Below, piece by piece: positions 1 to 64,000 of a DNA stretch of 64,000 nt. How positions within the stretch are numbered: position 1 is the first letter of the stretch; each line of letters begins with the position of its first letter. The notes beneath the pieces were generated by a model. The model was not told where the DNA came from. It worked only from the letters and a program-made list of their open reading frames with translations, and searched no databases. This stretch comes from Rhizorhabdus dicambivorans (GTDB taxonomy: Bacteria > Pseudomonadota > Alphaproteobacteria > Sphingomonadales > Sphingomonadaceae): contig NZ_CP023449.1 in assembly GCF_002355275.1 (NCBI RefSeq), forward strand, positions 1,838,001-1,902,000, read 5' to 3'. Made by a program: the position numbers and the translations under genes.

Positions 1-5
1 ATATC

Positions 6-503
6 ATGCCGAGTCGAAAGGGCTCCCCGTTGGAGGCCAATGCCTTGGAATATACCTACCGGATGTTCCTTGCGGCTCATAAAGGCGACCGGCGAGCGAT
101 GCTGGACCTTAACGACTTTGAGGGAGTCAAGCTGTCTCCCAGTGGATTGGAATTGTCTGAAGACCTTGAAGAAAAGCCGTGGCTTTCGAAAGCCCAGGAT
201 CTCCTCGATCTTTGGTTTGGGAACTCCGATTTGGTTATTTCGCAAGTTGCTCGAAGTGCCTTTCCCCCGGCCGTGCGAATTTTTGAATCGCGATGGAAAG
301 GGGAAAATGACGAAGGGCCATGGGCCTGCTGGACGTCAGCGCCCATGGCTGAGAACGACTGGCCGATCAGCAGCGTGGATACCGGCAATATCGCAGGACG
401 GCCCTATGCCTGTGTCGAGTTGACTACAAAATTATATGAGCCGGACGAAATTTTGACCGGTGCTTCTCGCCGAGGGTGGAAGCTGAAGGAAGCCGCCGAT
501 TGA
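6..503 (+). CDS. hypothetical protein, 165 aa, lower GC
   Basis: I do not recognise this protein. It is a soluble-looking, acidic sequence of 165 residues with many Trp and Pro residues in its second half, and no signal peptide or membrane segment. The ATG is six bases from the window edge, so no ribosome binding site can be checked and the true start could lie upstream. Base composition is lower than in the following genes (about 53% GC in the first 60 bases by hand count), and codon third positions lack the strong G/C preference of the neighbours, which hints at recent acquisition. A strong A/T-rich hairpin follows the stop. Real coding is likely but not certain. Confidence 0.6.
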   Translation: MPSRKGSPLEANALEYTYRMFLAAHKGDRRAMLDLNDFEGVKLSPSGLELSEDLEEKPWLSKAQDLLDLWFGNSDLVISQVARSAFPPAVRIFESRWKGENDEGPWACWTSAPMAENDWPISSVDTGNIAGRPYACVELTTKLYEPDEILTGASRRGWKLKEAAD

Positions 504-512
504 TCGCTTCGT

Positions 513-549
513 AAAGATAAAATCTACCAATTTAGTAGAGTTTATCTTT
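513..549. terminator. A/T-rich hairpin, probable terminator
   Basis: An inverted repeat has outer arms AAAGATAAA (513-521) and TTTATCTTT (541-549) and inner arms TCTAC (523-527) and GTAGA (535-539), with a 7-base loop and a single A-G mismatch. It sits between the first gene and the amidotransferase. A/T tracts on both sides would let it act in either direction. It is much richer in A/T than the rest of the window. Confidence 0.5.
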
Positions 550-606
550 CGCGGGAAGAAGGAGCATTAGTGTTGGCTTCGGCCGCGGCTCCGCTACTCT
601 CGCAGC

Positions 607-1302
607 ATGAAGACCGCGCTCATCATCCGCCACACCCCCTATGAAGGCATTGCCGGCTTTCGTGCGCCGGTCGAGGCCGCCGGGTACGAGATCGACCGGA
701 TCGACGTCACCGATCCCGACTTCGCGAATATCGATTTCGACGAGCCTGATCTGGTCGTGATGATGGGCGGGCCGATGGGCGTTTATGAAACCGACAGCCA
801 TCCCTGGATCGCCTGCGAAATCGTCCGGCTGGCGCGGCGGATATTGCTCGATCGGCCGACCCTGGGGGTGTGTCTGGGCAGCCAGATGATGGCGGCGGCG
901 ATGGGCGCGCGGGTCTATCCGGGGCCGGTGAAGGAGGTGGGCTTCGCGCCGGTCGCGATCAGCGCGGCGGGGCAGGGATCGCCGCTGCGGCATATCGAGG
1001 ACGTGCCGGTGCTGCACTGGCATGGCGATACATTCGACCTGCCCGAAGGCGCCGAACTGCTCGCCTCGACCGGCCATTATGCGCACCAGGCGTTCCGGCG
1101 CGGCAGCAATATCCTGGCGCTGCAATGCCACCCCGAAATGGGCGAGGACCCGCGCTTCGACGTGTGGCTGGAGGACGAACCCTATGTCGCTGCGGCAGGG
1201 CAGACCATCGCCGGGCTGCGCGAGCAGCACGACCGGCATGGATCGGCGGCGGTGGCGGCCGGCCGCCGGATGATCGCGGACTGGCTCGACCGGCTTGAAT
1301 AG
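607..1302 (+). CDS. type 1 glutamine amidotransferase
   Basis: This 231-residue protein is a stand-alone class I glutamine amidotransferase of the GuaA-like type, which hydrolyses glutamine or transfers its amide nitrogen. The nucleophile elbow GVCLGSQ places the catalytic Cys near residue 89, and CHPEM supplies the catalytic His175 and Glu177. The oxyanion-loop MMGGPMGVYE is near residues 52-61. There is no synthetase domain, so the acceptor substrate is unknown; related proteins are annotated only as GMP synthase-like or gamma-glutamyl hydrolase-like. The ATG follows the A/T-rich hairpin by about 57 bases. The family call is secure, the biological role is not. Confidence 0.9.
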   Translation: MKTALIIRHTPYEGIAGFRAPVEAAGYEIDRIDVTDPDFANIDFDEPDLVVMMGGPMGVYETDSHPWIACEIVRLARRILLDRPTLGVCLGSQMMAAAMGARVYPGPVKEVGFAPVAISAAGQGSPLRHIEDVPVLHWHGDTFDLPEGAELLASTGHYAHQAFRRGSNILALQCHPEMGEDPRFDVWLEDEPYVAAAGQTIAGLREQHDRHGSAAVAAGRRMIADWLDRLE

Positions 1303-1405
1303 CCGTCCGGGTGTGAAGGTAAGCCGGCCGATACCCGTAATTGCCCAACTTCCCTGCGCAACGAATTGGGGCTAGCATCGATTCGAGGCAGGGGGGCGTT
1401 GCTTT

Positions 1406-1744
1406 ATGATATGGTCGGAGGAAGCACGGGACGGGGCGGTGGTCGCGTCGCCGAAGGGCAAGATCGACGAGAGCACGGCGCAGGGATTCGGCGCGAATCT
1501 GGAAGGCGCCGTCACGCGCGCGGCCGATGCGTCGGCCCGGCTGGTGCTCGACTGTTCGGGAATCGATTATATGTCGTCGCGGGGCCTGCGCGCGCTGACG
1601 CTGGCCAAGCGCAAGGCCGATGGCGCGGGGGTGCGTATCCTGCTCGCGGCGCCCAATGCGATCGTGCGCGAGATCCTGGCGATCAGCCGCTACGACAAGC
1701 TGTTCGGGGTGACCGAGACGGTCGACGCCGCACTCGCCGGCTGA
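1406..1744 (+). CDS. STAS-domain anti-sigma factor antagonist
   Basis: This 112-residue protein is a single STAS domain like SpoIIAA/RsbV. It has the typical glycine-rich start (PKGKIDEST) and the phosphorylation loop DCSGIDYMSSRGL, with Ser57 or Ser58 as the likely phosphate acceptor. In partner switching, the unphosphorylated form binds the RsbW-like kinase and frees that kinase's target, and a PP2C phosphatase removes the phosphate. The phosphatase gene (2815-4827) and the ATPase gene (5897-6313) lie in the same cluster, which supports this role. A G-rich stretch seven bases before the ATG can serve as ribosome binding site. No sigma factor is present nearby, so the final target is unknown. 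Confidence 0.88.
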   Translation: MIWSEEARDGAVVASPKGKIDESTAQGFGANLEGAVTRAADASARLVLDCSGIDYMSSRGLRALTLAKRKADGAGVRILLAAPNAIVREILAISRYDKLFGVTETVDAALAG

Positions 1745-1829
1745 TTGTCGAAGCTTTAGTTTCCCGCGATTTCCGAGCCGGCAGATATGCCTATCTGCCT
1801 CGAAATCGCTCTAGCGAGGGGTAAGGTCC

Positions 1830-2798
1830 ATGCTGGTCCGTTTCTGGGGAACGCGCGGTTCGCTGGCGGTGGCGCCGACCGCGGGGGCCATAAAGGGCAA
1901 GATCGCCAAGGCGCTGGTCGCCGCCGGCGGACGTCGCTTCGCCGACGAGGCGGAGGCCACCGCCTTCGTCGAGGGCGAACTCGATTTCGCCACCGGGGCG
2001 ACCTACGGCGGCGCCACCACCTGCGTCGAGATCGAGGCCTCGGCCGGCGACGGCTCGTTCATCCTATGCGACTTCGGCACCGGATCGCGCGAGTTCGGGA
2101 TCAGCGCCTTCGGGCGGATGGCAGGCGGCCACAAGCGCGTCTTCAACGTTTTCATGTCGCACCTGCACTGGGATCATATCGGTGGATTCCCGTTCTTCGG
2201 GCCCGCCTTCGATCCCAATTCCCACATCGTCATCCATGCCGGGCATGAGGATGTCGAACAGGCCTTCCGCCGCCAGCAGGAAGAGATCAGCTTCCCGGTG
2301 GCGTTCGACTGGCTGCGCGCCAAGATCGAATTCAAGGTGCTGGCGCCGGGCGAGACCTACCGGATCGGCGGGCTCGACGTGGAGGTGATGGAGCAGCATC
2401 ACAGCCACAAGAGCTATGGCTATCGCTTCACCGATCCGACCGGCAAGACGGCTGTGTTCTCGACCGACAGCGAGCACAAGATCGAGAGCATGGAGGGCGA
2501 GGCCGACGTCGCCAACTTCTTCCGCGCGGCCGATCTCGTCATCTGCGACACCATGTACTCGCTCGCCGACGCGGTTTCGATGAAGGAGGATTGGGGGCAC
2601 AGCTCGAACATCGTCGCGATCGACATCTGCCATGAGGCGGGGGCGAAGCGGCTGGCGCTGTTCCACCATGAGCCGATCTACAGCGACGAGGATATCCAGC
2701 GGATGCACAAGGAGAGCATCCGCTATGAGGAACTGACCCGGCGTGACGATCCGCTGGAGGTGCTGTGCGCCTATGACGGCCTAGAGGTGAGGCTGTAG
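1830..2798 (+). CDS. MBL-fold metallo-hydrolase in signalling cluster
   Basis: A 322-residue metallo-beta-lactamase-fold hydrolase. The zinc motif HLHWDH has His111, His113, Asp115 and His116; the later DSEH and FHHEP segments fit further metal ligands. The arrangement (RFWGTRGS at the N terminus, then a long loop before the conserved GGATTCVEI strand) matches the phosphodiesterase/RNase Z-like branch that acts on cyclic nucleotides or RNA. The gene lies between the STAS gene and the CHASE2-phosphatase gene, 16 bases before the latter, so the three are probably one transcript. A role in producing or removing a small signalling molecule is an inference from context. The substrate is unknown. 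Confidence 0.82.
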   Translation: MLVRFWGTRGSLAVAPTAGAIKGKIAKALVAAGGRRFADEAEATAFVEGELDFATGATYGGATTCVEIEASAGDGSFILCDFGTGSREFGISAFGRMAGGHKRVFNVFMSHLHWDHIGGFPFFGPAFDPNSHIVIHAGHEDVEQAFRRQQEEISFPVAFDWLRAKIEFKVLAPGETYRIGGLDVEVMEQHHSHKSYGYRFTDPTGKTAVFSTDSEHKIESMEGEADVANFFRAADLVICDTMYSLADAVSMKEDWGHSSNIVAIDICHEAGAKRLALFHHEPIYSDEDIQRMHKESIRYEELTRRDDPLEVLCAYDGLEVRL

Positions 2799-2814
2799 GA
2801 ACTGGGGCATTCCC

Positions 2815-4827
2815 ATGACCCGCCGAATCTGGATTGCCGGCATCGTCGCGCTGCTGCTGGAGGCGGCGCTGAGCGCGATGTCTGGCGAGGCGATGCGGCG
2901 GCCGCTGTTCGACTGGTGGCAGCGCGCCGCGCCGCGCGACCTGTCGGGCACCAGGGTCCATGTCGTGCTGATCGATGCCGAGAGCATCGCCGAGGTGGGG
3001 CCCTGGCCCTGGCCGCGCTATCATATGGGCCGGCTGACCGAGCAGATCGCCGCGCGCAGGCCCAGTGCGATCGGCTTCGACATGACCTTTCCGGAGCCCG
3101 ACCGGGTCCGGCCCGACCTCTTCGCCCGCCTTTATCCCGAACTCAGCCCCGAGGCTGCCGCGGAGGTGCAGGCGCTGCCGCCGATGGACAAGCTGTTCGG
3201 GCAGGTGATCGGCGGCGCCCCGGTTGTGCTGGGCCGGGCCGGTGTCGCCGATGACGGAGGCGATCCGGCGCAGTTGATCGTCGATCCGGAGATCAAGGGG
3301 AAGCTTCCGCCGCGCCTGCCCGATTATCCCAGGGCGATCGCCAACATCCCCGAACTGGAGCCCTGGGCGCTCGGCCATGGCCTGCTCAACGGCCAGCCCG
3401 ATGGAGATGGCAAGGTTCGCCGGATACCGATGCTGGTGAAGGCGGGGGGGCGTCCCATGCCCAGCCTTTCGCTGGAGCTGGCCCGTGTTGCATTGGGTGA
3501 GGAAGAGCTGAGGACCGACGCCGGCCATGTGATGGTCGGAAGGCAGCATGTCCCGGTCGATGAATCGGGCGACATGCTGCTGCGCTTCGGCCATTTCCCG
3601 TCCACCCAGATCAGCTCGGCGGTCGACCTGCTGCGGCAGGGCTTTCCAGCCGATGCCTTCGCCGGCCAGATCGTGCTGATCGGCCTGTCGGCGACCGGGA
3701 CACCCGATATCGTCGCGACGCCGCTGGAGGCGGAGGCGTTCGGGACCTTGGTGCAGGGCCAGGCGGTCGATGCGATATTGCGCGGCGGCTGGCTCGATCG
3801 GCCACGCTGGGCGGCGCCGCTGGAATGGGCGCTTGGCGCATTGCTGTCGCTGCTCATCCTGCTGCTGGCGGCGCGGCGGCGCTGGCTGCTGTTGCCGGTG
3901 GGGCTGGCGATTGCCCTGCCGATCGGCTGCTGGCTGGCCTTCGATCTTGGATCGCTGCTGATCGATCCGCTGCGGCCGCTGCTGCTCGCCGGGGCCACCG
4001 CGCTCGGCGTCGCGGCGGCGACCTTCGTCGAGGCGCGGCGCGAGCGCGAGCGGCTGCGCGGGGCGCTGGTGCAGGAGCAGATCGCCTCGGCCGCGACCGG
4101 CGCCGAACTGCAGGCGGCACGCTCGATCCAGCTCGGCATGCTGCCGCCGCGCGAGGACCTTGCCGCCTTCGACCCGCGCCTCGACATCGATGCCCTGCTG
4201 GAGCCCGCCAAGTCGATCGGCGGGGACCTTTACGACGTGATCCGGATCGATGCCGATCGCGTCGCCTTCCTGGTGGGCGACGTCACCGGCAAGGGGGTGC
4301 CGGCCGCCCTGTTCATGGCGCTGAGCAAGGCGCTGGCGAAAAGCGTGGTGCTGCGCGGCGTTCCGAGCCTCGCCGATGCCGCCTTCATCCTCAACGAGGA
4401 GCTGATGCGCGACAACAGCGAGTCGATGAACGTCACCATGCTGATCGGCATCATCGACCTGTCGAGCGGCGAGACCGTGCTGATGAGCGCGGGGCACGAG
4501 GACCCGCTGCACATCGGCAGGGACGGCGCGATCGCGATCCACAAGCTGGACGGCGGGCCTCCCTTCTGCATCGTCGACTTCCCTTATCCCGACGAGCCCA
4601 TGAAGCTGGCGCCGGGCGAGACGCTGGTGATCATCTCCGACGGGGTGAGCGAGGCGCAGAATGGCGCGGGCGCGCTGTTCGGCCATGAACGGCTGCTGGA
4701 GGCGCTCCAGGGCAAGGCCAGTGCCACCGCGATGGTCGATGCGATGCGGGATGCGGTGCGGGTCTTCGAGGAGGGCACCGATCCGACCGACGACCTGACG
4801 GTGATGGCGATCCGGTATCTGGGGTGA
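2815..4827 (+). CDS. CHASE2 sensor - SpoIIE/PP2C phosphatase
   Basis: A 670-residue inner-membrane receptor phosphatase. An N-terminal membrane segment (about residues 5-20) is followed by a periplasmic CHASE2 domain (about 30-310, with the typical VHVVLIDAESIAEVGPWPWPR start). Three hydrophobic segments follow at about 335-405, then a short linker helix and a PP2C-type SpoIIE domain (about 440-670) with metal-binding GGDLYDV, GDVTGKG, SAGHEDP and a C-terminal DDLTVMA. It should dephosphorylate the STAS protein in response to an envelope signal. The stop codon is only three bases from the stop of the convergent OmpA-like gene. The domain call is strong; the signal is unknown. Confidence 0.92.
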   Translation: MTRRIWIAGIVALLLEAALSAMSGEAMRRPLFDWWQRAAPRDLSGTRVHVVLIDAESIAEVGPWPWPRYHMGRLTEQIAARRPSAIGFDMTFPEPDRVRPDLFARLYPELSPEAAAEVQALPPMDKLFGQVIGGAPVVLGRAGVADDGGDPAQLIVDPEIKGKLPPRLPDYPRAIANIPELEPWALGHGLLNGQPDGDGKVRRIPMLVKAGGRPMPSLSLELARVALGEEELRTDAGHVMVGRQHVPVDESGDMLLRFGHFPSTQISSAVDLLRQGFPADAFAGQIVLIGLSATGTPDIVATPLEAEAFGTLVQGQAVDAILRGGWLDRPRWAAPLEWALGALLSLLILLLAARRRWLLLPVGLAIALPIGCWLAFDLGSLLIDPLRPLLLAGATALGVAAATFVEARRERERLRGALVQEQIASAATGAELQAARSIQLGMLPPREDLAAFDPRLDIDALLEPAKSIGGDLYDVIRIDADRVAFLVGDVTGKGVPAALFMALSKALAKSVVLRGVPSLADAAFILNEELMRDNSESMNVTMLIGIIDLSSGETVLMSAGHEDPLHIGRDGAIAIHKLDGGPPFCIVDFPYPDEPMKLAPGETLVIISDGVSEAQNGAGALFGHERLLEALQGKASATAMVDAMRDAVRVFEEGTDPTDDLTVMAIRYLG

Positions 4828-4830
4828 GTT

Positions 4831-5418
4831 CTACCTGACCGTCACCACCACGCGGCGGTTGGCGGGCTCGCGCACGCCATCGTCGGTCCTGACCCGCAAT
4901 TCGCGCTCGCCCCGGCCGACCGCGCTCATCATATCGCGGTCGAGGCCCTGATCGGCGAGCGCGGCCAGAACCTCCTCGGCGCGGCGCTGCGAGAGCCGGT
5001 CATTATCCTCGTCGCTGCCGAGCGTGTCGGTATAGCCGGTGACCTGGACCTCCGCCCCCGGGCGTCCGGCGATCTCCTTCTTGAGAAAGTCGAGCCCGGG
5101 TTCGGATTCTGACGTCAACTGGGTCGTTCCCTCCCGGAAATAGAGGGTCAGCCGCACGGGCGGCGGCGGCAGCGTATCCAGCAGCGCGCGCTGGCGGGCG
5201 CTCAGCTTCGGGTCGACGCTCCTGGTGCGCGGCCGTCCGGACAGGTTGGTGCGGCTGTTGAGCTCGCTCACCACCGTCTCGCGTGCCACGCCATTCTCTT
5301 CGATCACCGCGACCGCGCCCTGCTTGCCCTCCTCGCTCGGCAGGAGGGTCAATGACGGCGTGGCGCAGCCGACGAGCAGCCCCGCCAGCATCAGCGGGGC
5401 CAGACATGCGGGGCTCAC
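4831..5418 (-). CDS. OmpA-family lipoprotein
   Basis: A 195-residue envelope lipoprotein. The N terminus has a short hydrophobic stretch ending in LLVGC, a lipobox with Cys18 as the acylated residue. The C-terminal half (about 100-195) is an OmpA-like peptidoglycan-binding domain with VTGYTDTLGSDEDN and the SQRRAEEV helix. The start is a GTG that overlaps the TGA of the upstream fecR-like gene (GTGA), indicating translational coupling. Together the pair suggests a peptidoglycan-anchored complex near the outer membrane. As part of the partner-switch cluster it may present or sense an envelope state, which is an inference. The family is certain, the role is not. Confidence 0.88.
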   Translation of the reverse strand: MSPACLAPLMLAGLLVGCATPSLTLLPSEEGKQGAVAVIEENGVARETVVSELNSRTNLSGRPRTRSVDPKLSARQRALLDTLPPPPVRLTLYFREGTTQLTSESEPGLDFLKKEIAGRPGAEVQVTGYTDTLGSDEDNDRLSQRRAEEVLAALADQGLDRDMMSAVGRGERELRVRTDDGVREPANRRVVVTVR

Positions 5419-5849
5419 TTCGGCACCTCGACGATGAAGCGGGTGCCGCGCACCCCCAGCAGCGAGGTCGGCGTGCGGACTTTCATCGCATCCTGCTTAG
5501 ACTTGGCGATCTGCCCCGATACGACCGCGAGCGAGCCACGGTTGACGCGGGTGACGAAATTGCCGGCCTGGGTGGTGCGGTTATAGTCGAACTGGTCGAC
5601 CGCGATGCTGCTGTTCGGCCCGACCGAGAAGCGGGTGTCGTCGATGAAGGTGAGGCTCATCTGGCCGTCCCTGCCGGTGACCAGCCTGTCGCCCGACTGG
5701 AGCTGGAATCCGGGCACCGGCGCCAGCTTCGCCTTGCCGCGTTCGACCGAGGCCGTGCCCATGCTGCGCTTGATCCGGCCGATCTCCGCAGCCATTGCGG
5801 ACTGGGCGATCAGCGCCGTTCCGAGCATCACCATCATTGCGGGTTTCAT
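5415..5849 (-). CDS. FecR-domain periplasmic protein
   Basis: A secreted FecR-domain protein. The likely start is the ATG at 5849, which opens a clean signal peptide (MKPAMMVMLGTALIAQ, cleavage after AMA); two further in-frame ATGs lie upstream, up to 5867. The FecR domain carries GDRLVTGRDGQMSLTF, then an iron-transport-like beta repeat and the terminal LLGVRGTRFIVEV. Unlike classical FecR there is no N-terminal cytoplasmic anti-sigma tail or membrane segment; this stand-alone periplasmic form is often found beside CHASE2 receptors. It overlaps the OmpA-like gene by four bases and diverges from the RsbW-like gene within 50 bases. Confidence 0.85.
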   Translation of the reverse strand: MKPAMMVMLGTALIAQSAMAAEIGRIKRSMGTASVERGKAKLAPVPGFQLQSGDRLVTGRDGQMSLTFIDDTRFSVGPNSSIAVDQFDYNRTTQAGNFVTRVNRGSLAVVSGQIAKSKQDAMKVRTPTSLLGVRGTRFIVEVPK

Positions 5850-5896
5850 GATGTTCGCCATCCCCATGACCGAGGAGTCGTGACATAGGCGGAATC

Positions 5897-6313
5897 ATGG
5901 TGTCCCGCGACTCGAATTCGGTGTCGTTAACAATCCGTTGCACAGGCGCGGATGCCGTCCACGCGATGGTCGAGGGCGCGCAGCAATATTGCCTCGATCG
6001 CGGGCTGGAGCCGGACCTGGGCGCCCGGCTGGTGATCGTGGTCGAGGAACTGGTGGCCAATCTCGTCGAGCATGGCGGTGTCGCGGCGGACGGGCTGATC
6101 GAACTGGTGTTGACCCAGGAGCAGGGCGCGATCGCAATCGCGCTGAGCGACAGCGGCGTCGCCTTCGATCCGCGCAGCGACGATCCCGACGCCGGAATTC
6201 CGGAGCGCGGTGGCGGAGCCGGCATCGACCTGGTCAAGGCCTGGGCGGAGATCGTCGACTATCAATCGGGCAACGGGCGCAACAGGCTGCTGCTGAAGAT
6301 GTGGGTGTCGTGA
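5897..6313 (+). CDS. RsbW-like anti-sigma serine kinase/ATPase
   Basis: A 138-residue GHKL-fold ATPase of the SpoIIAB/RsbW type. The N box VVEELVANLVEHG, the DSGVAFDPR segment and the GGAGIDLVKAW motif cover the ATP pocket. Such proteins phosphorylate a STAS partner and sequester a sigma factor or other effector. The STAS and PP2C partners are encoded just upstream on the same strand, with the FecR-OmpA pair inserted between them in the opposite direction. The stop lies six bases from the stop of the convergent histidine kinase gene, so the cassette ends here. Target unknown. Confidence 0.87.
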   Translation: MVSRDSNSVSLTIRCTGADAVHAMVEGAQQYCLDRGLEPDLGARLVIVVEELVANLVEHGGVAADGLIELVLTQEQGAIAIALSDSGVAFDPRSDDPDAGIPERGGGAGIDLVKAWAEIVDYQSGNGRNRLLLKMWVS

Positions 6314-6319
6314 GCGCGA

Positions 6320-7654
6320 TCACAATATCATCTCGATGCACGCTCCGGCGTCGCTGGGCCGGATCGTGATCGTGCCGCCATGGGCGGTGACGATGCGGCG
6401 GACCAGGCTGAGGCCGACGCCGGTGCCCTTCGCCTTGGTGGTGAAGAAGGGCAGGAAGATGTCGCCCGCCTGATCGGGGGCGATGCCGGGGCCGTTGTCC
6501 GACAGCATGATCGAGCTGCGCCCGCCCGCGATCAGGCCGAGCGACAGTTTCAGGCGCGGCGCACGGCCCGCCGCGATCGCGGCTTCGGCACCGTTCTTCA
6601 GCAGGTTGAGCACCGCCTGCGCCATCAGGTCGGGATCGCCGTCGAGCACCATGTCCGCCGGAACGATCGAGATGGCCAGTTCCGCCTCCTGGCCCTCGGC
6701 GGTGGCGGCGAACAGGCGTTGCATCTCCTCCGCCCAGGGGCCCGCAGGGAAGCGCCGTGCGCGGATCGTCGGGGTGCGGATGAAGGCCCGATAGCCTTCG
6801 ACGAAATGCATGATCCCTTCGGCACGACGGGCGAGGGTGGAGACGGCAAGGCGGGCGTCGCTGATCTGGGGGGCGATGCGAGGATCGTCGGTCTCTATTT
6901 CGGCCATCAGCCCGGCGGCGCTCTGGGCGAGCGAGGCGACGGGGGTCATCGAGTTCATGATCTCATGGGTGAGCACCCGGACCAGATCGGCCTGGGCGGC
7001 GATTTCGACCGCGTCGAGTTCGCCGTGCAGCGGCTGCACGGTGAGCAGGCGCAGCGGATGGCCCAGTCGATGGATCTCGGCCCCGGTCAGCACCGCGCGC
7101 TGCGGACGTCCGTCGATCTCGATCGCGGCGATGCGGCGGCTGCTGCCTTCGAGCGCCGCGACGAAATCGGCGCCGTGGGGGGCATAGTCGGCAATCCGCA
7201 CCGCCTCGGTCCGCCCGAACAGCTTGCGCGCGGCGCGGTTGGCCAGTTCGACCCGCTCGCCATCGATCACGAGCAGCGCGACCGGCGCCTCGTCGACCAA
7301 CGCGGCGTTGAAGCGGCCCGCGTCGGCCGCCTGCGCCCGTTCCTCGCGAAGCCGCCGCATTGCGCTGTCGAGCTGCTGCCCCAATGCGTCGAAGCCGCCG
7401 CCATGGCGGTGCGAGGAGAAGCCCTGCGACAGATCGCCATGCGTCACCGCTTCGATGAAGCGCGCCAACTCGACATTGGTACGGCGGACATAGCTCCACA
7501 GCGCCCAGATCGCGATGGCGGCGATGACCGCCGCCAGCAATTTGGTGGCGACAAGGTCTGCGCGTTCGAAACTATAGACAAGCGCCCATAGAGTCAGCGC
7601 GACCGCCGTCAACCGCCAGGCCAGCCCGATCGAGAAGTGCCGGTCAAAGGCCAT
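6320..7654 (-). CDS. NtrY-like sensor histidine kinase
   Basis: A 444-residue membrane histidine kinase. Two hydrophobic segments near residues 10-50 are followed by a HAMP/PAS-like region (about 60-190), a HisKA helix with LTHEIMNSMTPVASLAQS, and an HATPase domain with LLKNGAEAA (N box), DNGPGI (G1) and KGTGVGLSLVRRI (G2). The wording of the H box is of the NtrY type. Its start overlaps the end of the sigma-54 regulator gene by 11 bases, so the two are coupled and form one two-component system. The signal is unknown; the system most likely controls the divergent ABC export operon. Confidence 0.9.
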   Translation of the reverse strand: MAFDRHFSIGLAWRLTAVALTLWALVYSFERADLVATKLLAAVIAAIAIWALWSYVRRTNVELARFIEAVTHGDLSQGFSSHRHGGGFDALGQQLDSAMRRLREERAQAADAGRFNAALVDEAPVALLVIDGERVELANRAARKLFGRTEAVRIADYAPHGADFVAALEGSSRRIAAIEIDGRPQRAVLTGAEIHRLGHPLRLLTVQPLHGELDAVEIAAQADLVRVLTHEIMNSMTPVASLAQSAAGLMAEIETDDPRIAPQISDARLAVSTLARRAEGIMHFVEGYRAFIRTPTIRARRFPAGPWAEEMQRLFAATAEGQEAELAISIVPADMVLDGDPDLMAQAVLNLLKNGAEAAIAAGRAPRLKLSLGLIAGGRSSIMLSDNGPGIAPDQAGDIFLPFFTTKAKGTGVGLSLVRRIVTAHGGTITIRPSDAGACIEMIL

Positions 7655-9029
7655 GCTTTTCCATCCGGCGATAGAGCGAGCCGCGCGTCAGCCCCAGTTC
7701 GGCGGCGGCGGCCGAGATGTTGTAGGCGTGTTTCTGCAGCGCGCGTTCGATCATCTGCTTTTCGGCGCGTTCGAGGTTGAGATCGGTCGCTGGAGCAGCA
7801 GTCGCCTGGATCTTCACCGCCGGGGCGCCGCGCGACAGCGGGAAATCGGCGAGCGCATAGGCGTCCCCCTGTGCCAGGATGACGGCGCGCTCGGCGGCGT
7901 GACGGAGTGCGCGGACGTTGCCCGGCCAGCTATAATCCTGGAGCGCGGCCAGCACGTCGCGGGGCAGTTCGCGTTCCGGCGCGCCATATTTGCGCGCGTA
8001 GAGATCGAGGAAATGGGTGAGCAGCACCGGCACGTCCTCGGGCCGTTCGCGCAACGGCGGCAGCTCTATCTCGACCGTGTTGAGCCGAAACAGCAGGTCG
8101 GGCCGGAACACCCGGTCGTCATGAAGCCGCTCGGGTGACAGGTTGGTGGCCGAGACGATGCGGACATCGATCGCGGCCGACTTGTTCGATCCGACCGGGG
8201 TCACCTGCCGCTGTTCCAGCGCGGTCAGCAGGCGCGGCTGGAGATGGAGCGGCAGGTTGCCGATCTCGTCGAGGAACAACGTGCCGCCGTCCGCCGCCTG
8301 GAGCCGGCCGATCCGGTCGGCGCGGGCGTCGGTGAAGGCGCCCTTCACATGGCCGAACAGCTCGCTGTCGATCAGGCTTTCGGCGATCGCGCCCATGTCG
8401 ACCGACACCAGCGCGTGCGCGGCGCGGCGCGAACGGCGGTGGATCTCGCGCGCCACCAGTTCCTTGCCGGTGCCGTTCTCGCCCAGGATCAGGACATTGG
8501 CCTCGGTCGGCGCCGCCCGCTCGATCAGCGAAAGGACATGGCGGATCGCGGGCGAGCGGCCTAGCAGGGGCGTCCCGCCCGCCGGGTAGGACAGGGCGGA
8601 TACCTTGGCACGCTCGACATCGGTGGCGCGGCGCGAAGCGCGCAGTCTGGCGGCGGTGGCGACGGTGGCGAGCAGCCGGTCGTTCGACCAGGGCTTGGAG
8701 ACGAAATCGGTGGCGCCGCGCTTCATCGTCTCCACCGCGATGCCGACGCCGGCATGGGCGGTGATCAGCACGACGACCGCGTCCGGATCGTCCGCCAGGA
8801 TGCGTTCGAGCCAGTGGAAGCCTTCGGCCGCGTCGGTGGCGCCGCGCGCGAAATTGGCGTCGAGCAGGATCACGTCGGGGGAGCGCGCGGCGATGGCGGC
8901 CATCGCCTCATCCGGCGAGGTGAAGCACGCGATCTCGGCGAATATGTTCTTCAGCGTCAGCCGCGCGGCGAGCAGAATGTCCTGATCGTCGTCGACGATG
9001 ATCGCCAGATCGAATGTGCTCAATGTCAT
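7644..9029 (-). CDS. NtrC-family sigma-54-dependent response regulator
   Basis: A 461-residue enhancer-binding protein. The receiver domain (1-125) has DDDQD at the acidic pocket and the phospho-acceptor Asp57 in ILLDANF. The AAA+ domain (about 165-400) shows Walker A GENGTGKE, a GAFTDA loop in place of the usual GAFTGA that contacts sigma-54, and arginine-finger segments. A Fis-type helix-turn-helix ends the protein (NISAAAAELGLTRGSLYRRM). The GAFTDA variant also occurs in intact regulators, so loss of function need not follow. A palindrome with TGTCC/GGACA arms lies 18 bases before the start codon, which suggests self-control. It should activate the sigma-54 promoter at 9267. Confidence 0.92.
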   Translation of the reverse strand: MTLSTFDLAIIVDDDQDILLAARLTLKNIFAEIACFTSPDEAMAAIAARSPDVILLDANFARGATDAAEGFHWLERILADDPDAVVVLITAHAGVGIAVETMKRGATDFVSKPWSNDRLLATVATAARLRASRRATDVERAKVSALSYPAGGTPLLGRSPAIRHVLSLIERAAPTEANVLILGENGTGKELVAREIHRRSRRAAHALVSVDMGAIAESLIDSELFGHVKGAFTDARADRIGRLQAADGGTLFLDEIGNLPLHLQPRLLTALEQRQVTPVGSNKSAAIDVRIVSATNLSPERLHDDRVFRPDLLFRLNTVEIELPPLRERPEDVPVLLTHFLDLYARKYGAPERELPRDVLAALQDYSWPGNVRALRHAAERAVILAQGDAYALADFPLSRGAPAVKIQATAAPATDLNLERAEKQMIERALQKHAYNISAAAAELGLTRGSLYRRMEKHGL

Positions 9030-9046
9030 GCTCGGTAGCTATGGAC

Positions 9047-9062
9047 TGTCCGGAATTGGACA
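9047..9062. promoter_or_regulatory. candidate enhancer site 1 for the NtrC-like regulator
   Basis: Inverted repeat TGTCC-N6-GGACA, centred about 18-33 bases upstream of the regulator gene and about 238 bases upstream of the predicted start of the ABC operon transcript. A related repeat occurs at 9199-9226. Position and symmetry suit an upstream activating sequence that may also serve self-regulation. Binding is inferred. Confidence 0.5.
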
Positions 9063-9088
9063 ATCAAGGGTCGTGCCAACCCTTAGTA

Positions 9089-9185
9089 CGTCATGCCAGC
9101 GAAGGCTGGCATCCATGTCTGTGGCCTTCTCCGATGTCATCGGATGACGGGAGAGACATGGACCCCAGCCTTCGCTGGGGTGACG
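9089..9185. repeat. 97-bp palindromic repeat, copy 1
   Basis: The unit begins CGTCA and ends TGACG, its reverse complement. It contains a stem CCAGC-GAAG-GCTGG on the left, a stem CCCCAGC-CTTC-GCTGGGG on the right and an outer CCATGTCT/AGACATGG pairing around a variable middle. Copy 2 at 11319-11415 has the same length and architecture. It is a REP/MITE-like element and lies between the two enhancer candidates. Confidence 0.85.
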
Positions 9186-9198
9186 AATGTTCGGATGC

Positions 9199-9226
9199 GG
9201 ACAGTCCGACTGTCCGAAAATGGACG
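9199..9226. promoter_or_regulatory. candidate enhancer site 2 for the NtrC-like regulator
   Basis: Three half-sites lie close together: GGACAG at 9199-9204, CTGTCC at 9210-9215 (a perfect 6-base inverted repeat with a 5-base spacer) and GGACG at 9222-9226. The last two reproduce the TGTCC-N6-GGAC spacing of site 1. The cluster is centred about 75-85 bases upstream of the predicted transcript start. Confidence 0.5.
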
Positions 9227-9266
9227 GTCGCTCAGCAGGATCGCTGGAAATCCGGTCTTCCCCACT

Positions 9267-9281
9267 TGGCACGCCGATTGC
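9267..9281 (+). promoter_or_regulatory. sigma-54 (-24/-12) promoter
   Basis: TGGCAC-N5-TTGC (TGGCACGCCGATTGC) matches the sigma-54 consensus exactly. It lies on the plus strand just before the ABC export operon and opposite an NtrC-type gene. The expected transcript start is near 9293, only two bases before the ATG at 9295. Confidence 0.88.
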
Positions 9282-9294
9282 GTAGCTCGCCGCC

Positions 9295-10605
9295 ATGAGC
9301 GTAGTCCCCATGAAGAATGAACCCGAGCCCGCGGCCCATAGCGGCGGCGCGATGGACCGGGTCATCGAGAAAAAGGGCCTGTCGCCGCGTATGAAGATCG
9401 GGGGCGGGATAGCGCTGCTGCTCGCCGCCATCCTGCTGTTCTGGTGGTTCGCGCCGCGCGGATCGAGCCAGACGGTCGAGGCGCAGCGTCTCGCCATCTC
9501 CGAGGTGAAACAGGGCACCTTCGACGATTTCCTGCCCCTGCGCGCGCGCGTCACCCCCCTGCTGACCGTCTATCTCGACGCAGTCGAAGGCGGTCGGGTC
9601 GAGAAGATCCTGGTCGAGGACGGGGCCACGGTGGTGAAGGGGCAACTGCTCGCCGAGCTTTCCAATGCGGACCTCCAGCTCTCGACGCTGGCACGCGAGA
9701 CCGAGGTGGCCGAGCAGCTCAACAATCTCCGGACCACCGAACTGGCCCTGTCGCGCACGCGCCTGGAGAATGAACGCAACATCATCCAGGCCGATCTGGA
9801 TGCGACCAAGGCCCGTCGGCAATATGAATTGCAGGCGCCGCTCGCCGCGAAGGGGTTCGTCGCGGGCAGGGTCTTCCGGGACACCTCGGACGATTATCAA
9901 TATCAGGTGAAGCGCGGCCGCGTCCTCCGCGCCGCGCAGGCCAATGACGAGCGGCTCCAGTCGAGCCAGCTGTCGCAGCTCCGTGCCACCGCCGCTTCGC
10001 TTCAGTCGGCGCTCGCCATCGCCCATGCCAATCTCGATCAGCTCAAGCTGCGCGCGCCGGTATCGGGCCAGCTCACCGCCTTCTCGATCCAGGTCGGCCA
10101 GTCGATGAGCCGGGGCGAGCGGATCGGCCAGATCGACAGCCCCGGCCGCACCAAGCTGGAGGCGGGGGTCGACGAATATTATCTCGGCCGGGTCCAGCCC
10201 GGGCAGAAGGCGACCATCGAGCTGGGCGGCAAGACCTATCGGATGAAGGTCGCCAAGATCTATCCGCAGGTGAAGAATGGCGAATTCCAGGTCGACCTGT
10301 GGTTCGTCGATCCCGAGCCGGCCGGGATGCAGCGTGGCCAGTCGCTCCAGGCGAAGCTGATCCTCGGCGATCCGAGCCCGGCGCGGCTGCTGCCCAGCGG
10401 CAGCTGGTACACCGACACCGGCGGCGCCTGGGTGTTCGTCGTCGATCCCGACGGCGACGGCGCGATCCGCCGCGCCGTCCGGCTCGGCCGCCGCAACAGC
10501 GATTATATCGAAATCCTCGACGGGCTCGATCCCGGCGAGAAGGTCATCACCTCATCCTATGCCGGCTTCCTCGACAGGACGCGGCTCGACCTCCAGCGCG
10601 ACTGA
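9295..10605 (+). CDS. HlyD/MacA-like periplasmic adaptor of ABC exporter
   Basis: A 436-residue membrane-fusion protein. One membrane segment lies at about residues 38-58, followed by a lipoyl-like half (EGGRVEKILVEDGATVVKGQ), a long coiled-coil hairpin (about 115-240), the second lipoyl half (LRAPVSGQLTAFSIQVGQ) and a beta-barrel domain. It should link an inner-membrane ABC permease to an outer-membrane channel. It is the first gene of a three-gene operon with the ATPase 11 bases downstream. No clear ribosome binding site precedes either ATG (9295 or 9310); with the predicted start at 9293, the first would give an almost leaderless mRNA. Substrate unknown. Confidence 0.88.
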   Translation: MSVVPMKNEPEPAAHSGGAMDRVIEKKGLSPRMKIGGGIALLLAAILLFWWFAPRGSSQTVEAQRLAISEVKQGTFDDFLPLRARVTPLLTVYLDAVEGGRVEKILVEDGATVVKGQLLAELSNADLQLSTLARETEVAEQLNNLRTTELALSRTRLENERNIIQADLDATKARRQYELQAPLAAKGFVAGRVFRDTSDDYQYQVKRGRVLRAAQANDERLQSSQLSQLRATAASLQSALAIAHANLDQLKLRAPVSGQLTAFSIQVGQSMSRGERIGQIDSPGRTKLEAGVDEYYLGRVQPGQKATIELGGKTYRMKVAKIYPQVKNGEFQVDLWFVDPEPAGMQRGQSLQAKLILGDPSPARLLPSGSWYTDTGGAWVFVVDPDGDGAIRRAVRLGRRNSDYIEILDGLDPGEKVITSSYAGFLDRTRLDLQRD

Positions 10606-10616
10606 AAGGACATCTT

Positions 10617-11297
<681 letters not shown>

Positions 11298-11318
11298 GGG
11301 CAAGCAGAACATAAGAGC

Positions 11319-11415
11319 CGTCATTCCTGCGAAGGCAGGAATCCATGTCTCTCCCGGCATCAGATGCCATCGCGAGCGGAGACAGACATGGACCCCAGCC
11401 TCCGCTGGGGTGACG
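11319..11415. repeat. 97-bp palindromic repeat, copy 2
   Basis: Same length and architecture as the copy at 9089-9185: CGTCA/TGACG ends, stem TTCCTGC-GAAG-GCAGGAA on the left, CCCCAGC-CTCC-GCTGGGG on the right, CCATGTCT/AGACATGG in between. The central 30-40 bases differ. It lies between the ATPase and permease genes and could affect the ratio of the two products by forming a hairpin in the mRNA. Confidence 0.85.
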
Positions 11416-11434
11416 AAAATGGAAGGGCAGGGAT

Positions 11435-13930
11435 ATGTGGCGCAATTATCTGACGGTCGGCATCCGGGCGCTGGCGAAGAACAAGGTCTATGCCTTCATC
11501 AACATCTTCGGCCTCGCCATCGGCATGGCGGCCTGCCTGCTGATCCTGCTCTTCGTCCGCTACGAGATGAATTACGATCGCTGGCTTCCGAACAGTGAGA
11601 ATATCTACCAGCTGCAGAGTTGGTATCACTGGCGCGATACGGGGGAGGATCAGCGTCTCCAGCTGACGACCTACACATCGGCGGCCGCGATCCGGAAGGA
11701 TTTCCCGCAGGTCGCCAACGCTGCCTATCTGTTCACCAACAACCCCGTGTTCGTGAAGGAGGGCCAGACCTCCTACACTGAGAATTATTGGTTCACCGAT
11801 GGCGATTTCCTGGACATCGTGCCTTTTCCGGTGGTGCGCGGCGCGCGCCGGCTCACCGCAAATGGCCAAGCCTTCATCACGCAAGCCGAAGCCGTGAAGC
11901 GCTACGGGGCCGAGGATGTGGTCGGCAAGACAATGTCGGTGATCACCCGGGGCAAGCATGTCGATTATCGGATTGTCGGCGTATTGAAGGATATTCCGAA
12001 GTCTTCGCACTTCAAGGTCAACGCTTTGATCCGCATGGACATCCCCGCTTATTGGGGGCCGGAAGGGCGGCAACAGCTTACCTGCTGGGGCTGCCAGAAC
12101 GGGTTCGTCTATCTGCGGCTGAAACCCGGCTCCGACGTGAAGGCGATGGAGGCGATGCTCCCGGCCTGGGAGAAGCGCAACATTCCCGATGTTATGCAGG
12201 GTGACTTGCGCACCAACCAGGGGGACGAGCAGGACTGGCATTTTGTCAACGTCAGGGACGTTCATCTCGGCGCCGGGCAGGATGGCGCGATGACCCCGGG
12301 CAACGATCGCCGGACGATTGCCACCTTCGCGATCATCGCGCTGCTGATCCTGGGCATGGCGGTGGTCAACTTCACCAACCTCGCCACCGCCCGGGCCAGC
12401 CAGCGCGCGCGTGAAGTGGCGCTGCGCAAGGTGCTGGGCGCCAACCGCCGCCAGCTGATCGTCCAGTTTATCGGGGAATCGCTGTTGATCGCGGCGCTCG
12501 CGATGTTGATCGCGCTGGCCATGGTCGAACTTTCGATGCCGTTCCTCGCCAATTTCCTGAACGCCGATCTGGCGGTCGTCTATCTGGGCAGCGGAGGTAT
12601 AGCGCTGCCTGTGATCGCGCTGGTGCTGGTCGTCGGCGTACTGGGTGGCCTCTATCCGGCCTTCTTCCTGTCGCGCTTCCAGCCTGCCACGGTGCTCAAG
12701 GCCAACAAGTCCTCGGCTGAGACCTCCGGATCGGGCCGGCTGCGCAACGTGCTGGTCGTCGGCCAGTTCGCGGTGTCGATCGGGCTGATCATCTGTACTG
12801 CTGTCGTCTATCTTCAGACTGTTTACGCCCGCACCGTCGATCCGGGTTTCAAGCGCGAGAATATCGTTCAGATGGAGGGGCTCTCCCGTGCTCAGTTGAT
12901 CGATAAGGGCGACATGATCGTCGAGCAGATGAAGCGCGTTCCCGGCATCGAGGCGGTGGGAAGGAGCGGCATCGGCGTGGGCACCGACAACAACAGCAGC
13001 AATGGCTGGAACCTGCCCGGCCGATCGGAGCCGGTCTCGATCGACAGCTATAATGTCGACCGCGGCTTCCTGGAGGCGATGGGGCTGAAGCTGGTCGCTG
13101 GTCGCTGGTTCGACGATCGCGCGATGGACGATTCCACCATCCCCTATGGCGATGACGGGACGGCGGAGACCGCACTGGCCCGGCGCGGCGTCAATGTCGT
13201 GATCAACCAGCTGGCGGCGAAGCGCCTCGGCTTTGCTGACCCGGCGCAGGCGATCGGCAAGACCTTCAAGGCAAGCCTCGTCCAGAGCGAATATGGGCTG
13301 GTGCCGACGACGATCGTCGGTGTGGTCGCCGATGCGCGCTTCCGCTCGGTCCGCCTGCCGCTCGATCCGATCGCGTTCCAGAACGCGCATCAGGGCCACC
13401 AATTCCTGGTCGTCCGCTACCACGGCAATCCGGCCGACATGCGCGGCAGGCTGGAGCGGGCGTGGCGCGGCATCACCAGCGACGTGCCTTTCGACGCCAA
13501 GCTGAGCGAGGACGTGATCCAGGAACTCTACGAGGCCGACGACGCGCGGGCGAAAACCTTCGCGGGCTTCGCGATCCTGTCGATCATCGTCGGCTGCCTC
13601 GGCCTGTTCGGTCTCGCCGCGTTCACCGCCGAACGTCGCACGAAGGAGATCGGCATCCGCAAGGTACTGGGCGCCCGTACGCCGGATATCGTCCGGCTGC
13701 TCGTCTGGCAGTTCAGCCGTCCGGTGCTCGTCGCGAACCTGATCGCCTGGCCGATTGCCTGGTGGGTGATGCGCGACTGGCTGAACAGCTTCGATACCCG
13801 CATCGCGCTGGGGCCGACGCCCTTCCTGGCCGCCGGCCTGCTGGCCCTGGTCATCGCGATCGGCACGATCGGTGCGCATGCCTTCCGGGTGGCGCGGGCG
13901 AACCCGATCCATGCGCTGCGCTATGAATGA
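11435..13930 (+). CDS. MacB/FtsX-type ABC transporter permease
   Basis: An 831-residue inner-membrane permease with two FtsX-like modules. The first membrane segment lies at about residues 20-45 and is followed by a periplasmic MacB_PCD domain. The first FtsX core (about 285-400) contains REVALRKVLGA. A second membrane segment and periplasmic domain start near residue 430, and the second FtsX core (about 700-831) carries KEIGIRKVLGA. The duplicated form is common beside NtrC-type two-component systems in Gram-negative bacteria. The ATG follows AAGGGCAGGG. A 97-bp repeat separates it from the ATPase gene, but no promoter was recognised there, so it is probably in the same operon. Confidence 0.9.
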   Translation: MWRNYLTVGIRALAKNKVYAFINIFGLAIGMAACLLILLFVRYEMNYDRWLPNSENIYQLQSWYHWRDTGEDQRLQLTTYTSAAAIRKDFPQVANAAYLFTNNPVFVKEGQTSYTENYWFTDGDFLDIVPFPVVRGARRLTANGQAFITQAEAVKRYGAEDVVGKTMSVITRGKHVDYRIVGVLKDIPKSSHFKVNALIRMDIPAYWGPEGRQQLTCWGCQNGFVYLRLKPGSDVKAMEAMLPAWEKRNIPDVMQGDLRTNQGDEQDWHFVNVRDVHLGAGQDGAMTPGNDRRTIATFAIIALLILGMAVVNFTNLATARASQRAREVALRKVLGANRRQLIVQFIGESLLIAALAMLIALAMVELSMPFLANFLNADLAVVYLGSGGIALPVIALVLVVGVLGGLYPAFFLSRFQPATVLKANKSSAETSGSGRLRNVLVVGQFAVSIGLIICTAVVYLQTVYARTVDPGFKRENIVQMEGLSRAQLIDKGDMIVEQMKRVPGIEAVGRSGIGVGTDNNSSNGWNLPGRSEPVSIDSYNVDRGFLEAMGLKLVAGRWFDDRAMDDSTIPYGDDGTAETALARRGVNVVINQLAAKRLGFADPAQAIGKTFKASLVQSEYGLVPTTIVGVVADARFRSVRLPLDPIAFQNAHQGHQFLVVRYHGNPADMRGRLERAWRGITSDVPFDAKLSEDVIQELYEADDARAKTFAGFAILSIIVGCLGLFGLAAFTAERRTKEIGIRKVLGARTPDIVRLLVWQFSRPVLVANLIAWPIAWWVMRDWLNSFDTRIALGPTPFLAAGLLALVIAIGTIGAHAFRVARANPIHALRYE

Positions 13931-13935
13931 ATTTT

Positions 13936-14066
13936 AAGATCCTCCCTACGCGCAGCGTGGGGAGGGGTAGCCACGCTCGACCGTTACGCTGATGGAGAGG
14001 TTGTAAACCCCTCCACCATCCTGCAAGTGGTCTCCCTCCCCATCGCTGCGCGATAGGGAGGATCTT
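13936..14066. repeat. 131-bp inverted-repeat element
   Basis: The ends AAGATCCTCCCTACGCGCAG and CTGCGCGATAGGGAGGATCTT are imperfect inverted copies, and GGGGAGG/CCTCCCC extend the pairing inward. The element fills the gap between the permease and lgt genes. It has no coding capacity and resembles a MITE or large REP-type element. It could end transcription from the ABC operon. Confidence 0.75.
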
Positions 14067-14127
14067 GGCTTCCTCTCCCCGCATCCCCCGGCTATGGCAG
14101 GGGCACACCAGCCTCCGGGGGACGATC

Positions 14128-14967
14128 TTGCAACTGCCCGTCTTCGCAGCCGCCGCCCAGGCGCTTCATTTCGACGATCTTCACCTGAACCCGATCGTGC
14201 TCGATATCGGCTTCCTCCAGGTCCACTGGTATTCGCTGGCCTATATCGCCGGCATCCTGCTCGGCTGGTATTATCTGACCAGGCTGATCGCCCAGCCCAA
14301 TGCGCCGATGGCGCGGCGCCATGCCGATGATCTCGTCTTCTACGCCACCGTGGGCATCCTGGCCGGCGGGCGGCTTGCCTATGTGTTCTTCTACCAGCCC
14401 GATATCCTGCTCCACCCGCTCGACATATTGAAGCTGTGGCAGGGGGGCATGTCCTTCCATGGCGGTGCGCTCGGCGTGTCGCTCGGCATTGTCTACCTGG
14501 CTCGCAAGGAGGGGCTGAGCTGGCTGCGCATCCACGACTATGTCGCCTGCTGCGCGCCCTTCGGGCTGTTCTTCGGCCGCATTGCCAATTTCGTGAATGG
14601 CGAATTGTGGGGCCGCCCCACCGACGCGCCCTGGGCGATCATCTTTCCGAGCGCTCCGGACGGCCTGCCGCGCCATCCGAGCCAGCTCTATGAGGCAGGG
14701 CTGGAGGGGCTGGTGCTAGGTCTGGTCCTGGCCTTCTTCTTCTGGCGCACCAATGCCCGCAACCAGCCGGGCAAGCTCGTCGGCATCTTCCTGCTCGGCT
14801 ACGGCCTCAGCCGCTTCATCGTCGAGTATTTCCGCGAACCCGACGTGCAGCTGGGCACGCTGAGCTGGGGGTTGACGATGGGCCAGACCCTGACCGTGCC
14901 GATGCTGATCGGCGGCCTCTACCTGGTCGCCACCGCCTCGAAGCGGCCCTCGATCGATGCGGCTTAG
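14128..14967 (+). CDS. lgt: prolipoprotein diacylglyceryl transferase
   Basis: Lgt moves a diacylglyceryl group from phosphatidylglycerol to the lipobox Cys of prolipoproteins in the inner membrane. The protein shows about seven membrane segments, an N-terminal [17 protein letters not shown], the [11 protein letters not shown] segment and the Lgt signature [15 protein letters not shown]. The frame is open from a TTG at 14065 inside the preceding repeat, but the TTG at 14128 is preferred because GGGGGA lies six bases before it; no in-frame ATG exists in the region. The length of 279 residues fits the family. The methyltransferase gene follows after 51 bases. Confidence 0.95.
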
Positions 14968-15018
14968 CGATTTGCTAACCATGTTCCGCTATCACGCGAC
15001 GGTTTCTACGTCGCAGAT

Positions 15019-16092
15019 ATGGCCATGATGACAATACAGGACGCGCTCTCCGAAGCGCTGATCGAGAGGATCAGGGAAGAGGGACCCATTCCCGTCGCCG
15101 ACTATATGGAGGCGGCGAACGGCCATTATTACGCGTCGCACGATCCCTTCGGCGTGAAGGGCGACTTCATCACATCGCCCGAGATCAGCCAGATGTTCGG
15201 CGAGATGATCGGCATCTGGTTCGCCGACCTGTGGGCCCGGTCGCGCACGCACGACGTCCATTATGTCGAGCTAGGCCCCGGTCGCGGCACGCTCGCCGCC
15301 GACGCGCTGCGGGCAATCGGGGCGCAGGGGCGCCACCCCATATCGGTCCATTTCGTCGAGACCAGCCCGGTGCTGCGCAAGCTGCAGAAGGAACGGGTGC
15401 CGCACGCCACCTGGCACGACAGCATCGCGACCTTGCCCACCACCGGGCCGATGATCATCATCGCCAACGAATTCTTCGATGCGCTGCCGTTCCGCCAATA
15501 TATCAAGACCTATGGCGGTTGGCGTGAGCGGATGGTCCGCCATGGCGTGGAGGGGTTCGAACCGGTGCCCGGCACCGAACCCGTCGAGGACCTCATTCCC
15601 GAGCATCTCCACGCGGCGCACGCCGGCAGCATCTACGAGACCTCGCCCGCCGGCCTGCTGATCGCCCGCGCGCTCGCGGCCCGCGTCGCGCGGCAGGGGG
15701 GGGCGCTGCTCGCGATCGACTATGGCCATGAGAATTACGACGCCGGCGACACGCTCCAGGCGCTCAACGCCCATGCCTATGCCGATGTGTTCAGCAATCC
15801 CGGCCAGAACGACCTGACCTGCCATGTCGACTTCACCGCGCTGGGCGCGGCCGGCAAGCTGGGCGGGGCGCGGGTCGAGGGGCCGGTGTCGCAAAGCTAT
15901 TTCCTCGGCACGCTCGGCATAACCGCGCGGGCCGCCGCGCTCGCCCGCCGCCATCCCGACCGTCAGGAGGAGATCGGCAGCGCCCACCACCGCCTGACCT
16001 CGGAAGAGGAGATGGGCACGCTGTTCCGCGCGATCGCGATGGTCGCGCCGCGCTGGCCCAAGCCGGCGGGTTTCGAGGTGGTGGAGGGTTGA
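15019..16092 (+). CDS. MidA/NDUFAF7-family SAM-dependent methyltransferase
   Basis: A 357-residue class I SAM-dependent methyltransferase of the DUF185/MidA family, whose mitochondrial member NDUFAF7 methylates an arginine of a complex I subunit. Seen in sequence are the family start (YMEAANGHYYASHDPFGVKG), DFITSPEISQMFGEMIG, the SAM-binding VELGPGRGTLAAD and IIANEFFDALPFRQY. In bacteria an equivalent role in complex I is plausible but unproven. It lies 51 bases after lgt and is probably co-transcribed. A palindromic repeat follows the stop. Confidence 0.9.
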   Translation: MAMMTIQDALSEALIERIREEGPIPVADYMEAANGHYYASHDPFGVKGDFITSPEISQMFGEMIGIWFADLWARSRTHDVHYVELGPGRGTLAADALRAIGAQGRHPISVHFVETSPVLRKLQKERVPHATWHDSIATLPTTGPMIIIANEFFDALPFRQYIKTYGGWRERMVRHGVEGFEPVPGTEPVEDLIPEHLHAAHAGSIYETSPAGLLIARALAARVARQGGALLAIDYGHENYDAGDTLQALNAHAYADVFSNPGQNDLTCHVDFTALGAAGKLGGARVEGPVSQSYFLGTLGITARAAALARRHPDRQEEIGSAHHRLTSEEEMGTLFRAIAMVAPRWPKPAGFEVVEG

Positions 16093-16098
16093 CCTTTC

Positions 16099-16216
16099 TC
16101 TCCCTCTCCCGTTGGCGGGAGAGGATGGGGCGAGGGTCCTTTCTCTTTTTCCCGGCTCCTGGAAACGGGGTTGAGTTGGTCGAAAAGACCCTCTCCCGCG
16201 AACGCGGGAGAGGGGG
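16099..16216. repeat. paired CCCTCTCCCG palindromes (REP-like)
   Basis: Two hairpins of the same family: CCTCTCCCG-TTGG-CGGGAGAGG near 16103-16124, and a perfect 12-base stem at 16189-16200/16203-16214 with a two-base loop. About 65 bases with little symmetry separate them. The pair lies between convergent genes (methyltransferase and EF-hand), where it may also stop transcription. Confidence 0.75.
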
Positions 16217-16219
16217 GCA

Positions 16220-16660
16220 TCACCCCTCGCTCTCGGGTACGCAGGGTGCCGGGCGCGCCGTCTTGCGGGCGATCCGGGTAGTCGCGAATTCCTCGGTGGT
16301 CAGCGTTGCGTTCTTGTCGCCATCGGCCTTGGCGAAGCGGTCGGTGGTCTTGACCGACCATTCCTCGAAGCTCAGCCGGCCGTCGCCGTTTACGTCGAGC
16401 CTGGCATAGGCCTTGCGCCGGCTGGCGAGGAATTCCTCGCGGCTGACCTTGCCGTCCTTGTCCTTGTCGTAGCGTCCGAAGCGCTTCTCCTCGCGGGTCT
16501 TCTCGGTCGCGGCGGGCGGTTCGGCGAGCGGGGTCGGCTCGGCCGCCTGGAGCGGGGCGGCCGGCGCCAGTTGCGGTCCCTTGTCGAAGCTCTGCCACAG
16601 GGCCACGCCGCCGCCCACCAGCAGCACCCCGGCCAGCACGCCCACCAGATATCGCCACAT
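16220..16660 (-). CDS. membrane-anchored EF-hand protein
   Basis: A 146-residue protein with an N-terminal membrane anchor (LVGVLAGVLLVGGGVAL), an Ala/Pro-rich linker and three EF-hand-like loops: DKDKDGKVSREEF, DVNGDGRLSFEEW and DGDKNATLTTEEF. The first two have ideal calcium-ligand spacing; the third lacks the central Gly. It should face the periplasm and bind calcium. Such EF-hand proteins are frequent and uncharacterised in sphingomonads. It is upstream of no obvious partner; a squalene/phytoene-synthase-like gene precedes it on the same strand with a 30-base gap. Confidence 0.85.
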   Translation of the reverse strand: MWRYLVGVLAGVLLVGGGVALWQSFDKGPQLAPAAPLQAAEPTPLAEPPAATEKTREEKRFGRYDKDKDGKVSREEFLASRRKAYARLDVNGDGRLSFEEWSVKTTDRFAKADGDKNATLTTEEFATTRIARKTARPAPCVPESEG

Positions 16661-16690
16661 AGCCCGTCTCCCCGTCGTGACGGAGCGAGA

Positions 16691-17395
16691 CTAGCGCCCC
16701 ATCAGCCGATAGGCGAGGGCCCGAAACAACCGTTTCGGAGAACCCTGCCGCCTTTGACGATCGGCGGGCAGGGCGGCGTCGCCGCGCGCCAGCACCGTCA
16801 GAAGGCCCAGAGGCCGCAGCGGCGCGGGCCAGCGCCCGATAGCGACATCGGTCAATCGCTTCATCGCCTCTATCCGCGCGAAGGCCCTCGCCTCGGGATC
16901 GCGCAGGCGGTGGCCGAGATCGGCGAGCGCCCAGCCTTCGCCGGCGCGGCCGACATCCTCGGGCATCGCGCCCAGCAGCGCTGCCGACATCGCGAAAAGT
17001 GGGCCGCCCCGTTCCTCGCCATGGGCGAGGATTTCAGCCTCGCCCGGCGTCTCGGCCTCCAACAGCGCAGCCCAGCCTTCCTCCAGTTCGGCGATCGATC
17101 GGCCGGGAAGACCAGCGGGCAGCAGCCGCGTGGCGATATCGTCCAGCAGGGGTTCGGCCGGGACGAGGGCACCCGGCTCGTCGAGCGCGATCAGCGCGTC
17201 GCGCCACCAGATCAGCCGCATCGCGCCGATGGCGGGCTCGTTCGCGGCGGCGACGATCGCGCCCAGCCGCTCGTCGAGCCGCCACAGCGTGGCGAGCGCG
17301 TCGTGGCGGTCCGATGGCGCGTAGCTCAGCGCCAGCAGTCGTTCGGGGTCGGAAAGTGCGGGGTCAGCAGGCGGTCTGATAGACCGAGCCGTCAA
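16691..17395 (-). CDS. squalene/phytoene synthase-like protein, short form
   Basis: A 234-residue protein of the squalene/phytoene synthase superfamily, closest in style to the NDUFAF6 branch. The clearest match is MRLIWWRDAL followed by helical segments in the family order. It is shorter than true prenyl synthases and I do not see the two DxxxD magnesium-binding motifs, so it may be a non-catalytic assembly factor. The TTG start overlaps the 3' end of the response regulator gene by 32 bases; no ATG or GTG alternative exists near it. An NDUFAF7-like gene lies about 0.6 kb away, which is suggestive for a complex I assembly role but only by association. Confidence 0.75.
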   Translation of the reverse strand: MTARSIRPPADPALSDPERLLALSYAPSDRHDALATLWRLDERLGAIVAAANEPAIGAMRLIWWRDALIALDEPGALVPAEPLLDDIATRLLPAGLPGRSIAELEEGWAALLEAETPGEAEILAHGEERGGPLFAMSAALLGAMPEDVGRAGEGWALADLGHRLRDPEARAFARIEAMKRLTDVAIGRWPAPLRPLGLLTVLARGDAALPADRQRRQGSPKRLFRALAYRLMGR

Positions 17396-17783
17396 GATGG
17401 CGCTGCAATATGTCGATCAGCGCGCCGCGCGTGAAGGGTTTGCGCAGCAATTCATATTGGCCGCCATAGCCCATCGCCAGCTCGTCGCTGAACCCGCTGA
17501 CCAGCACGATCGGAAGGTCGGGCCAGCGCCGGTTGAGACGACGCGCGAGCTGCACGCCGCTCAGGCCCGGCATGACCACGTCGGTAAGGACGATGTCAAA
17601 CGGGACATCGCTTTCATCGACGATGCGGAGCGCGTGTTCTGCGGATTCGGCCTGGGTGATCTCCAGCCCGCTATCCTCCAGCAACAGGCAGGTGATCTCC
17701 GCGATGTGGGCGTTGTCCTCGACATAGAGGAGGCGGCCCAGGAAAGGGCTGTCCTGCGTCTCGTTCGGCTTCTCACGGGGCAT
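17364..17783 (-). CDS. single-domain response regulator
   Basis: A 139-residue CheY-like receiver without output domain. The acidic pocket is YVEDN, the phospho-acceptor lies in VLTDVVMPGLSG, the conserved Ser in VLVSGF, and the Lys in LLRKPF. It probably relays phosphate or controls a partner by protein contact. No kinase is adjacent. The ribosome binding site (GGGAG) lies inside a 14-base stem directly upstream of the ATG (17787-17820), so translation may depend on opening of that hairpin. The gene overlaps the following synthase-like gene by 32 bases. Confidence 0.88.
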   Translation of the reverse strand: MPREKPNETQDSPFLGRLLYVEDNAHIAEITCLLLEDSGLEITQAESAEHALRIVDESDVPFDIVLTDVVMPGLSGVQLARRLNRRWPDLPIVLVSGFSDELAMGYGGQYELLRKPFTRGALIDILQRHLDGSVYQTAC

Positions 17784-17786
17784 GTC

Positions 17787-17820
17787 AGCTCTCCCGAGTC
17801 GATTCGGACTCAGGAGAGCT
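17787..17820 (-). promoter_or_regulatory. hairpin hiding the ribosome binding site of the response regulator
   Basis: Arms at 17787-17800 and 17807-17820 pair over 14 bases with one mismatch and a six-base loop. On the minus strand the second arm contains GGGAG seven bases before the ATG at 17783. Translational control is an inference from position. Confidence 0.5.
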
Positions 17821-17821
17821 T

Positions 17822-17851
17822 AACACAAATTGCGGACGCGCCTGTCCGCAA
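17822..17851 (-). terminator. terminator after pdhB
   Basis: A perfect 8-base stem, TTGCGGAC and GTCCGCAA, with a six-base loop lies at 17830-17851 about 30 bases after the pdhB stop. On the minus strand it is followed by TTTGTGTT. This fits a rho-independent terminator of moderate strength. Confidence 0.6.
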
Positions 17852-17879
17852 TAACCCCTAAAAGGACGCGGCTCGCCGC

Positions 17880-19304
17880 TCAATCGCGGTAGCTCACCGC
17901 CTTGGCTGCCGCTACGACATCCGAGACTTTCAGCAGGGCCGCCTTCTCCAGATTGGCGGCATAGGGCATCGGCACGTCCTGGTTGGTGACCCGGCGGACC
18001 GGCGCATCGAGATCGTCGAAAGCCTCCTCCATCGCGATGGAGATGATCTCCGACGCGATCGAGCAGACCGGCCAGCCTTCCTCGACGATGACCAGCCGGT
18101 TGGTCTTCCTGACGCTGGCCAGCACCGTCGCCTTGTCGAGCGGTCGCAGCGTGCGCAGGTCGATCACCTCGGCATCCACGCCTTCGGCCTCGAGCTGCTT
18201 GGCGGCCTCAAGCGCGACGCCGACCCCGATCGAATAGCTGACGATCGTGACGTCCTTGCCCTCGCGGCAGACCCGCGCCTTGCCGATCGGCAGGACATAG
18301 TCCTCGATCGCGGGAACATCGAAGCTCTGGCCGTAGAGCAGCTCATTCTCCAGGAAGACGACCGGATCGGGCGAGCGGATCGCCGCCTTGAGCAGACCCT
18401 TCGCATCGGCCGCCGAATAGGGCGAGATGACGATCAGGCCGGGGACGCTGGCATACCAGGGTGCGTAATTCTGGCTGTGCTGCGCGCCGACGCGCGCGGC
18501 GGCGCCGTTGGGGCCGCGGAACACGATCGGGCAGCGCATCTGGCCGCCAGACATATAGTTGGTCTTGGCCGCCGAGTTGATGATGTGGTCGATCGCCTGC
18601 ATGGCGAAGTTGAAGGTCATGAATTCGATGATCGGCTTGAGCCCGCCCATCGCGGCGCCGGTGCCGATGCCTGCAAAGCCATATTCGGTGATCGGCGTGT
18701 CGATGACGCGCTTGTCGCCGAACTCGTCGAGCAGGCCCTGGGTCACCTTGTAGGCACCCTGATATTGCGCGACCTCCTCGCCCATGACGAAGACGTCGCC
18801 ATCGCGGCGCATCTCCTCCGCCATCGCGTCGCGTAACGCCTCGCGGACGGTGGTCTTGACCAGTGCGGTACCCTGCGGAACCTCCGGATCGTCGCGGGTA
18901 TCGGCGACGGCGGCGACCAGGTCGCGCGCGCCGGTCTCCATCTTGTGCGGGGTCGGCGATTCCGGGGCCGTAACCTGGGCCTTCTGGACCTCGGGCTCCG
19001 GTTTCGGCACGGCCTTGGGCTCCGCCTTCGCTGCGGGGGCCGATGCGGCGGAGGCGTCCTCGCCCTCTTCGGCGATACGGGCGATCACCTCGCCCACCTT
19101 CACGCCTTCGGTCCCGGCGGGAATGACGATCTGGGCGATCGTGCCCTCGTCGACCGCCTCGAACTCCATCGTCGCCTTGTCGGTCTCGATCTCGGCGAGG
19201 ATGTCGCCGGACTTGACCGCGTCGCCCTCCTTGACGAGCCATTTGGCGAGCGTGCCTTCCTCCATCGTCGGGGAAAGCGCGGGCATCTTCAGATCGACAG
19301 CCAT
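17880..19304 (-). CDS. pdhB: pyruvate dehydrogenase E1 beta subunit with lipoyl domain
   Basis: A 474-residue E1 beta subunit of the pyruvate dehydrogenase complex. The N terminus is a lipoyl domain (about 1-80) with the lipoylation site [11 protein letters not shown], Lys43, followed by an Ala/Pro/Glu-rich linker and a transketolase-like domain from about residue 150 ([33 protein letters not shown]). The fused lipoyl domain is characteristic of alphaproteobacteria. The start is fixed by ATG at 19304, which overlaps the pdhA stop as TGATG; the open frame continues upstream only by chance. It acts in the cytoplasm with PdhA. The E2 gene is not in this window. Confidence 0.97.
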
Positions 19305-20410
19305 CAATATTGTCCCACCAGCACGTCGGTGTAGAGCTCGTCGAGCTCGGGTTCGGGCGATTGCTCGGCGAAGTCGGCCGATTCCGCGACGATCGCGCGG
19401 ATGTCCTTCTCCAGCTTCTTGAGATCGTCCTCGCTGACGCCGAGCGCCTCCAGCTCCTTCTTGAGATGGTCGATCGGATCGGACTTGTCGCGCACCGACT
19501 GCACCTCGTCGCGCGAGCGATATTTGGCGGGGTCGGACATCGAGTGGCCGCGATAACGGTAGGTCTTGAGTTCGAGCAGCACCGGGCCCTTGCCGGCGCG
19601 CACCCACTTCACCGCCTCCTCCGCCGCGCCGCGCACTGCGAGCACGTCCATGCCGTCGACCTGGATGCCGGGGATGCGGAAGCTCTCGCCACGGCGGTAG
19701 AGCTGGTCTTCCGACGATGCCCGGTTGACGCTGGTGCCCATGGCGTACTGGTTGTTCTCGATCACGAAGATGATCGGGAGCTTCCACAGCTCGGCCATGT
19801 TGAAGCTTTCGTAGACCTGGCCCTGGTTGGCCGCGCCATCGCCGAAATAGGCCATGGCGACGCCGCCATCGCCCGCATATTTATGCTTGAAGGCGAGGCC
19901 CGCGCCCAGGCTGACCTGCGCGCCGACGATGCCGTGGCCGCCGTAGAAGCGATGTTCGACCGAGAACATGTGCATCGATCCGCCCTTGCCCCGGCTGATG
20001 CCGGCGGCGCGGCCGGTCAGCTCGGCCATGATCACCTTCGGGTCGATGCCATAGGCGAGCATGTGGCCGTGGTCGCGATAGCCGGTAATCACCGAGTCCT
20101 TGCCGACCTCCAGCGCGGATTGGAGCCCGACGGCCACCGCCTCCTGACCGATATAGAGATGGCAGAAACCGCCGATCAGGCCGAGGCCGTAAAGCTGTCC
20201 CGCTTTCTCCTCGAAACGCCGAATCAGCAGCATCTGCCGATAGAATTCGAGCATCTCCTCCTTGGAGGCCTGATAGCGCTGCGGTTCGGCCGGGCGCTCG
20301 CGGTTTGAGATGGCCGGTGCGGCTGCCGCGACCGGCTGGGGTTTTTCCGTCGCGGGCGTGCGCGACGCGGGTTTCTTCGCTGTGGCGCGTGGTTGTGCTG
20401 GCTTCGCCAA
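19304..20410 (-). CDS. pdhA: pyruvate dehydrogenase E1 alpha subunit
   Basis: A 368-residue thiamin-diphosphate-dependent E1 alpha subunit. It decarboxylates pyruvate and passes the acetyl group to lipoamide. After a 50-residue Ala/Pro-rich tail come [39 protein letters not shown], the cofactor motif [17 protein letters not shown] ending in ENNQYAMGT, and the phosphorylation-loop-like [15 protein letters not shown]. The start is a TTG eight bases after AAGGAG. It is translationally coupled to pdhB. The ftsB-like gene lies 95 bases upstream on the same strand. Confidence 0.97.
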
Positions 20411-20505
20411 GAGGCTGGCTCCTTGTCCCTGGGGAGGGGGTGACAGCCGGCATATAGGCCGCGCGCCGCGCGGATTTCAACGCGAACTCGTACCGGGACT
20501 GATAT

Positions 20506-20814
20506 TTAATTGCGCGGAATGATGATCTCGTCCGGGCGAACCTGACCAGTGGAGCGGCGAACCAGCTCCTCGCCGAAATCGGGATCGACCTTCGCGGGGT
20601 CGAGCAGCTTGGCGTGGTGGCGCAGCCGATCGCGGACCGCTTCGACCCGGCGCAGCTCTTCGGCCTTGAACTGGAGCTGGCTGCGATAGCCGCCCAGCGC
20701 GAACAGCCCGTTGGGGCCGACCAGCGCGGCGCTGGCGAAATAGCCGATGATGAGAATCGCCACCGCCGGCAGTGCCGCACTGCGCGCAATCTGCAGAAAG
20801 GGGACGCGATTCAT
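20506..20814 (-). CDS. ftsB: FtsB/DivIC-family septum formation protein
   Basis: A 102-residue single-pass membrane protein: a membrane segment at about residues 15-35 (AVAILIIGYFASAALVG) followed by the typical GPNGLFALGGYRSQ loop and a coiled coil (about 45-75). It should join FtsL and FtsQ in the divisome. The position directly upstream of pdhA on the same strand is the usual sphingomonad arrangement. The ATG gives the standard length for the family. Confidence 0.88.
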   Translation of the reverse strand: MNRVPFLQIARSAALPAVAILIIGYFASAALVGPNGLFALGGYRSQLQFKAEELRRVEAVRDRLRHHAKLLDPAKVDPDFGEELVRRSTGQVRPDEIIIPRN

Positions 20815-20910
20815 TCAAGGACAGAATCATCATCGAGTCGCGCGATCAAGCCCTTTCGGATCATCCGAGAGATAAAATCCGTTTTTTTTCGAGGATGTTA
20901 CGTGCGCGTT

Positions 20911-21543
20911 TTAACGGCAGGCCAAGGCCTTTTCGAAAATGGACCACAACATGTTGTGGTCGATCCGCCCAATATTCTGATTGTAGCGCGAGCAGTGGTA
21001 GGAATCGATCAGCGAGACATCCCGCAGCCGATGGATCGCCCCGTGGGCGAAGGGAAAAGCCGACGGCCGGCACCCGAACGCCGCCAGCGCTGCCTGATGG
21101 GCCACGCGCCCAAGCGCGACGATCGCGCGCAGGCGGGGCAGCGCGGCGAGCGGGCCCTCGAGATGGGGGCGGCACGCACGAAGCTCGGCCGGAGTGGGGC
21201 GGTTGGCGGGAGGCACGCAGCGCACCGCGTTGACGATGATCGCGCCGTCGAGCGTCAGCCCGTCCGCCGCGATACCCGCGTAGCGGCCATGGGCCAGTCC
21301 GTGTGCGGCCAGCACATCGAACAGCATGGCACCCGATCCGTCGCCGGTGAAAGCCCGCCCGGTGCGGTTGGCGCCCTTCAGGCCGGAGGCGAGGCCGATG
21401 ATCGCCAGCCAGGCCCCGGGATCGCCGAACGGCGGCACGGGCGCGTTGAACCAGTCCGGATGCGCGGCGCGCTGTTCGGCGCGGAAAGCGGCGAGGCGGG
21501 GGCAGTACGGGCAATCCACGTGAGGTTCGGCGGCGGTGGGCAT
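20911..21543 (-). CDS. uracil-DNA glycosylase, type 5 (UDGb)-like
   Basis: A 210-residue uracil-DNA glycosylase superfamily protein. The N-terminal DCPYCPRL suggests a cysteine pair as in iron-sulfur-binding families 4 and 5. Motif 1 reads GLASGLKGANRTGRAFTGD, close to the UDGb form, and SYHCSRYNQ resembles the C-terminal HxSxxN motif. It should remove uracil and related deaminated bases. The last codons overlap a perfect 20-bp palindrome (20942-20961). No neighbour on the same strand shares a clear role; the next gene upstream is divergent. Confidence 0.85.
   Translation of the reverse strand: MPTAAEPHVDCPYCPRLAAFRAEQRAAHPDWFNAPVPPFGDPGAWLAIIGLASGLKGANRTGRAFTGDGSGAMLFDVLAAHGLAHGRYAGIAADGLTLDGAIIVNAVRCVPPANRPTPAELRACRPHLEGPLAALPRLRAIVALGRVAHQAALAAFGCRPSAFPFAHGAIHRLRDVSLIDSYHCSRYNQNIGRIDHNMLWSIFEKALACR
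20942..20961. promoter_or_regulatory. perfect 20-bp palindrome near the end of the UDG gene
   Basis: GACCACAACATGTTGTGGTC is its own reverse complement, with no spacer. It lies inside the glycosylase coding sequence (residues IDHNMLW) about 30 bases before the stop and about 130 bases upstream of ftsB. It could be an operator or chance symmetry; no second copy was noticed in the window. Confidence 0.35.
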
Positions 21544-21703
21544 GAGGGGAGATTAATGCCGGCGCTGTGATCCGAGTCATAAAAATTCAGTTGCGCAACC
21601 GTCATGAGGGGCCTTGACCTGCCTTCCGGCAGGGATAGCGTTCGACCTGCGCCGTCAGGCGCGCGGCGGGGGCGCCGCATCAAGACGATCAATGGGGGTT
21701 TCC

Positions 21704-22336
21704 ATGGTGAAATTGCGTTACGCGGCGACGGCCGCCATCCTCGGCTTCGCGGTCGCCGCTGGGCCGGTGCTGGCGAAGAAGGACCGTTCGCACCAGGCGG
21801 TCGATCTCGATCCCGATCAGCGCGGCGTCGTTTCCGGCGTCGGCATCGAGGGCCAGGACCTCGGCCGCATGGCGGACCAGATGGTCCGGGACCTGATGGC
21901 CAATCCGGAAATCTCCGACCGGGCGACTCCGCCCCGGATCATCCTCGACAGTTCCGACCTGCGCAATCAGAGCTCGCAGCGGATCGACAAGGACATCATC
22001 ACCGACGAGCTGCGCGGCAAGCTGATGAACGCGGCGCGCGGCAAGATGCGCTTCGTGAGCCGCGAGTTCATCGCCGCGGTTGAGCGGGAGCGCGCGCTGA
22101 AGCGGGAGGGCGTCGTCGATACCGGCACCACCGGCCTTACCCGCGCCACCGCCGGCGCCGACTATAAGCTGGTCGGCAAGATCACCTCGCTCGACAGCCG
22201 CAACAACGACACCGGCATGCAGGAGCGGCTGACCGTCATCTCGCTCGAGATGCTCGATCTCGAATATGGCACGCTGGTGTGGAACGGCACCTACAAGATC
22301 CGCCGCGCCGGCGCCGACGACGTCGTCTATCGCTGA
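21704..22336 (+). CDS. lpoB: LpoB-like penicillin-binding protein activator
   Basis: A 210-residue secreted protein of the LpoB family; in E. coli LpoB is an outer-membrane lipoprotein that activates PBP1b. The signal peptide (YAATAAILGFAVAAGPVLA) has no lipobox Cys, so this form is probably soluble in the periplasm, unlike E. coli LpoB. Family segments are DLGRMADQMVRDLMANP, the RIILDSSDLRNQSSQRID strand and the C-terminal EMLDLEYGTLVWNGTYKIRR. The ATG at 21704 follows a GGGGG tract and opens the signal peptide; an upstream in-frame start would hide it. First gene of a five-gene operon. Confidence 0.85.
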   Translation: MVKLRYAATAAILGFAVAAGPVLAKKDRSHQAVDLDPDQRGVVSGVGIEGQDLGRMADQMVRDLMANPEISDRATPPRIILDSSDLRNQSSQRIDKDIITDELRGKLMNAARGKMRFVSREFIAAVERERALKREGVVDTGTTGLTRATAGADYKLVGKITSLDSRNNDTGMQERLTVISLEMLDLEYGTLVWNGTYKIRRAGADDVVYR

Positions 22337-22349
22337 TCGGGAGGCCCGG

Positions 22350-23816
22350 ATGACCCTTTTGAACCGTCTTGCGGCCGGCGTGGCCGCGTTCAGCCTCGTC
22401 GCGCTGCCCATCGCCGTCCAGGCACAGGATGCGGCCGTCGATCCCGCGGCCGCGAAGGCCGCGGCCAAGGCCCGCGCCAAGCAGGTGGCGGCCTGGAAGG
22501 CGCAATATGGCCCCGGCCCTTATCCCGACGAGGTCGAGGCCTTCGCCCAGACCCGCGAGGAGAAGCTGCGCGAATATTATCGCGTCCTCTATTATGACGG
22601 CGAACATAATGCCGTGCTCAACTATGAGCGGCTTGGCCTCCTCGCGATGGAACTCGGCTATTATGCCGACGCCGAAAAGGCGTTCGACGGCGCCCTCGAC
22701 CGGATCGAGGCCTTCTACGGCAAGGACAAGCAGGCCGAGAAGGCGACGTCGGCGACCCGGCTGGAGGTGAACAAGGATTTCAAGGGCGAGCCCTATGAGC
22801 GGGCGATGGCCTATTATTATCGCGGCCTGCTCTACCTCCGCAAAGGCGATTACGACAACGCCCGCGCCTCGTTCAAGGCGGCGGAATATCAGGACACCGT
22901 CTCGGCCGACGAGAGCTTCCAGTCCGATTTCGCCCTGCTGACCTATCTCCAGGGCTGGGCCTCGCACTGCGCGGGCGACGGCAGCCAGGCCGCCGACGCC
23001 TTCGAGCAGGCGGCCAAGATCGATGCCAAGCTCAAGGTGCCGGGACCGAACGACAATCTGCTAGTGCTGACCGAAATCGGCCATGGGCCGGTCAAGGCGA
23101 CCGATGGCCAATATCAGGAGAAGTTGGTCTTCAAGGCCGGCCCGGCGCTGCCGGAGAACGGCGCGATCGTCACCCTGGGCACCGGCAAGACCACCCGAGC
23201 CTGGCCGCTCGTCCCCGCCGCGGATCTCTATACCCAGGCCTCCACCCGGGGCGGCCGCGCGATCGACGGGATCCTCAACGGCAAGGCGCAGTTCAAGGCC
23301 GGCCTGGAAACGACCAGCACGGTGGTGACGACGGTCGGCTCGACCTTCGCGCAGCAGATGGGCGGCAACGCGCTCTATGCGCAGGGCATCGGCGCGGCGA
23401 TCAGCATGTTCTCGAAGTCGGTGCGGCCCTCCGCCGACGTGCGCATGTGGGACAGCCTGCCATCGGGCATATTGGTCGGCACGACGCGCTGGGGCGCCGC
23501 TCCGGCTGCCGCCCCGGCCGCGAAGGGCAAAGGCAAGGGCAAGGCGGCGGCCAGACCATCGGCGCTGAGGCCGCAGGATTGGAGCATGCCGCCCGTCAGC
23601 ATGGCCTATCGGCGTGACAGCGACATGCTCGATCTTGCGGGCGTCAAGCCGATGTCGGCCAGCGCAGGCAAATGCGGGATCGTCTGGGCGCGGTCGCGCA
23701 GCGTGGCGACCCTGCCGGCCGCGGCGCCGGGCAACAATGACAAGGTCGCACTGGCCCGCAAGAAGGACAAGGACGTGTGGGCCAAGGACGAGGCCTTCCG
23801 CGCCAAGCTGCGCTGA
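22350..23816 (+). CDS. COG3014-like periplasmic protein with TPR features
   Basis: A 488-residue secreted protein. The signal peptide ends at AVQAQD near residue 25. The middle part (about 60-230) has tetratricopeptide-like helices (YERLGLLAMELGYYADAEKAFDGALDRIEAFYG, split over two helices). A Lys/Ala-rich linker near residue 395 separates a C-terminal part. The organisation and the neighbours match COG3014 proteins, which lie beside LpoB and YcfL in other proteobacteria. The ATG lies 13 bases after lpoB with GGGAGG upstream. Its role in wall assembly is inferred from context only. Confidence 0.7.
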   Translation: MTLLNRLAAGVAAFSLVALPIAVQAQDAAVDPAAAKAAAKARAKQVAAWKAQYGPGPYPDEVEAFAQTREEKLREYYRVLYYDGEHNAVLNYERLGLLAMELGYYADAEKAFDGALDRIEAFYGKDKQAEKATSATRLEVNKDFKGEPYERAMAYYYRGLLYLRKGDYDNARASFKAAEYQDTVSADESFQSDFALLTYLQGWASHCAGDGSQAADAFEQAAKIDAKLKVPGPNDNLLVLTEIGHGPVKATDGQYQEKLVFKAGPALPENGAIVTLGTGKTTRAWPLVPAADLYTQASTRGGRAIDGILNGKAQFKAGLETTSTVVTTVGSTFAQQMGGNALYAQGIGAAISMFSKSVRPSADVRMWDSLPSGILVGTTRWGAAPAAAPAAKGKGKGKAAARPSALRPQDWSMPPVSMAYRRDSDMLDLAGVKPMSASAGKCGIVWARSRSVATLPAAAPGNNDKVALARKKDKDVWAKDEAFRAKLR

Positions 23817-23836
23817 TTCTCGAAGGGAGACGGACT

Positions 23837-24313
23837 ATGAAGATCCACTTGCTCAGCGCGATCGCCGCCGCCGCCCTGCTGGCGGCGCCCGGCCAGACGC
23901 GCGAGAACCGGCCGCTTAAGTGCGACATCGGCGATGCGAAGCGGGCTCAGTCGCCCGGCGGGCCGGTGCTGGTCGCCAACGTGCCCAAGGCGATGACGCC
24001 GATCGACCTCAACGCCGTCCAAATGACCGACAAGAAGCTTGCCAAGCAGGTTGTCGTTGAGGGCGTGTTCGCCCGGCGGACCGAAACCAACTCGGTCGAG
24101 GTGATAACCCGGCTGGTCAACTGCACGAAGAAGACGGTGACGCTCGACGCGCGTTCCTCGTTCATGGACGAGAACCAGGTGCCAACCGAGGATTCGACCT
24201 ATTGGAAGAAGGTGATCCTCTCCCCCAAGGCGACCGGCGTCTATCGCGGGCTTTCGATCGGCCGCGACGAGGTCAAATATTATCTCGTCGAAGTGCGGAC
24301 GTCGCAGCCATGA
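23837..24313 (+). CDS. YcfL-like (DUF1425) periplasmic protein
   Basis: A 158-residue exported protein. A short signal peptide (LLSAIAAAALLAAPG) is followed by a beta-rich domain with EGVFARRTETNSVEVITRLVNCTKKTVTLDARSSF split by turns, as in YcfL/DUF1425 proteins. In E. coli ycfL is adjacent to lpoB, and the same neighbour relation holds here. A strong ribosome binding site (GAAGGGAG) precedes the ATG. The stop overlaps the next start as ATGA. Function is unknown in this family. Confidence 0.72.
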   Translation: MKIHLLSAIAAAALLAAPGQTRENRPLKCDIGDAKRAQSPGGPVLVANVPKAMTPIDLNAVQMTDKKLAKQVVVEGVFARRTETNSVEVITRLVNCTKKTVTLDARSSFMDENQVPTEDSTYWKKVILSPKATGVYRGLSIGRDEVKYYLVEVRTSQP

Positions 24314-24615
24314 TCCGCGCCCTGCTCAGCGCAGCGCTGACGCTCGCCGCTGCCGGCTCGGCGCAGGCGGGACAGGAGGTTCCGCCGCCGCGTCCGATCC
24401 GTCCGGTCGAAACGGCACTGGCCGCGCTCCCGCCTGCCCCTGCCGCCGTGCCTCATGGCTGGCGGGAGACGCCGCCGGTGATCGGCGATGGCTCACCGGA
24501 TCGCTTCATCGCCGTGGCCGATTTCGGCTGGGACGGGGGATGTGGCACCGACGAGGACTGGGGCGAGGAAGAGGATTTCGCCGATGCCGGCTTTCCGGCC
24601 TGGGAGGAGATGTGA
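24310..24615 (+). CDS. small exported acidic protein
   Basis: A 101-residue protein that I do not recognise. It has a signal peptide (LLSAALTLAAAGSAQA), a Pro-rich stretch and an acidic C-terminal tail with CGTDEDWGEEEDF. It overlaps the previous gene by ATGA and the next by TGATG, so it is translated as part of the envelope operon. The tight coupling argues for a stable partner in the same complex. The longer open frame that begins at 24202 lacks a signal peptide and is not preferred. Confidence 0.65.
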   Translation: MIRALLSAALTLAAAGSAQAGQEVPPPRPIRPVETALAALPPAPAAVPHGWRETPPVIGDGSPDRFIAVADFGWDGGCGTDEDWGEEEDFADAGFPAWEEM

Positions 24616-25448
24616 TGGGCGGGAAGACGGGCCGGGCGGCCATGCTGATCGTGGCGATGCTGGGCGCCGATATGGCGCTTGCACAGCAATATCGGGAGAA
24701 TATGCCGGAGGTTCTGAGGGCGCCCCCGCCTCCGCCGGGCGCCGCGCAGATGGGCGCGGCGACGGCCGGCGCCTTCCGCGCGGCCTATGCGCGCCGGAAG
24801 AGCCCCCGCATGGTGATCTTCTGGAACCGCCAGCTCACCGATTCGCTGTCGACCAGCTATGAGGAATGGTCGCGCTTCACGCTCGTCGACGGGCGCGCGG
24901 TCGACAAGACCTATTATGATGACGGATCGGTCGTCACCGGCGCCCGCGTGGTCGATGCCGAGCTGCGTTCGGGACGGGCGGCGGCCACCGCCGACGGCGC
25001 CCGTGCGACAGGCCTGCCCGAGCGGGCCGACTGGCGCGCCGCGCAGGGCTTCAATCGGGCCCTGCTGGCGGGCGGGGCGCGGCTGATCGACCGCACGCTG
25101 ATCATGCGTTCGACGGCGCTGCAGAAGGGCGTCGATCGCGGCGATACCCAGGCGGTGGAGATGTCGGCGCTGATGGGCAAGGCCGATCTGCTGGTCGAAG
25201 TGCTGCAGACCCCCGATCCCGGCGCGCCCAGTGGCTACACCTTCCGTGTCGACGTCAAGGACATCCGCAGCGGTACGCTGCTGGCGACGGTGGTCACCCA
25301 GGGCGTGCCGCCTTCGGGTGGCCCGGGGCGGTTCGTGGCGGGGCCGAACGGCTATGAGCGCGAGCGGCCGTTGCCGCCCACGATCGATCAAGTCGGCGCG
25401 CGGGTCGCGTCCGAGATCATGCAGGCCCTCGTGGCCAACTGGGGCTAG
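24615..25448 (+). CDS. exported protein of the LpoB operon
   Basis: A 277-residue secreted protein with a signal peptide ending at ADMALAQQ. The mature part contains FNRALLAGGARLIDRTLIMRS, DLLVEVLQTPDPGAPSG and FRVDVKDIRSGTLLATVV, a helix-strand pattern that resembles LpoB/CsgG-type alpha-beta domains. I do not recognise a named family. The ATG overlaps the stop of the small acidic protein, fixing the start. It is the last gene of the operon and is followed by a 150-bp palindromic element. Confidence 0.7.
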   Translation: MGGKTGRAAMLIVAMLGADMALAQQYRENMPEVLRAPPPPPGAAQMGAATAGAFRAAYARRKSPRMVIFWNRQLTDSLSTSYEEWSRFTLVDGRAVDKTYYDDGSVVTGARVVDAELRSGRAAATADGARATGLPERADWRAAQGFNRALLAGGARLIDRTLIMRSTALQKGVDRGDTQAVEMSALMGKADLLVEVLQTPDPGAPSGYTFRVDVKDIRSGTLLATVVTQGVPPSGGPGRFVAGPNGYERERPLPPTIDQVGARVASEIMQALVANWG

Positions 25449-25594
25449 AGCCGATCGACATTCAGCCCATACCGGCCTGCAAATGTCGGTTTCCCGTGCT
25501 TCCGGTGCTCACGTACATTTGAGTACGCTGCGCTCCGGGTCACGGGAAACCACCATTTTCGACTCGGTCTGAACTGAATGTCGATCGGCCCTAG
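25445..25594. repeat. 150-bp nested palindromic element
   Basis: The terminal inverted repeats are 21 bp long (25445-25465 and 25574-25594) with one mismatch, both ending in CTAG. Inside lie a second inverted pair, GGTTTCCCGTG (25488-25498) and CACGGGAAACC (25541-25551), and a third, CGTAC/GTACG. It has no coding capacity. The left end overlaps the last codons of the upstream gene. Confidence 0.8.
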
Positions 25595-25664
25595 CCGATC
25601 TCAAGGGCGGATCAGGCTCCATTCAAGGTCTGGAAAGCCGGGCCGGCTGGGCTATAGCCGGGGC

Positions 25665-26147
25665 ATGGCGCCATATCTCTATGCGATCGGGCTCGGCTCG
25701 AACCGGCGCCATGGCCGCCATGGCGCGCCCGCCGCCGTGTTGCGCGCGGCGCTGGCGGCCCTGGTGGGCGACGATATCAGGGTGACGGCGCTCTCGCCGG
25801 TGATCGCGACGCCGCCTCTGGGGCCGGCGGGACGAAGCTTCGCCAATGCCGCGGCGATCATCGAGACCCGGCTCGGCCCAGCGATGCTGCTCATCCGGCT
25901 GAAGGCGATCGAGGCCGCGTTCGGCCGCCGGCGTGGACGGCGCTGGGGCGCCCGCGTGATTGACCTCGATATCCTGCTGTGGTCGGGTGGGCGCTATCAC
26001 CATGGCCGGAGGTTGGCCATTCCACATCGGGGCCTGGAGCAGAGGGACTTCGTGCTCAGGCCGTTGGCGGCGATAGCGCCCGGCTGGAAGGTGGGGAGGG
26101 GAGCCCGCACCGTCCGCCAAGCCAGACATCGTCTAATCCGCGGTTGA
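25665..26147 (+). CDS. folK: 6-hydroxymethyl-7,8-dihydropterin pyrophosphokinase
   Basis: HPPK transfers pyrophosphate from ATP to 6-hydroxymethyl-dihydropterin in folate synthesis. The 160-residue protein has AIGLGSNRRH at the start, FANAAAIIET, and the signature WGARVIDLDILLW with the metal-binding Asp pair, then AIPHRGLEQRDFVLRPLAAI. The usual GPR[DT]xDxD form is changed in its first residues to WGARVIDLD. The ATG gives the normal length; an in-frame start at 25578 lies in repeat-derived sequence. It stands alone as a folate gene here. tRNA-Lys follows after 37 bases. Confidence 0.92.
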   Translation: MAPYLYAIGLGSNRRHGRHGAPAAVLRAALAALVGDDIRVTALSPVIATPPLGPAGRSFANAAAIIETRLGPAMLLIRLKAIEAAFGRRRGRRWGARVIDLDILLWSGGRYHHGRRLAIPHRGLEQRDFVLRPLAAIAPGWKVGRGARTVRQARHRLIRG

Positions 26148-26184
26148 CCCGACCTGCCGCGCCCAATAGGGAGACGCCTTCGGT

Positions 26185-26260
26185 GGGTCCGTAGCTCAGT
26201 CGGTAGAGCAAGCGACTTTTAATCGAGAGGTCCCGGGTTCGAATCCCGGCGGACCCACCA
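26185..26260 (+). tRNA. tRNA-Lys (TTT)
   Basis: A 76-nt tRNA with encoded CCA. The acceptor stem GGGTCCG pairs with CGGACCC, the D stem is GCTC/GAGC, the T arm CCGGG-TTCGAAT-CCCGG, and the anticodon TTT is at 26218-26220. The anticodon stem AGCGA/TCGAG has only three Watson-Crick pairs next to the loop; the two outer positions are A-G and G-A oppositions. The rest of the cloverleaf is perfect. Confidence 0.96.
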
Positions 26261-26295
26261 GCATTGCGGCCAATCTCCATTGGGGCCGCCATTCT

Positions 26296-26403
26296 TCACC
26301 TGCCGACGAAGATGCTCGCGATCTGGCTGGCCAGCAGCCAGAGGGCGCCCGCGCCGATGGCGGCGGCAACGACGAAAGCGTGAGCGGGAAGCCGTTCAAC
26401 CAT
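26296..26403 (-). CDS. 35-residue single-pass membrane protein
   Basis: A short frame on the minus strand encodes 35 residues beginning MVERLPAHAF, with a hydrophobic core VVAAAIGAGALWLLASQIA and a C-terminal GR. An AAGGA ribosome binding site lies nine bases before the ATG, and codon third positions show the strong G/C preference of real genes here. It could be a small membrane subunit or regulator. No partner is evident: tRNA-Lys lies beyond its 3' end and the Flp pilin gene diverges from it. It is short enough to be missed by standard gene calling. Confidence 0.6.
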   Translation of the reverse strand: MVERLPAHAFVVAAAIGAGALWLLASQIASIFVGR

Positions 26404-26670
26404 CACTCAAATCCTTCTTGCAATATGTTTATGCAAACCTTTGCAGTGCGTGGGTTCACCTATGCGTCAAAGCGCTGACGAATTCCAGTGGAGGGAATCG
26501 ATCAGAGCCATCGACCGGCTCGTTCCGAACGGCTCGAATTCGGTATCGCTCAATGAAGGAAATGGCGGAAATCCGTTGGTTTCCGACGCCTTAACCCTAG
26601 ACCGTTACGCCGCCTTAACAGGGAGGGGGTTAGACCAAAGTCGCACGAGGACGTCAGATAAGGACACCAT
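26404..26670. other. intergenic region upstream of the Flp pilin gene
   Basis: This 267-base gap separates the divergent 35-residue gene and the pilin gene. Open frames across it lack the G/C third-position bias of local genes, so it is judged non-coding. The last 60 bases, with TTAACC and AGACCGTTACG, probably hold the pilin promoter, but no clear -35/-10 pair could be fixed. Confidence 0.5.
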
Positions 26671-26838
26671 ATGCGCAAGTTCACCAACCTGCTTCGCGAC
26701 AGCCGCGGCGCCACGGCGATCGAATATGGCCTGATCGCGGCACTGATCGCGGTCGCGGCGATCACCGCGATGACCGCGCTGGGCAACCAGCTGTCGACCA
26801 CCTTCACCAATGTCGGCAACAATATGAAGGCCGGCTAG
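26671..26838 (+). CDS. Flp-family type IVb pilin
   Basis: A 55-residue prepilin. A short basic leader is followed by GATAIEYGLIAALIAVAA, the prepilin peptidase site with Glu at mature position 5 and the hydrophobic spine, then a short tail ending NNMKAG. AAGGA precedes the ATG by about seven bases. Flp pilins form Tad pili used in surface attachment, but no tad/cpa/rcp genes are in the window, so this copy is an orphan or serves a distant Tad locus. A strong terminator follows. Confidence 0.93.
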   Translation: MRKFTNLLRDSRGATAIEYGLIAALIAVAAITAMTALGNQLSTTFTNVGNNMKAG

Positions 26839-26927
26839 AGGCGCGCTTCAGGCCGGTGAGCATTTCCCGCCCGCCGGACACCGCAGCCAACAAGAAAATC
26901 AGCCGGTTTTCCGACCTGCTTCCGCTG

Positions 26928-26963
26928 CCCCGGCCGGTGCGTATCTGCCGGCCGGGGATTTTT
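26928..26963 (+). terminator. strong rho-independent terminator
   Basis: A perfect 10-base stem, CCCCGGCCGG (26928-26937) and CCGGCCGGGG (26948-26957), with a 10-base loop, is followed by ATTTTT. It ends the pilin transcript 90 bases after the stop and insulates the helicase gene. Confidence 0.9.
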
Positions 26964-27012
26964 CGGCGCAGGGTCGATGGAGAGGATGCCGGAACGGGCC
27001 TTGCCCCGGGTG

Positions 27013-29316
27013 ATGGCGTTCCCTAACTGTTCGCGGGTGACTCAGGACATTCCCGCCCCCGAACCCGGCTATCTGCGCGGGCTGAACCCGCCGCAGCGCG
27101 AAGCCGTGCTCACCACCGAGGGGCCGGTGCTGGTGCTTGCGGGCGCGGGCACCGGCAAGACTGCGGCGCTGACCGCGCGACTGGCCCATCTGGTGGCGAC
27201 GCGCCGTGCCTGGCCGTCGGAGATCCTGGCCGTCACCTTCACCAACAAGGCCGCGCGCGAGATGCGCGAGCGGGTCGGCCGGCTACTCGGCGAGGCGGTC
27301 GAGGGCATGCCCTGGCTCGGCACCTTCCATTCGGTCGCGGCGCGGATGCTGCGCCGCCATGCCGAACTCGTCGGCCTCACCCCCAGCTTCACCATCCTCG
27401 ACACCGACGACCAGCTGCGCCTGCTCAAGCAGCTGCTGGCCGCCGCCGACCTCGACGAGAAGCGCTGGCCGGCACGCCAGCTGGCCGGGCTGATCGACCG
27501 CTGGAAGAACCGGGGCCTGACGCCGGCCGATATCGACGCGGGCGAGGCCGAGCAGTTCGCCAATGGCCGTGGCGGCGAGCTCTACCAGCAATATCAGGAC
27601 CGGCTGCGCGCGGTAAACGCCTGCGATTTCGGCGATCTGCTGCTCCACATGCTGGTGATCCTGAAGAGCCATCGCGACGTGCTCGCCGATTACCAGAACC
27701 GCTTCCGCTATGTGATGGTGGACGAATATCAGGACACCAACAGCGCCCAATATCTCTGGCTCCGGCTGATCGCGCAGGAGCGCAAGAATATCTGCTGCGT
27801 CGGCGACGACGACCAGTCGATCTATTCGTGGCGCGGCGCCGAGGTGGCGAACATCCTGCGCTTCGAACGCGATTTCCCCGGTGCGACGGTGATCCGGCTG
27901 GAGCAGAATTACCGATCGACGCCGCATATCCTGGCGGCGGCAAGCGCGCTGATCGCGCATAATGGCGGCCGCCTCGGCAAGACGTTGTGGACCGAGGAGG
28001 GCGAGGGTGAGAAGCTGCGCATCGTCGGCATCTGGGACGGGCCCGAGGAGGCGCGGCGGATCGGCGACGAGATCGAGGCACATGAGCGCGGCGGCGGCAA
28101 GCTCGACGATGTCGCGATCCTGGTCCGCGCCCAGTTCCAGACCCGCGAGTTCGAGGACCGCTTCATCGCGATCGGCCTGCCTTACCGGATCGTCGGCGGC
28201 TTCCGCTTCTACGAACGGGCCGAGATACGCGACGCGCTCGCCTATCTGCGCGTCGTCAGCCAGCCCGCCGACGACCTAGCCTTCGAACGGATCATCAACA
28301 CGCCCAAGCGCGGCCTTGGCGACAAGGCGGTGCAGAAGCTCCACCTGCTCGCCCGCGCCGAGGATATCCCGCTGACCCTCGCCGCCGCCCGCATCCTGGG
28401 CACCGACGAACTGACCCCGCAGGCGCGCCGCGCGCTCGGCAACCTCGTCGGCGACATCGCCCGCTGGCGCGACCTGCTCAGCCAGCTGTCGCATCCCGAG
28501 CTGACCCGCCAGATCCTGGAGGAGTCGGGCTATGTCGCGATGCTCCAGAACGAGAAGTCGACCGAGGCCGACGGGCGGCTGGAGAATCTCAACGAGCTGG
28601 CCCGGGCGATGGAGGATTATGAGACGCTCGGCGAATTCCTCGAGCATGTCAGTCTGGTGATGGACAATGACGCCGAGGCCGATACGCCCAAGGTGACGAT
28701 CATGACGATCCACGCCGCCAAGGGGCTGGAGTTCGGCACCGTCTTCCTCCCCGGCTGGGAGGAGGGGGTATTCCCCTCGCAGCGCTCGCTCGACGAGGGC
28801 GGGCTCGCCAGCCTCGAGGAGGAGCGGCGGCTAGGCTATGTCGCGATCACCCGCGCGCGGCGCCGCTGCACCATCCTCCATGCCGCCAATCGCCGCATCT
28901 ACGGGCAATGGACCTCGTCGATCCCGTCGCGCTTCGTCGCCGAATTGCCGGAGCAGCATATCGAGACCGAGACGACCATGTCGGGCGGCGAATCGCTGTG
29001 GCGCGCGCAATGGTCCGAACATGCCGATCCCTTCGCCCATGTCAGCCGTGGCACGGGCAGGGGGCCTGGCTGGCAGCGCGCGACCGCCGCCGGCGGCCTC
29101 GGCAAGCCGCAGGCGGGATCGCGCGTGGTCGAGGCGCGCGCCTCGGCGGTGAGCTTCGCCCAGCCACCGCGCAAGGACATCGCGCTTGGCCAGCGGGTCT
29201 TCCACAGCAAATTCGGCTATGGCGCGGTCGTGGAGATCGAGGGCAACAAGCTGGAGATCGATTTCGAGCATGCGGGCCGCAAGCGGGTGCTCGACAGTTT
29301 CGTGAGCCTACCCTGA
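27013..29316 (+). CDS. uvrD: UvrD/PcrA-type superfamily 1 DNA helicase
   Basis: A helicase of about 767 residues that unwinds DNA 3' to 5' in nucleotide-excision and mismatch repair. All motifs are present in order: Q-motif LNPPQREAV, Walker A GAGTGKT, AVTFTNKAAREM, DEYQDTN, GDDDQSIYSWRGA, QNYRST, TIHAAKGLEF and VAITRARR, and a small C-terminal Tudor-like domain (GQRVFHSKFGYGAVVEIEG). The start is uncertain: ATGs at 26977 and 27013 and a GTG at 27037 are all in frame, none with a convincing ribosome binding site, and homology begins only at YLRGLNPPQ. An A/T-rich hairpin follows the stop. Confidence 0.93.
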   Translation: MAFPNCSRVTQDIPAPEPGYLRGLNPPQREAVLTTEGPVLVLAGAGTGKTAALTARLAHLVATRRAWPSEILAVTFTNKAAREMRERVGRLLGEAVEGMPWLGTFHSVAARMLRRHAELVGLTPSFTILDTDDQLRLLKQLLAAADLDEKRWPARQLAGLIDRWKNRGLTPADIDAGEAEQFANGRGGELYQQYQDRLRAVNACDFGDLLLHMLVILKSHRDVLADYQNRFRYVMVDEYQDTNSAQYLWLRLIAQERKNICCVGDDDQSIYSWRGAEVANILRFERDFPGATVIRLEQNYRSTPHILAAASALIAHNGGRLGKTLWTEEGEGEKLRIVGIWDGPEEARRIGDEIEAHERGGGKLDDVAILVRAQFQTREFEDRFIAIGLPYRIVGGFRFYERAEIRDALAYLRVVSQPADDLAFERIINTPKRGLGDKAVQKLHLLARAEDIPLTLAAARILGTDELTPQARRALGNLVGDIARWRDLLSQLSHPELTRQILEESGYVAMLQNEKSTEADGRLENLNELARAMEDYETLGEFLEHVSLVMDNDAEADTPKVTIMTIHAAKGLEFGTVFLPGWEEGVFPSQRSLDEGGLASLEEERRLGYVAITRARRRCTILHAANRRIYGQWTSSIPSRFVAELPEQHIETETTMSGGESLWRAQWSEHADPFAHVSRGTGRGPGWQRATAAGGLGKPQAGSRVVEARASAVSFAQPPRKDIALGQRVFHSKFGYGAVVEIEGNKLEIDFEHAGRKRVLDSFVSLP

Positions 29317-29405
29317 TCCGAATTTTTCTATCGTTATAGTAGAAATTGTCCTGACCCTGCACCTGCGCGGTTGCCGGGGTATCGGTCGAGCGCTTAGAGG
29401 AAAGC

Positions 29406-30683
29406 ATGGCCCGCAGCCCGTCTCCTTTCTCGATTCCCGCCTATCGCTATTATTGGCTCGCGCGTTTCAGCTCGACGATCGCGCTGAACGGCATGGTCGT
29501 CGTGATCGGCTGGCAGGTCTATGACGTTGCCCGGCGAACCATGCCCCCGCGTGAGGCGGCGCTGCAGCTCGGGCTGATCGGGCTGGCGCAGTTCCTGCCG
29601 CTGATGCTGCTGACGCTGGTCACGGGGCTTGCCGCCGACCGGCTCGACCGCCGCTGGATCGCGCGTGCCACCACGGCGCTGGAACTGCTCTGCGCGATCG
29701 CCCTCGCCGTTATGACCTGGCGGGATACGATTACCTTGCCGGCGCTGTTCGCGGTCGCGGCATTGCTCGGCGTGGCGCGGGCCTTCGCGGCACCGGCGCT
29801 CCAGGCGCTGTCGCCCAATCTCGTGCCCCCCGCGCTGCTGCCGGCCGCGATCGCTACCAGCTCGGTCGCCTGGCAGGTCGGCGGAATCGCGGGGCCGCCG
29901 CTCGGCGGTTATCTCTATGCGATCGATCCGCCGCTCGCTTATACGGTCGCTGCCGCGCTGCTTGGCGTGGCGGTGCTGATGCTGATGCTGATCGGCCCGG
30001 TACCGCGCACCGAGGTCGACGGTAGCCGTAATCCCTGGGCGCAGATGCTGGAGGGCCTTTCCTATCTTCGGCGCAACCGGCTGGTGCTCGGCGCCATCTC
30101 GCTTGATCTGTTCGCTGTGCTGCTCGGCGGCGCGACGGCGATGCTGCCCATCTATGCGCGCGACATATTGCATGTTGGTTCGGATGGGCTCGGCCATCTC
30201 CGGGCGGCGCCCGCCGTTGGCGCCGTGATCGTCGCCTTCTGGCTCAGTCGCTATCCGTTGCGCAGCAATGTCGGCTTCAAGCTGCTCGTCGCGGTCGCCA
30301 TCTTCGGCACCGGCACCATTGTTTTCGGGCTGTCGCAGAACACGTCGATGCCGATGGCGACGGCGCTTGGCGCGCTTGGCCTGCTCGGCGCGGCCGACAT
30401 GGTGTCGGTCTATGTCCGCCAGACGCTGATCCAGCTCTACACGCCCGATGCGATGCGCGGCCGCGTCGGGGCCGTCTCGTCGCTCTTCATCTCCGGCTCG
30501 AACGAACTGGGCGAAGCCGAATCGGGCTTCCTCGCCGCGGCGGTCGGGCCGGTCGTGGCGGTGGTCGCTGGCGGGATCGGCACGATCGTTGTCGCCATCT
30601 TGTGGGCGAAACTTTTCCCGGAGATATTGCGGGCGCGGACATTCGACCCGCCCAGGTCGTTCGAGGACGTCCCCCGAGCCTGA
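29406..30683 (+). CDS. MFS transporter, enterobactin-exporter-like (EntS) branch
   Basis: A 425-residue major facilitator with about 12 membrane segments. It has the MFS_3 features YYWLARFSSTIALNGM, the loop 2-3 motif GLAADRLDRRWI and GRVGAVSSLFISGSNELGE near the C-terminal half. This branch exports siderophores, drugs or other small molecules; no siderophore genes are nearby. The ATG follows GAGGAAAGC. cysK begins 46 bases downstream, so the two may be co-transcribed, which could point to a thiol- or amino-acid-related efflux role, a weak inference. Confidence 0.88.
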   Translation: MARSPSPFSIPAYRYYWLARFSSTIALNGMVVVIGWQVYDVARRTMPPREAALQLGLIGLAQFLPLMLLTLVTGLAADRLDRRWIARATTALELLCAIALAVMTWRDTITLPALFAVAALLGVARAFAAPALQALSPNLVPPALLPAAIATSSVAWQVGGIAGPPLGGYLYAIDPPLAYTVAAALLGVAVLMLMLIGPVPRTEVDGSRNPWAQMLEGLSYLRRNRLVLGAISLDLFAVLLGGATAMLPIYARDILHVGSDGLGHLRAAPAVGAVIVAFWLSRYPLRSNVGFKLLVAVAIFGTGTIVFGLSQNTSMPMATALGALGLLGAADMVSVYVRQTLIQLYTPDAMRGRVGAVSSLFISGSNELGEAESGFLAAAVGPVVAVVAGGIGTIVVAILWAKLFPEILRARTFDPPRSFEDVPRA

Positions 30684-30728
30684 TCGCCGATCAAGCTCAC
30701 ATCTGATTATGGTCCAGGAGAAGACGGC

Positions 30729-31646
30729 ATGACCAAATATGCATCGATTTTGGAGACGATCGGCGGGACTCCGCACATCCGCGTCAACCGGCTGTTCGGT
30801 GAAGCCGAGGTGTGGATCAAATCCGAACGCAGCAATCCGGGCGCATCGATCAAGGACCGTATCGCCCTGGCGATGATCGAGGAGGCCGAACGATCGGGTA
30901 AGCTGAAGCCCGGCGGCACCGTCATCGAGCCGACCAGCGGCAACACCGGCATCGGCCTGGCGCTGGTCGCGGCGGTCAAGGGCTACAAGCTCGTCCTGGT
31001 TATGCCCGAGAGCATGTCGATTGAACGGCGCCGGCTGATGCTGGCCTATGGCGCTACCTTCGACCTCACCCCGCGCGAAAAGGGGATGAAGGGTGCGATC
31101 GAACGCGCGCTGGAGCTGCAATCGCAGACGCCGGGCGCCTGGATTCCGCAGCAGTTCGAGAATGCCGCGAACATCGACGTCCATGTCCGCACGACGGCCG
31201 AGGAAATCTACGCCGACTTCAAGGACAGCCCGATCGATATCCTGATCACCGGAGTCGGCACCGGCGGCCATATCACCGGCTGCGCGCAGGTGCTCAAGGC
31301 CCGCTGGCCGGGCCTCAAGGTGTTCGCGGTCGAGCCGACGCTGTCGCCGGTCATCTCCGGCGGGCAGCCGGGCCCGCATCCGATCCAGGGCATCGGCGCG
31401 GGCTTCGTTCCCGCCAACCTGCATACCCAGCTGCTCGACGGCGTGATCCAGGTCGATCCCGCCGAGGCCAAGGAATTCGCCCGCCGCTCGGCCCGCGAGG
31501 AGGGGATGCTGGTGGGCATCAGCTCGGGCGCGACCCTGGCCGCGATCGCCCAGAAGCTGAAGGAAGCGCCGGGCAAGCGGGTGCTGGGCTTCAATTACGA
31601 CACCGGCGAGCGTTACCTGTCGGTCCCGGATTTCCTGCCGGAGTGA
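30729..31646 (+). CDS. cysK: cysteine synthase A
   Basis: O-acetylserine sulfhydrylase makes cysteine from O-acetylserine and sulfide with pyridoxal phosphate. The 305-residue protein has the PLP lysine in NPGASIKDR (Lys42), the substrate loop PTSGNTG, the phosphate-binding [10 protein letters not shown] and the terminal GISSGA segment. Length is normal. The ATG follows CAGGAGAAGACGGC. It follows the MFS exporter gene and is followed by a gap with two inverted repeats before an atypical lipoprotein gene. No regulator of sulfur metabolism is close by. Confidence 0.96.
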
Positions 31647-31770
31647 CCATCAGCGGAGGGGCGCCTTAGCTCCTTCAAGCCAGAACCGCCTTGGCGCCCT
31701 CTAGGCGCTGAGTGCCGGGCCATGCGTTTTATTACGGCATGGACGGCTTTCGATGACCGAAGCACGATGG

Positions 31771-31790
31771 CTCCCGAACTTTCGGGAGGG
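31771..31790 (+). promoter_or_regulatory. hairpin at the ribosome binding site of the lipoprotein gene
   Basis: CTCCCGAA (31771-31778) and TTCGGGAG (31781-31788) form a perfect 8-base stem with a two-base loop. Its 3' arm contains part of GGGAGGG, the ribosome binding site nine bases before the ATG at 31797. It may limit translation. Confidence 0.45.
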
Positions 31791-31796
31791 CAGCTA

Positions 31797-32438
31797 ATGC
31801 TGAGGATCGCTTCTGCGCTGTGTGTGGCTTTTCTTGTATCCGGTTGTGCCGGTGTCATCAATTCGATCGCTGACCGTCCAGTCACCTCCGATAAATATGT
31901 GTCTGGGCGGGATTCCAACAAAACGCAGAAGGTAAGCGGGGAACGGCGGCTGATAAGAGTTTTGGAAAAGGTCACCTATGACAACAAGGATGGTCAATAT
32001 GTCCTCAAGGACGGTCGCCCGGTTCCAAAGTACAGCCAGTGGGTGGTGTGCATAGAAGCGCATGCCGATGCGATCAGCGCGCGGTCTAGCGCCACGGCCG
32101 TCACCCTTGCTGGGAAGGGGGCTGTGCAGGATGCCGTCACATCAGGTCTGCTCCAGACCTTTACCCGAACCCAGGCTTCCGATGTGATCCGGCGGTTGGC
32201 GTGGGAAGCATGCATGGCCCACGCCAATGGAATTTTCTCTGAGGCGGATTACAGGGAGCAGTTGATCAAGATCATCGACAACTCCTTCATCCTGTTGGCC
32301 AGGTTGCCCAATGATCCGCCGCCGAAAGTGGAAAACAAGCTGATCGTCGGATCGAGTACGACCAACCAGAACGCGGCAACATTGCCGCTGATACCGTCGA
32401 CGGCCACTCCGGTGATCCCGGGAACCGCTAAGCCATAG
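31797..32438 (+). CDS. hypothetical lipoprotein, lower GC
   Basis: A 213-residue lipoprotein that I do not assign to a named family. The signal peptide ends in LVSGC, giving a lipobox with Cys at about residue 17. The mature protein has alternating helices (LLQTFTRTQASDVIRRLAWEAC, in parts) and a Pro/Thr-rich C-terminal tail. The ATG at 31797 is chosen because it opens the signal peptide and follows GGGAGGG; an ATG at 31722 is in frame but unlikely. GC is about 52% in sampled lines, well below the neighbours, and rare A/T-ending codons are frequent, suggesting transfer. Confidence 0.78.
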   Translation: MLRIASALCVAFLVSGCAGVINSIADRPVTSDKYVSGRDSNKTQKVSGERRLIRVLEKVTYDNKDGQYVLKDGRPVPKYSQWVVCIEAHADAISARSSATAVTLAGKGAVQDAVTSGLLQTFTRTQASDVIRRLAWEACMAHANGIFSEADYREQLIKIIDNSFILLARLPNDPPPKVENKLIVGSSTTNQNAATLPLIPSTATPVIPGTAKP

Positions 32439-32473
32439 GGCAAGAACACCGGTCCGGCCGGGGGAAAAGGCAC

Positions 32474-33826
32474 TCAGCCGGCGGCGCTGGCTTCCCCACC
32501 AATCTCTTCCCCCGCGCTGCCGATCGACTGGTCGATCAGGCCCGCCCGCATCATCAGCCAGAACAGGATGATGCCGGGCAGCGCGATGAGGGTGGTGAAG
32601 AGATAGAAGTTCACATAGCCGATCGCCTCCAGCATCGCGCCCGCGCTGGTGCCGGTGAGCAGGCGGCCGATGATGCTGGCGGCGGCCGAGATCAGGGCAT
32701 ATTGCGCGGCGGTGAAGCGCAGGTCGCATAGCGCCGAGAAATAGGCGACGACGCAGACCCCGCCGATGCCGCTGGCGATATTCTCGAAGCCGATCGCGCC
32801 GGCCATCGCCCAGTTGCTGTGGCCGCTGGCCGCCAGCCCGGCGAAGCTCAGATTCGATATCGCCATCAGCACCAGGCTGATCAGCACCGACCGCTTCATG
32901 CCGAGCCGCGAATAGAGCATGCCGCCGATGAAGATGCCGATCAGATAGGCCCAGAAGCCGAAGCCGACATCGTAGATGGCGATCTCGTCATTGGTATAGC
33001 CGAGGCTGTCGAACAGCAGCCGGAAGGTGAGGTTGGCGAGGGTGTCGCCGATCTTGTGAAGCAGGATGAACAGCAGCACCAGCAGGGCGCCCCTGCGCCG
33101 GAAGAACTCGGCAAGCGGACCGAGGATCGAGGCCAGCACCTCGCTGCGGGTCCGGCGCATCGTCGGTTCGCGATGGCGCGCCGGCTCGCCCATGAGCAGG
33201 GCGGTGATCATCGCCGGCAGCGCGAAGGTGGCGCAGGCGGCATAGGCGCCGCTCCAGCCGATACGTTCGGCCAGGATGAGCGCCAGCGCGCCGGCCGTCG
33301 CGGACCCGATCCGCCAGCCATATTGCGACATGCCGGCGCCGACACCCAACTGGCGGGCTTCGAGAAGCTCGATGCGATAGGCGTCGATGATGATGTCGAA
33401 GGTGGCGCCCGCCGCCCCGACCAATATCGCCGCCACCGCCGTCTGGGCGAGACTGGCGCTGGGATCCACCAGGGCGAGGTTGATCACCGACGCGATCACC
33501 AGCAGGCCGATCACGATCATCCACGACACACGCTGTCCGAGATGGCCGATGATCGGCAGCCGCACCCCGTCGACGATCCAGGCCCAGAGGAATTTGAGGT
33601 TGTAGACGAGGAAGGCCAGGGTGAAGGCGGTCACCGCCTTCTTGTCAATTCCGTCCTGGGCGAGGCGGGTGGTAAGGGTCGCTCCGATCATCGCATAGGG
33701 GAAGCCGGAACTGATCCCCAGGAACAGGGCGGCGAGCGGTGCCGGCTCGGTATAGGGCCGGATCGCCGCGATGATCCCGTTGCTGCTTGCGACGGCCGTG
33801 CCGTCCGACCCCGATATGTCGTTCAT
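32474..33826 (-). CDS. ampG: AmpG-like muropeptide MFS permease
   Basis: A 450-residue major facilitator of the AmpG type with about 12-14 membrane segments. AmpG brings GlcNAc-anhydroMurNAc peptides back into the cytoplasm for cell-wall recycling. Family features are ALFLGISSGFPYAMIGATLTTRL in the first segment, GATFDIIIDAYRIELL in the middle and SQYGWRIGSATAGALAL. The protein is longer in its central loop (residues 205-230) than many MFS proteins, as is normal for AmpG. A single-domain response regulator precedes it on the same strand. No beta-lactamase or ampR is adjacent. Confidence 0.85.
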   Translation of the reverse strand: MNDISGSDGTAVASSNGIIAAIRPYTEPAPLAALFLGISSGFPYAMIGATLTTRLAQDGIDKKAVTAFTLAFLVYNLKFLWAWIVDGVRLPIIGHLGQRVSWMIVIGLLVIASVINLALVDPSASLAQTAVAAILVGAAGATFDIIIDAYRIELLEARQLGVGAGMSQYGWRIGSATAGALALILAERIGWSGAYAACATFALPAMITALLMGEPARHREPTMRRTRSEVLASILGPLAEFFRRRGALLVLLFILLHKIGDTLANLTFRLLFDSLGYTNDEIAIYDVGFGFWAYLIGIFIGGMLYSRLGMKRSVLISLVLMAISNLSFAGLAASGHSNWAMAGAIGFENIASGIGGVCVVAYFSALCDLRFTAAQYALISAAASIIGRLLTGTSAGAMLEAIGYVNFYLFTTLIALPGIILFWLMMRAGLIDQSIGSAGEEIGGEASAAG

Positions 33827-33865
33827 CGCGCGAGCATAGCGGCCGGCCGGGACGAGGGAAGGGCC

Positions 33866-34285
33866 CTATTTGTAAATGCTCAGTCCCCTGGGAAGGGTTT
33901 TGGGCCTGTTTCCGTCGAGCGTCGCCTCGATGGCCTCGATCGCCTGCCGCAATTCCTTCTGCGTATAGGGCTTGGCGAGACAGCCGGTCGCGATCTCGGG
34001 TGCGTCGACCGGGCAGGTCGCGGTCACGAACAGGACCGGGATGCCGGCATCGCGTGCCCGGATGGCGACATCCCGACCGTCGCTTTCGTTGAGCCGGACA
34101 TCCGCGAGGACGAGGTCGATCCCGCCTTCGGCAATCGCGGCGAAGGCGGCTTCGGCGGTGTCGATCGTCGCCACCACCTCATAGCCGTGGGTGGCCAGGA
34201 AATGCTCGTTGTCGAACGCGATCAGCGGTTCATCCTCGACGATGAGGAGATTTTTCAGCCGGGGCTCCTTCGTACCGAACAGCAT
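33866..34285 (-). CDS. single-domain response regulator
   Basis: A 139-residue receiver domain without output module. The acidic pocket is IVEDEP, the phospho-acceptor is in LVLADVRLNESDG, and the switch residues are VTAT and CLAKPYT. The ATG at 34285 is preferred over the GTG at 34312 because GGGGAG lies just upstream of it. Such orphan receivers often work with HWE or hybrid kinases in alphaproteobacteria. It is upstream of ampG on the same strand by 40 bases and diverges from the symporter gene. Confidence 0.87.
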   Translation of the reverse strand: MLFGTKEPRLKNLLIVEDEPLIAFDNEHFLATHGYEVVATIDTAEAAFAAIAEGGIDLVLADVRLNESDGRDVAIRARDAGIPVLFVTATCPVDAPEIATGCLAKPYTQKELRQAIEAIEATLDGNRPKTLPRGLSIYK

Positions 34286-34368
34286 CGCATCTCCCCGGCC
34301 GACAGCGGGCACTTGACCCGGCCGGCCTTTGGCCCGACCACAGGCAATATTTCTTTGCGGAGACGCCC

Positions 34369-35631
34369 GTGGCCAAGCGCCTCACCCTCTACATCCTCTT
34401 CGCGATGGTCGCCGGCATCATCCTGGGCATCACCCTCAACCGGACGATCAGCGACCCCGAGACACTAACCAACGTCACCGGCCATATTTCGATCCTTACG
34501 GATCTGTTCCTGCGGCTGATCAAGATGATCATCGCGCCGCTGGTGTTCGCGACGCTGGTCAGCGGCATCGCCCATATGGGCGACACCGCGGCGCTGGGCC
34601 GGGTCGGGGCGCGATCGATCGCGTGGTTCATTGGCGCCAGCCTGCTGTCGCTGACCCTGGGCCTGATCATGGTCAACCTCTTCCAGCCCGGCGTCGGCGC
34701 CGATCTGGTGCTGCCGCCGGAGGGGGCATCCGCGGGGCTGGCGCAGACCGAATTCTCGCTCAAGCAGTTCGTGACGCATCTGGTGCCCAAGAGCTTCTTT
34801 GAGGCGATGGCGACCAATGAGATATTGCAGATCGTGGTCTTCTCGGTGTTCACCGGCGTCGCCATCACCGCGATCGGAGAGCGCGCCGCGCCCCTGGTGC
34901 GGGGAATCGAGGCGCTGGTGCATGTGATGCTCCAGATCACCGATTATGTGATGCGCTTCGCCCCGTTCGCGGTGTTCGCCGCGGTCACAACGGCGCTGGC
35001 CGAGCAGGGGCCGGGCATCCTGATCAGCTTCGGCAAGTTCATGGGCAGCTTCTATCTTTCCATGATCGTGCTCTGGATCGTGCTGCTGCTGCTCTGCTGG
35101 CTGATCGTCGGCGGGCGATCGAAGCTGCTGATCCGCTACATCCGCGAGCCGATCCTGCTCGCCTTCAGCACCGCATCCTCCGAGGCCGCTTTCCCGCGCA
35201 CCCTGGAGGCGCTCGACCGCTTCGGCGTGCCGCCGCGCATCGCCAGCTTCGTGCTGCCGCTCGGCTATTCGTTCAATCTCGACGGCTCGATGATCTATTG
35301 CACCTTCGCGACGATGTTCATCGCGCAGGCTTATGGGGTGGAACTGACCCTGGGCCATCAGATCACCATGCTGCTGATCCTTATGGTGACCTCCAAGGGC
35401 ATCGCCGGGGTGCCCCGCGCCAGCCTCGTCATCATCTCCTCGACCCTGGCCTTCTTCGACATTCCCGAGGCGGGCCTGCTGTTGATCCTCGCGGTCGACC
35501 ATTTCCTCGACATGGGCCGTTCGGCGACCAACGTGGTCGGTAATGCCGTGGCGAGCGTGGTGATCGCGAAGTGGGAGGGTACACTCGATCCGATCGAACC
35601 GGCCGAGATCGAGCCGCCGCCCGCGCCGTGA
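34369..35631 (+). CDS. dicarboxylate/amino acid:cation symporter (DAACS)
   Basis: A 420-residue inner-membrane symporter of the DctA/GltP family that takes up C4-dicarboxylates, glutamate or aspartate with protons or sodium. It has the re-entrant loop serines in AFSTASSEAAFPRTL, the NLDGSMIY motif, the second loop GIAGVPRASLVI and the C-terminal DMGRSATNVVGNAVASVVIAK in parts. The start is a GTG with GGAG seven bases upstream. The gene stands alone, facing the convergent aguB gene. The exact substrate cannot be read from these motifs. Confidence 0.92.
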   Translation: MAKRLTLYILFAMVAGIILGITLNRTISDPETLTNVTGHISILTDLFLRLIKMIIAPLVFATLVSGIAHMGDTAALGRVGARSIAWFIGASLLSLTLGLIMVNLFQPGVGADLVLPPEGASAGLAQTEFSLKQFVTHLVPKSFFEAMATNEILQIVVFSVFTGVAITAIGERAAPLVRGIEALVHVMLQITDYVMRFAPFAVFAAVTTALAEQGPGILISFGKFMGSFYLSMIVLWIVLLLLCWLIVGGRSKLLIRYIREPILLAFSTASSEAAFPRTLEALDRFGVPPRIASFVLPLGYSFNLDGSMIYCTFATMFIAQAYGVELTLGHQITMLLILMVTSKGIAGVPRASLVIISSTLAFFDIPEAGLLLILAVDHFLDMGRSATNVVGNAVASVVIAKWEGTLDPIEPAEIEPPPAP

Positions 35632-35721
35632 CAAGCGTTGCCCGGGCGGAGGCCGGGGCCGTCAAGAAATAGTCGTGCCCTCGCCGCTTGCGCCTCCGCC
35701 TCCGCCGGGGCGACGGCAAGC

Positions 35722-36570
35722 TCAGATATCCTGGACCAGCCGCCCGTACAGTTCCGGCCGACGATCGCGGAAGAAGCCGAAGGCTGCGCGGTGGCGCTTC
35801 GCGAGATCGATGTCGAGGGTCGCCGTCAGCACGCCGGTCTCGGTCGCCCCGAACTCGGCCAGCAGGTCGCCGCGCTGGTCACAGATGAAGCTGTGACCAT
35901 AGAAGGTCTGGCCGTCCTCGGTGCCAATGCGATTGGCGGCGACGACGGGGACGACGTTCGACACGGCATGGCCGATCATCGCGCGGCGCCACAGCCGGCT
36001 GGTGTCGAGATCGGGGTCGTGCGGCTCGTTGCCGATCGCGGTCGGGTAGAACAGCACCTCGGCGCCCATCAGCATCATCGCGCGGGCGGTTTCCGGATAC
36101 CATTGGTCCCAGCAGATGCCGACGCCGATCGTCGTGCCCGCGGCGGGCCAAGCCTTGAAGCCGGTGTTGCCGGGCCGGAAGTAGAATTTCTCCTCATAGC
36201 CCGGCCCGTCGGGGATGTGCGTCTTGCGGTAGACGCCGCCGACCTTCCCGTCGGGGCCGATCATCGCCAGGCTGTTATAATGGTGCGGGCCATCCGCCTC
36301 GAAGAAGCTGGTCGGGATATGGACCTTCAGCTCGGCGGCGAGCGCCTGCATCGACGTGACTGCCTTGTGCTCGGCCAGCGGCTTGGCACGGGTGAACATG
36401 CCTTCGTCCTCGACCCGGCAGAAATAATGGCCTTCGAACAGCTCCGGCGGCAGGATCACCTGCGCGCCCCTGGCCGCCGCCTCGCGGACCAGTTTCGAAA
36501 CCTCGGCGATGTTCGCGTCAATATCGTCGCTGAAGGCGAGCTGGAGCGCGGCTACGGTAACCTGGGTCAT
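35722..36570 (-). CDS. aguB: N-carbamoylputrescine amidase
   Basis: A 282-residue nitrilase-superfamily hydrolase that converts N-carbamoylputrescine to putrescine, CO2 and ammonia. The catalytic triad is visible as Glu43 (LPPELFEGHYFC), Lys116 (YRKTHIPDGPGY) and Cys153 (GICWDQWYPE), and EEKFYFRPG and IGNEPHDP are typical of this subfamily. It follows aguA with a six-base gap and performs the second step of the agmatine route. Length is normal. Confidence 0.95.
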   Translation of the reverse strand: MTQVTVAALQLAFSDDIDANIAEVSKLVREAAARGAQVILPPELFEGHYFCRVEDEGMFTRAKPLAEHKAVTSMQALAAELKVHIPTSFFEADGPHHYNSLAMIGPDGKVGGVYRKTHIPDGPGYEEKFYFRPGNTGFKAWPAAGTTIGVGICWDQWYPETARAMMLMGAEVLFYPTAIGNEPHDPDLDTSRLWRRAMIGHAVSNVVPVVAANRIGTEDGQTFYGHSFICDQRGDLLAEFGATETGVLTATLDIDLAKRHRAAFGFFRDRRPELYGRLVQDI

Positions 36571-36576
36571 GATCGC

Positions 36577-37566
36577 TTATCCCCGCGCCGGAATCTGCTG
36601 GCTGATGCAATGGAAGCTGCCGCCGCCGGTCAATATATGGTCCGCCCGGAAACCCACAACCGCGCGGGTCGGGAACAGCCGGCCGATCGCATCGACCGCC
36701 GCCTCGTCATTGGCGGCGCCGTAGAGCGGCACCACCACCGACGCGTTGCCGATGTAGAAGTTCATATAGGAAGCGGGGATGATCTCGCCGTCGTCTTCGA
36801 CCAGGCCCGGCGAGGGGAGGGGGACGACGTCCAGCCCGAACGCCAGCGCGCGGGCCCGCGCGTCGGCGAAGATCGCGGCGTTGGGGTCGTCGCGGCCGGC
36901 CGCCTCCGGAATGGCGAGCACGCCGGGCGCCACGAAGCGCGCGAGGTTGTCGACATGGCCGTCGGTATGGTCGTTGAGCAGACCGTCGCCCAGCCACAGC
37001 AGGCGATCTACGCCGAGCCCCTCGCGCAGCCGCGCCTCGATGTCGGCGCGGCCGAGACCGGGATTGCGGTTCGGATTGAGCAGGCATTGCTCGGTGGTGA
37101 CGCCGATGCCGGCACCGTCGATGTCGATCGCGCCTCCCTCGAAAATCCAGTCATGGCTGCGGATCGGCAGCGCCGTGCGCGCGGCAAGGCGAGCGCCGAT
37201 GCTCTCGTCGCCGGGCAGCTCATATTTGCCGCCCCACCAGTTGAAGCCGAAATCGGCGGCGGTGAGCCCGCTTGGACCATGGACGATGATCGGTGCGGAA
37301 TCCCTCAGCCAGATGTCGCCGAACGGTTCGACGATGGTCTGCGCGGCATCGCCGGCCAGTTCGGCGGCGCGATCGGCCGAGGCCGCGTCGGCGGCGACGA
37401 GGACCACCTTCTCGCCCTTGCCGCCGGCATGGACGGCGCGCGCAAATGCGACCACCTCGCCGCGCGCGGGCTCGAGATCCTCTTCCCAAAGCTCCGGATG
37501 GCTGGGGAAGCCGATCCAGACGGCGTCATGCGGGGCCCATTCGGCTGGCTGGCGAAAGTCGGTCAT
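36577..37566 (-). CDS. aguA: agmatine deiminase
   Basis: A 329-residue guanidino-group-modifying enzyme that converts agmatine to N-carbamoylputrescine and ammonia. Signature segments are WAPHDAVWIGFPSHPELW, FGDIWLRDSAP, FNWWGGKY, the catalytic NDHTDGHVDN and the nucleophile Cys320 in GGGSFHCISQQIP. It is the first gene of an aguA-aguB operon that makes putrescine from agmatine. No arginine decarboxylase is present in the window. The 95-base gap to the divergent epimerase gene holds the promoters. Confidence 0.95.
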   Translation of the reverse strand: MTDFRQPAEWAPHDAVWIGFPSHPELWEEDLEPARGEVVAFARAVHAGGKGEKVVLVAADAASADRAAELAGDAAQTIVEPFGDIWLRDSAPIIVHGPSGLTAADFGFNWWGGKYELPGDESIGARLAARTALPIRSHDWIFEGGAIDIDGAGIGVTTEQCLLNPNRNPGLGRADIEARLREGLGVDRLLWLGDGLLNDHTDGHVDNLARFVAPGVLAIPEAAGRDDPNAAIFADARARALAFGLDVVPLPSPGLVEDDGEIIPASYMNFYIGNASVVVPLYGAANDEAAVDAIGRLFPTRAVVGFRADHILTGGGSFHCISQQIPARG

Positions 37567-37661
37567 GGCGCGCCAGATAGCGATGGGGCGTGACGGTTCA
37601 AAGAGGTGAATCGGCCAAATGGCGGATTCCCGTTGCGCGAAAGTTGGGCTAGGCGTGGGTC

Positions 37662-38690
37662 ATGACGATGGATCTGGACCACGCGCTCGCTTCCCGTTCG
37701 GCGCAATGGCTGGTGACGGGGGCGGCGGGCTTCATCGGTTCCCACCTCGTCGAGGCGCTGTTGCGCGCTGGACAGAAGGTGCGCGGGCTCGACAATTTCG
37801 CGACCGGCCATCGCAGCAATCTGGAGGATGTGCGGATAAGGGTTGGTGCGCCCGCCTGGGCGAATTTCGCCTTCATGGAGGCCGACATCCGTGATCGCGC
37901 CGCCTGTGCTGCCGCGGTCCGGGGCGTCGATCATGTCCTTCATCAGGCCGCGCTGGGATCGGTGCCGCGCTCGCTCGCCGATCCGCTCACAACCCATGAC
38001 GTCAATGCCACAGGCTTCGCGAATGTCATCGATGCGGCCCGGCTGGCCGGCGTCGCCAGCTTCGCCTACGCCTCGTCCAGTTCGGTCTATGGCGATGAGC
38101 CGAACCTGCCCAAGGTGGAGGATAGGCTGGGCCGGGTGCTCTCGCCCTATGCGCTGACCAAGCTGCACAATGAGCTGACCGCCGACGTCTATCGGCGCGG
38201 CTACGGCTTCGGTTCGGTTGGGCTGCGCTATTTCAACGTGTTCGGCCCGCGCCAGGACCCCGAAGGCGCCTATGCCGCCGTCATCCCGCGCTGGGCCGCA
38301 GCGATGATCGCGGGCGAGGCGGTGGCGATCCACGGCGATGGCGAGACGAGCAGGGACTTCTGCTATGTCGCCAATGCGGTGCAGGCCAATCTGCGCGCGG
38401 CCCTGTTCGCGCCAGCGGGCGAGACCATCCTGCTAAACATCGCGGTCGGCGAGCGCACCAGTCTGACCGAACTGTTCGGGCTTCTGCGCGACGGGCTCGC
38501 GCGTGAGGGCGTGGCTTATGGGCTGGCCCCGGATCATGGGGATTTCCGGGCCGGCGACGTTCGCCATTCTCTGGCAGATATCGGCGCGGCCGAACGGACG
38601 ATAGGCTATCGGCCGAGCCACCGCATCGAGGAGGGGCTGGCCGAGGCATTGCCTTGGTATCGGCAAGTCGCCAAGGTGGCGGGGCGATAG
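37662..38690 (+). CDS. UDP-N-acetylhexosamine 4-epimerase (WbpP/TviC-like)
   Basis: A 342-residue extended short-chain dehydrogenase. The Rossmann motif is [11 protein letters not shown], the catalytic Ser lies in [11 protein letters not shown], and Tyr162/Lys166 in [28 protein letters not shown] is typical of the WbpP/TviC branch that interconverts UDP-GlcNAc and UDP-GalNAc. It precedes a UDP-HexNAc 6-dehydrogenase by 15 bases, and the pair would give UDP-GalNAc uronic acid for a surface polysaccharide. The substrate is inferred from the branch and the pairing. Confidence 0.88.
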
Positions 38691-38705
38691 CTTGGGGGAG
38701 TAAGC

Positions 38706-39980
38706 GTGGGTAGGGGAGTGAGCCGGGTTGCCGTGATCGGTCTGGGCTATGTCGGGTTGCCGCTCGCGGCCGCGCTGGCCAGGCATTTCCCCACGGTCGG
38801 CATCGATATCGACAAGGGCCGGGTCGACGAGCTGCGGAACGGCCACGACCGCACCAACGAGCTGGACGGCGCGGCGCTGGCGGCATCGCCGCTGGAATAT
38901 GCGACCGATATCGAAGCGGGCGCGGAGGCCGACGTCATCATCGTCACCGTGCCCACTCCGGTCGATCATGCCAACCAGCCCGATCTCGGCCCAGTGATGT
39001 CGGCGACCCGCAGTGTCGCCAGGATATTGAAGCCCGGCAGGGGCACGATCATCGTCTATGAGAGCACCGTCTATCCCGGCGTGACCGAGGATTTGTGCGG
39101 GCCCGAGCTGGAGAAGCTGTCGGGCCTGAAGCGCGGCACCGACTTCTTCCTCGGCTACAGCCCGGAACGCATCAATCCCGGCGACCGCGAGCATACCGTC
39201 GACCGCATTACCAAGGTGGTGGCTGGCGAAAATCCCGACGTGCTCGATACGCTCTGCCAGGTCTATGGTGCGGTAACGACGGGGGGCACTTTCCGCGCCG
39301 CATCGATCAAGGTCGCCGAGGCGGCCAAGGTGATCGAGAATGCCCAGCGCGACATCAACATCGCCTTCGTCAACGAAATCACGCAGATCTTCGGCAAGGT
39401 CGGCATATCGGTGTGGGACGTGCTTGCCGCCGCCGGGACCAAGTGGAACTTCCTGAAGTTCGTGCCGGGGCTCGTCGGCGGGCACTGCATCGGCGTCGAC
39501 CCCTATTATCTCAGCCATCTCGCCCAGCAGCTCGGCCATTATCCGCGCGTCATCCTGGCCGGCCGCGGTATCAACGACGGGATGGGAGGCTGGGTCGCCG
39601 ACCAGATTCACGAGCGTATCCCGAGCGGCTCGCGTATCCTGGTCCTTGGGCTCACCTTCAAGGAGAATGTGCCCGACCTGCGCAATTCGCGGGTGATAGA
39701 CGTGGTCCGCCGGCTCGAATGGCTGCGCCATGAGGTGGTGATCCACGATCCGCTCGCCGATCCCGCCGAGGCGCGCCACGAATATGGGGTCGATCTGGCG
39801 GGCGACGCGCTCCAGCAGCGGTTCGATGTCGTCATCGGCGCGGTTTCCCATGCCGATTATGCGGGGATGTCCGCCGACCGGCTTGCCGCGCTGGTGGGCG
39901 AGGGCGGCATGGTCGCCGATCTCAAGGGGATGTGGGGCGGCCTCGATCTGCCCGCCGGCGTCAAGCGCTGGTCGCTCTGA
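38706..39980 (+). CDS. nucleotide-sugar 6-dehydrogenase (WbpO/TviB-like)
   Basis: A 424-residue UDP-sugar dehydrogenase. It oxidises C6 of a UDP-hexose to a carboxylate with two NAD. Visible are the Rossmann VIGLGYVGLPLA, the STVYPG segment, YSPERINPGD, and the catalytic Cys261 in VGGHCIGVDPYYL, which is the form found in UDP-HexNAc dehydrogenases. The start is a GTG with GGGGGAG five bases upstream; a second GTG at 38718 is possible. It probably works directly after the epimerase. The following membrane protein gene starts 17 bases later. Confidence 0.92.
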   Translation: MGRGVSRVAVIGLGYVGLPLAAALARHFPTVGIDIDKGRVDELRNGHDRTNELDGAALAASPLEYATDIEAGAEADVIIVTVPTPVDHANQPDLGPVMSATRSVARILKPGRGTIIVYESTVYPGVTEDLCGPELEKLSGLKRGTDFFLGYSPERINPGDREHTVDRITKVVAGENPDVLDTLCQVYGAVTTGGTFRAASIKVAEAAKVIENAQRDINIAFVNEITQIFGKVGISVWDVLAAAGTKWNFLKFVPGLVGGHCIGVDPYYLSHLAQQLGHYPRVILAGRGINDGMGGWVADQIHERIPSGSRILVLGLTFKENVPDLRNSRVIDVVRRLEWLRHEVVIHDPLADPAEARHEYGVDLAGDALQQRFDVVIGAVSHADYAGMSADRLAALVGEGGMVADLKGMWGGLDLPAGVKRWSL

Positions 39981-39997
39981 GCGGACTTCGCGCCGCC

Positions 39998-41661
39998 ATG
40001 AACCGCAGGAGCTGGGCGGAACGCGGAGGCGCGCTGCTGCTCGGGCTCGCGGCCTTTCTGCTGGTGGTGGGGCCGGCGCCGCTCGATCCCACCAACATCG
40101 CCTGGCTGTCCGAGGCGGACGCGGCGACCAACTATCTCGGCTGGGCCTTCTTCAGGGCGAGCCCGTGGGGCTGGCCCCCCGCCGCGAATCCCTCCTACGG
40201 GCTCGACATCGCCGGCAGCGTGATGATGGCCGACGCCAATCCGCTGATGGCGCTGCCGTTCAAGCTGCTCGGCCCGATATTGCCTACGCCCTTTCAATAT
40301 TTCGGCTGGTGGCTGCTGCTCTGCTTCCTGCTCCAGGGGCTGTTCGCCCATGCGATCGCGCGCAAGCTGACCCCCCATGTCGAACAGCGGCTGGCCATCG
40401 CCCTGCTGTTCCTGTTCACCCCCTTCTTCCTGATCCGGATCGCCACGCCCGCGGTCTTCCACATGACGCTCGTCGGCCAATGGCAGATATTAGCGGCGCT
40501 GTTCCTCTATCTGTCGCCGGATCTGCGGCGGCGCGCGCTCTGGTGGGCAGCGCTGCTCGCGGTGGCGGTCCTTACCCACCCATATCTGCTCGCGCTGGTC
40601 GCGGCGATCTGGCTGGCCGACATCTTCCGCGCCCTGATAGCCGCCCGCGAGGCGCCCAGGACGATCCTGCTCGGCGCGGTGCTGGGGCCGGCTGCCGCCT
40701 TCGCCGTGGCCAGGCTGTCGGGGGTGTTCTGGCTGCAGGGAGCCGGCATCGATACCGCGAACGCCGGGACCATGAGCGTTGAGTGGGGCTTCGCGATCTA
40801 CAAGGCGAACCTGCTCACCGCGATCGATCCTGGTGGCTGGTCGCTCTTCCTGCCCGACATCGCGACCAAGCCCGAACAGATAGAGGGCTTCGCCTATCTG
40901 GGCCTCGGCGTGCTGTTGCTGGCGGTGGCGGCGGTGGCCGCGGGCGGACGGCTGCGCCCGAAGCTGCGGCTGGATCGCCAGCATTGGCCGCTGGCGATCA
41001 TCCTGGCGGGCTGCGCGCTATTCTCGCTCAGCAACCACGTCGAAATGGGGGGCATATGCTGAGCCTGCCCTGGCCCGCACCGCTAGTGGGAATCGGGAAC
41101 ATGTTCCGCAGCACCGGCCGTTTCGTCTGGCCGGTCGCCTATGTCGTGATGCTGATCATCATGTGGGGCGTGGCGAAGGGGTGGCGGCGTCCGTTCGCCT
41201 CGTCGCTGCTGGCGGTCGCGGCGCTGGTGCAGATCATCGACAGCAGTGCCGGTTGGAGCGCCTATGCCGAGACGTTCGCGCGGCGCGGCGCCGCCTGGCC
41301 GACGGGGCTGCAATCGCGCTTCTGGGACGAGGCGAAAGGGCGCTACCGGGCGATAGGCCTGATCGTGCCCCGCAATCACGCGCCCTTTTATCGTGACCTG
41401 AATATGTGGGCGCTTGACCAGGGCATGGGCAGCGGCATCACCTATCTGGCGCGTTACGACAGGGGCGCGCTCGATCGCCTGACCCAGCTTCGCGCCCACC
41501 AGTTCACGTCGGGCAGTCTGCCGCGCGACACGCTCTGGATAACCGATGGCGTGCCGGCGGACCGACTGGCGGGTATGAGGCGGACATCCGGCGACTTCGT
41601 CGGTACCGTCGACGGTATCCCGCTGTTCGCGCCCGGCTTCGCGGCCCGACCGGCCCGCTGA
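39998..41661 (+). pseudogene. DUF6311-like polytopic membrane protein, frameshifted at a G tract
   Basis: Two overlapping frames together give one large membrane protein of the DUF6311 type. The first part (39998-41062) has about nine membrane segments, with WLSEADAATNYLGWAFFR and NPSYGLDIAGS near its start, and ends in FSLSNHVEMGGIC. The second part (from about 41056 to 41661) continues with GGHMLSLPWPAPL, two more membrane segments and a soluble tail ending GFAARPAR. One extra G in the six-G run at 41047-41052 would join the frames. It may be a sequencing error, a phase-variable gene or a true pseudogene. Surface polysaccharide assembly is likely from the upstream sugar-nucleotide genes. 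Confidence 0.8.
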
Positions 41662-41706
41662 TTTCAGTTCGGCTGGTTTGACCGGAACCGGCTGAACCTG
41701 CCTCGG

Positions 41707-41904
41707 TCAGCTGCGGGCGTGGCTGCGGCCTTCCTTCTCGGCGGCCCGGAGTTCGTCTCCCTCCGGACCGTCGACCGCCGTCTTCGCGGCTTCCGCCTCG
41801 GTCTTCACCTTGTCCTTATCCCGGGCGTGCGCGGTCGCGCCTTCGTCATATTGGCGGGCGGCCTCGTAATTGCCCTCGCCCTTCCACTTGCCGTCTTTCT
41901 GCAT
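41707..41904 (-). CDS. small hydrophilic protein with candidate general-stress promoter
   Basis: A 65-residue, Lys/Glu/Ala-rich soluble protein, MQKDGKWKGEGNYEAARQYD at its start, with no signal peptide. The ATG at 41904 is chosen because AGGAGA lies seven bases before it; the ATG at 41928 is also in frame. A GGAAC-N18-GTT pair upstream (41932-41957) resembles the EcfG promoter of the alphaproteobacterial general stress response. Such short charged proteins are common in that regulon. The sequence itself matches no function that I know. Confidence 0.75.
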   Translation of the reverse strand: MQKDGKWKGEGNYEAARQYDEGATAHARDKDKVKTEAEAAKTAVDGPEGDELRAAEKEGRSHARS

Positions 41905-41931
41905 GGCTGCTCTCCTGTCGATAGGCATCCA

Positions 41932-41957
41932 AACCCGTCGGCGGCAGCGGCAGTTCC
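41932..41957 (-). promoter_or_regulatory. candidate EcfG-type promoter
   Basis: On the minus strand GGAAC (41957-41953) is followed by 18 bases and GTT (41934-41932), matching the EcfG pattern GGAAC-N16/17-(C)GTT except for G in place of the first C. The predicted start lies about 20 bases before the start codon at 41904. Confidence 0.5.
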
Positions 41958-42018
41958 CCGAAAAGGCGGAAGGAGGTAAGCCGAACGTTTGCCGACAATG
42001 CGCCTTCCAACGATCGGC

Positions 42019-42282
42019 TCAGAGATCGAGGGCCGTGATCAATATTTCCACCCCGCCGTCGCGATGGGTGATGAAGCCGTCCCCCGCAAGGCGGGTGGCG
42101 GCGTCCTCTATTTCCTCGCGCTTGCTCTGCAGAACCTCGGCGATCTCGCCGGGGGTAGCCTGCTTCGCCAGCCGGAACACGGCGCCACTGTCGAGTTCGA
42201 CGATCGCCGCCTGCCCGTCGAGCGAAGCATGGAAGCTGGGGCGCGACGCACCTTCGACAGGGGAACCCAGGGTCAGCGGCAT
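42019..42282 (-). CDS. small DUF1488-like hypothetical protein
   Basis: An 87-residue protein from the ATG at 42282 (the frame is open to 42312). It has SFHASLDGQAAIVELDSGAVF and a helical C terminus, REEIEDAATRLAGDGF then VEILITALDL, which resembles the C-terminal pattern of DUF1488 proteins. No membrane segment is seen. It lies between the small stress-type protein and a Crp/Fnr gene on the same strand. Function unknown; the family label is tentative. Confidence 0.6.
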   Translation of the reverse strand: MPLTLGSPVEGASRPSFHASLDGQAAIVELDSGAVFRLAKQATPGEIAEVLQSKREEIEDAATRLAGDGFITHRDGGVEILITALDL

Positions 42283-42416
42283 GGTGCATCCGATCGCCTG
42301 CGAGCCTGCCAAGCTGGCAGCCTCATCGTGCAGCGCCTGTGTGGCCTACCCCATATCCGTGGCAGGGCGATATGATGCAGATTAGTGGTCGATAAGCTTA
42401 CCGTAGCGTCACCGAG

Positions 42417-43142
42417 TCACACAGGCCCAGGATGGCCGTCGTCGAGATACAGATAGGAACCGTCGAACTGGCCCCGGGCGGCGAGGCGTTCGGGCTGCAT
42501 GATTTCGACCAGCGACGAACGCATCGTCACCAGGCCATCTTCGCGAAGCTGCCGGAGGATACGGTTCATGTGGATGCTGGTGACCCCGCAGATTTCGGCC
42601 AGATCGTTCTGGGTCAGGTCGAGCGCGAAGCTGCGACCGTCGCTGAGACCGACCGCGCATAGCCGCGCATTGGTTTCACACAGGAAATGCGCCACCCGGC
42701 CCATTGCGTCGAGACGGCCGAGCCGAAACAGCCAGGCACGATGCATGGCCGCGTCCAGCAAGGTCGCGAACCATAATTTGCGGGCGAGCGTGGTGTCCGT
42801 GACCAGCATGTCGATCCGGTCGTGCGGCACAATCGCGACCCGCGCCTGGGTGACCGACGAAATGTCATGTTCCAGGTTCGACAGCGCATAGCTGTGCAGA
42901 TCGACGAAATCGCCGGGAAGGTGCAGGCCGACGAATTGGCGCAGGCCATCGCGATCGGAAATCGTGCGGCAGACCAGCCCGTCGATGATGAGCGCACTGT
43001 GGCGCAGCGGGCGGCCCGCTTCGATCAGGATGGTGCGGGGCGGGATCGCCCGTATCTCGCTCACCGCCTTTTCGATAGCCGTCCGCTCGGCTGGCACCAG
43101 CGACATGCCGCGCCGTCCCTTCAGGAATTTTTCCGTAATCAT
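42417..43142 (-). CDS. Crp/Fnr-family regulator, paralogue 1
   Basis: A 241-residue Crp/Fnr-type regulator. The cyclic-nucleotide-binding fold (about 30-130) contains LHLPGDFVDLHSYALS, but the Arg/Ser pair that binds cAMP in Crp and the four cysteines of Fnr are not evident. The winged helix (about 160-230) has LTQNDLAEICGVTSIHMNRILRQL. Several in-frame starts exist (GTG 43157, ATG 43142, ATG 43106); the ATG at 43142 best fits related proteins. It diverges from the DUF6894 gene and the second Crp/Fnr paralogue. Confidence 0.87.
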   Translation of the reverse strand: MITEKFLKGRRGMSLVPAERTAIEKAVSEIRAIPPRTILIEAGRPLRHSALIIDGLVCRTISDRDGLRQFVGLHLPGDFVDLHSYALSNLEHDISSVTQARVAIVPHDRIDMLVTDTTLARKLWFATLLDAAMHRAWLFRLGRLDAMGRVAHFLCETNARLCAVGLSDGRSFALDLTQNDLAEICGVTSIHMNRILRQLREDGLVTMRSSLVEIMQPERLAARGQFDGSYLYLDDGHPGPV

Positions 43143-43366
43143 CCCCTGGCGTCGCACCCCTGAGCGCGGCGGCCCCCGTTTCGGCCTCCGTTTTGATCGA
43201 TGCGCATCCTCCTAATCCGGGAAGCCCCGAAATGAGATTGCCGTAGGTTAAGTTTGTGAAATGAATTGCAACTTCCCTGTCATCGACGGGTTTGATCAGC
43301 GATTCCAATCGCCTGCCGGACGCGCGGCGTTCCGCTTCGCAGGCCCTCCGTGAGGCTTGTCCGATC

Positions 43367-43621
43367 ATGCCGCAGTTCTATTTCCACGTCTTCAACGGCA
43401 CGGGAGAAACGCATGACGACGAAGGCGTGGATCTTCCCGACATGCAAAGTGCGCGGGTGCGGGCGATAATCGCGATCAGATCCATTCTGGGTGAGGAACT
43501 AAATCGCGGCCTGCTGGATTTTGGAGGTATGATCCGGATAACCGACCAGAATGGCAATCTGCTGCTCGAGGTGCCCTTCGCCGAAGCAGTGGAGGTGCGC
43601 GATGGCGACGAACGCACGTGA
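43367..43621 (+). CDS. DUF6894-like small protein
   Basis: An 84-residue soluble protein starting MPQFYFHVFNGTGETHDDEG, the typical opening of DUF6894 proteins, and ending in a helix and DQNGNLLLEVPFAEAV. Function is unknown; members are frequent in alphaproteobacteria. The in-frame ATG at 43292 is upstream but lacks family support. Its last 20 bases overlap the second Crp/Fnr gene, so the two are translated together, which suggests a shared physiological response. Confidence 0.78.
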   Translation: MPQFYFHVFNGTGETHDDEGVDLPDMQSARVRAIIAIRSILGEELNRGLLDFGGMIRITDQNGNLLLEVPFAEAVEVRDGDERT

Positions 43622-44366
43622 GCCGACGTCGCCGCGCGCCGGGGACGGCGCCGACAAGCTGCTGCTGAAGCTGCGCCTGCGCGACGGCATCGATGCGGAA
43701 GAGGAACAGGCGCTGCGCGACATCATCAGGCCTCCGGAGCGCATGGCTGCGCGCTCCGTGGTGGTCCGCGAGGGTGTGCCGCTCGAGCGTTCGGCGCTGC
43801 TGGTCCAAGGGATATTGGGTCGCTCGAAGGATATGCGGGACGGCCAGCGCCAGATTTCCGAGATACATATTCCCGGCGACTTCGCCGATCTCCACAGTTT
43901 CACCCTCAAACGGCTCGATCAGGACGTCATCGCACTGACCGAATGCTGGATAAGCTGGGTGCCGCATTCCGCGCTTCAGGACATCACCGAACGGCTGCCG
44001 CACCTTGGCCGGATGCTATGGCTTTCGACAAATCTCGATGGCGCGCTCCACCGTGCCTGGACGGTGTCGCTGGGACGGCGCGATGCGCTGGCAAGGATTG
44101 CGCATCTTCTGTGTGAAATGCAGGTCCGCCTGTCGGTGGTCGACATGGCCGACGAGCGATCCTATGCGCTGCCACTGACCCAGAGCGACCTGGCCGAATG
44201 CGTCGGGCTGACATCGGTCCATGTCAATCGGGTGCTGCGCGAACTGCGCGAGCAGGGGCTTGTCACCTTCCGTAGCGGGCGGGTGACTATTCACGATATC
44301 GATCGGCTGCGCAGGGTCGCCGAATTCTCCACCGATTATCTCTTCCTCGATAAGCGGGCCCGCTGA
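43602..44366 (+). CDS. Crp/Fnr-family regulator, paralogue 2
   Basis: A 254-residue Crp/Fnr-type regulator, related to paralogue 1 over its whole length (IHIPGDFADLHSFTL against LHLPGDFVDLHSYAL; both end in a Tyr-Leu-x-Leu-Asp segment). The winged helix has LTQSDLAECVGLTSVHVNRVL. A strong ribosome binding site, GGAGG, lies six to seven bases before the ATG inside the DUF6894 gene. Effector-binding residues cannot be assigned. The arrangement as divergent paralogues across a 224-base gap suggests mutual control. Confidence 0.88.
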   Translation: MATNAREPTSPRAGDGADKLLLKLRLRDGIDAEEEQALRDIIRPPERMAARSVVVREGVPLERSALLVQGILGRSKDMRDGQRQISEIHIPGDFADLHSFTLKRLDQDVIALTECWISWVPHSALQDITERLPHLGRMLWLSTNLDGALHRAWTVSLGRRDALARIAHLLCEMQVRLSVVDMADERSYALPLTQSDLAECVGLTSVHVNRVLRELREQGLVTFRSGRVTIHDIDRLRRVAEFSTDYLFLDKRAR

Positions 44367-44417
44367 TCGCCCCGTCCGGATTGTATCGAATGCGACGAAC
44401 GGCTATGCGAACGTTCA

Positions 44418-44963
44418 ATGACAAAAACTTCGTGGGACGCAGGAGAGAAAGCCGCCGGGGAGCGGGATGACGCTCCTACGTGCGCTTCGCTCGATCCAGC
44501 CTGCTATGATCCCAGCATATTGTTCGTCGCCGAGATCGGCGCGGTTCATCGCCAGTGGCAGGCGGCGATGGATTATCAGCTTCGGGACCAGGGGCTGACC
44601 CATGTCCGCTGGATCACGCTGTGGCGGATCGCGGAATCGCAGGCGGCGCTCAACCAGACCGATCTGGCCCGCCAGGTCGGCATCGAAAGCTCGACCCTCG
44701 TCCGCCAGCTGGATGCGCTGGAGGAACGCGGCCTGATAGAGCGCGTCGTCGACAAGGATCGCCGAGCGCGCCGGATCAGGCTGACCCCGGCCGCGCAGCC
44801 GGTGATCGAACTGGTCAAGGTGACCGCCAGCCGGCTCTGCCGAGAGGTGATGGCGGGCGTCGATCCGGCGCAGATGGCGCAGAGCACGGAATTGCTCCAT
44901 GCGATGCGCGCCCGGTTGCGCGATCGCGTCGCGGCCCCTGCGGATGGCTCCGGCGGCGAATAG
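44418..44963 (+). CDS. MarR-family transcriptional regulator
   Basis: A 181-residue winged-helix protein. The core (about 45-150) shows QTDLARQVGIESSTLVRQLDALEERGLIERVVDKDRRARRI in parts, the MarR DNA-binding helix and wing with DxRxR. An N-terminal extension of about 35 residues is longer than usual. It lies 77 bases upstream of the mannitol-type dehydrogenase and the fructokinase on the same strand, so it may control polyol use, though MarR proteins often sense phenolic compounds. Confidence 0.85.
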   Translation: MTKTSWDAGEKAAGERDDAPTCASLDPACYDPSILFVAEIGAVHRQWQAAMDYQLRDQGLTHVRWITLWRIAESQAALNQTDLARQVGIESSTLVRQLDALEERGLIERVVDKDRRARRIRLTPAAQPVIELVKVTASRLCREVMAGVDPAQMAQSTELLHAMRARLRDRVAAPADGSGGE

Positions 44964-45040
44964 GCTTCGCCCTTCGGCAGGAAGATATTGCCGATCGGAG
45001 CCGGCTCTTCCCTTTCCCATTCCACCGGCGTCAATGGGGC

Positions 45041-46519
45041 ATGTCCGCGTCCCGGCCCAGCCAAGCCCAGCTTCCCATCCTTGCCCGGCGGGTGGCCGTT
45101 CCCGCCTATGACCGGGCGGCGCTGAAGCCGGGGATCGTTCATATCGGTCTGGGCAATTTCCACCGGGCGCATATGGCGCGCTATACCGACGCGCTGATGG
45201 CGCGCGAGCCGTCCGCATCGGCCTGGGGGATCATGGGGGCAGGGCTTCTGCCTGGCGATGCTCCGCTCCATGATCACCTGCGCGCGCAGGACTGGCTCTA
45301 CACGCTGGTTGAGCGCGGCGAGGGCGAGCGGGTCGCGATCGTCGGATCGCTGGTGGGCACGATCCTCGCAGCGGGAAGCAGCGCCGCCCTGGTCGAGGCC
45401 ATGGCCCGACCGGAAACCCGCATTGTCAGCCTTACCGTCACCGAGCATGGCTATTGCCTCGATGCCGCCACCCGGCGGCTCGACCGCGATCATCCGGCGA
45501 TCCTGGCCGACCTCGCCGATCCTGGGCATCCGCGCAGCGCGGTGGGGATCATTGTCGAAGCTTTCCGCAAGCGGATGATCGCGGGTTTCGGCGCCTTCAC
45601 TGCGATGAGCTGCGACAATATCCAGCATAACGGGCATATGCTGGCCCAGGCGGTGCTCGACTTCGCCGCCTGGCGGTCGCCCGCACTGGCTGCCTGGATC
45701 GCCAGCCACGCTCGCTTCCCGAGCACGATGGTCGACCGCATCACCCCGGTTACGCGACCCGAGGATATCGCCGATCTCGCCGCGCGGCACGGCATCGACG
45801 ATGCGGCGGCGGTCTTCTGCGAAAGCTTCAGCCAGTGGGTGATCGAGGACGACTTCGCCGACGGCCGGCCCGCCTGGGATAGTGTCGGCGCGCAGTTCGT
45901 GGATGATGTGACGCCCTATGAGTTGATGAAGCTGCGGCTGCTCAACGCCAGCCACCTGGCGATAGCGGGCCCGGCACGGCTGATGGGCCACGACTATGTT
46001 CATGAAGCCATGGCGGACGGTCTGGTCCGCCGGTTCATGGCCCGGCTGATGGATGCCGAGACGGGACCGACCCTGCCGCCGGTGCCGGGCATCGACCTCG
46101 ATCGCTACAAGGCGACATTGATCCGGCGTTTCGCCAATCCGGCGATCCGCGACCGCGTGGAACGGGTCAACAGCGATGCCGCGCTGAATTATCTGCTCGA
46201 TCCGGTCCGTGACCGGCTCACAAAAGAGGAGCCGGTCGATCTCCTCGGCTTCGGCGTCGCGGCCTGGATCAGACGGATGCGCGGCGAGGATGAGGCGGGC
46301 GGGCCGATCGAGGTGCGCCATCCGCTGGCGGCGCTGCTGCGCGAACGGACGATCGAAGGCGGGCCCGATCCGTTGCCGGTGCTGCGGATCGCGAGTCTGT
46401 TCGGCGACCTGGTCGACCATGTCGGCTTCGTTGCCACGGTGGCGCGCAGCCTCGCCGCGATCTACGCATTGGGTTGCCGGGCGGCACTGGAGCGGCTGGC
46501 GGAGGAGCAGGGCTTTTGA
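45041..46519 (+). CDS. mannitol dehydrogenase-family protein
   Basis: A 492-residue polyol-specific long-chain dehydrogenase. These NAD-dependent enzymes oxidise mannitol, arabitol or mannonate to the keto sugar or acid. The N-terminal motif is IVHIGLGNFHRAHMARY, the substrate site is KLRLLNASHLAIA with the catalytic Lys, and CDNIQHNGHML is conserved. The downstream fructokinase starts within its last codon (TTGA overlap), making fructose from mannitol the most natural product. Fructuronate cannot be excluded. No transporter for the polyol is adjacent. Confidence 0.92.
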   Translation: MSASRPSQAQLPILARRVAVPAYDRAALKPGIVHIGLGNFHRAHMARYTDALMAREPSASAWGIMGAGLLPGDAPLHDHLRAQDWLYTLVERGEGERVAIVGSLVGTILAAGSSAALVEAMARPETRIVSLTVTEHGYCLDAATRRLDRDHPAILADLADPGHPRSAVGIIVEAFRKRMIAGFGAFTAMSCDNIQHNGHMLAQAVLDFAAWRSPALAAWIASHARFPSTMVDRITPVTRPEDIADLAARHGIDDAAAVFCESFSQWVIEDDFADGRPAWDSVGAQFVDDVTPYELMKLRLLNASHLAIAGPARLMGHDYVHEAMADGLVRRFMARLMDAETGPTLPPVPGIDLDRYKATLIRRFANPAIRDRVERVNSDAALNYLLDPVRDRLTKEEPVDLLGFGVAAWIRRMRGEDEAGGPIEVRHPLAALLRERTIEGGPDPLPVLRIASLFGDLVDHVGFVATVARSLAAIYALGCRAALERLAEEQGF

Positions 46520-47412
46520 GCGAGGATGATCGGCTGTTCGCGGGGATCGAACTGGGCGGCACCAAGGCGATCGCGCTGATCGTGCGGGGCCGCCGGATAC
46601 TCGCCAGCGCGCGCTTTCCGACCGGGCAACCCGAGCAGACGCTGGGCGTGATCGGCGACCGGCTGGAGGCCTGGCAGGCCGAGCATGGCCGCCCGGAAGC
46701 GCTCGGCATCGCCAGCTTCGGGCCGGTGGGGCTGGATCGGTCGCGGGCGGATTACGGCCATATCACCTCGACGCCGAAGCCCGGCTGGCAGGGAACCGAT
46801 CTGGTCGGCCATTTCAGGAAGCGCTTCGGCCTGCCGATCGGTTTCGACACCGATGTGGCGGGCGCGGCGCTGGCCGAGCATCGCTGGGGCGCGGCGCGGG
46901 GCTGCGACGTCGCCATCTACATCACGATCGGCACCGGCATCGGCGGCGGCGTGATCGTGAATGGCGAGCCGCTCCATGGCCTGATCCATCCCGAACTGGG
47001 GCATCTGCGCGTCCGCCGCACCGCCGGCGATGATTTTGCGGGGGTCTGCCCATTCCATGGCGATTGCCTGGAGGGCTTGGCCTCCGGCCCCGCGCTCGGC
47101 GCGCGCGCCGGCATGGACGGTGCGGCGATCCCCGACGATCATCCCGTGTGGGATCGGGTGGCGGCCGAGCTGGCCGAGGCGATGGCGATGCTGATGCTGA
47201 CCTTGTCGCCCCGCCGCATCCTGATCGGCGGTGGCGTCTTCCAGCATAGGCAGGGGGTGCTGGCCAGGGTCCGTGCGCGCACCGCCGAACGGCTCAACGG
47301 CTATGTCGCGGGGGTTGGAGAGGCCGAACTGGCGGGGATCATCATGCCGCCGGCGCTCGGCGACAGAGCCGGGCCACTCGGCGCCATTGCGCTCGCCTAC
47401 CGCTCGAGCTGA
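46516..47412 (+). CDS. ROK-family fructokinase
   Basis: A 298-residue ROK sugar kinase. The ATP loop is IELGGTKAIALI, the sugar site GTGIGGGVIVNGEPLHG and HPELGHLRV, and the zinc motif is the fructokinase form H-x-n-C-PFHGDC-LEG, unlike the CxCGxxGC of glucokinases. It would convert fructose to fructose 6-phosphate. The start is a TTG that overlaps the stop of the dehydrogenase (TTGA). Its 3' end overlaps the convergent GntR gene by 16 bases. Mannose or other hexoses are possible substrates. Confidence 0.88.
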   Translation: MSEDDRLFAGIELGGTKAIALIVRGRRILASARFPTGQPEQTLGVIGDRLEAWQAEHGRPEALGIASFGPVGLDRSRADYGHITSTPKPGWQGTDLVGHFRKRFGLPIGFDTDVAGAALAEHRWGAARGCDVAIYITIGTGIGGGVIVNGEPLHGLIHPELGHLRVRRTAGDDFAGVCPFHGDCLEGLASGPALGARAGMDGAAIPDDHPVWDRVAAELAEAMAMLMLTLSPRRILIGGGVFQHRQGVLARVRARTAERLNGYVAGVGEAELAGIIMPPALGDRAGPLGAIALAYRSS

Positions 47413-48128
47413 GCGCTTCGCAGCATATCGTCGATCGAGCGATCGAAATGATCGCTCATCAGCCGCCGGGCGGCGGCGGGGTCCCGATCGGCGATCGCCC
47501 TGGCGAGCGCGCGGTGCCGGGCGATCACGTCGCTGCGCTGGCCGTCGGTGGTGCGGGTCTGCCAGGCGGCGGGAACCGCCATCTTCATCAGCGTGCCGAA
47601 CGACCGGATGATGTTCAGGAAGAAGGGGTTGCGGCTGGCTTCGGCGATCGCCTGGTGAAGCGCCACATCGGCGGCGGTGACCTGTTCCATGTCGTCCCCC
47701 GCCTCCGCCATCGCTTCGGCGAACGCCACGATCCGCGCCGCTTCCTCATCGCTCCGCTTTTCGGCGGCCAGCTCGGCGGTACGGACCTCCAGGGTGCGGC
47801 GGACGTCCCAGATCTCGCTGATCGACACCTGCGAGGTCGCCACCGCATGGTCGAGCGAGGCGGCCATCACCGATCCGTCGATACCCGCGACCCGCGCGCG
47901 GCGGCCATTGGCGACGTCGATATGGCGCAATGCCGCCAGCGCGCCGAACGCCTCACGCATCACCGCGCGGCTGACGCCGAGCTGGCTGGCAAAATGGCCT
48001 TCGCCGGGCAGCGTGTCGCCCACTTTCAGGTCATTGTCGCGGATATGGTCGCGGACGGCCTGCATCGCCTGCTGGACGAGCGACAGCCCCTCGCCGGGGC
48101 CATAGGCGCCGGGCGGATGCGAACTCAT
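47397..48128 (-). CDS. GntR-family (FadR subgroup) regulator
   Basis: A 243-residue regulator with an N-terminal winged helix (GDTLPGEGHFASQLGVSRAVMREA, split between two helices) and an all-helical FCD ligand domain (about 95-230) with metal-binding His and Asp positions. FCD proteins usually bind organic acids or sugar acids. It is the last gene of the leftward catabolic locus, coupled to the AraC gene by an ATGA overlap. It is the best candidate to bind the 15-bp palindromic operators at 48929-48966 and 53859-53889, since FadR-type dimers prefer such sites. Confidence 0.9.
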   Translation of the reverse strand: MSSHPPGAYGPGEGLSLVQQAMQAVRDHIRDNDLKVGDTLPGEGHFASQLGVSRAVMREAFGALAALRHIDVANGRRARVAGIDGSVMAASLDHAVATSQVSISEIWDVRRTLEVRTAELAAEKRSDEEAARIVAFAEAMAEAGDDMEQVTAADVALHQAIAEASRNPFFLNIIRSFGTLMKMAVPAAWQTRTTDGQRSDVIARHRALARAIADRDPAAARRLMSDHFDRSIDDMLRSAQLER

Positions 48129-48895
48129 GCCGCCAGCCTGCCGGCGCGGTACTGGGTCGGCGCGGTGCCGAAGCGCCGTGTGAACGCCCGGGTGAAACTG
48201 GCATTGTTGAGATAGCCGCAACGATAGCCGATCGAGGCGATCGGAAGGTCGGTCGACAGCAGCAGGCTCCGCGCGCCCTCCAGCCGCTTCTCCGCCAGCG
48301 CATCGGCGATCGAGCAATCGAACATCTCGCGGAAGCCTCGGGTCAGCTTGGCGCGGTTGAGCCCGCAGGCGCGCGACAGCTTGTCCAGGGTCAGTTTCTC
48401 GGCCCAGCGTTCGTCGATCATCGCGCGGGCGGCAAGGATGCGGCGGCTGTCCTCCTGGGACAGCAGGCCATCCCCCAGAACCGGCACCAGCGCATCCGCC
48501 CCGATCAGGCGGAGCGTGTCGCACAGCAGTTCGATGCTCTTGGCGAGGCGATAGGGTTCACGCGCTGCTTCGGGAAGCGCGCAATCCCGGATGGCCAGCG
48601 CGATCTCGCGCAGTTCCCGCGTGATGTGGAAGCCACTGGATATTCCGGCGGGCAGCGTGCCGAACAGCCGCCGGACGGCATCGGCGGCCACGATCAGGAC
48701 CAGCGGCTCGCCCTCGAAATCCGACGGCCTTGGGGCGGCATGCCAATGGACCGTCGCCGGAGCCCCAACACCGCCATAGCGAAAGCCGAGGGCGACCGGA
48801 TCGGCGGGCCAGGCTTTTTGGGGAACCGTCCCGCCACCAAGCAGCGCGCCCATCTCATGGGAGACCTGAATCCACTCGCGCTCACCAGCCTTCAT
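48125..48895 (-). CDS. AraC-family transcriptional regulator
   Basis: A 256-residue regulator with an N-terminal sensor part of unknown ligand and a C-terminal AraC-type double helix-turn-helix (about 160-256): LTLDKLSRACGLNRAKLTRGFRE, then IASIGYRCGYLNNASFTRAFTRRFG in the second unit (each split by turns). The ATG at 48895 is preferred; the frame runs farther upstream but covers the operator pair. It is followed by the GntR gene with an ATGA overlap. The two operators lie 34-71 bases before the start codon, so the pair is likely autoregulated. Confidence 0.88.
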   Translation of the reverse strand: MKAGEREWIQVSHEMGALLGGGTVPQKAWPADPVALGFRYGGVGAPATVHWHAAPRPSDFEGEPLVLIVAADAVRRLFGTLPAGISSGFHITRELREIALAIRDCALPEAAREPYRLAKSIELLCDTLRLIGADALVPVLGDGLLSQEDSRRILAARAMIDERWAEKLTLDKLSRACGLNRAKLTRGFREMFDCSIADALAEKRLEGARSLLLSTDLPIASIGYRCGYLNNASFTRAFTRRFGTAPTQYRAGRLAA

Positions 48896-48928
48896 ATCCG
48901 CACCTCGCCCGTCAGGCTCTCTCCATGA

Positions 48929-48943
48929 ACCTTTCTGATAGGT
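48929..48943. promoter_or_regulatory. 15-bp operator, AraC-GntR promoter, site 1
   Basis: ACCTTTCTGATAGGT fits ACCTWTCWGAWAGGT, a palindrome around a central base. It lies 34 bases before the AraC start codon. The same motif recurs at 48952-48966, 53859-53873 and 53875-53889. Binding by the GntR protein is inferred. Confidence 0.8.
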
Positions 48944-48951
48944 TTTGCAAT

Positions 48952-48966
48952 ACCTATCAGAAAGGT
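48952..48966. promoter_or_regulatory. 15-bp operator, AraC-GntR promoter, site 2
   Basis: ACCTATCAGAAAGGT is the exact reverse complement of site 1, eight bases away. It overlaps the last codons and stop of the MFS permease gene, so the AraC-GntR pair can have its own promoter inside the locus. Confidence 0.8.
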
Positions 48967-50270
48967 TTTGATGTGGAGTCTTGCGGGGCGTGGCGCATCG
49001 CCAGCGGAAAGGCGATCGAGGCGAGCGCGGTGGTCGCCACCCCGACGATGGCGAGCGCGGTCCCAAGCTGCGCTTCGCCGCCGAGCAGGCCGCTGACGAC
49101 GGTGATCAGCACGGGGGCAAGGCCGAAGCCGATGATCCCTGCCATCGCGATGAACAGGCCGATGCACAGCCCGCGCAGTTCATTGGGCAGCAGCACGGCG
49201 ATGGCGGTGCTGACGATCAGCCCGGCGGCGGTGCCGCAGAACAGGAACAGCCCGAGCATGATCGCGAAGCTGGGCTCGTCGGGTGCGAGCGGAAACAGCG
49301 CGAGCGGCACCGAAAGGATGGTGGCGCCGACCGCGCCCAGCAGGATGCCGCCGCGCCGGCCGGTGCGGTGCCCGAAATCGGCGGCGATGCCTCCCGACAG
49401 CGACCCGGCTATCCCCGCCGCGAACACGACCAGCCCCATCCATTGGGCGAATTGCTGCGGCTGGAGGCCGTAGTTGCGCGACAGCACCGGGGCCGCCCAG
49501 ATGCCGGCGGCGATGTCGACCATCGCCACCGCGATCTGCCCCGCGAACATCGGCAGGATGAAGCCGCGCCGCGCGACGATTTCGCGCAGCACCACGCGTA
49601 AAGGCGCGCCTTCGCCCGCGATCGTCTCGCGGCGGGGCGGCTCGCGCAGGAAGAAGAGCGGCAGGATCGCGATCACGGTGATTGCCGCCACGACGAGATG
49701 CGCGCCGCGCCAGGGCTCGGTCAGGCCCGTCCAGGCGGGCAGGGGCATCTCGCCGAGCAGGCCGAACAGCCAGCCTCCCAGCGCGAAGGACCCCGCCGTG
49801 CCGCCCCATTTGCCAAGGGTGAGGATCAGCATCGCGCTGCCCCGGCGGGCCGGGACGCACAGATCGGCGGCGATCGAGATGCACGCCGCGACCGCGCAAT
49901 TGGCGGCAAGCGAGGTGAACATCCGGCCGATGAACAGCGCCGTCGCGCCATTGGCGAAGGCGATCACCAGCAGCCCGGCGACCGCCGACAAAGCCAGCCC
50001 GATCATCACCCGGATCCGGTTGCGATGGTCGATCATCCGCCCGATCGGCAGCGACAGCAGGACGAGCGGCAGCGCGGCGCCGACGCCCTGGATGAAACCC
50101 AGCTGGGTGTCGCTCAGCGCCAGTTCCGCCTTGGCGGCTTCCTGGACGATGCTGAACAGGTTGAGCGCCTGGTTGCCGGCCGCGATGGCGAGCGACAGCG
50201 CGACCAGCGCGGGAATCGAGCGGGCGAAGCCCGTCTCCCGGCTGTGGCCGGGGTGAGGTGCGCGGTGCAT
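48957..50270 (-). CDS. MFS transporter of the catabolic locus
   Basis: A 437-residue major facilitator with 12 predicted membrane segments. It has the loop motif PIGRMIDHRNRIRVM between segments 2 and 3 and the CGTAAGLIVSTAIAVLLPNELRG segment in the second half (in two parts). The family around it includes sphingomonad permeases annotated as spinster-like or aromatic/organic acid transporters; the substrate is unknown. It starts 11 bases after the oxidase stop and belongs to the receptor-oxidase-permease operon. It should move the compound across the inner membrane. Confidence 0.87.
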   Translation of the reverse strand: MHRAPHPGHSRETGFARSIPALVALSLAIAAGNQALNLFSIVQEAAKAELALSDTQLGFIQGVGAALPLVLLSLPIGRMIDHRNRIRVMIGLALSAVAGLLVIAFANGATALFIGRMFTSLAANCAVAACISIAADLCVPARRGSAMLILTLGKWGGTAGSFALGGWLFGLLGEMPLPAWTGLTEPWRGAHLVVAAITVIAILPLFFLREPPRRETIAGEGAPLRVVLREIVARRGFILPMFAGQIAVAMVDIAAGIWAAPVLSRNYGLQPQQFAQWMGLVVFAAGIAGSLSGGIAADFGHRTGRRGGILLGAVGATILSVPLALFPLAPDEPSFAIMLGLFLFCGTAAGLIVSTAIAVLLPNELRGLCIGLFIAMAGIIGFGLAPVLITVVSGLLGGEAQLGTALAIVGVATTALASIAFPLAMRHAPQDSTSKPF

Positions 50271-50280
50271 GTCGGGCGGC

Positions 50281-51681
50281 CTACAGCTGGAATATCTTCC
50301 CGGGATTGAACAGATCCTTGGGGTCGATCGCCCTTTTGATCAGCCGCATCATGTCCACGGCATCGCCCAGCTCGTCGACCAGATGGCGCTGCTTGCCGAT
50401 GCCGATGCCATGCTCGCCCGTGCAGGTGCCGTCCATCCCCAGCGCGCGCTGGACCAGCCGGTCGTTGATCGCTTCCACCTCGTGCATCTCTTCGGGCGCA
50501 TGGGGGTCGATCGCGAAGATGACGTGGAAATTGCCGTCGCCGACATGGCCGAGAATGGTCGACGGCACCGCCGATCCGGCGAGATCCTGCTGGGTCTCGA
50601 CGATGCATTCGGCGAGCCGGCTGATCGGCACGCAGACGTCGGTCGTCCAGCCGATCGCGCCGGTACGCTGGGCGATGGCGGCATAATAGGCCTCGTGCCG
50701 AGCCTTCCAGAGCTTCGAACGCTCCTCGGGCAGGTTCGACCAGAGGAACTCGTCGCCGCCATTGCCGCTGGCCAGTTCGCGCACCGTCTCGACCTGTTCC
50801 TGCACATAGCGTTCCGAGCCGTGGAACTCGAAGAGGAGGGTGGTCTTCTCCGGATAGCTCAGCTTCGAATAGGCGTTGCAGGCGCGCATCTGGGCCGCGT
50901 CGAGGATCTCGATCCGCGCCACCGGCACGGCAAGCTGGATCGACTGCACGACGGTATCGACCGCGCCCTTCAGGCTCTCGAACGAGCAGACCGCCGAGCT
51001 GATCGCCTCGGGGATGCCGTGTAGCCGCAGCGTGATCTCGGTGATGATGCCCAGCGTGCCTTCGGCGCCGATCATCAGCCGGGTCAGGTCATAGCCCGCC
51101 GCGGACTTGCGGGCACGCCTGGCAGTGCGGATGACCTTGCCCTCCGGCGTCACCACCTTCAGCGACAATATCGCCTCGCGCATCGTGCCGTAGCGCACCG
51201 CGTTGGTGCCCGAGGCGCGGGTCGAGGCCATGCCGCCGATCGTGGCGTTGGCGCCCGGATCGATCGGGAAGAACAGGCCCTGGTCGCGCAGATATTCGTT
51301 GAGCTGCTCGCGCCGCACGCCGGCCTGGACGGTGCAGTCGAAATCCTCCTGGTTAACCTCGACGATCGCGTTCATCTCGCCGAGGTCGATGGTCAGGCCA
51401 CCCCGGACAGGTGTGACATTGCCCTCCAGCGAGGTGCCGGCCCCGAACGGGACGACCGGCACCTCATGGGCGACGCACAGCTTCACCAGCGCGGCGACCT
51501 CCTCGGTCGAATGGGCGAACACCACCGCGTCCGGGAGCACCGGGTCATAATGGGTCTCGCTCGACCCATGCTGGAGGCGGATCGCCTCTCCGGTGTGCAG
51601 CCGCTCGCCGACCACCGCGCGGACCTCGTCGAGGAAGCCCGGCGGCAGCGGCTTGCGATCGATGGTGATCGGCGCGGTCAT
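50281..51681 (-). CDS. FAD-linked oxidase, D-lactate dehydrogenase/GlcD type
   Basis: A 466-residue flavoprotein of the GlcD/Dld family that oxidises D-2-hydroxy acids and passes electrons to quinone or cytochrome. The FAD_binding_4 domain (about 40-220) has PFGAGTSLEGN and GGMASTRASGTNAVRYG, and the FAD-oxidase C-terminal domain has HVGDGNFHV and EHGIGIGK. It lies three bases after the TonB receptor gene and eleven before the MFS gene. Context suggests that a hydroxy acid taken up by the receptor is its substrate. D-lactate itself is not proven. Confidence 0.9.
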   Translation of the reverse strand: MTAPITIDRKPLPPGFLDEVRAVVGERLHTGEAIRLQHGSSETHYDPVLPDAVVFAHSTEEVAALVKLCVAHEVPVVPFGAGTSLEGNVTPVRGGLTIDLGEMNAIVEVNQEDFDCTVQAGVRREQLNEYLRDQGLFFPIDPGANATIGGMASTRASGTNAVRYGTMREAILSLKVVTPEGKVIRTARRARKSAAGYDLTRLMIGAEGTLGIITEITLRLHGIPEAISSAVCSFESLKGAVDTVVQSIQLAVPVARIEILDAAQMRACNAYSKLSYPEKTTLLFEFHGSERYVQEQVETVRELASGNGGDEFLWSNLPEERSKLWKARHEAYYAAIAQRTGAIGWTTDVCVPISRLAECIVETQQDLAGSAVPSTILGHVGDGNFHVIFAIDPHAPEEMHEVEAINDRLVQRALGMDGTCTGEHGIGIGKQRHLVDELGDAVDMMRLIKRAIDPKDLFNPGKIFQL

Positions 51682-51684
51682 GGA

Positions 51685-53805
51685 TCAGAACGCGAAGCTG
51701 GCGCGGACGCCATAGCGACGACGATCGCCGATGATGCCGAGATCCGATGCCGGCAGGCCCGCCAGCTGGAGCGTGGTCTTCTCGATATAGCTTTCGAAAT
51801 ATTTCTTGTTGAACAGGTTGGTGCCGAACAATGCCAGTTCGACCGGGCCGTGCCGGTAGGCGATCGATCCGTTGACCAGCGCATAGCCTTTCAGGAACGT
51901 CGGCGTGGTCTGGTTGAGGGTCGCGGCGAGCCGCTTGCCCTTGCCCTGGACGCCACCGCTGAAGGTCAGCGTGTCGTCGCCCACGGGCACGACATAGTCG
52001 CTAGTCAGGCTGAACAGCAGATCGGGCGTGAAGGTGAGGCGGTCGCTGGAAAGGACGCGATTGGTGGCCCGCGTATAGGCACTGCTGTCGGTAAGGCGGG
52101 AGTGCTGGTAGGTCATGCTGCCCGAGATCGTCCATTGCGGCGTGGGCTTGAATGCAGCCTCGATTTCGAAGCCGTAGCTCTCGATATCGCCGCTATTGAG
52201 ATCGACCGTGACGAGGCCGGCCGGCACCGCCGGCGCGATCGAGTTGAGGCCGATATAGTCCTTGTAATCATTGTAGAAGATGTCTGCCGACAGCGTCACG
52301 CCGCGCGTGGCATATTTGGTGCCCAGCTCATAGGTCCAGGCCGAGTCGCCCTTATAGGTACGGAACGGCGCGTTGGGCGGATTGAAGCCGCCGCCGCGAT
52401 AGCCGCGCGCGACCGACGCATAGGTCATCAGGGTCGAATCCCAGTGGCGGGTCACGGTCAGTTTCGGCTGAACCTGGTTCGACTTGATCCTGGCCGAAGG
52501 GATGGCGGTGCCGGCGACCGAGCCGGTGGCCTTGCGGAGTTCATGATCGTAACGCAGACCCGCCGCGACTTCCCAGCCCGGATTGGGCTTCCAGAACAAG
52601 GTGCCGAACACGGCCGATGTGTCGCCCTCGCGATGGTCGATGGTGCGGACCGTGCGGGCCAGGGGAATGATGTTCTGCAGCAGGTTCGAGTCCAGTGTTT
52701 CCTTGCTGTAGAACAGGCCGACGAGGGTCGAGAACTGGTCGTTCAGCGTGGTGTCGAAGCGCAGTTCCACCGTCTTCGTGCGCAGCTTGTCGGTGCCGCT
52801 GGACCGCACGACATTGTCCGGACCGAAATCCGCGTCATTGTCGGGCGCGCTCGTGTTGCGCAGGTCGTAGGCCGCTTGGAGTGTGATCTTGGTGTTGAGC
52901 GCGTCGAGCGGCGCCTCGATCTTCGCGTTGACGCCACGATACCTGTAGTTGGTGATGCCCAGCGCGTTGAACTGGTTGGTGCGCAGATAGTTGGTCGGCC
53001 CGGAGACGCGGGCGTAGGGCGTGTTGGTGCCCTTGATCCAGTCATAATAGCCGTTGAGTGTGATCGTAACATCCTCGCTGGGGGTGGCCCGGATGGTGGC
53101 ATTCAGCGAGTCGGTGTTGAGCGGGTTCGATTTGCCGCCGATGGTGACATTGTTGATGAAACCGTCCTGCTCGCGATGCGAAGCGGCGATGCGGATCGCC
53201 AGCTTGTCCTGGACGATCGGCGCGGAGACCGAGCCCGAGACCAGCCAGGCATTGTCGGGGCCGGCATAGCTAGCCTGGCCGCGTGCCGAGAATTCGTTGC
53301 CGGGCTGGCGGGTGATGACGTTGATCGCGCCGCCCAGCGTGTTCTTGCCGTAGAGCGTGCCCTGCGGACCGCGCAGCACCTCGATCCGCTCGACGTCGAG
53401 CAGCGGGTTGTTCAGATAGGCGGTGTTGGGGCGATAGATGCCGTCGACGAACAGGCCCACACCCGGCTGGACGGTGCCGACCAGCGTGTTGCCGACGCCA
53501 CGGATCGAGATGAAGGCGCGGCCGGCGCCATCGCTGGCGATATTCAGGCCGGGCGAAAGCAGGGCGGCTTCGCGGACCGAGTTGATGTTGCGCTTGGCCA
53601 GCGTGTCGCCCGAGATCGCGGTGACGGCGACCGGAACGTCGAGCAGGGTCTCGTTGCGCTTGCGGGCGGTGACGATGATTTCGCCTTCGTCGCCGGCGAT
53701 GTCCGCTGCGGCCTGCGGAGCGGGGGCGGCCTGCTGGGCGAAGGACGGGGTCGCGGCGAGTGCGGCGAAGGCGCAGCCCGAGGCGAGCAGGGTGGTGAAA
53801 CGCAT
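51685..53805 (-). CDS. TonB-dependent outer-membrane receptor
   Basis: A receptor of about 706 residues. The signal peptide (FTTLLASGCAFAALAATPSFA region) is followed by a TonB-box-like EIIVTARKR, a plug domain (about 50-160) with RGPQGTLYGKNTLGGAINVIT in parts, and a 22-stranded barrel ending in Phe (VRASFAF). The ATG at 53805 is chosen because it opens the signal peptide and follows AGGAGAGG; an ATG at 53829 is also in frame. It is the first gene of the operon and is preceded by two 15-bp operators. Iron genes are absent, so a carbon source is more likely than a siderophore. Confidence 0.93.
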   Translation of the reverse strand: MRFTTLLASGCAFAALAATPSFAQQAAPAPQAAADIAGDEGEIIVTARKRNETLLDVPVAVTAISGDTLAKRNINSVREAALLSPGLNIASDGAGRAFISIRGVGNTLVGTVQPGVGLFVDGIYRPNTAYLNNPLLDVERIEVLRGPQGTLYGKNTLGGAINVITRQPGNEFSARGQASYAGPDNAWLVSGSVSAPIVQDKLAIRIAASHREQDGFINNVTIGGKSNPLNTDSLNATIRATPSEDVTITLNGYYDWIKGTNTPYARVSGPTNYLRTNQFNALGITNYRYRGVNAKIEAPLDALNTKITLQAAYDLRNTSAPDNDADFGPDNVVRSSGTDKLRTKTVELRFDTTLNDQFSTLVGLFYSKETLDSNLLQNIIPLARTVRTIDHREGDTSAVFGTLFWKPNPGWEVAAGLRYDHELRKATGSVAGTAIPSARIKSNQVQPKLTVTRHWDSTLMTYASVARGYRGGGFNPPNAPFRTYKGDSAWTYELGTKYATRGVTLSADIFYNDYKDYIGLNSIAPAVPAGLVTVDLNSGDIESYGFEIEAAFKPTPQWTISGSMTYQHSRLTDSSAYTRATNRVLSSDRLTFTPDLLFSLTSDYVVPVGDDTLTFSGGVQGKGKRLAATLNQTTPTFLKGYALVNGSIAYRHGPVELALFGTNLFNKKYFESYIEKTTLQLAGLPASDLGIIGDRRRYGVRASFAF

Positions 53806-53858
53806 CGAAGGTCCTCTCCTGAATGGCATCGTGTTAGATCCGGTGCCGGACAGTTCGG

Positions 53859-53873
53859 ACCTATCAGATAGCT
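53859..53873. promoter_or_regulatory. 15-bp operator, receptor promoter, site 1
   Basis: ACCTATCAGATAGCT matches ACCTWTCWGAWAGGT except for one base in the right arm. It lies 54 bases before the receptor start codon and one base from site 2. Confidence 0.75.
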
Positions 53874-53874
53874 G

Positions 53875-53889
53875 ACCTTTCTGAAAGGT
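53875..53889. promoter_or_regulatory. 15-bp operator, receptor promoter, site 2
   Basis: ACCTTTCTGAAAGGT fits the palindrome fully. It abuts site 1 with a single base between, so two dimers could bind on the same face one and a half turns apart. Same motif as at 48929-48966. Confidence 0.8.
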
Positions 53890-53940
53890 CGTGATTCCCC
53901 CTAAACTATGCCGGGCGGCTCCTAGGCTTGGCCGATCGGA

Positions 53941-55425
53941 TCAGGGAAGGAAGCCCTGCGCAGCCATGGGTTCCTCCCGCAGCGCCTTGCCGTCAAGCAG
54001 GGAAAAAACCTTACGGCTTTCGCGGTCGAACGCGTCCCAGGGCAGACTGCCGTCCCGCGCAAAATCGACCCAGATGCGGTGGACCCGATCAGCCAGCGCC
54101 TGCGGCGGCGCTTCTCCGGCAAGGCCCTGGGGGCCGGTGGCGCAGGCCAGGGAATCGAAGGTGAATGGCAATTCCATGCCGTGGCACGCCCCCAATTCGC
54201 CACCGAATGCGGGCGAGCGCCAGTCGAACTCGTACATATGGGTGCGACCCTGGTGCTCCTCTGCGAAGCGGCGGGCGGGCCAGCGGAAGACAAGGTCGTT
54301 GGTCGCATCGAGGAGGGCCTGGCCGGCCTTCTTTCCCGCCTGGCCCAGGCCATAGGCCTTGAGTGCCTTGCGCGCCCGGGGCTGCGAGCGGCTGAGAATG
54401 AAGGTGGCGAACAGGCCGCCAACCTTGTCGCGAACGCCGGTCGGGACGAGATAGAGGTTCATCTCCTCGGCATTGGTGCCGATCAGCACATCGATTTCGG
54501 CGCCCGCGCCCCGCTTCAGCGCCTCCAGCGGCTGGAGCGGCAGCACGTCGTCGCCGTGGACGGGCACGAAGCGGCTAATCCCGAAAACCGGCTCATGCCC
54601 ATCGGCATCGCGCAGATCGATCCGGGCGGTGGGCTGCGAGACCTTATCGACTGCGTCCAGCGTTGCCTCCTGGTCGACGCTCATGAAACCGGCCTTGTCA
54701 GGCGTGATCCGCAACAGCTTCGCGAGTTTCCTGACCAGCCGCTGCATCACCGGAATCGAGCGCGTCATCGCGGCATGGCCGCTCTGGATGATCGCCCGGC
54801 GGAACAGGCCCTTGGCAAGCGGCGAGGCGATCAGGTCCGCAATCGCCATGGCGCCGGCGGATTCGCCGAAGACGGTGACGTTGTTGGGGTCGCCCCCGAA
54901 CGCGGCGGCATTGGCCTGCACCCAATGGAGCGCCGCGATCATGTCGCGCAGGCCCAGATTGGTGGGAATGCCGGGGATCGGCAGGAAGCCGTCCACGCCC
55001 AGGCGATAGTTGATGGCGAAGCAGACGATGCCGTCGCGTGCGAAGGTCGCGCAGTCCTGGATCGCGGCGTCCTTGCTGCCGATGACGAAGCCGCCGCCAT
55101 GGATCCACACCATCACCGGCCGGCCCGTGCCCGCATCGTCGGGAGTGAAGACGTTGGCGGCGAGATAATCGTCGCCCCGCACCCAGCCGGTGCCGATCAG
55201 CGGGCTGACGTCGAGGCCGGGGAAGTCCTTCACCCGGTGGGGGGCGGTGGCGCCGGGCGCGGTCGCATCGCGGATGCCGTCCCAAGCCGGGTGGGAGACG
55301 GGCAGGGCAAAGCGCCGCTCGCCGGTCGGGGAGGCGGCGTAGGGAATGCCCAGGAAGCGACGGACCCGGCCATCGCCTATCCCGCGCACCCTGCCGCTGC
55401 TCGTCGTCGCGATCGCGTCCGCCAT
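53941..55425 (-). CDS. type B carboxylesterase
   Basis: A 494-residue alpha/beta hydrolase of the carboxylesterase/para-nitrobenzyl esterase family. The oxyanion hole is HGGGF (109-113), the nucleophile Ser189 sits in FGESAGAMA, and the catalytic His is in GACHGMELPF. No signal peptide is seen, so it acts in the cytoplasm. It is upstream of the TonB receptor on the same strand, with the operator pair in the 135-base gap, so it has a separate promoter. An ester substrate linked to the downstream oxidase is plausible but unproven. Confidence 0.9.
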   Translation of the reverse strand: MADAIATTSSGRVRGIGDGRVRRFLGIPYAASPTGERRFALPVSHPAWDGIRDATAPGATAPHRVKDFPGLDVSPLIGTGWVRGDDYLAANVFTPDDAGTGRPVMVWIHGGGFVIGSKDAAIQDCATFARDGIVCFAINYRLGVDGFLPIPGIPTNLGLRDMIAALHWVQANAAAFGGDPNNVTVFGESAGAMAIADLIASPLAKGLFRRAIIQSGHAAMTRSIPVMQRLVRKLAKLLRITPDKAGFMSVDQEATLDAVDKVSQPTARIDLRDADGHEPVFGISRFVPVHGDDVLPLQPLEALKRGAGAEIDVLIGTNAEEMNLYLVPTGVRDKVGGLFATFILSRSQPRARKALKAYGLGQAGKKAGQALLDATNDLVFRWPARRFAEEHQGRTHMYEFDWRSPAFGGELGACHGMELPFTFDSLACATGPQGLAGEAPPQALADRVHRIWVDFARDGSLPWDAFDRESRKVFSLLDGKALREEPMAAQGFLP

Positions 55426-55539
55426 ATCCTCTCCACCGCCACTCTACTGCATGATCGAGGGGAAGGCATAGCGGGGAGAAGGGCGCCAATGCGCGGCTTC
55501 ATGCTGTGCCGACCGGCATTTTGTGAATGCGCGCATCGG

Positions 55540-55564
55540 GGAACCGTCTGCCGTGCGGCCGGTT
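55540..55564 (+). promoter_or_regulatory. possible EcfG-type promoter upstream of hsp20
   Basis: GGAAC (55540-55544) is followed by 16 bases and GGTT (55561-55564), close to the general-stress pattern. It is about 100 bases before the hsp20 start codon and therefore less convincing than the heat-shock-like promoter downstream. Confidence 0.3.
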
Positions 55565-55575
55565 GTTCCGGCAGC

Positions 55576-55608
55576 GGCTTGAAAAGCGAGGCTGGCATTT
55601 CCTTATTG
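55576..55608 (+). promoter_or_regulatory. heat-shock (RpoH)-like promoter of hsp20-lon
   Basis: GGCTTGAAA (55576-55584), then 16 bases, then CCTTATTG (55601-55608), resembles the sigma-32 pattern CTTGAAA - CCCCATNT. The predicted transcript start would lie about 45-50 bases before the hsp20 start codon at 55665. Confidence 0.5.
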
Positions 55609-55664
55609 GGGGAAGCGGCCAGCGCCATCGCGGCGTGATCGACGGCCGGTAGAGAGGATGGGAC

Positions 55665-56087
55665 ATGAGCAATGGCCGATCGCGCGACTGGATGTGGGCC
55701 GAGGCCGTCGATCTGATCGATCGCGTCCAGCGGCTTCACCAGCAGGCTTTCGCCCCGGCCCGCGCCGGCGGCGGCACGCCCCGCTGGGAACCGCCTGCCG
55801 ACATGATCGAGACCGAGACGGAACTGCTCGTGCTGGTGGCCTTGCCCGGCGTGGACATCGACAAGACCGAAGCGTTCATCGAGGACGGCGTGCTGATCGT
55901 CACCGGCGCTCGGATACTGCCCGCCGAGTTGCGCACCGCGCGCATCCATCGCCTCGAACTGCCGCAGGGCCGTTTCGAACGCCGCCTGCCACTGCCGGCC
56001 GGGCGCTATGATGGCGTTCGCCGGTCGGGCGACCATGGCTGCCTGCTCGTCACCCTTCGCAAGGCCCAGGGAGGGGCCAGATCATGA
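55665..56087 (+). CDS. Hsp20/alpha-crystallin small heat-shock protein
   Basis: A 140-residue small heat-shock protein with an alpha-crystallin domain at about residues 42-135 (PPADMIETETELLVLVALPGVD in parts, RLELPQGRFERRLPLPAG). The N-terminal arm is short. It would bind unfolded proteins and keep them soluble. Its stop overlaps the lon start (ATGA), coupling a holding chaperone to the main protein-quality protease. AGAGGATGGGAC precedes the ATG. A heat-shock-like promoter lies upstream. Confidence 0.92.
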   Translation: MSNGRSRDWMWAEAVDLIDRVQRLHQQAFAPARAGGGTPRWEPPADMIETETELLVLVALPGVDIDKTEAFIEDGVLIVTGARILPAELRTARIHRLELPQGRFERRLPLPAGRYDGVRRSGDHGCLLVTLRKAQGGARS

Positions 56088-58501
56088 CCGACATGGCCAC
56101 CCACCCCACCGAGGCCGAGGCCAAGGCCGCCGATCCTGCTGGCAACTTTCCGCCATTGCCCGAGGATGCGATCATCATCGTGCCGGTGCGCAATTTCGTG
56201 ATGTTCCCCGATGTGGTGATGCCGCTTGCCATTGGCCGACCCCTGTCGGTCGAGGCTGCGCAGGCGGCGGTGCGCCAGAGCCTGCCGGTCGGCGTCCTCG
56301 CCCAGCGCGATCCCGAACTGAAGGAGCCGGGCGCGCTCGACATGCACCGCATGGGCACGATCGCCAATGTGCTGCGCTACGTCACAGCGCCCGACGAGAG
56401 CCATCATCTGATCGTTCAGGGCGAGTCGCGCTTTCGGGTGAAGGAGTTCCTCGACGGCTGGCCCTTCCTGGTCGCGCGGATCGAACGGGTCGCCGAGCCG
56501 GACGCGGAAGGCGCGGAAATCGAGGCCCGCTTCATCAACCTGCGCAACCAGGCGCTGGAGACGGTCCAGCTGCTGCCACAGGCGCCGCAGGGGCTGGCCG
56601 AGGCGATCCGGACGATCGGGTCGCCGGGATCGCTGGCGGACATGACCGCGGCCTATCTGGATATCCCGACCGACCAGAAGCAGGACATATTGGAGACGGT
56701 GGCGCTGGAGCCCCGGCTCGACAAGGTGATGGCGCTGCTCGCCGAACGGCTGGAGGTGCTGCGGCTGTCGGCGGAGATCGGCAAAGGCGTGCAGGAGAAG
56801 CTCGGCACCCGCCAGCGCGAGCATTTGCTGCGCGAGCAGATGGCCGAGATCCAGCGCCAGCTGGGCGAGGATGAAGGCAATAGTGCCGAGATCGCCGAAC
56901 TGAAGGAGGCGACTGCCAAGGCGGGCATGCCCGAGGATGTCGAGAAACAGGCCAACAAGGAACTGCGCCGGCTGGAGCGAATGCCGGACGGCGCCGCCGA
57001 GCATGGCATCATCCGCACCTATCTCGACTGGCTGACTGAGCTGCCCTGGGCATTGCCCGAGCACAAGGCGATCGATATCGCCGAGGCGCGCGCCCAGCTC
57101 GACGCCGATCATTACGGGTTGGAGAAGATCAAGAAGCGGATCATCGAATATCTGGCGGTGCGCAAGCTGGCGCCCGAGGGCAAGGCGCCGATCCTGTGCT
57201 TCGCGGGCCCTCCCGGTGTCGGCAAGACGTCCCTCGGCCAGTCGATCGCCAAGGCGATGGGGCGCGAATTCGTCCGGGTCAGCCTGGGCGGGGTCCATGA
57301 CGAGGCCGAGATACGCGGCCATCGCCGCACCTATATCGGCGCTCTGCCCGGTAATATCATCCAGGCGATCCGCAAGGCCGGCACGCGCGACTGCGTGATG
57401 ATGCTCGACGAAATCGACAAGCTGGGCCGAGGCGTTCAGGGCGATCCTTCCGCCGCGATGCTGGAGGTGCTTGATCCAGAGCAGAACAACAGCTTCCGCG
57501 ACAATTATCTGGGCGTGCCCTTCGACCTCAGCCGGGTGGTGTTCATCGCCACCGCCAACATGCTGGATACCATCCCGGGGCCGCTGCGCGACCGCATGGA
57601 GGTAATCTCGCTCCCCGGCTACACCGAGGAGGAGAAGCTCCATATCGCCGAGCGCTATCTCGTCCGTCGCCAGCTGGAGGCGAACGGCGTGACTGAGGAT
57701 CAGGTTGCGGTGGGACCCGAGGCGCTGAAGGCGATCATCAGCTATTATACCCGCGAGGCCGGGGTCCGGAATCTGGAGCGCGAGATCGGCAAGGTCATCC
57801 GTCATGCCGCGGTGCGCATCGCCGAGGGCAGCGCAACCCATGTGGCGATCGGCGAGGCCGATGTCGAAGAGGTGTTGGGCGGCCGCATCTTCGAGGACGA
57901 GGTGGCGCAGCGCACCAGCGTACCGGGCGTCTCGACCGGGCTCGCTTGGACACCCGTCGGCGGCGGTATCCTCTTCATAGAGGCGACGCGTATGCCGGGA
58001 TCGGGCCAACTGATCCTGACGGGCCAGCTCGGCGAGGTGATGCGCGAAAGCGTCCAGGCAGCGCTCAGCCTGGTCAAGAGCCGTGCCGCGAGCCTGGGCA
58101 TCGATCCGGGCACGTTCGAGCGGCAAGACATCCATGTCCATGTGCCGGCCGGCGCGACGCCGAAGGATGGGCCGAGCGCGGGTGTGGCCATGTATCTGGC
58201 GCTGACCTCGCTGCTGACCGGCCGCACGGTGCGCAGCGATACCGCGATGACGGGCGAGATATCGCTGCGCGGGCTGGTATTGCCGGTCGGCGGGATAAAG
58301 GAGAAGGTCGTCGCCGCCGCGAGTGCCGGGATCAAGCGGGTGATGCTGCCGGCACGCAACAAGCGCGACTATGACGACATTCCCGCCAATGCCCGCGAGA
58401 AGCTGGAGTTCATCTGGCTGGAGAAGGTCGAGGATGCGTGGGACAACGGGATGGACGCGCCCGCACCGGCTGCCTCTCCGGCCCCGGCCCCGGAAAGCTG
58501 A
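56084..58501 (+). CDS. lon: endopeptidase La (Lon protease)
   Basis: An 805-residue ATP-dependent serine protease that removes misfolded and regulatory proteins. The N-terminal substrate-binding domain (about 30-220) begins PVRNFVMFPDVVMPL, the AAA+ module has Walker A GPPGVGKTS near residue 375 and an aspartate-rich Walker B (MMLDEIDKLG), and the protease domain carries Ser about 697 in KDGPSAG and Lys about 740 in GGIKEKVV. Length is typical. It is coupled to hsp20. A second Lon may exist elsewhere, since many sphingomonads carry more than one. Confidence 0.97.
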   Translation: MTDMATHPTEAEAKAADPAGNFPPLPEDAIIIVPVRNFVMFPDVVMPLAIGRPLSVEAAQAAVRQSLPVGVLAQRDPELKEPGALDMHRMGTIANVLRYVTAPDESHHLIVQGESRFRVKEFLDGWPFLVARIERVAEPDAEGAEIEARFINLRNQALETVQLLPQAPQGLAEAIRTIGSPGSLADMTAAYLDIPTDQKQDILETVALEPRLDKVMALLAERLEVLRLSAEIGKGVQEKLGTRQREHLLREQMAEIQRQLGEDEGNSAEIAELKEATAKAGMPEDVEKQANKELRRLERMPDGAAEHGIIRTYLDWLTELPWALPEHKAIDIAEARAQLDADHYGLEKIKKRIIEYLAVRKLAPEGKAPILCFAGPPGVGKTSLGQSIAKAMGREFVRVSLGGVHDEAEIRGHRRTYIGALPGNIIQAIRKAGTRDCVMMLDEIDKLGRGVQGDPSAAMLEVLDPEQNNSFRDNYLGVPFDLSRVVFIATANMLDTIPGPLRDRMEVISLPGYTEEEKLHIAERYLVRRQLEANGVTEDQVAVGPEALKAIISYYTREAGVRNLEREIGKVIRHAAVRIAEGSATHVAIGEADVEEVLGGRIFEDEVAQRTSVPGVSTGLAWTPVGGGILFIEATRMPGSGQLILTGQLGEVMRESVQAALSLVKSRAASLGIDPGTFERQDIHVHVPAGATPKDGPSAGVAMYLALTSLLTGRTVRSDTAMTGEISLRGLVLPVGGIKEKVVAAASAGIKRVMLPARNKRDYDDIPANAREKLEFIWLEKVEDAWDNGMDAPAPAASPAPAPES

Positions 58502-58514
58502 AACGCGCCGCCGG

Positions 58515-60038
58515 TCAGTGCCCGCCCTGGACCGTCACGCTGCGCGGGCGCGGCGCGAGCCAGATGAAGATCGACGTCACGCAGAACAGCAGGCCGGCGA
58601 CAAGGAAGACCTTGTCGGTAGCCAGGGTGAGCGCCTCCTTGTCGACCAGCTGTGCGATCAGGGCGCGGGTCTGGTCCGCGGAGAAGCCCGCCTGGGCGAG
58701 CGCCGTGTCGGCCGCGCCGGTGTTGAGCTTGCCAGCCAGTTCGCTGCCGGAGACGCGTGCCTGGTCGCCCCAATAGGTCATCACGATCGACGTGCCGGCC
58801 GCCATGCCGATGATGCGGAGGAAATTCTGGAGTCCCGCCGCTGAGGTGGCCTGCTGTGGCGGCACCGATCCCATCGCGATGGTGGTCGACATAATGAAGA
58901 AGAAGGGCATGCCCAGCCCCAGGAGTGCCTGGGGGAGGGCAAGATGGAAGAAATCGATATCGGTCGTCCAGTTGATCCGCAGCAGGGTGACGCAACCGAT
59001 CCACAGGAATGCCAGCGACAGCAGCATCCGGGGATCCACGCGGGTGGCCAGCTTGGCAACCGAACGCGCGACGAGCAGGCCGCTGACCCCGGTGACGGCG
59101 GTGGCGATGCCCGCCTGGGTGGCGCTGTAGCCCAGCGAAAGCTGCATCCATTGCGGAATCACGACGATCCCCGCCATGTAGAGGCTGAAGCCCAGCGCGA
59201 GGGTGAGCACCGCAATGGTGTATCCGTGATATCGGAAGATGCGGAGGTCAACGACGGGGTGTTCCTCGGTCAGTTCCCAGATCACGAAGACGATCAATCC
59301 CACCAGCGCGACGATGCCCAGCAGGAGCACGATGGGATCGGCGAACCAGTCATGCTCGCGACCGATATCCAGCATGATCTGCAGCGCCCCGATCCACAGG
59401 ATCATCAGTGCGATGCCCACCCGGTCGATCGGAAGCTTGACGATCGGCGTCTCGATGGGGCGGAGGCGCGAATAGGTGGCCATGACGCAGAACAGGACGG
59501 CCGGGACATTGATGAAGAAGATCCAGTGCCAGCTCCAATTGTCGCTGATATAGCCGCCGAGGATCGGCCCGAACACCGGGGCCATGATCGTGGTCATCGC
59601 CCAGGTCCCCATCGCCTGGCCCCGCTTTTCAGGCGGGTAGATGCGCATCAGCAGCGTCTGGGTGAGGGGGATGAGCGGTCCGCCGCAAAGCCCCTGACCC
59701 ACGCGGCAGGCGACCAGCATGCCAAGCGTGACCGACAGGCCGCAGAGTACCGAGAACAGGCCGAAGCCGAGCACGCAGGTGAGGTAGGTCCGCAAGGTGC
59801 CGAAGCGCTGCGCCAGCCAGCCGGTCAGTGGCACGCAGATCGCTTCGGCCACCGCGTAGGAGGTGATGACCCAGGTGCCCTGGCTGGGCGAAATGCCGAG
59901 GTTGCCCGAGATGTGGGGCACGGAAACATTGGCGACCGTCATGTCCAGCACCACCATGAAGTTGGCGCTGGCCAGGGCGATGGTGGCGAGCAGGCGCTGC
60001 CGGCCCGTCACATGGTTCCAGATGGCATCCTCGGCCAT
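58515..60038 (-). CDS. DHA2-family MFS drug efflux permease (EmrB-like)
   Basis: A 507-residue 14-segment major facilitator. It has the DHA2 signature VVLDMTVANVSVPHISGNLG and ITSYAVAEAICVPLTGWL in the first part, and GPILGGYISDNWSWHWIFFINVP in two neighbouring pieces. It exports hydrophobic toxic compounds using the proton gradient. It is the last gene of an outer-membrane factor - adaptor - permease operon read leftward and controlled by the divergent TetR gene. The specific drugs are unknown. Confidence 0.92.
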   Translation of the reverse strand: MAEDAIWNHVTGRQRLLATIALASANFMVVLDMTVANVSVPHISGNLGISPSQGTWVITSYAVAEAICVPLTGWLAQRFGTLRTYLTCVLGFGLFSVLCGLSVTLGMLVACRVGQGLCGGPLIPLTQTLLMRIYPPEKRGQAMGTWAMTTIMAPVFGPILGGYISDNWSWHWIFFINVPAVLFCVMATYSRLRPIETPIVKLPIDRVGIALMILWIGALQIMLDIGREHDWFADPIVLLLGIVALVGLIVFVIWELTEEHPVVDLRIFRYHGYTIAVLTLALGFSLYMAGIVVIPQWMQLSLGYSATQAGIATAVTGVSGLLVARSVAKLATRVDPRMLLSLAFLWIGCVTLLRINWTTDIDFFHLALPQALLGLGMPFFFIMSTTIAMGSVPPQQATSAAGLQNFLRIIGMAAGTSIVMTYWGDQARVSGSELAGKLNTGAADTALAQAGFSADQTRALIAQLVDKEALTLATDKVFLVAGLLFCVTSIFIWLAPRPRSVTVQGGH

Positions 60039-60046
60039 GGGATCGT

Positions 60047-61174
60047 TCAGTCGCCCGAGACGTCGATTTCGGCTTCCATCGAAAGCCCGACCCGCAGCGG
60101 ATGCTCGGCCAGTTCCTTCGGGTCGAGCGCGATCCTTACGGGCAACCGCTGGACGACCTTGATCCAGTTGCCGGTCGCGTTCTGCGCCGGGATCAGCGCG
60201 AAGGCCGATCCGGTGCCGCCCGAGAAGCCCACCACGCGGCCATGATAGACGACGTCGCCGCCATAGAGATCGGCGGTGAGGGTGGCGGGCTGGCCGGGCT
60301 TGACGCGGCGCAGCTGCCGCTCCTTGAAATTGGCATCGACATAGACCTGCGACACCGGGACGATCATCATCACCGGGTTGCCGGTGGCGACCCGCTGGCC
60401 GACCTGGACCTGCCGGCGGGTGACGATGCCGTCGATCGGCGCGCGGATGACGGTGCGGTCGAGATCGAGCTTTGCCGCAGCCAGCTTCGCCTTGGCGGAA
60501 AGCACCATCGGATCGGTCTCGACGGTCGCGCCGCTCACCATCGCCTGGTTCGCCGCAAGCTGGCCGGCGGCCGCCCCCTGGTTCGATCGCGCCTGGGCGA
60601 GGCCCGCGCGCGCCGCCGCGAAGGCCTTGCGCGCGCTGGTCAGTTCCTCGCCGGAGACGGCGCCGGACGGTTGCAGCTTCAGGCGGCGGTCGAGATCTAT
60701 CCGCGCCTGCTCATAGTCGGCCGCGGCCCGGGCGATATCTGCGCGCCGCGCATCGACCTGTGCCGCCAGGGCGTCGCTGGTTGCCGTCGCCTGACGGAAC
60801 ATCCGTTGCGCCCGTGTCAGCTCGGCCGCGGCGCCTTGATAGGCCAGCCGGGCATTGGCATCATCGAGCCGGATCAGCACGTCACCCTTCTTCACCGCCT
60901 GGGTGTCGCTGACCCGCACCTCGACCACCTGTCCGGCGACGAGCGGCGTGACCTGCGCGACCTCGGCGGCGACATAGGCATTGTCGGTGCTGACATGGTT
61001 GCGACCGATCAGCAGATACCAGAGGCCCCAGATGATCGCCGCAGCGCCGACCACAAGCGCAAGGCGGGTCAGCCACAGCCGGCGCTTTTCGAGCCGCGCC
61101 GCCTTCAGCGCCTGCGCATCCGCCTCGGAGGGCGTATCGGCGCCGGCGGGGGTGATCGGATCGGCATCAGCCAT
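60047..61174 (-). CDS. HlyD/EmrA-family periplasmic adaptor
   Basis: A 375-residue membrane-fusion protein. One membrane segment (about 32-52, LALVVGAAAIIWGLWYLL), an N-terminal lipoyl half starting VSTDNAYVAAEVAQVTPLV in two parts, a coiled-coil hairpin (about 95-210) and a second lipoyl half with RAPIDGIVTRRQVQVGQRV are visible. The ATG at 61174 follows AAGGA by about eight bases; it overlaps the NodT gene end by eight bases, and the ATG at 61198 is less likely. It connects the DHA2 permease with the outer-membrane factor. Confidence 0.92.
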   Translation of the reverse strand: MADADPITPAGADTPSEADAQALKAARLEKRRLWLTRLALVVGAAAIIWGLWYLLIGRNHVSTDNAYVAAEVAQVTPLVAGQVVEVRVSDTQAVKKGDVLIRLDDANARLAYQGAAAELTRAQRMFRQATATSDALAAQVDARRADIARAAADYEQARIDLDRRLKLQPSGAVSGEELTSARKAFAAARAGLAQARSNQGAAAGQLAANQAMVSGATVETDPMVLSAKAKLAAAKLDLDRTVIRAPIDGIVTRRQVQVGQRVATGNPVMMIVPVSQVYVDANFKERQLRRVKPGQPATLTADLYGGDVVYHGRVVGFSGGTGSAFALIPAQNATGNWIKVVQRLPVRIALDPKELAEHPLRVGLSMEAEIDVSGD

Positions 61175-62636
61175 TCGGGCTATCCTTGGCATAGGCAACA
61201 GGGTTGGGGGTGAAGCCGCCGCCCAGTGCGCGGACCAGGGCGACGTCCAGCGCGAACATCCGGGCGTCGAGAGCGGCGACCGCGCGGCGCGCCTGCAACA
61301 GCTTCTCTTCCGCCGTCAGCACGCTCAGATAGGTCGACAACCCACCCTCGTACCGTTTGCGGGCGATCGCATAGGCTTCCTCGGAATCGGCCAGCGCCTG
61401 GCGCGACTGGGCGAGCCGGTCGGCTGCCCAAAGCTGGCTCGTCACCGCGTCGGCTACCTCGCGATAGGCGGTCAGGACGCGGAGATCGTAGCTGGCGACG
61501 GCTTCGTCATAAGCGGCGCGGGCGCCACGATACTGGCCCGCAATCGCGCCGCCGTGGAAGATGGGCAGGCTGACCGCCGGGCCCACGCGGCCGGTGGTCG
61601 ATCCGCCCTTCGCCAGATTTTCCAGCCCGAACGACTGGAGGCCGACCAGCGCATCGAGCCGGATCGCCGGGTAGAAATCGGCACGGGCGGCCTTGATCCG
61701 TCGGGCGGCGGCCTCGGCACGGGCGCGGGCGGCGGCGATGTCGGGACGGCGACCGACGAGTTCGGTGGTGATCCGAGCCGGGAGGGCCGGCGGGTGAAGG
61801 GTCGCAAGATTGGGCCGGGCAATATCCCTTCCCCGATCAGGCCCGGCGCCGATCAGCGCGGCGATCTGGTTTCGCGCCAGCGAGATCGCCTCCTCTGTCG
61901 CGGCGAGATCGGCCCGCGCCTGGGGCACGCCGGCGTCGGCCTGTTTCTGCTCGGCACGGGTGTCGAGGCCCGAGCGGACCCGATCGCCCACCAACTGCCG
62001 GGTGGCGGTGCGGAGCTCGACGGCCGCGGCCAGCACGTCGCGTTCGGCATGCAGCCGGGCAAGATCGGCATAGGCGGCGGCGATCGCTGTGGTCAGCATC
62101 AGCCGGGCTTGGCCCTGTTCCATCCACGCCGCCTCGGCTTCGGACGTCGCGGCGGCCAGCGCCGCGCGGTTGCCGCCCCACAGGTCGAGATCATAGGACA
62201 GGTTGAGCGATGCCCGGCCGATATCCTGCCAACCACGGGGGACGAACTGGGCCGGAACGCCGTTGTTGTAGCTCTGCTTCTGGAGCGCCGCCTCGCCGGT
62301 CGCATCGATCGACGGCAGCAGCGGAGCACCGGCGGCTTGCGCCAGCCCTTCGGCGCGCCGGAATCGTGCGGCCGCAGCGGCGGCATCGGGCGAACCGCGC
62401 AATCCTTCCTCGATCAGCTGGGTCAGCTGCTGATCGCCATAGTCCCGCCACCAGCCATCGCCGGGCCACTGCCCCGCCTCGTCACGCATGGCGAAGCTCT
62501 GCTCGGCGGCGATGCTGCCCGGTGCGCGGAGCTCCGGCCGTGTCCCCAGATCGGGTATGGAAGCGCATCCAGCCAGGGCCAGGGCCAGGGCGAGCGGGAC
62601 GGGACCACGGCGCGGGGTAAGGCGACTCTGATTCAT
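61167..62636 (-). CDS. NodT-type outer-membrane efflux lipoprotein
   Basis: A 489-residue TolC-like outer-membrane factor of the RND/NodT lipoprotein subgroup. The signal peptide ends in LALAGC, giving a lipobox with Cys at about residue 24. Two repeated OEP domains form the barrel and coiled coil (LTQLIEEGLRGSPDAAAAAARF, and RRYEGGLSTYLSVLTAEEKL, in parts). The ATG at 62636 directly follows a TTG. It completes the tripartite efflux pump and is the first gene of the operon. Confidence 0.92.
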   Translation of the reverse strand: MNQSRLTPRRGPVPLALALALAGCASIPDLGTRPELRAPGSIAAEQSFAMRDEAGQWPGDGWWRDYGDQQLTQLIEEGLRGSPDAAAAAARFRRAEGLAQAAGAPLLPSIDATGEAALQKQSYNNGVPAQFVPRGWQDIGRASLNLSYDLDLWGGNRAALAAATSEAEAAWMEQGQARLMLTTAIAAAYADLARLHAERDVLAAAVELRTATRQLVGDRVRSGLDTRAEQKQADAGVPQARADLAATEEAISLARNQIAALIGAGPDRGRDIARPNLATLHPPALPARITTELVGRRPDIAAARARAEAAARRIKAARADFYPAIRLDALVGLQSFGLENLAKGGSTTGRVGPAVSLPIFHGGAIAGQYRGARAAYDEAVASYDLRVLTAYREVADAVTSQLWAADRLAQSRQALADSEEAYAIARKRYEGGLSTYLSVLTAEEKLLQARRAVAALDARMFALDVALVRALGGGFTPNPVAYAKDSPNG

Positions 62637-62686
62637 CAAAAGCGTACCATGTAGGATGGTTGGGGATGTGCGCCCGGCTTACCCCC

Positions 62687-62714
62687 TTGTCAATATGAAA
62701 CTGTACCATATAGT
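62687..62714 (+). promoter_or_regulatory. tetR promoter
   Basis: TTGTCA (62687-62692), 16 bases, then TATAGT (62709-62714) form a good sigma-70-like promoter. The predicted start falls at about 62720-62721, on or next to the A of the tetR ATG, so the mRNA may be leaderless. Confidence 0.6.
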
Positions 62715-62720
62715 ACGGTT
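62699..62720. promoter_or_regulatory. TetR operator
   Basis: AACTGTACCATATAGTACGGTT is an imperfect palindrome (inner GTAC-CATATA-GTAC). It covers the -10 region and ends one base before the tetR start codon. A partial half-site, GTACCATGTAG, lies at about 62644-62654 before the NodT gene. Binding would block both divergent transcripts. Confidence 0.65.
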
Positions 62721-63362
62721 ATGGATTTGACTCGGGAAGATGCAAGTCTGAGCCGCCGCGAGGTGCGCCGCAACGATCGTCGCGATGCGATGCTGGCGGT
62801 GGCCTATGACTATTTCCTGGAGCATGGCTATGCGGCGACGAGCATGTCCGGAATAGCCGCGACGCTCGGTGGATCGAAGGCGACGCTCTGGAGCTATTTC
62901 CCCTCGAAGGAAGCCTTGTTCGAAGCCGTGCTGGACTACGCCACGACCATGTTCCGCCAGCAGATATCGGTGCTGCTGGAGACCGGCGGAGAACCCGAAC
63001 CGACCCTGCGAAGCTTCGCCCGGCGTTTCATCGAAAGGGTGACGGCCCCGCAGGCGGTGGCGCTGCAGCGGCTGGTGCTCGCGGAGGTCGGGCGCTTCCC
63101 CGAGATCGGCGAGATATTCTACGAACGCGGCCCCCGCACGACGTATCAGCTGCTCGGCAATTTCATCGCCACGGCTATGGCCCGGGGGCAGTTGCGCCAG
63201 GATGATCCGCTCAGGGCCGCCAAGATGCTGATCGCCCTGTGTACCGGCGGGTGCCTGCAACTCGTATTGCTCGACCGGATCGACGCTCCGGCCGTGGATA
63301 TGATCGGGGCCGACGCCGATGCGGCGGTCGATTTCTTCCTGCGCGGCTACGCGCCCGACTGA
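62721..63362 (+). CDS. TetR/AcrR-family repressor of the efflux operon
   Basis: A 213-residue TetR-type repressor with an N-terminal helix-turn-helix (about 22-66): AVAYDYFLEHGYAATSMSGI and GGSKATLWSYFPSKEALFEA in two parts. The helical C-terminal domain resembles the TetR_C_7 (AefR-like) type. The gene diverges from the NodT-HlyD-DHA2 operon across 84 bases and carries an operator directly before its start codon. No ribosome binding site is visible, which agrees with leaderless translation. Hydrophobic drugs are probable inducers. Confidence 0.9.
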   Translation: MDLTREDASLSRREVRRNDRRDAMLAVAYDYFLEHGYAATSMSGIAATLGGSKATLWSYFPSKEALFEAVLDYATTMFRQQISVLLETGGEPEPTLRSFARRFIERVTAPQAVALQRLVLAEVGRFPEIGEIFYERGPRTTYQLLGNFIATAMARGQLRQDDPLRAAKMLIALCTGGCLQLVLLDRIDAPAVDMIGADADAAVDFFLRGYAPD

Positions 63363-63376
63363 ACCCGATCCAAATG

Positions 63377-63403
63377 AAAAGGGCGGCCCGAAGACCGCCC
63401 TTT
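63377..63403. terminator. bidirectional terminator between tetR and rpsD
   Basis: GGGCGG (63381-63386) and CCGCCC (63395-63400) form a stem, flanked by AAAA on the left and TTT on the right. It lies between the two convergent genes, so it can end both transcripts. Confidence 0.75.
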
Positions 63404-63426
63404 CCCTGTTCCGATAACCGGATCGA

Positions 63427-64000
63427 TCAGCGCGAGTAGAACTCGACGACCAGATTCGGTTCCATCTTGACGGGGTAGGGCACCTCGTCGAGCGTCGGCA
63501 CGCGGACGAAGGTGACCTTCGCGGCGCCGTCCTGGGCGATATATTCGGGAACGTCCCGCTCCGACAGGCCCTGCGCCTCGAGCACGAGCGCCATTTCCTG
63601 CGCCTTCGAGCCGAGGGTGATCTCGTCGCCCGGCTTCACCTGGCGCGAAGCGACGTTGCACTTCACGCCGTTGACGCGGATGTGGCCGTGGCTGACCAGC
63701 TGACGCGCGGCGAAGATGGTCGGCGCGAACTTGGCGCGATAGACGACCGCGTCGAGGCGGCGCTCGAGCAGGCCGATCAGGTTCTGCGAGGTGTCGCCCT
63801 TCATCTTCGAAGCGTCGGTATAGTTCCGCTTGAACTGCTTCTCGGTGACATCGCCGTAATAGCCCTTCAGCTTCTGCTTAGCCTTGAGCTGGATGCCGTA
63901 GTCGGACATCTTGCCCTTGCGGCGCTGGCCGTGCTGGCCGGGGCCATATTCACGCTTGTTGACCGGGCTCTTCGGGCGACCCCAGATGTTCTCGCCCATC
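63427..64000 (-). CDS. rpsD: 30S ribosomal protein S4, 5' end outside the window
   Basis: S4 nucleates 30S assembly by binding 16S rRNA. The visible 190 residues begin [20 protein letters not shown], which in full-length alphaproteobacterial S4 is preceded by about 14 residues, so the true start lies beyond the window edge. The S4 RNA-binding domain is at [34 protein letters not shown] in parts, and the C terminus is VVEFYSR. It stands apart from other ribosomal genes, as is usual for rpsD in this group. Confidence 0.97.

Follow-up and report, generated by a model that had tools for sequence, protein, structure and literature searches.

Two operons that diverge from one short control region in Rhizorhabdus dicambivorans raise the question of how an NtrC-type regulator and an ABC exporter are controlled together, and of what a 97-bp palindromic repeat between them does to that control. 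The window analysed here is a stretch of 64,000 nucleotides (contig NZ_CP023449.1), in which the control region (9030-9294) has a regulator-kinase pair on the minus strand to its left and an adaptor-ATPase-permease operon (9295-13930) on the plus strand to its right. The regulator gene (7644-9029, minus strand) encodes an NtrC-family response regulator with the receiver, AAA+ sigma-54 domain and Fis-type helix-turn-helix of an NtrC-type bacterial enhancer-binding protein (Pfam Response_reg, Sigma54_activat and HTH_8). The histidine kinase gene (6320-7654, minus strand; HATPase_c, PAS_8) overlaps the end of the regulator gene, and the two probably form one operon. On the plus strand follow the genes for a periplasmic adaptor (9295-10605; HlyD_3), an ABC ATPase (10617-11297; ABC_tran) and a MacB/FtsX-type duplicated permease (11435-13930; MacB_PCD, FtsX). 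Both the domains and the strands thus bear out the sequence-only reading of this DNA, made without database searches, which had placed an ABC export operon opposite an NtrC-type gene.

More specific names for these proteins were tried and rejected. The label of PEP-CTERM response regulator PrsR (TIGR02915) gives the regulator a score of 344.8, below the curated 502.6, and the darobactin exporter label fails for all three components, with DarC, DarD and DarB scores of 189.8, 266.8 and 74.8 against curated values of 450, 375 and 700. The best NCBIfam matches are DarC for the adaptor, DarD for the ATPase and the ADOP duplicated-permease family for the permease, each under its curated cut-off. A search of 8800-11600 detected no Rfam family at its gathering score, and a simple consensus search of 8950-9350 detected no sigma-70-like promoter. 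The gene for rpoN is present in the source genome (G000:C1:492893-493369) and in 146 of the 148 genomes searched, the source genome included. The loop motif of the regulator reads GAFTDA (8325-8342, minus strand), and the D at this position is found in 130 of the 133 orthologues read, the other three having GAFTGA (one further locus was left out). Across the regulator clade, GAFTDA or GSFTDA replaces GAFTGA almost throughout. For Desulfovibrio, PMC4641369 counts GAFTDA among the loop variants that are expected to be active still.

The export operon is preceded by an exact sigma-54 promoter, TGGCAC-GCCGA-TTGC (9267-9281, plus strand), as had been read from the letters alone; it matches the consensus at 10 of 10 positions, with the GG and the GC correctly spaced, and predicts a +1 at 9293. 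The exact pattern alone is weak evidence against chance, with 10 matches in the 5.54-Mb genome compared to 4 for the backwards pattern. Another exact match in the window, at 4712-4726 on the minus strand, falls within the end of the gene at 2815-4827 and is probably due to chance.

Comparison with relatives is far more informative for the promoter at 9267. We searched for the regulator in 148 genomes, the source genome counted, and then in 397 genomes of the family; with close orthologues defined by an E-value of up to 1e-120, 61 were found, from 25 of the 96 genera of the family. The upstream regions of all 61 family loci and of 33 order-level loci were read (a few further order loci were left out) and compared with 20 sets of first-order Markov shuffles; the orthologues come from related genomes, hence their counts are not independent. 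A forward sigma-54 promoter scoring 9 or 10 of 10 is present in 58 of the 61 family loci and in 32 of the 33 order loci, compared to 0.65 and 0.45 loci in the shuffles. A full score of 10 is reached in 20 of the 61 family loci, and all 68 forward TGGCAC sites have C at -12.

The second component of the control region is a set of TGTCC/GGACA palindromes. The sequence-only reading described two TGTCC/GGAC repeats flanking the 97-bp element; palindromes do flank it, but there are three of them, namely, site 1 (TGTCCGGAATTGGACA, 9047-9062) on the left, and site 2 (TGTTCGGATGCGGACA, 9188-9203) and site 3 (TGTCCGAAAATGGACG, 9211-9226) on the right, the last two forming a tandem pair with a spacing of 23 bp. 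The strict palindrome TGTYCGNNNNYGGACA has two matches genome-wide, both in the control region, and site 3 misses the strict form. When one mismatch is allowed, TGTCCGNNNNCGGACA occurs at 18 places in the genome and its reversed control at 23, which makes the motif background outside the control region.

What decides that the palindromes are not a chance occurrence is their conservation across the order. At least two palindromes with no more than one mismatch are found in 54 of the 61 family loci and in 32 of the 33 order loci, and the TGTCC repeats on which the sequence-only reading relied are accordingly conserved in relatives. Perfect matches to TGTYC-N6-GDACA number 109 in the family and 64 in the order, compared to 0.05 per shuffle set, and neighbouring palindromes in the loci of relatives are mostly spaced by 20-24 bp. 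One family locus (L157, in G329) contains none of these motifs in its upstream region. We also read the regulator upstream regions of 80 named loci, 79 of which had sufficient upstream DNA: a perfect palindrome is present in 31 of these (two in 11 of them) and absent from 48, with 0.15 expected, and at least 17 of the 31 palindrome-bearing loci lie outside Alphaproteobacteria, mostly in Bacteroidota.

Given that the palindrome accompanies the regulator gene across phyla, it is most likely the operator of the adjacent regulator. The alternative, that these palindromes bind some other regulator, is hard to reconcile with this association and with the observation that, in the source genome, the strict form occurs at this locus only; we consider it very improbable. 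In one relative (G429), tandem palindromes 20-21 bp apart occur at other places too (C32:2353-2388, C46:22847-22883 and C118:104509-104545), which suggests a wider regulon there. Many family loci, L018, L047 and L158 among them, contain one more sigma-54 promoter between the regulator and adaptor genes, together with palindromes that belong to it and a short ORF, an arrangement that is absent from the window. Three of the four such ORFs tested match the UrcA family (TIGR04433), whereas the fourth, which encodes a short hydrophobic peptide, is unmatched; a Pfam search with the four yielded no match.

Sites 2 and 3 are centred at about -98 and -75 from the predicted export +1, that is, inside the range of about 70-150 bp upstream that PMC3844500 gives for many enhancers. 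The distance from site 3 to the promoter amounts to 56 bp here, compared to 69 bp in G005 and G010, two relatives from the same genus, and 55-57 bp in several others.

The adaptor gene follows the promoter closely. A start at an internal MDRV codon (around 9352) was rejected given that many relatives show an upstream M-[ST]-[VI] start, as at 9295, and this common start sets the predicted export leader at 2 nt. Adaptor starts in relatives were chosen by pattern, and several loci yielded no result; within these bounds, the predicted leader is 1-2 nt here (9267-9297) and likewise in seven other loci (G005, G010, G083, G209, G069, G181 and G384), compared to 12-19 nt in ten other relatives and 6 nt in one. 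With a predicted leader this short, the export mRNA may be leaderless.

Facing the regulator gene, there is a further element that the sequence-only reading missed, TGGCAC-GACCC-TTGA (TGGCACGACCCTTGA, 9078-9064, minus strand). Its predicted +1 at 9052 leaves a leader of 23 nt to the regulator ATG at 9029, and site 1 covers this predicted start, where it would span -10 to +6. The TGGCAC hexamer is intact, but -12 reads TTGA in place of the GC-bearing form, for which reason we refer to the element as sigma-54-like.

Reverse-strand TGGCAC-N5-TTGN is found in 28 of the 61 family loci, from 12 genera (0.1 loci in the shuffles), and in none of the 33 order loci; the base at -12 is A in 24 of the 28, T in four and C in none. 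Among all 29 reverse TGGCAC sites, there are 24 with TTGA, four with TTGT and one with TTCC. Exactly 17 bp from the element, 19 of the 28 loci have a palindrome-like stretch (up to 3 mismatches of 10), and in the other nine no palindrome adjoins it. Without any filter, the best reverse-strand score is 9/10 in 32 of the 61 family loci, 10/10 in none and below 9 in 29, with a score of 9 in 7 of 1,220 shuffles; of the four extra loci at 9/10, one has TTCC, and three (L154, L159 and L161) keep TTGC and have an altered -24 hexamer. The element is absent (best score of 8/10 or less) from all 33 order-level loci and from G005 and G010, and therefore is lineage-specific. Together, the scores and the bases at -12 indicate that it is repeatedly one step off the consensus, mostly at -12. 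In 14 genomes, TTGGCACG-N4-TTGA has 15 matches, compared to 4 for the reversed control, and the TTGC form has 24, compared to 3, so that the TTGA form is modestly above its control.

From this pattern, we infer that the divergent element is an attenuated autoregulatory promoter. It could instead be a non-productive site of sigma-54 holoenzyme binding or a relic that is no promoter at all, a serious contender to which we give somewhat less than even odds. The missing C at -12 in 28 of 28 loci would fit such a site, and so would its absence from the order-level loci and from the two same-genus relatives; however, the element is conserved in 12 genera, where its distance to a palindrome is often fixed, the leader that it would give the regulator gene here is of sensible length, and glnB, a different gene, has the same TTGA variant in 11 of 30 loci.

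In alphaproteobacteria, glnB is classically under sigma-54/NtrC control. The 30 glnB loci, obtained from a GlnB protein search (promoter loci L244:1485-1500, that is, G000:C1:2285484-2285499, and L250-L279), score 9/10 upstream of the gene in 20 cases, 10/10 in none and 8 or less in 10; eight of these 10 belong to the 14 same-genus genomes. Apart from the 11 with TTGA, the nine-of-ten elements comprise two with TTGT, one with TTGG and six that deviate elsewhere than at -12. A canonical TTGC form directly precedes the P-II paralogues of G000, G005 and G010. The glnB counts and those of the TTGA and TTGC forms in 14 genomes are drawn from related genomes and hence are not independent. Thus, glnB, a separate gene, shows a pattern related to that of the divergent element. 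We tentatively suggest, with appreciably more doubt than conviction, that Sphingomonadaceae possess attenuated sigma-54 promoters as a class, which serve regulatory genes and have been selected to stand one base off the consensus, usually with TTGA at -12, and that the target operons keep the C; in the present locus, an operator over such a start would make a self-limiting switch in the 250-bp region shared with the exporter.

The 97-bp palindromic element recognised in the sequence-only reading (9089-9185) is a multicopy repeat: with up to one mismatch, the unit pattern has 139 matches in the source genome, 22 in G005 and 14 in G010, and the reversed controls have none. It starts with CGTC at 9089, ends with GACG at 9185, and contains two 8-bp stems with 4-nt loops (arms 9093-9100/9105-9112 and 9162-9169/9174-9181), which is the plan that PMC3733652 describes for CGTC-1 REP elements: a CGTC tag, an 8-bp stem, a 4-nt loop and head-to-head dimers. 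We classify it on this basis as a CGTC-tagged REP head-to-head dimer. Across 20 other copies, the tag is exact at both ends in 16 and altered by one base at one end in three, and the remaining copy lacks one end; the 10 of these copies in which both units are strict are 96 or 97 bp long, and the copies have clear edges and apparently unrelated flanks. As single-stranded DNA, the repeat has a folding energy of -39.6 kcal/mol (z -9.4), which none of 200 shuffles equals.

The repeat lies upstream of both predicted starts and so would be in neither transcript. A second CGTC dimer (11319-11415), between the ATPase and permease genes inside the export operon, would be transcribed with that operon. 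We do not claim that the position of the 97-bp copy is unusual: a rough gene caller, which misjudged the second copy in the export operon, placed 6 of 38 other copies between divergent genes as well.

In the comparison of relatives with and without the repeat that the sequence-only reading had proposed, the control regions of G005 and G010 lack the dimer; no pre-insertion allele close enough for spacer alignment was found among the relatives, and the spacer outside the motifs is unalignable. Accordingly, it is from the copy number and from the absence of the repeat in two same-genus relatives having the locus that we infer its insertion into the control region.

The sequence-only reading further suggested that the repeat may have split a two-site export enhancer and displaced one half of it. 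The distance between sites 1 and 2, which is 141 bp here and 32 bp in G005 and G010, is in line with such an event, but a complete tandem pair, sites 2 and 3, still stands at the export promoter as it does in relatives without the repeat. The spacing between sites 1 and 2 also varies where there is no repeat (92 bp in G209 and 122 bp in G061), and, in the 19 loci noted above, a palindrome-like site adjoins the divergent element. We consider this split improbable; what the repeat separates is the pair of sites 2 and 3 from site 1, itself located on the predicted divergent start. With sites 2 and 3 still at -98 and -75, the export promoter is probably unaffected by the repeat.

On the divergent side, the dimer would have shifted sites 2 and 3 by 97 bp from the divergent promoter, from about -47 and -70 to about -144 and -167. 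A rival reading is that the dimer is functional, either as a spacer or hairpin by which the looping from sites 2/3 to the divergent promoter is tuned, or as an insulator between the operons. By raw count, CGTC dimers of differing sequence are present in the control regions of three of the 61 family loci (the source genome, G083 and G429) and in none of the 33 order loci. This count would fit a function, and so would the dimer of G083, which occupies the same interval between sites 1 and 2, has a different sequence and is missing from the genus-mate G209; the strong fold of the DNA, and the shift set beside the distance of about 70-150 bp upstream given for many enhancers in PMC3844500, point the same way. 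However, the element is abundant elsewhere in the genome, the three dimers have only the tag-and-stem plan in common, the copy in G429 lies in a different interval, between the palindromes and the promoter, and the same-genus G005 and G010 manage without a dimer. On balance, a functional dimer appears unlikely.

We favour, with a probability of roughly 0.65, the reading that one two-component system runs both divergent operons from the common control region, which includes an off-consensus autoregulatory promoter, and that the REP dimer is a later passenger. Under this sequence-based model, the kinase would activate the regulator, which would bind the ACTGTCCG-N4-CGGACAGT-like palindromes; the tandem sites 2 and 3 would serve as the enhancer of the exact export sigma-54 promoter, and the off-consensus one, with TTGA at -12, would serve the regulator-kinase operon. 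From sites 2 and 3, the regulator would probably activate its own operon weakly, and it would end this activation once site 1 fills, the position of site 1 over the divergent start being the reason why such self-limitation is probable. The dimer would then have landed in the spacer with the geometry of the export promoter unchanged, and enhancers that act at a distance would tolerate the shift on the divergent side.

If this reading holds, the palindrome is a candidate operator, shared across phyla, of a regulator clade whose operator is described nowhere in the literature searched, and the regulon of the clade would become readable from sequence. The locus also documents three lineages with REP dimers in the same sigma-54 control region, and it opens a way to test whether selection, as opposed to decay, has set the non-consensus -12 of sigma-54 promoters that are weak and self-limiting.

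The repeat class, sigma-54 enhancers and autoregulation by activators are all already known. As far as our searches reach, the new aspects are the putative operator that this regulator clade would share across phyla and a sigma-54-like promoter that is conserved, lies next to its own operator and deviates from the consensus at -12; the open-access literature yielded no paper on the palindrome operator or on the TTGA variant. The dimer resembles the CGTC-1 REP dimers of PMC3733652 in the tag, 8-bp stem, 4-nt loop, head-to-head arrangement and high copy number; it differs in that sphingomonads are not mentioned in the main text of that paper and in that the 9089-9185 copy lies between two divergent promoter elements. 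The control region is similar to the sigma-54 enhancer/promoter regions with sites for enhancer-binding proteins in PMC7057263 and PMC3844500, with a -24/-12 promoter, palindromes about 75-98 bp upstream and an AAA+ activator, whereas the regulator here has GAFTDA, and a further promoter-like element, in which -12 reads TTGA, points the other way. The export operon shares the adaptor, ATPase and FtsX-type permease with the darobactin exporter DarBCD and MacAB-type exporters, but all its scores are under the curated cut-offs for DarBCD. Comparable to the proposed mechanism is PspF/psp, an autoregulated sigma-54 system in which PspF uses a sigma-70 promoter. ZraSR is another autoregulated sigma-54 system, according to PMC12316311. 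In both, the activator controls its own operon from the same region, as we suggest here; in the present locus, by contrast, it is within the candidate operator that a sigma-54-like promoter has its predicted start.
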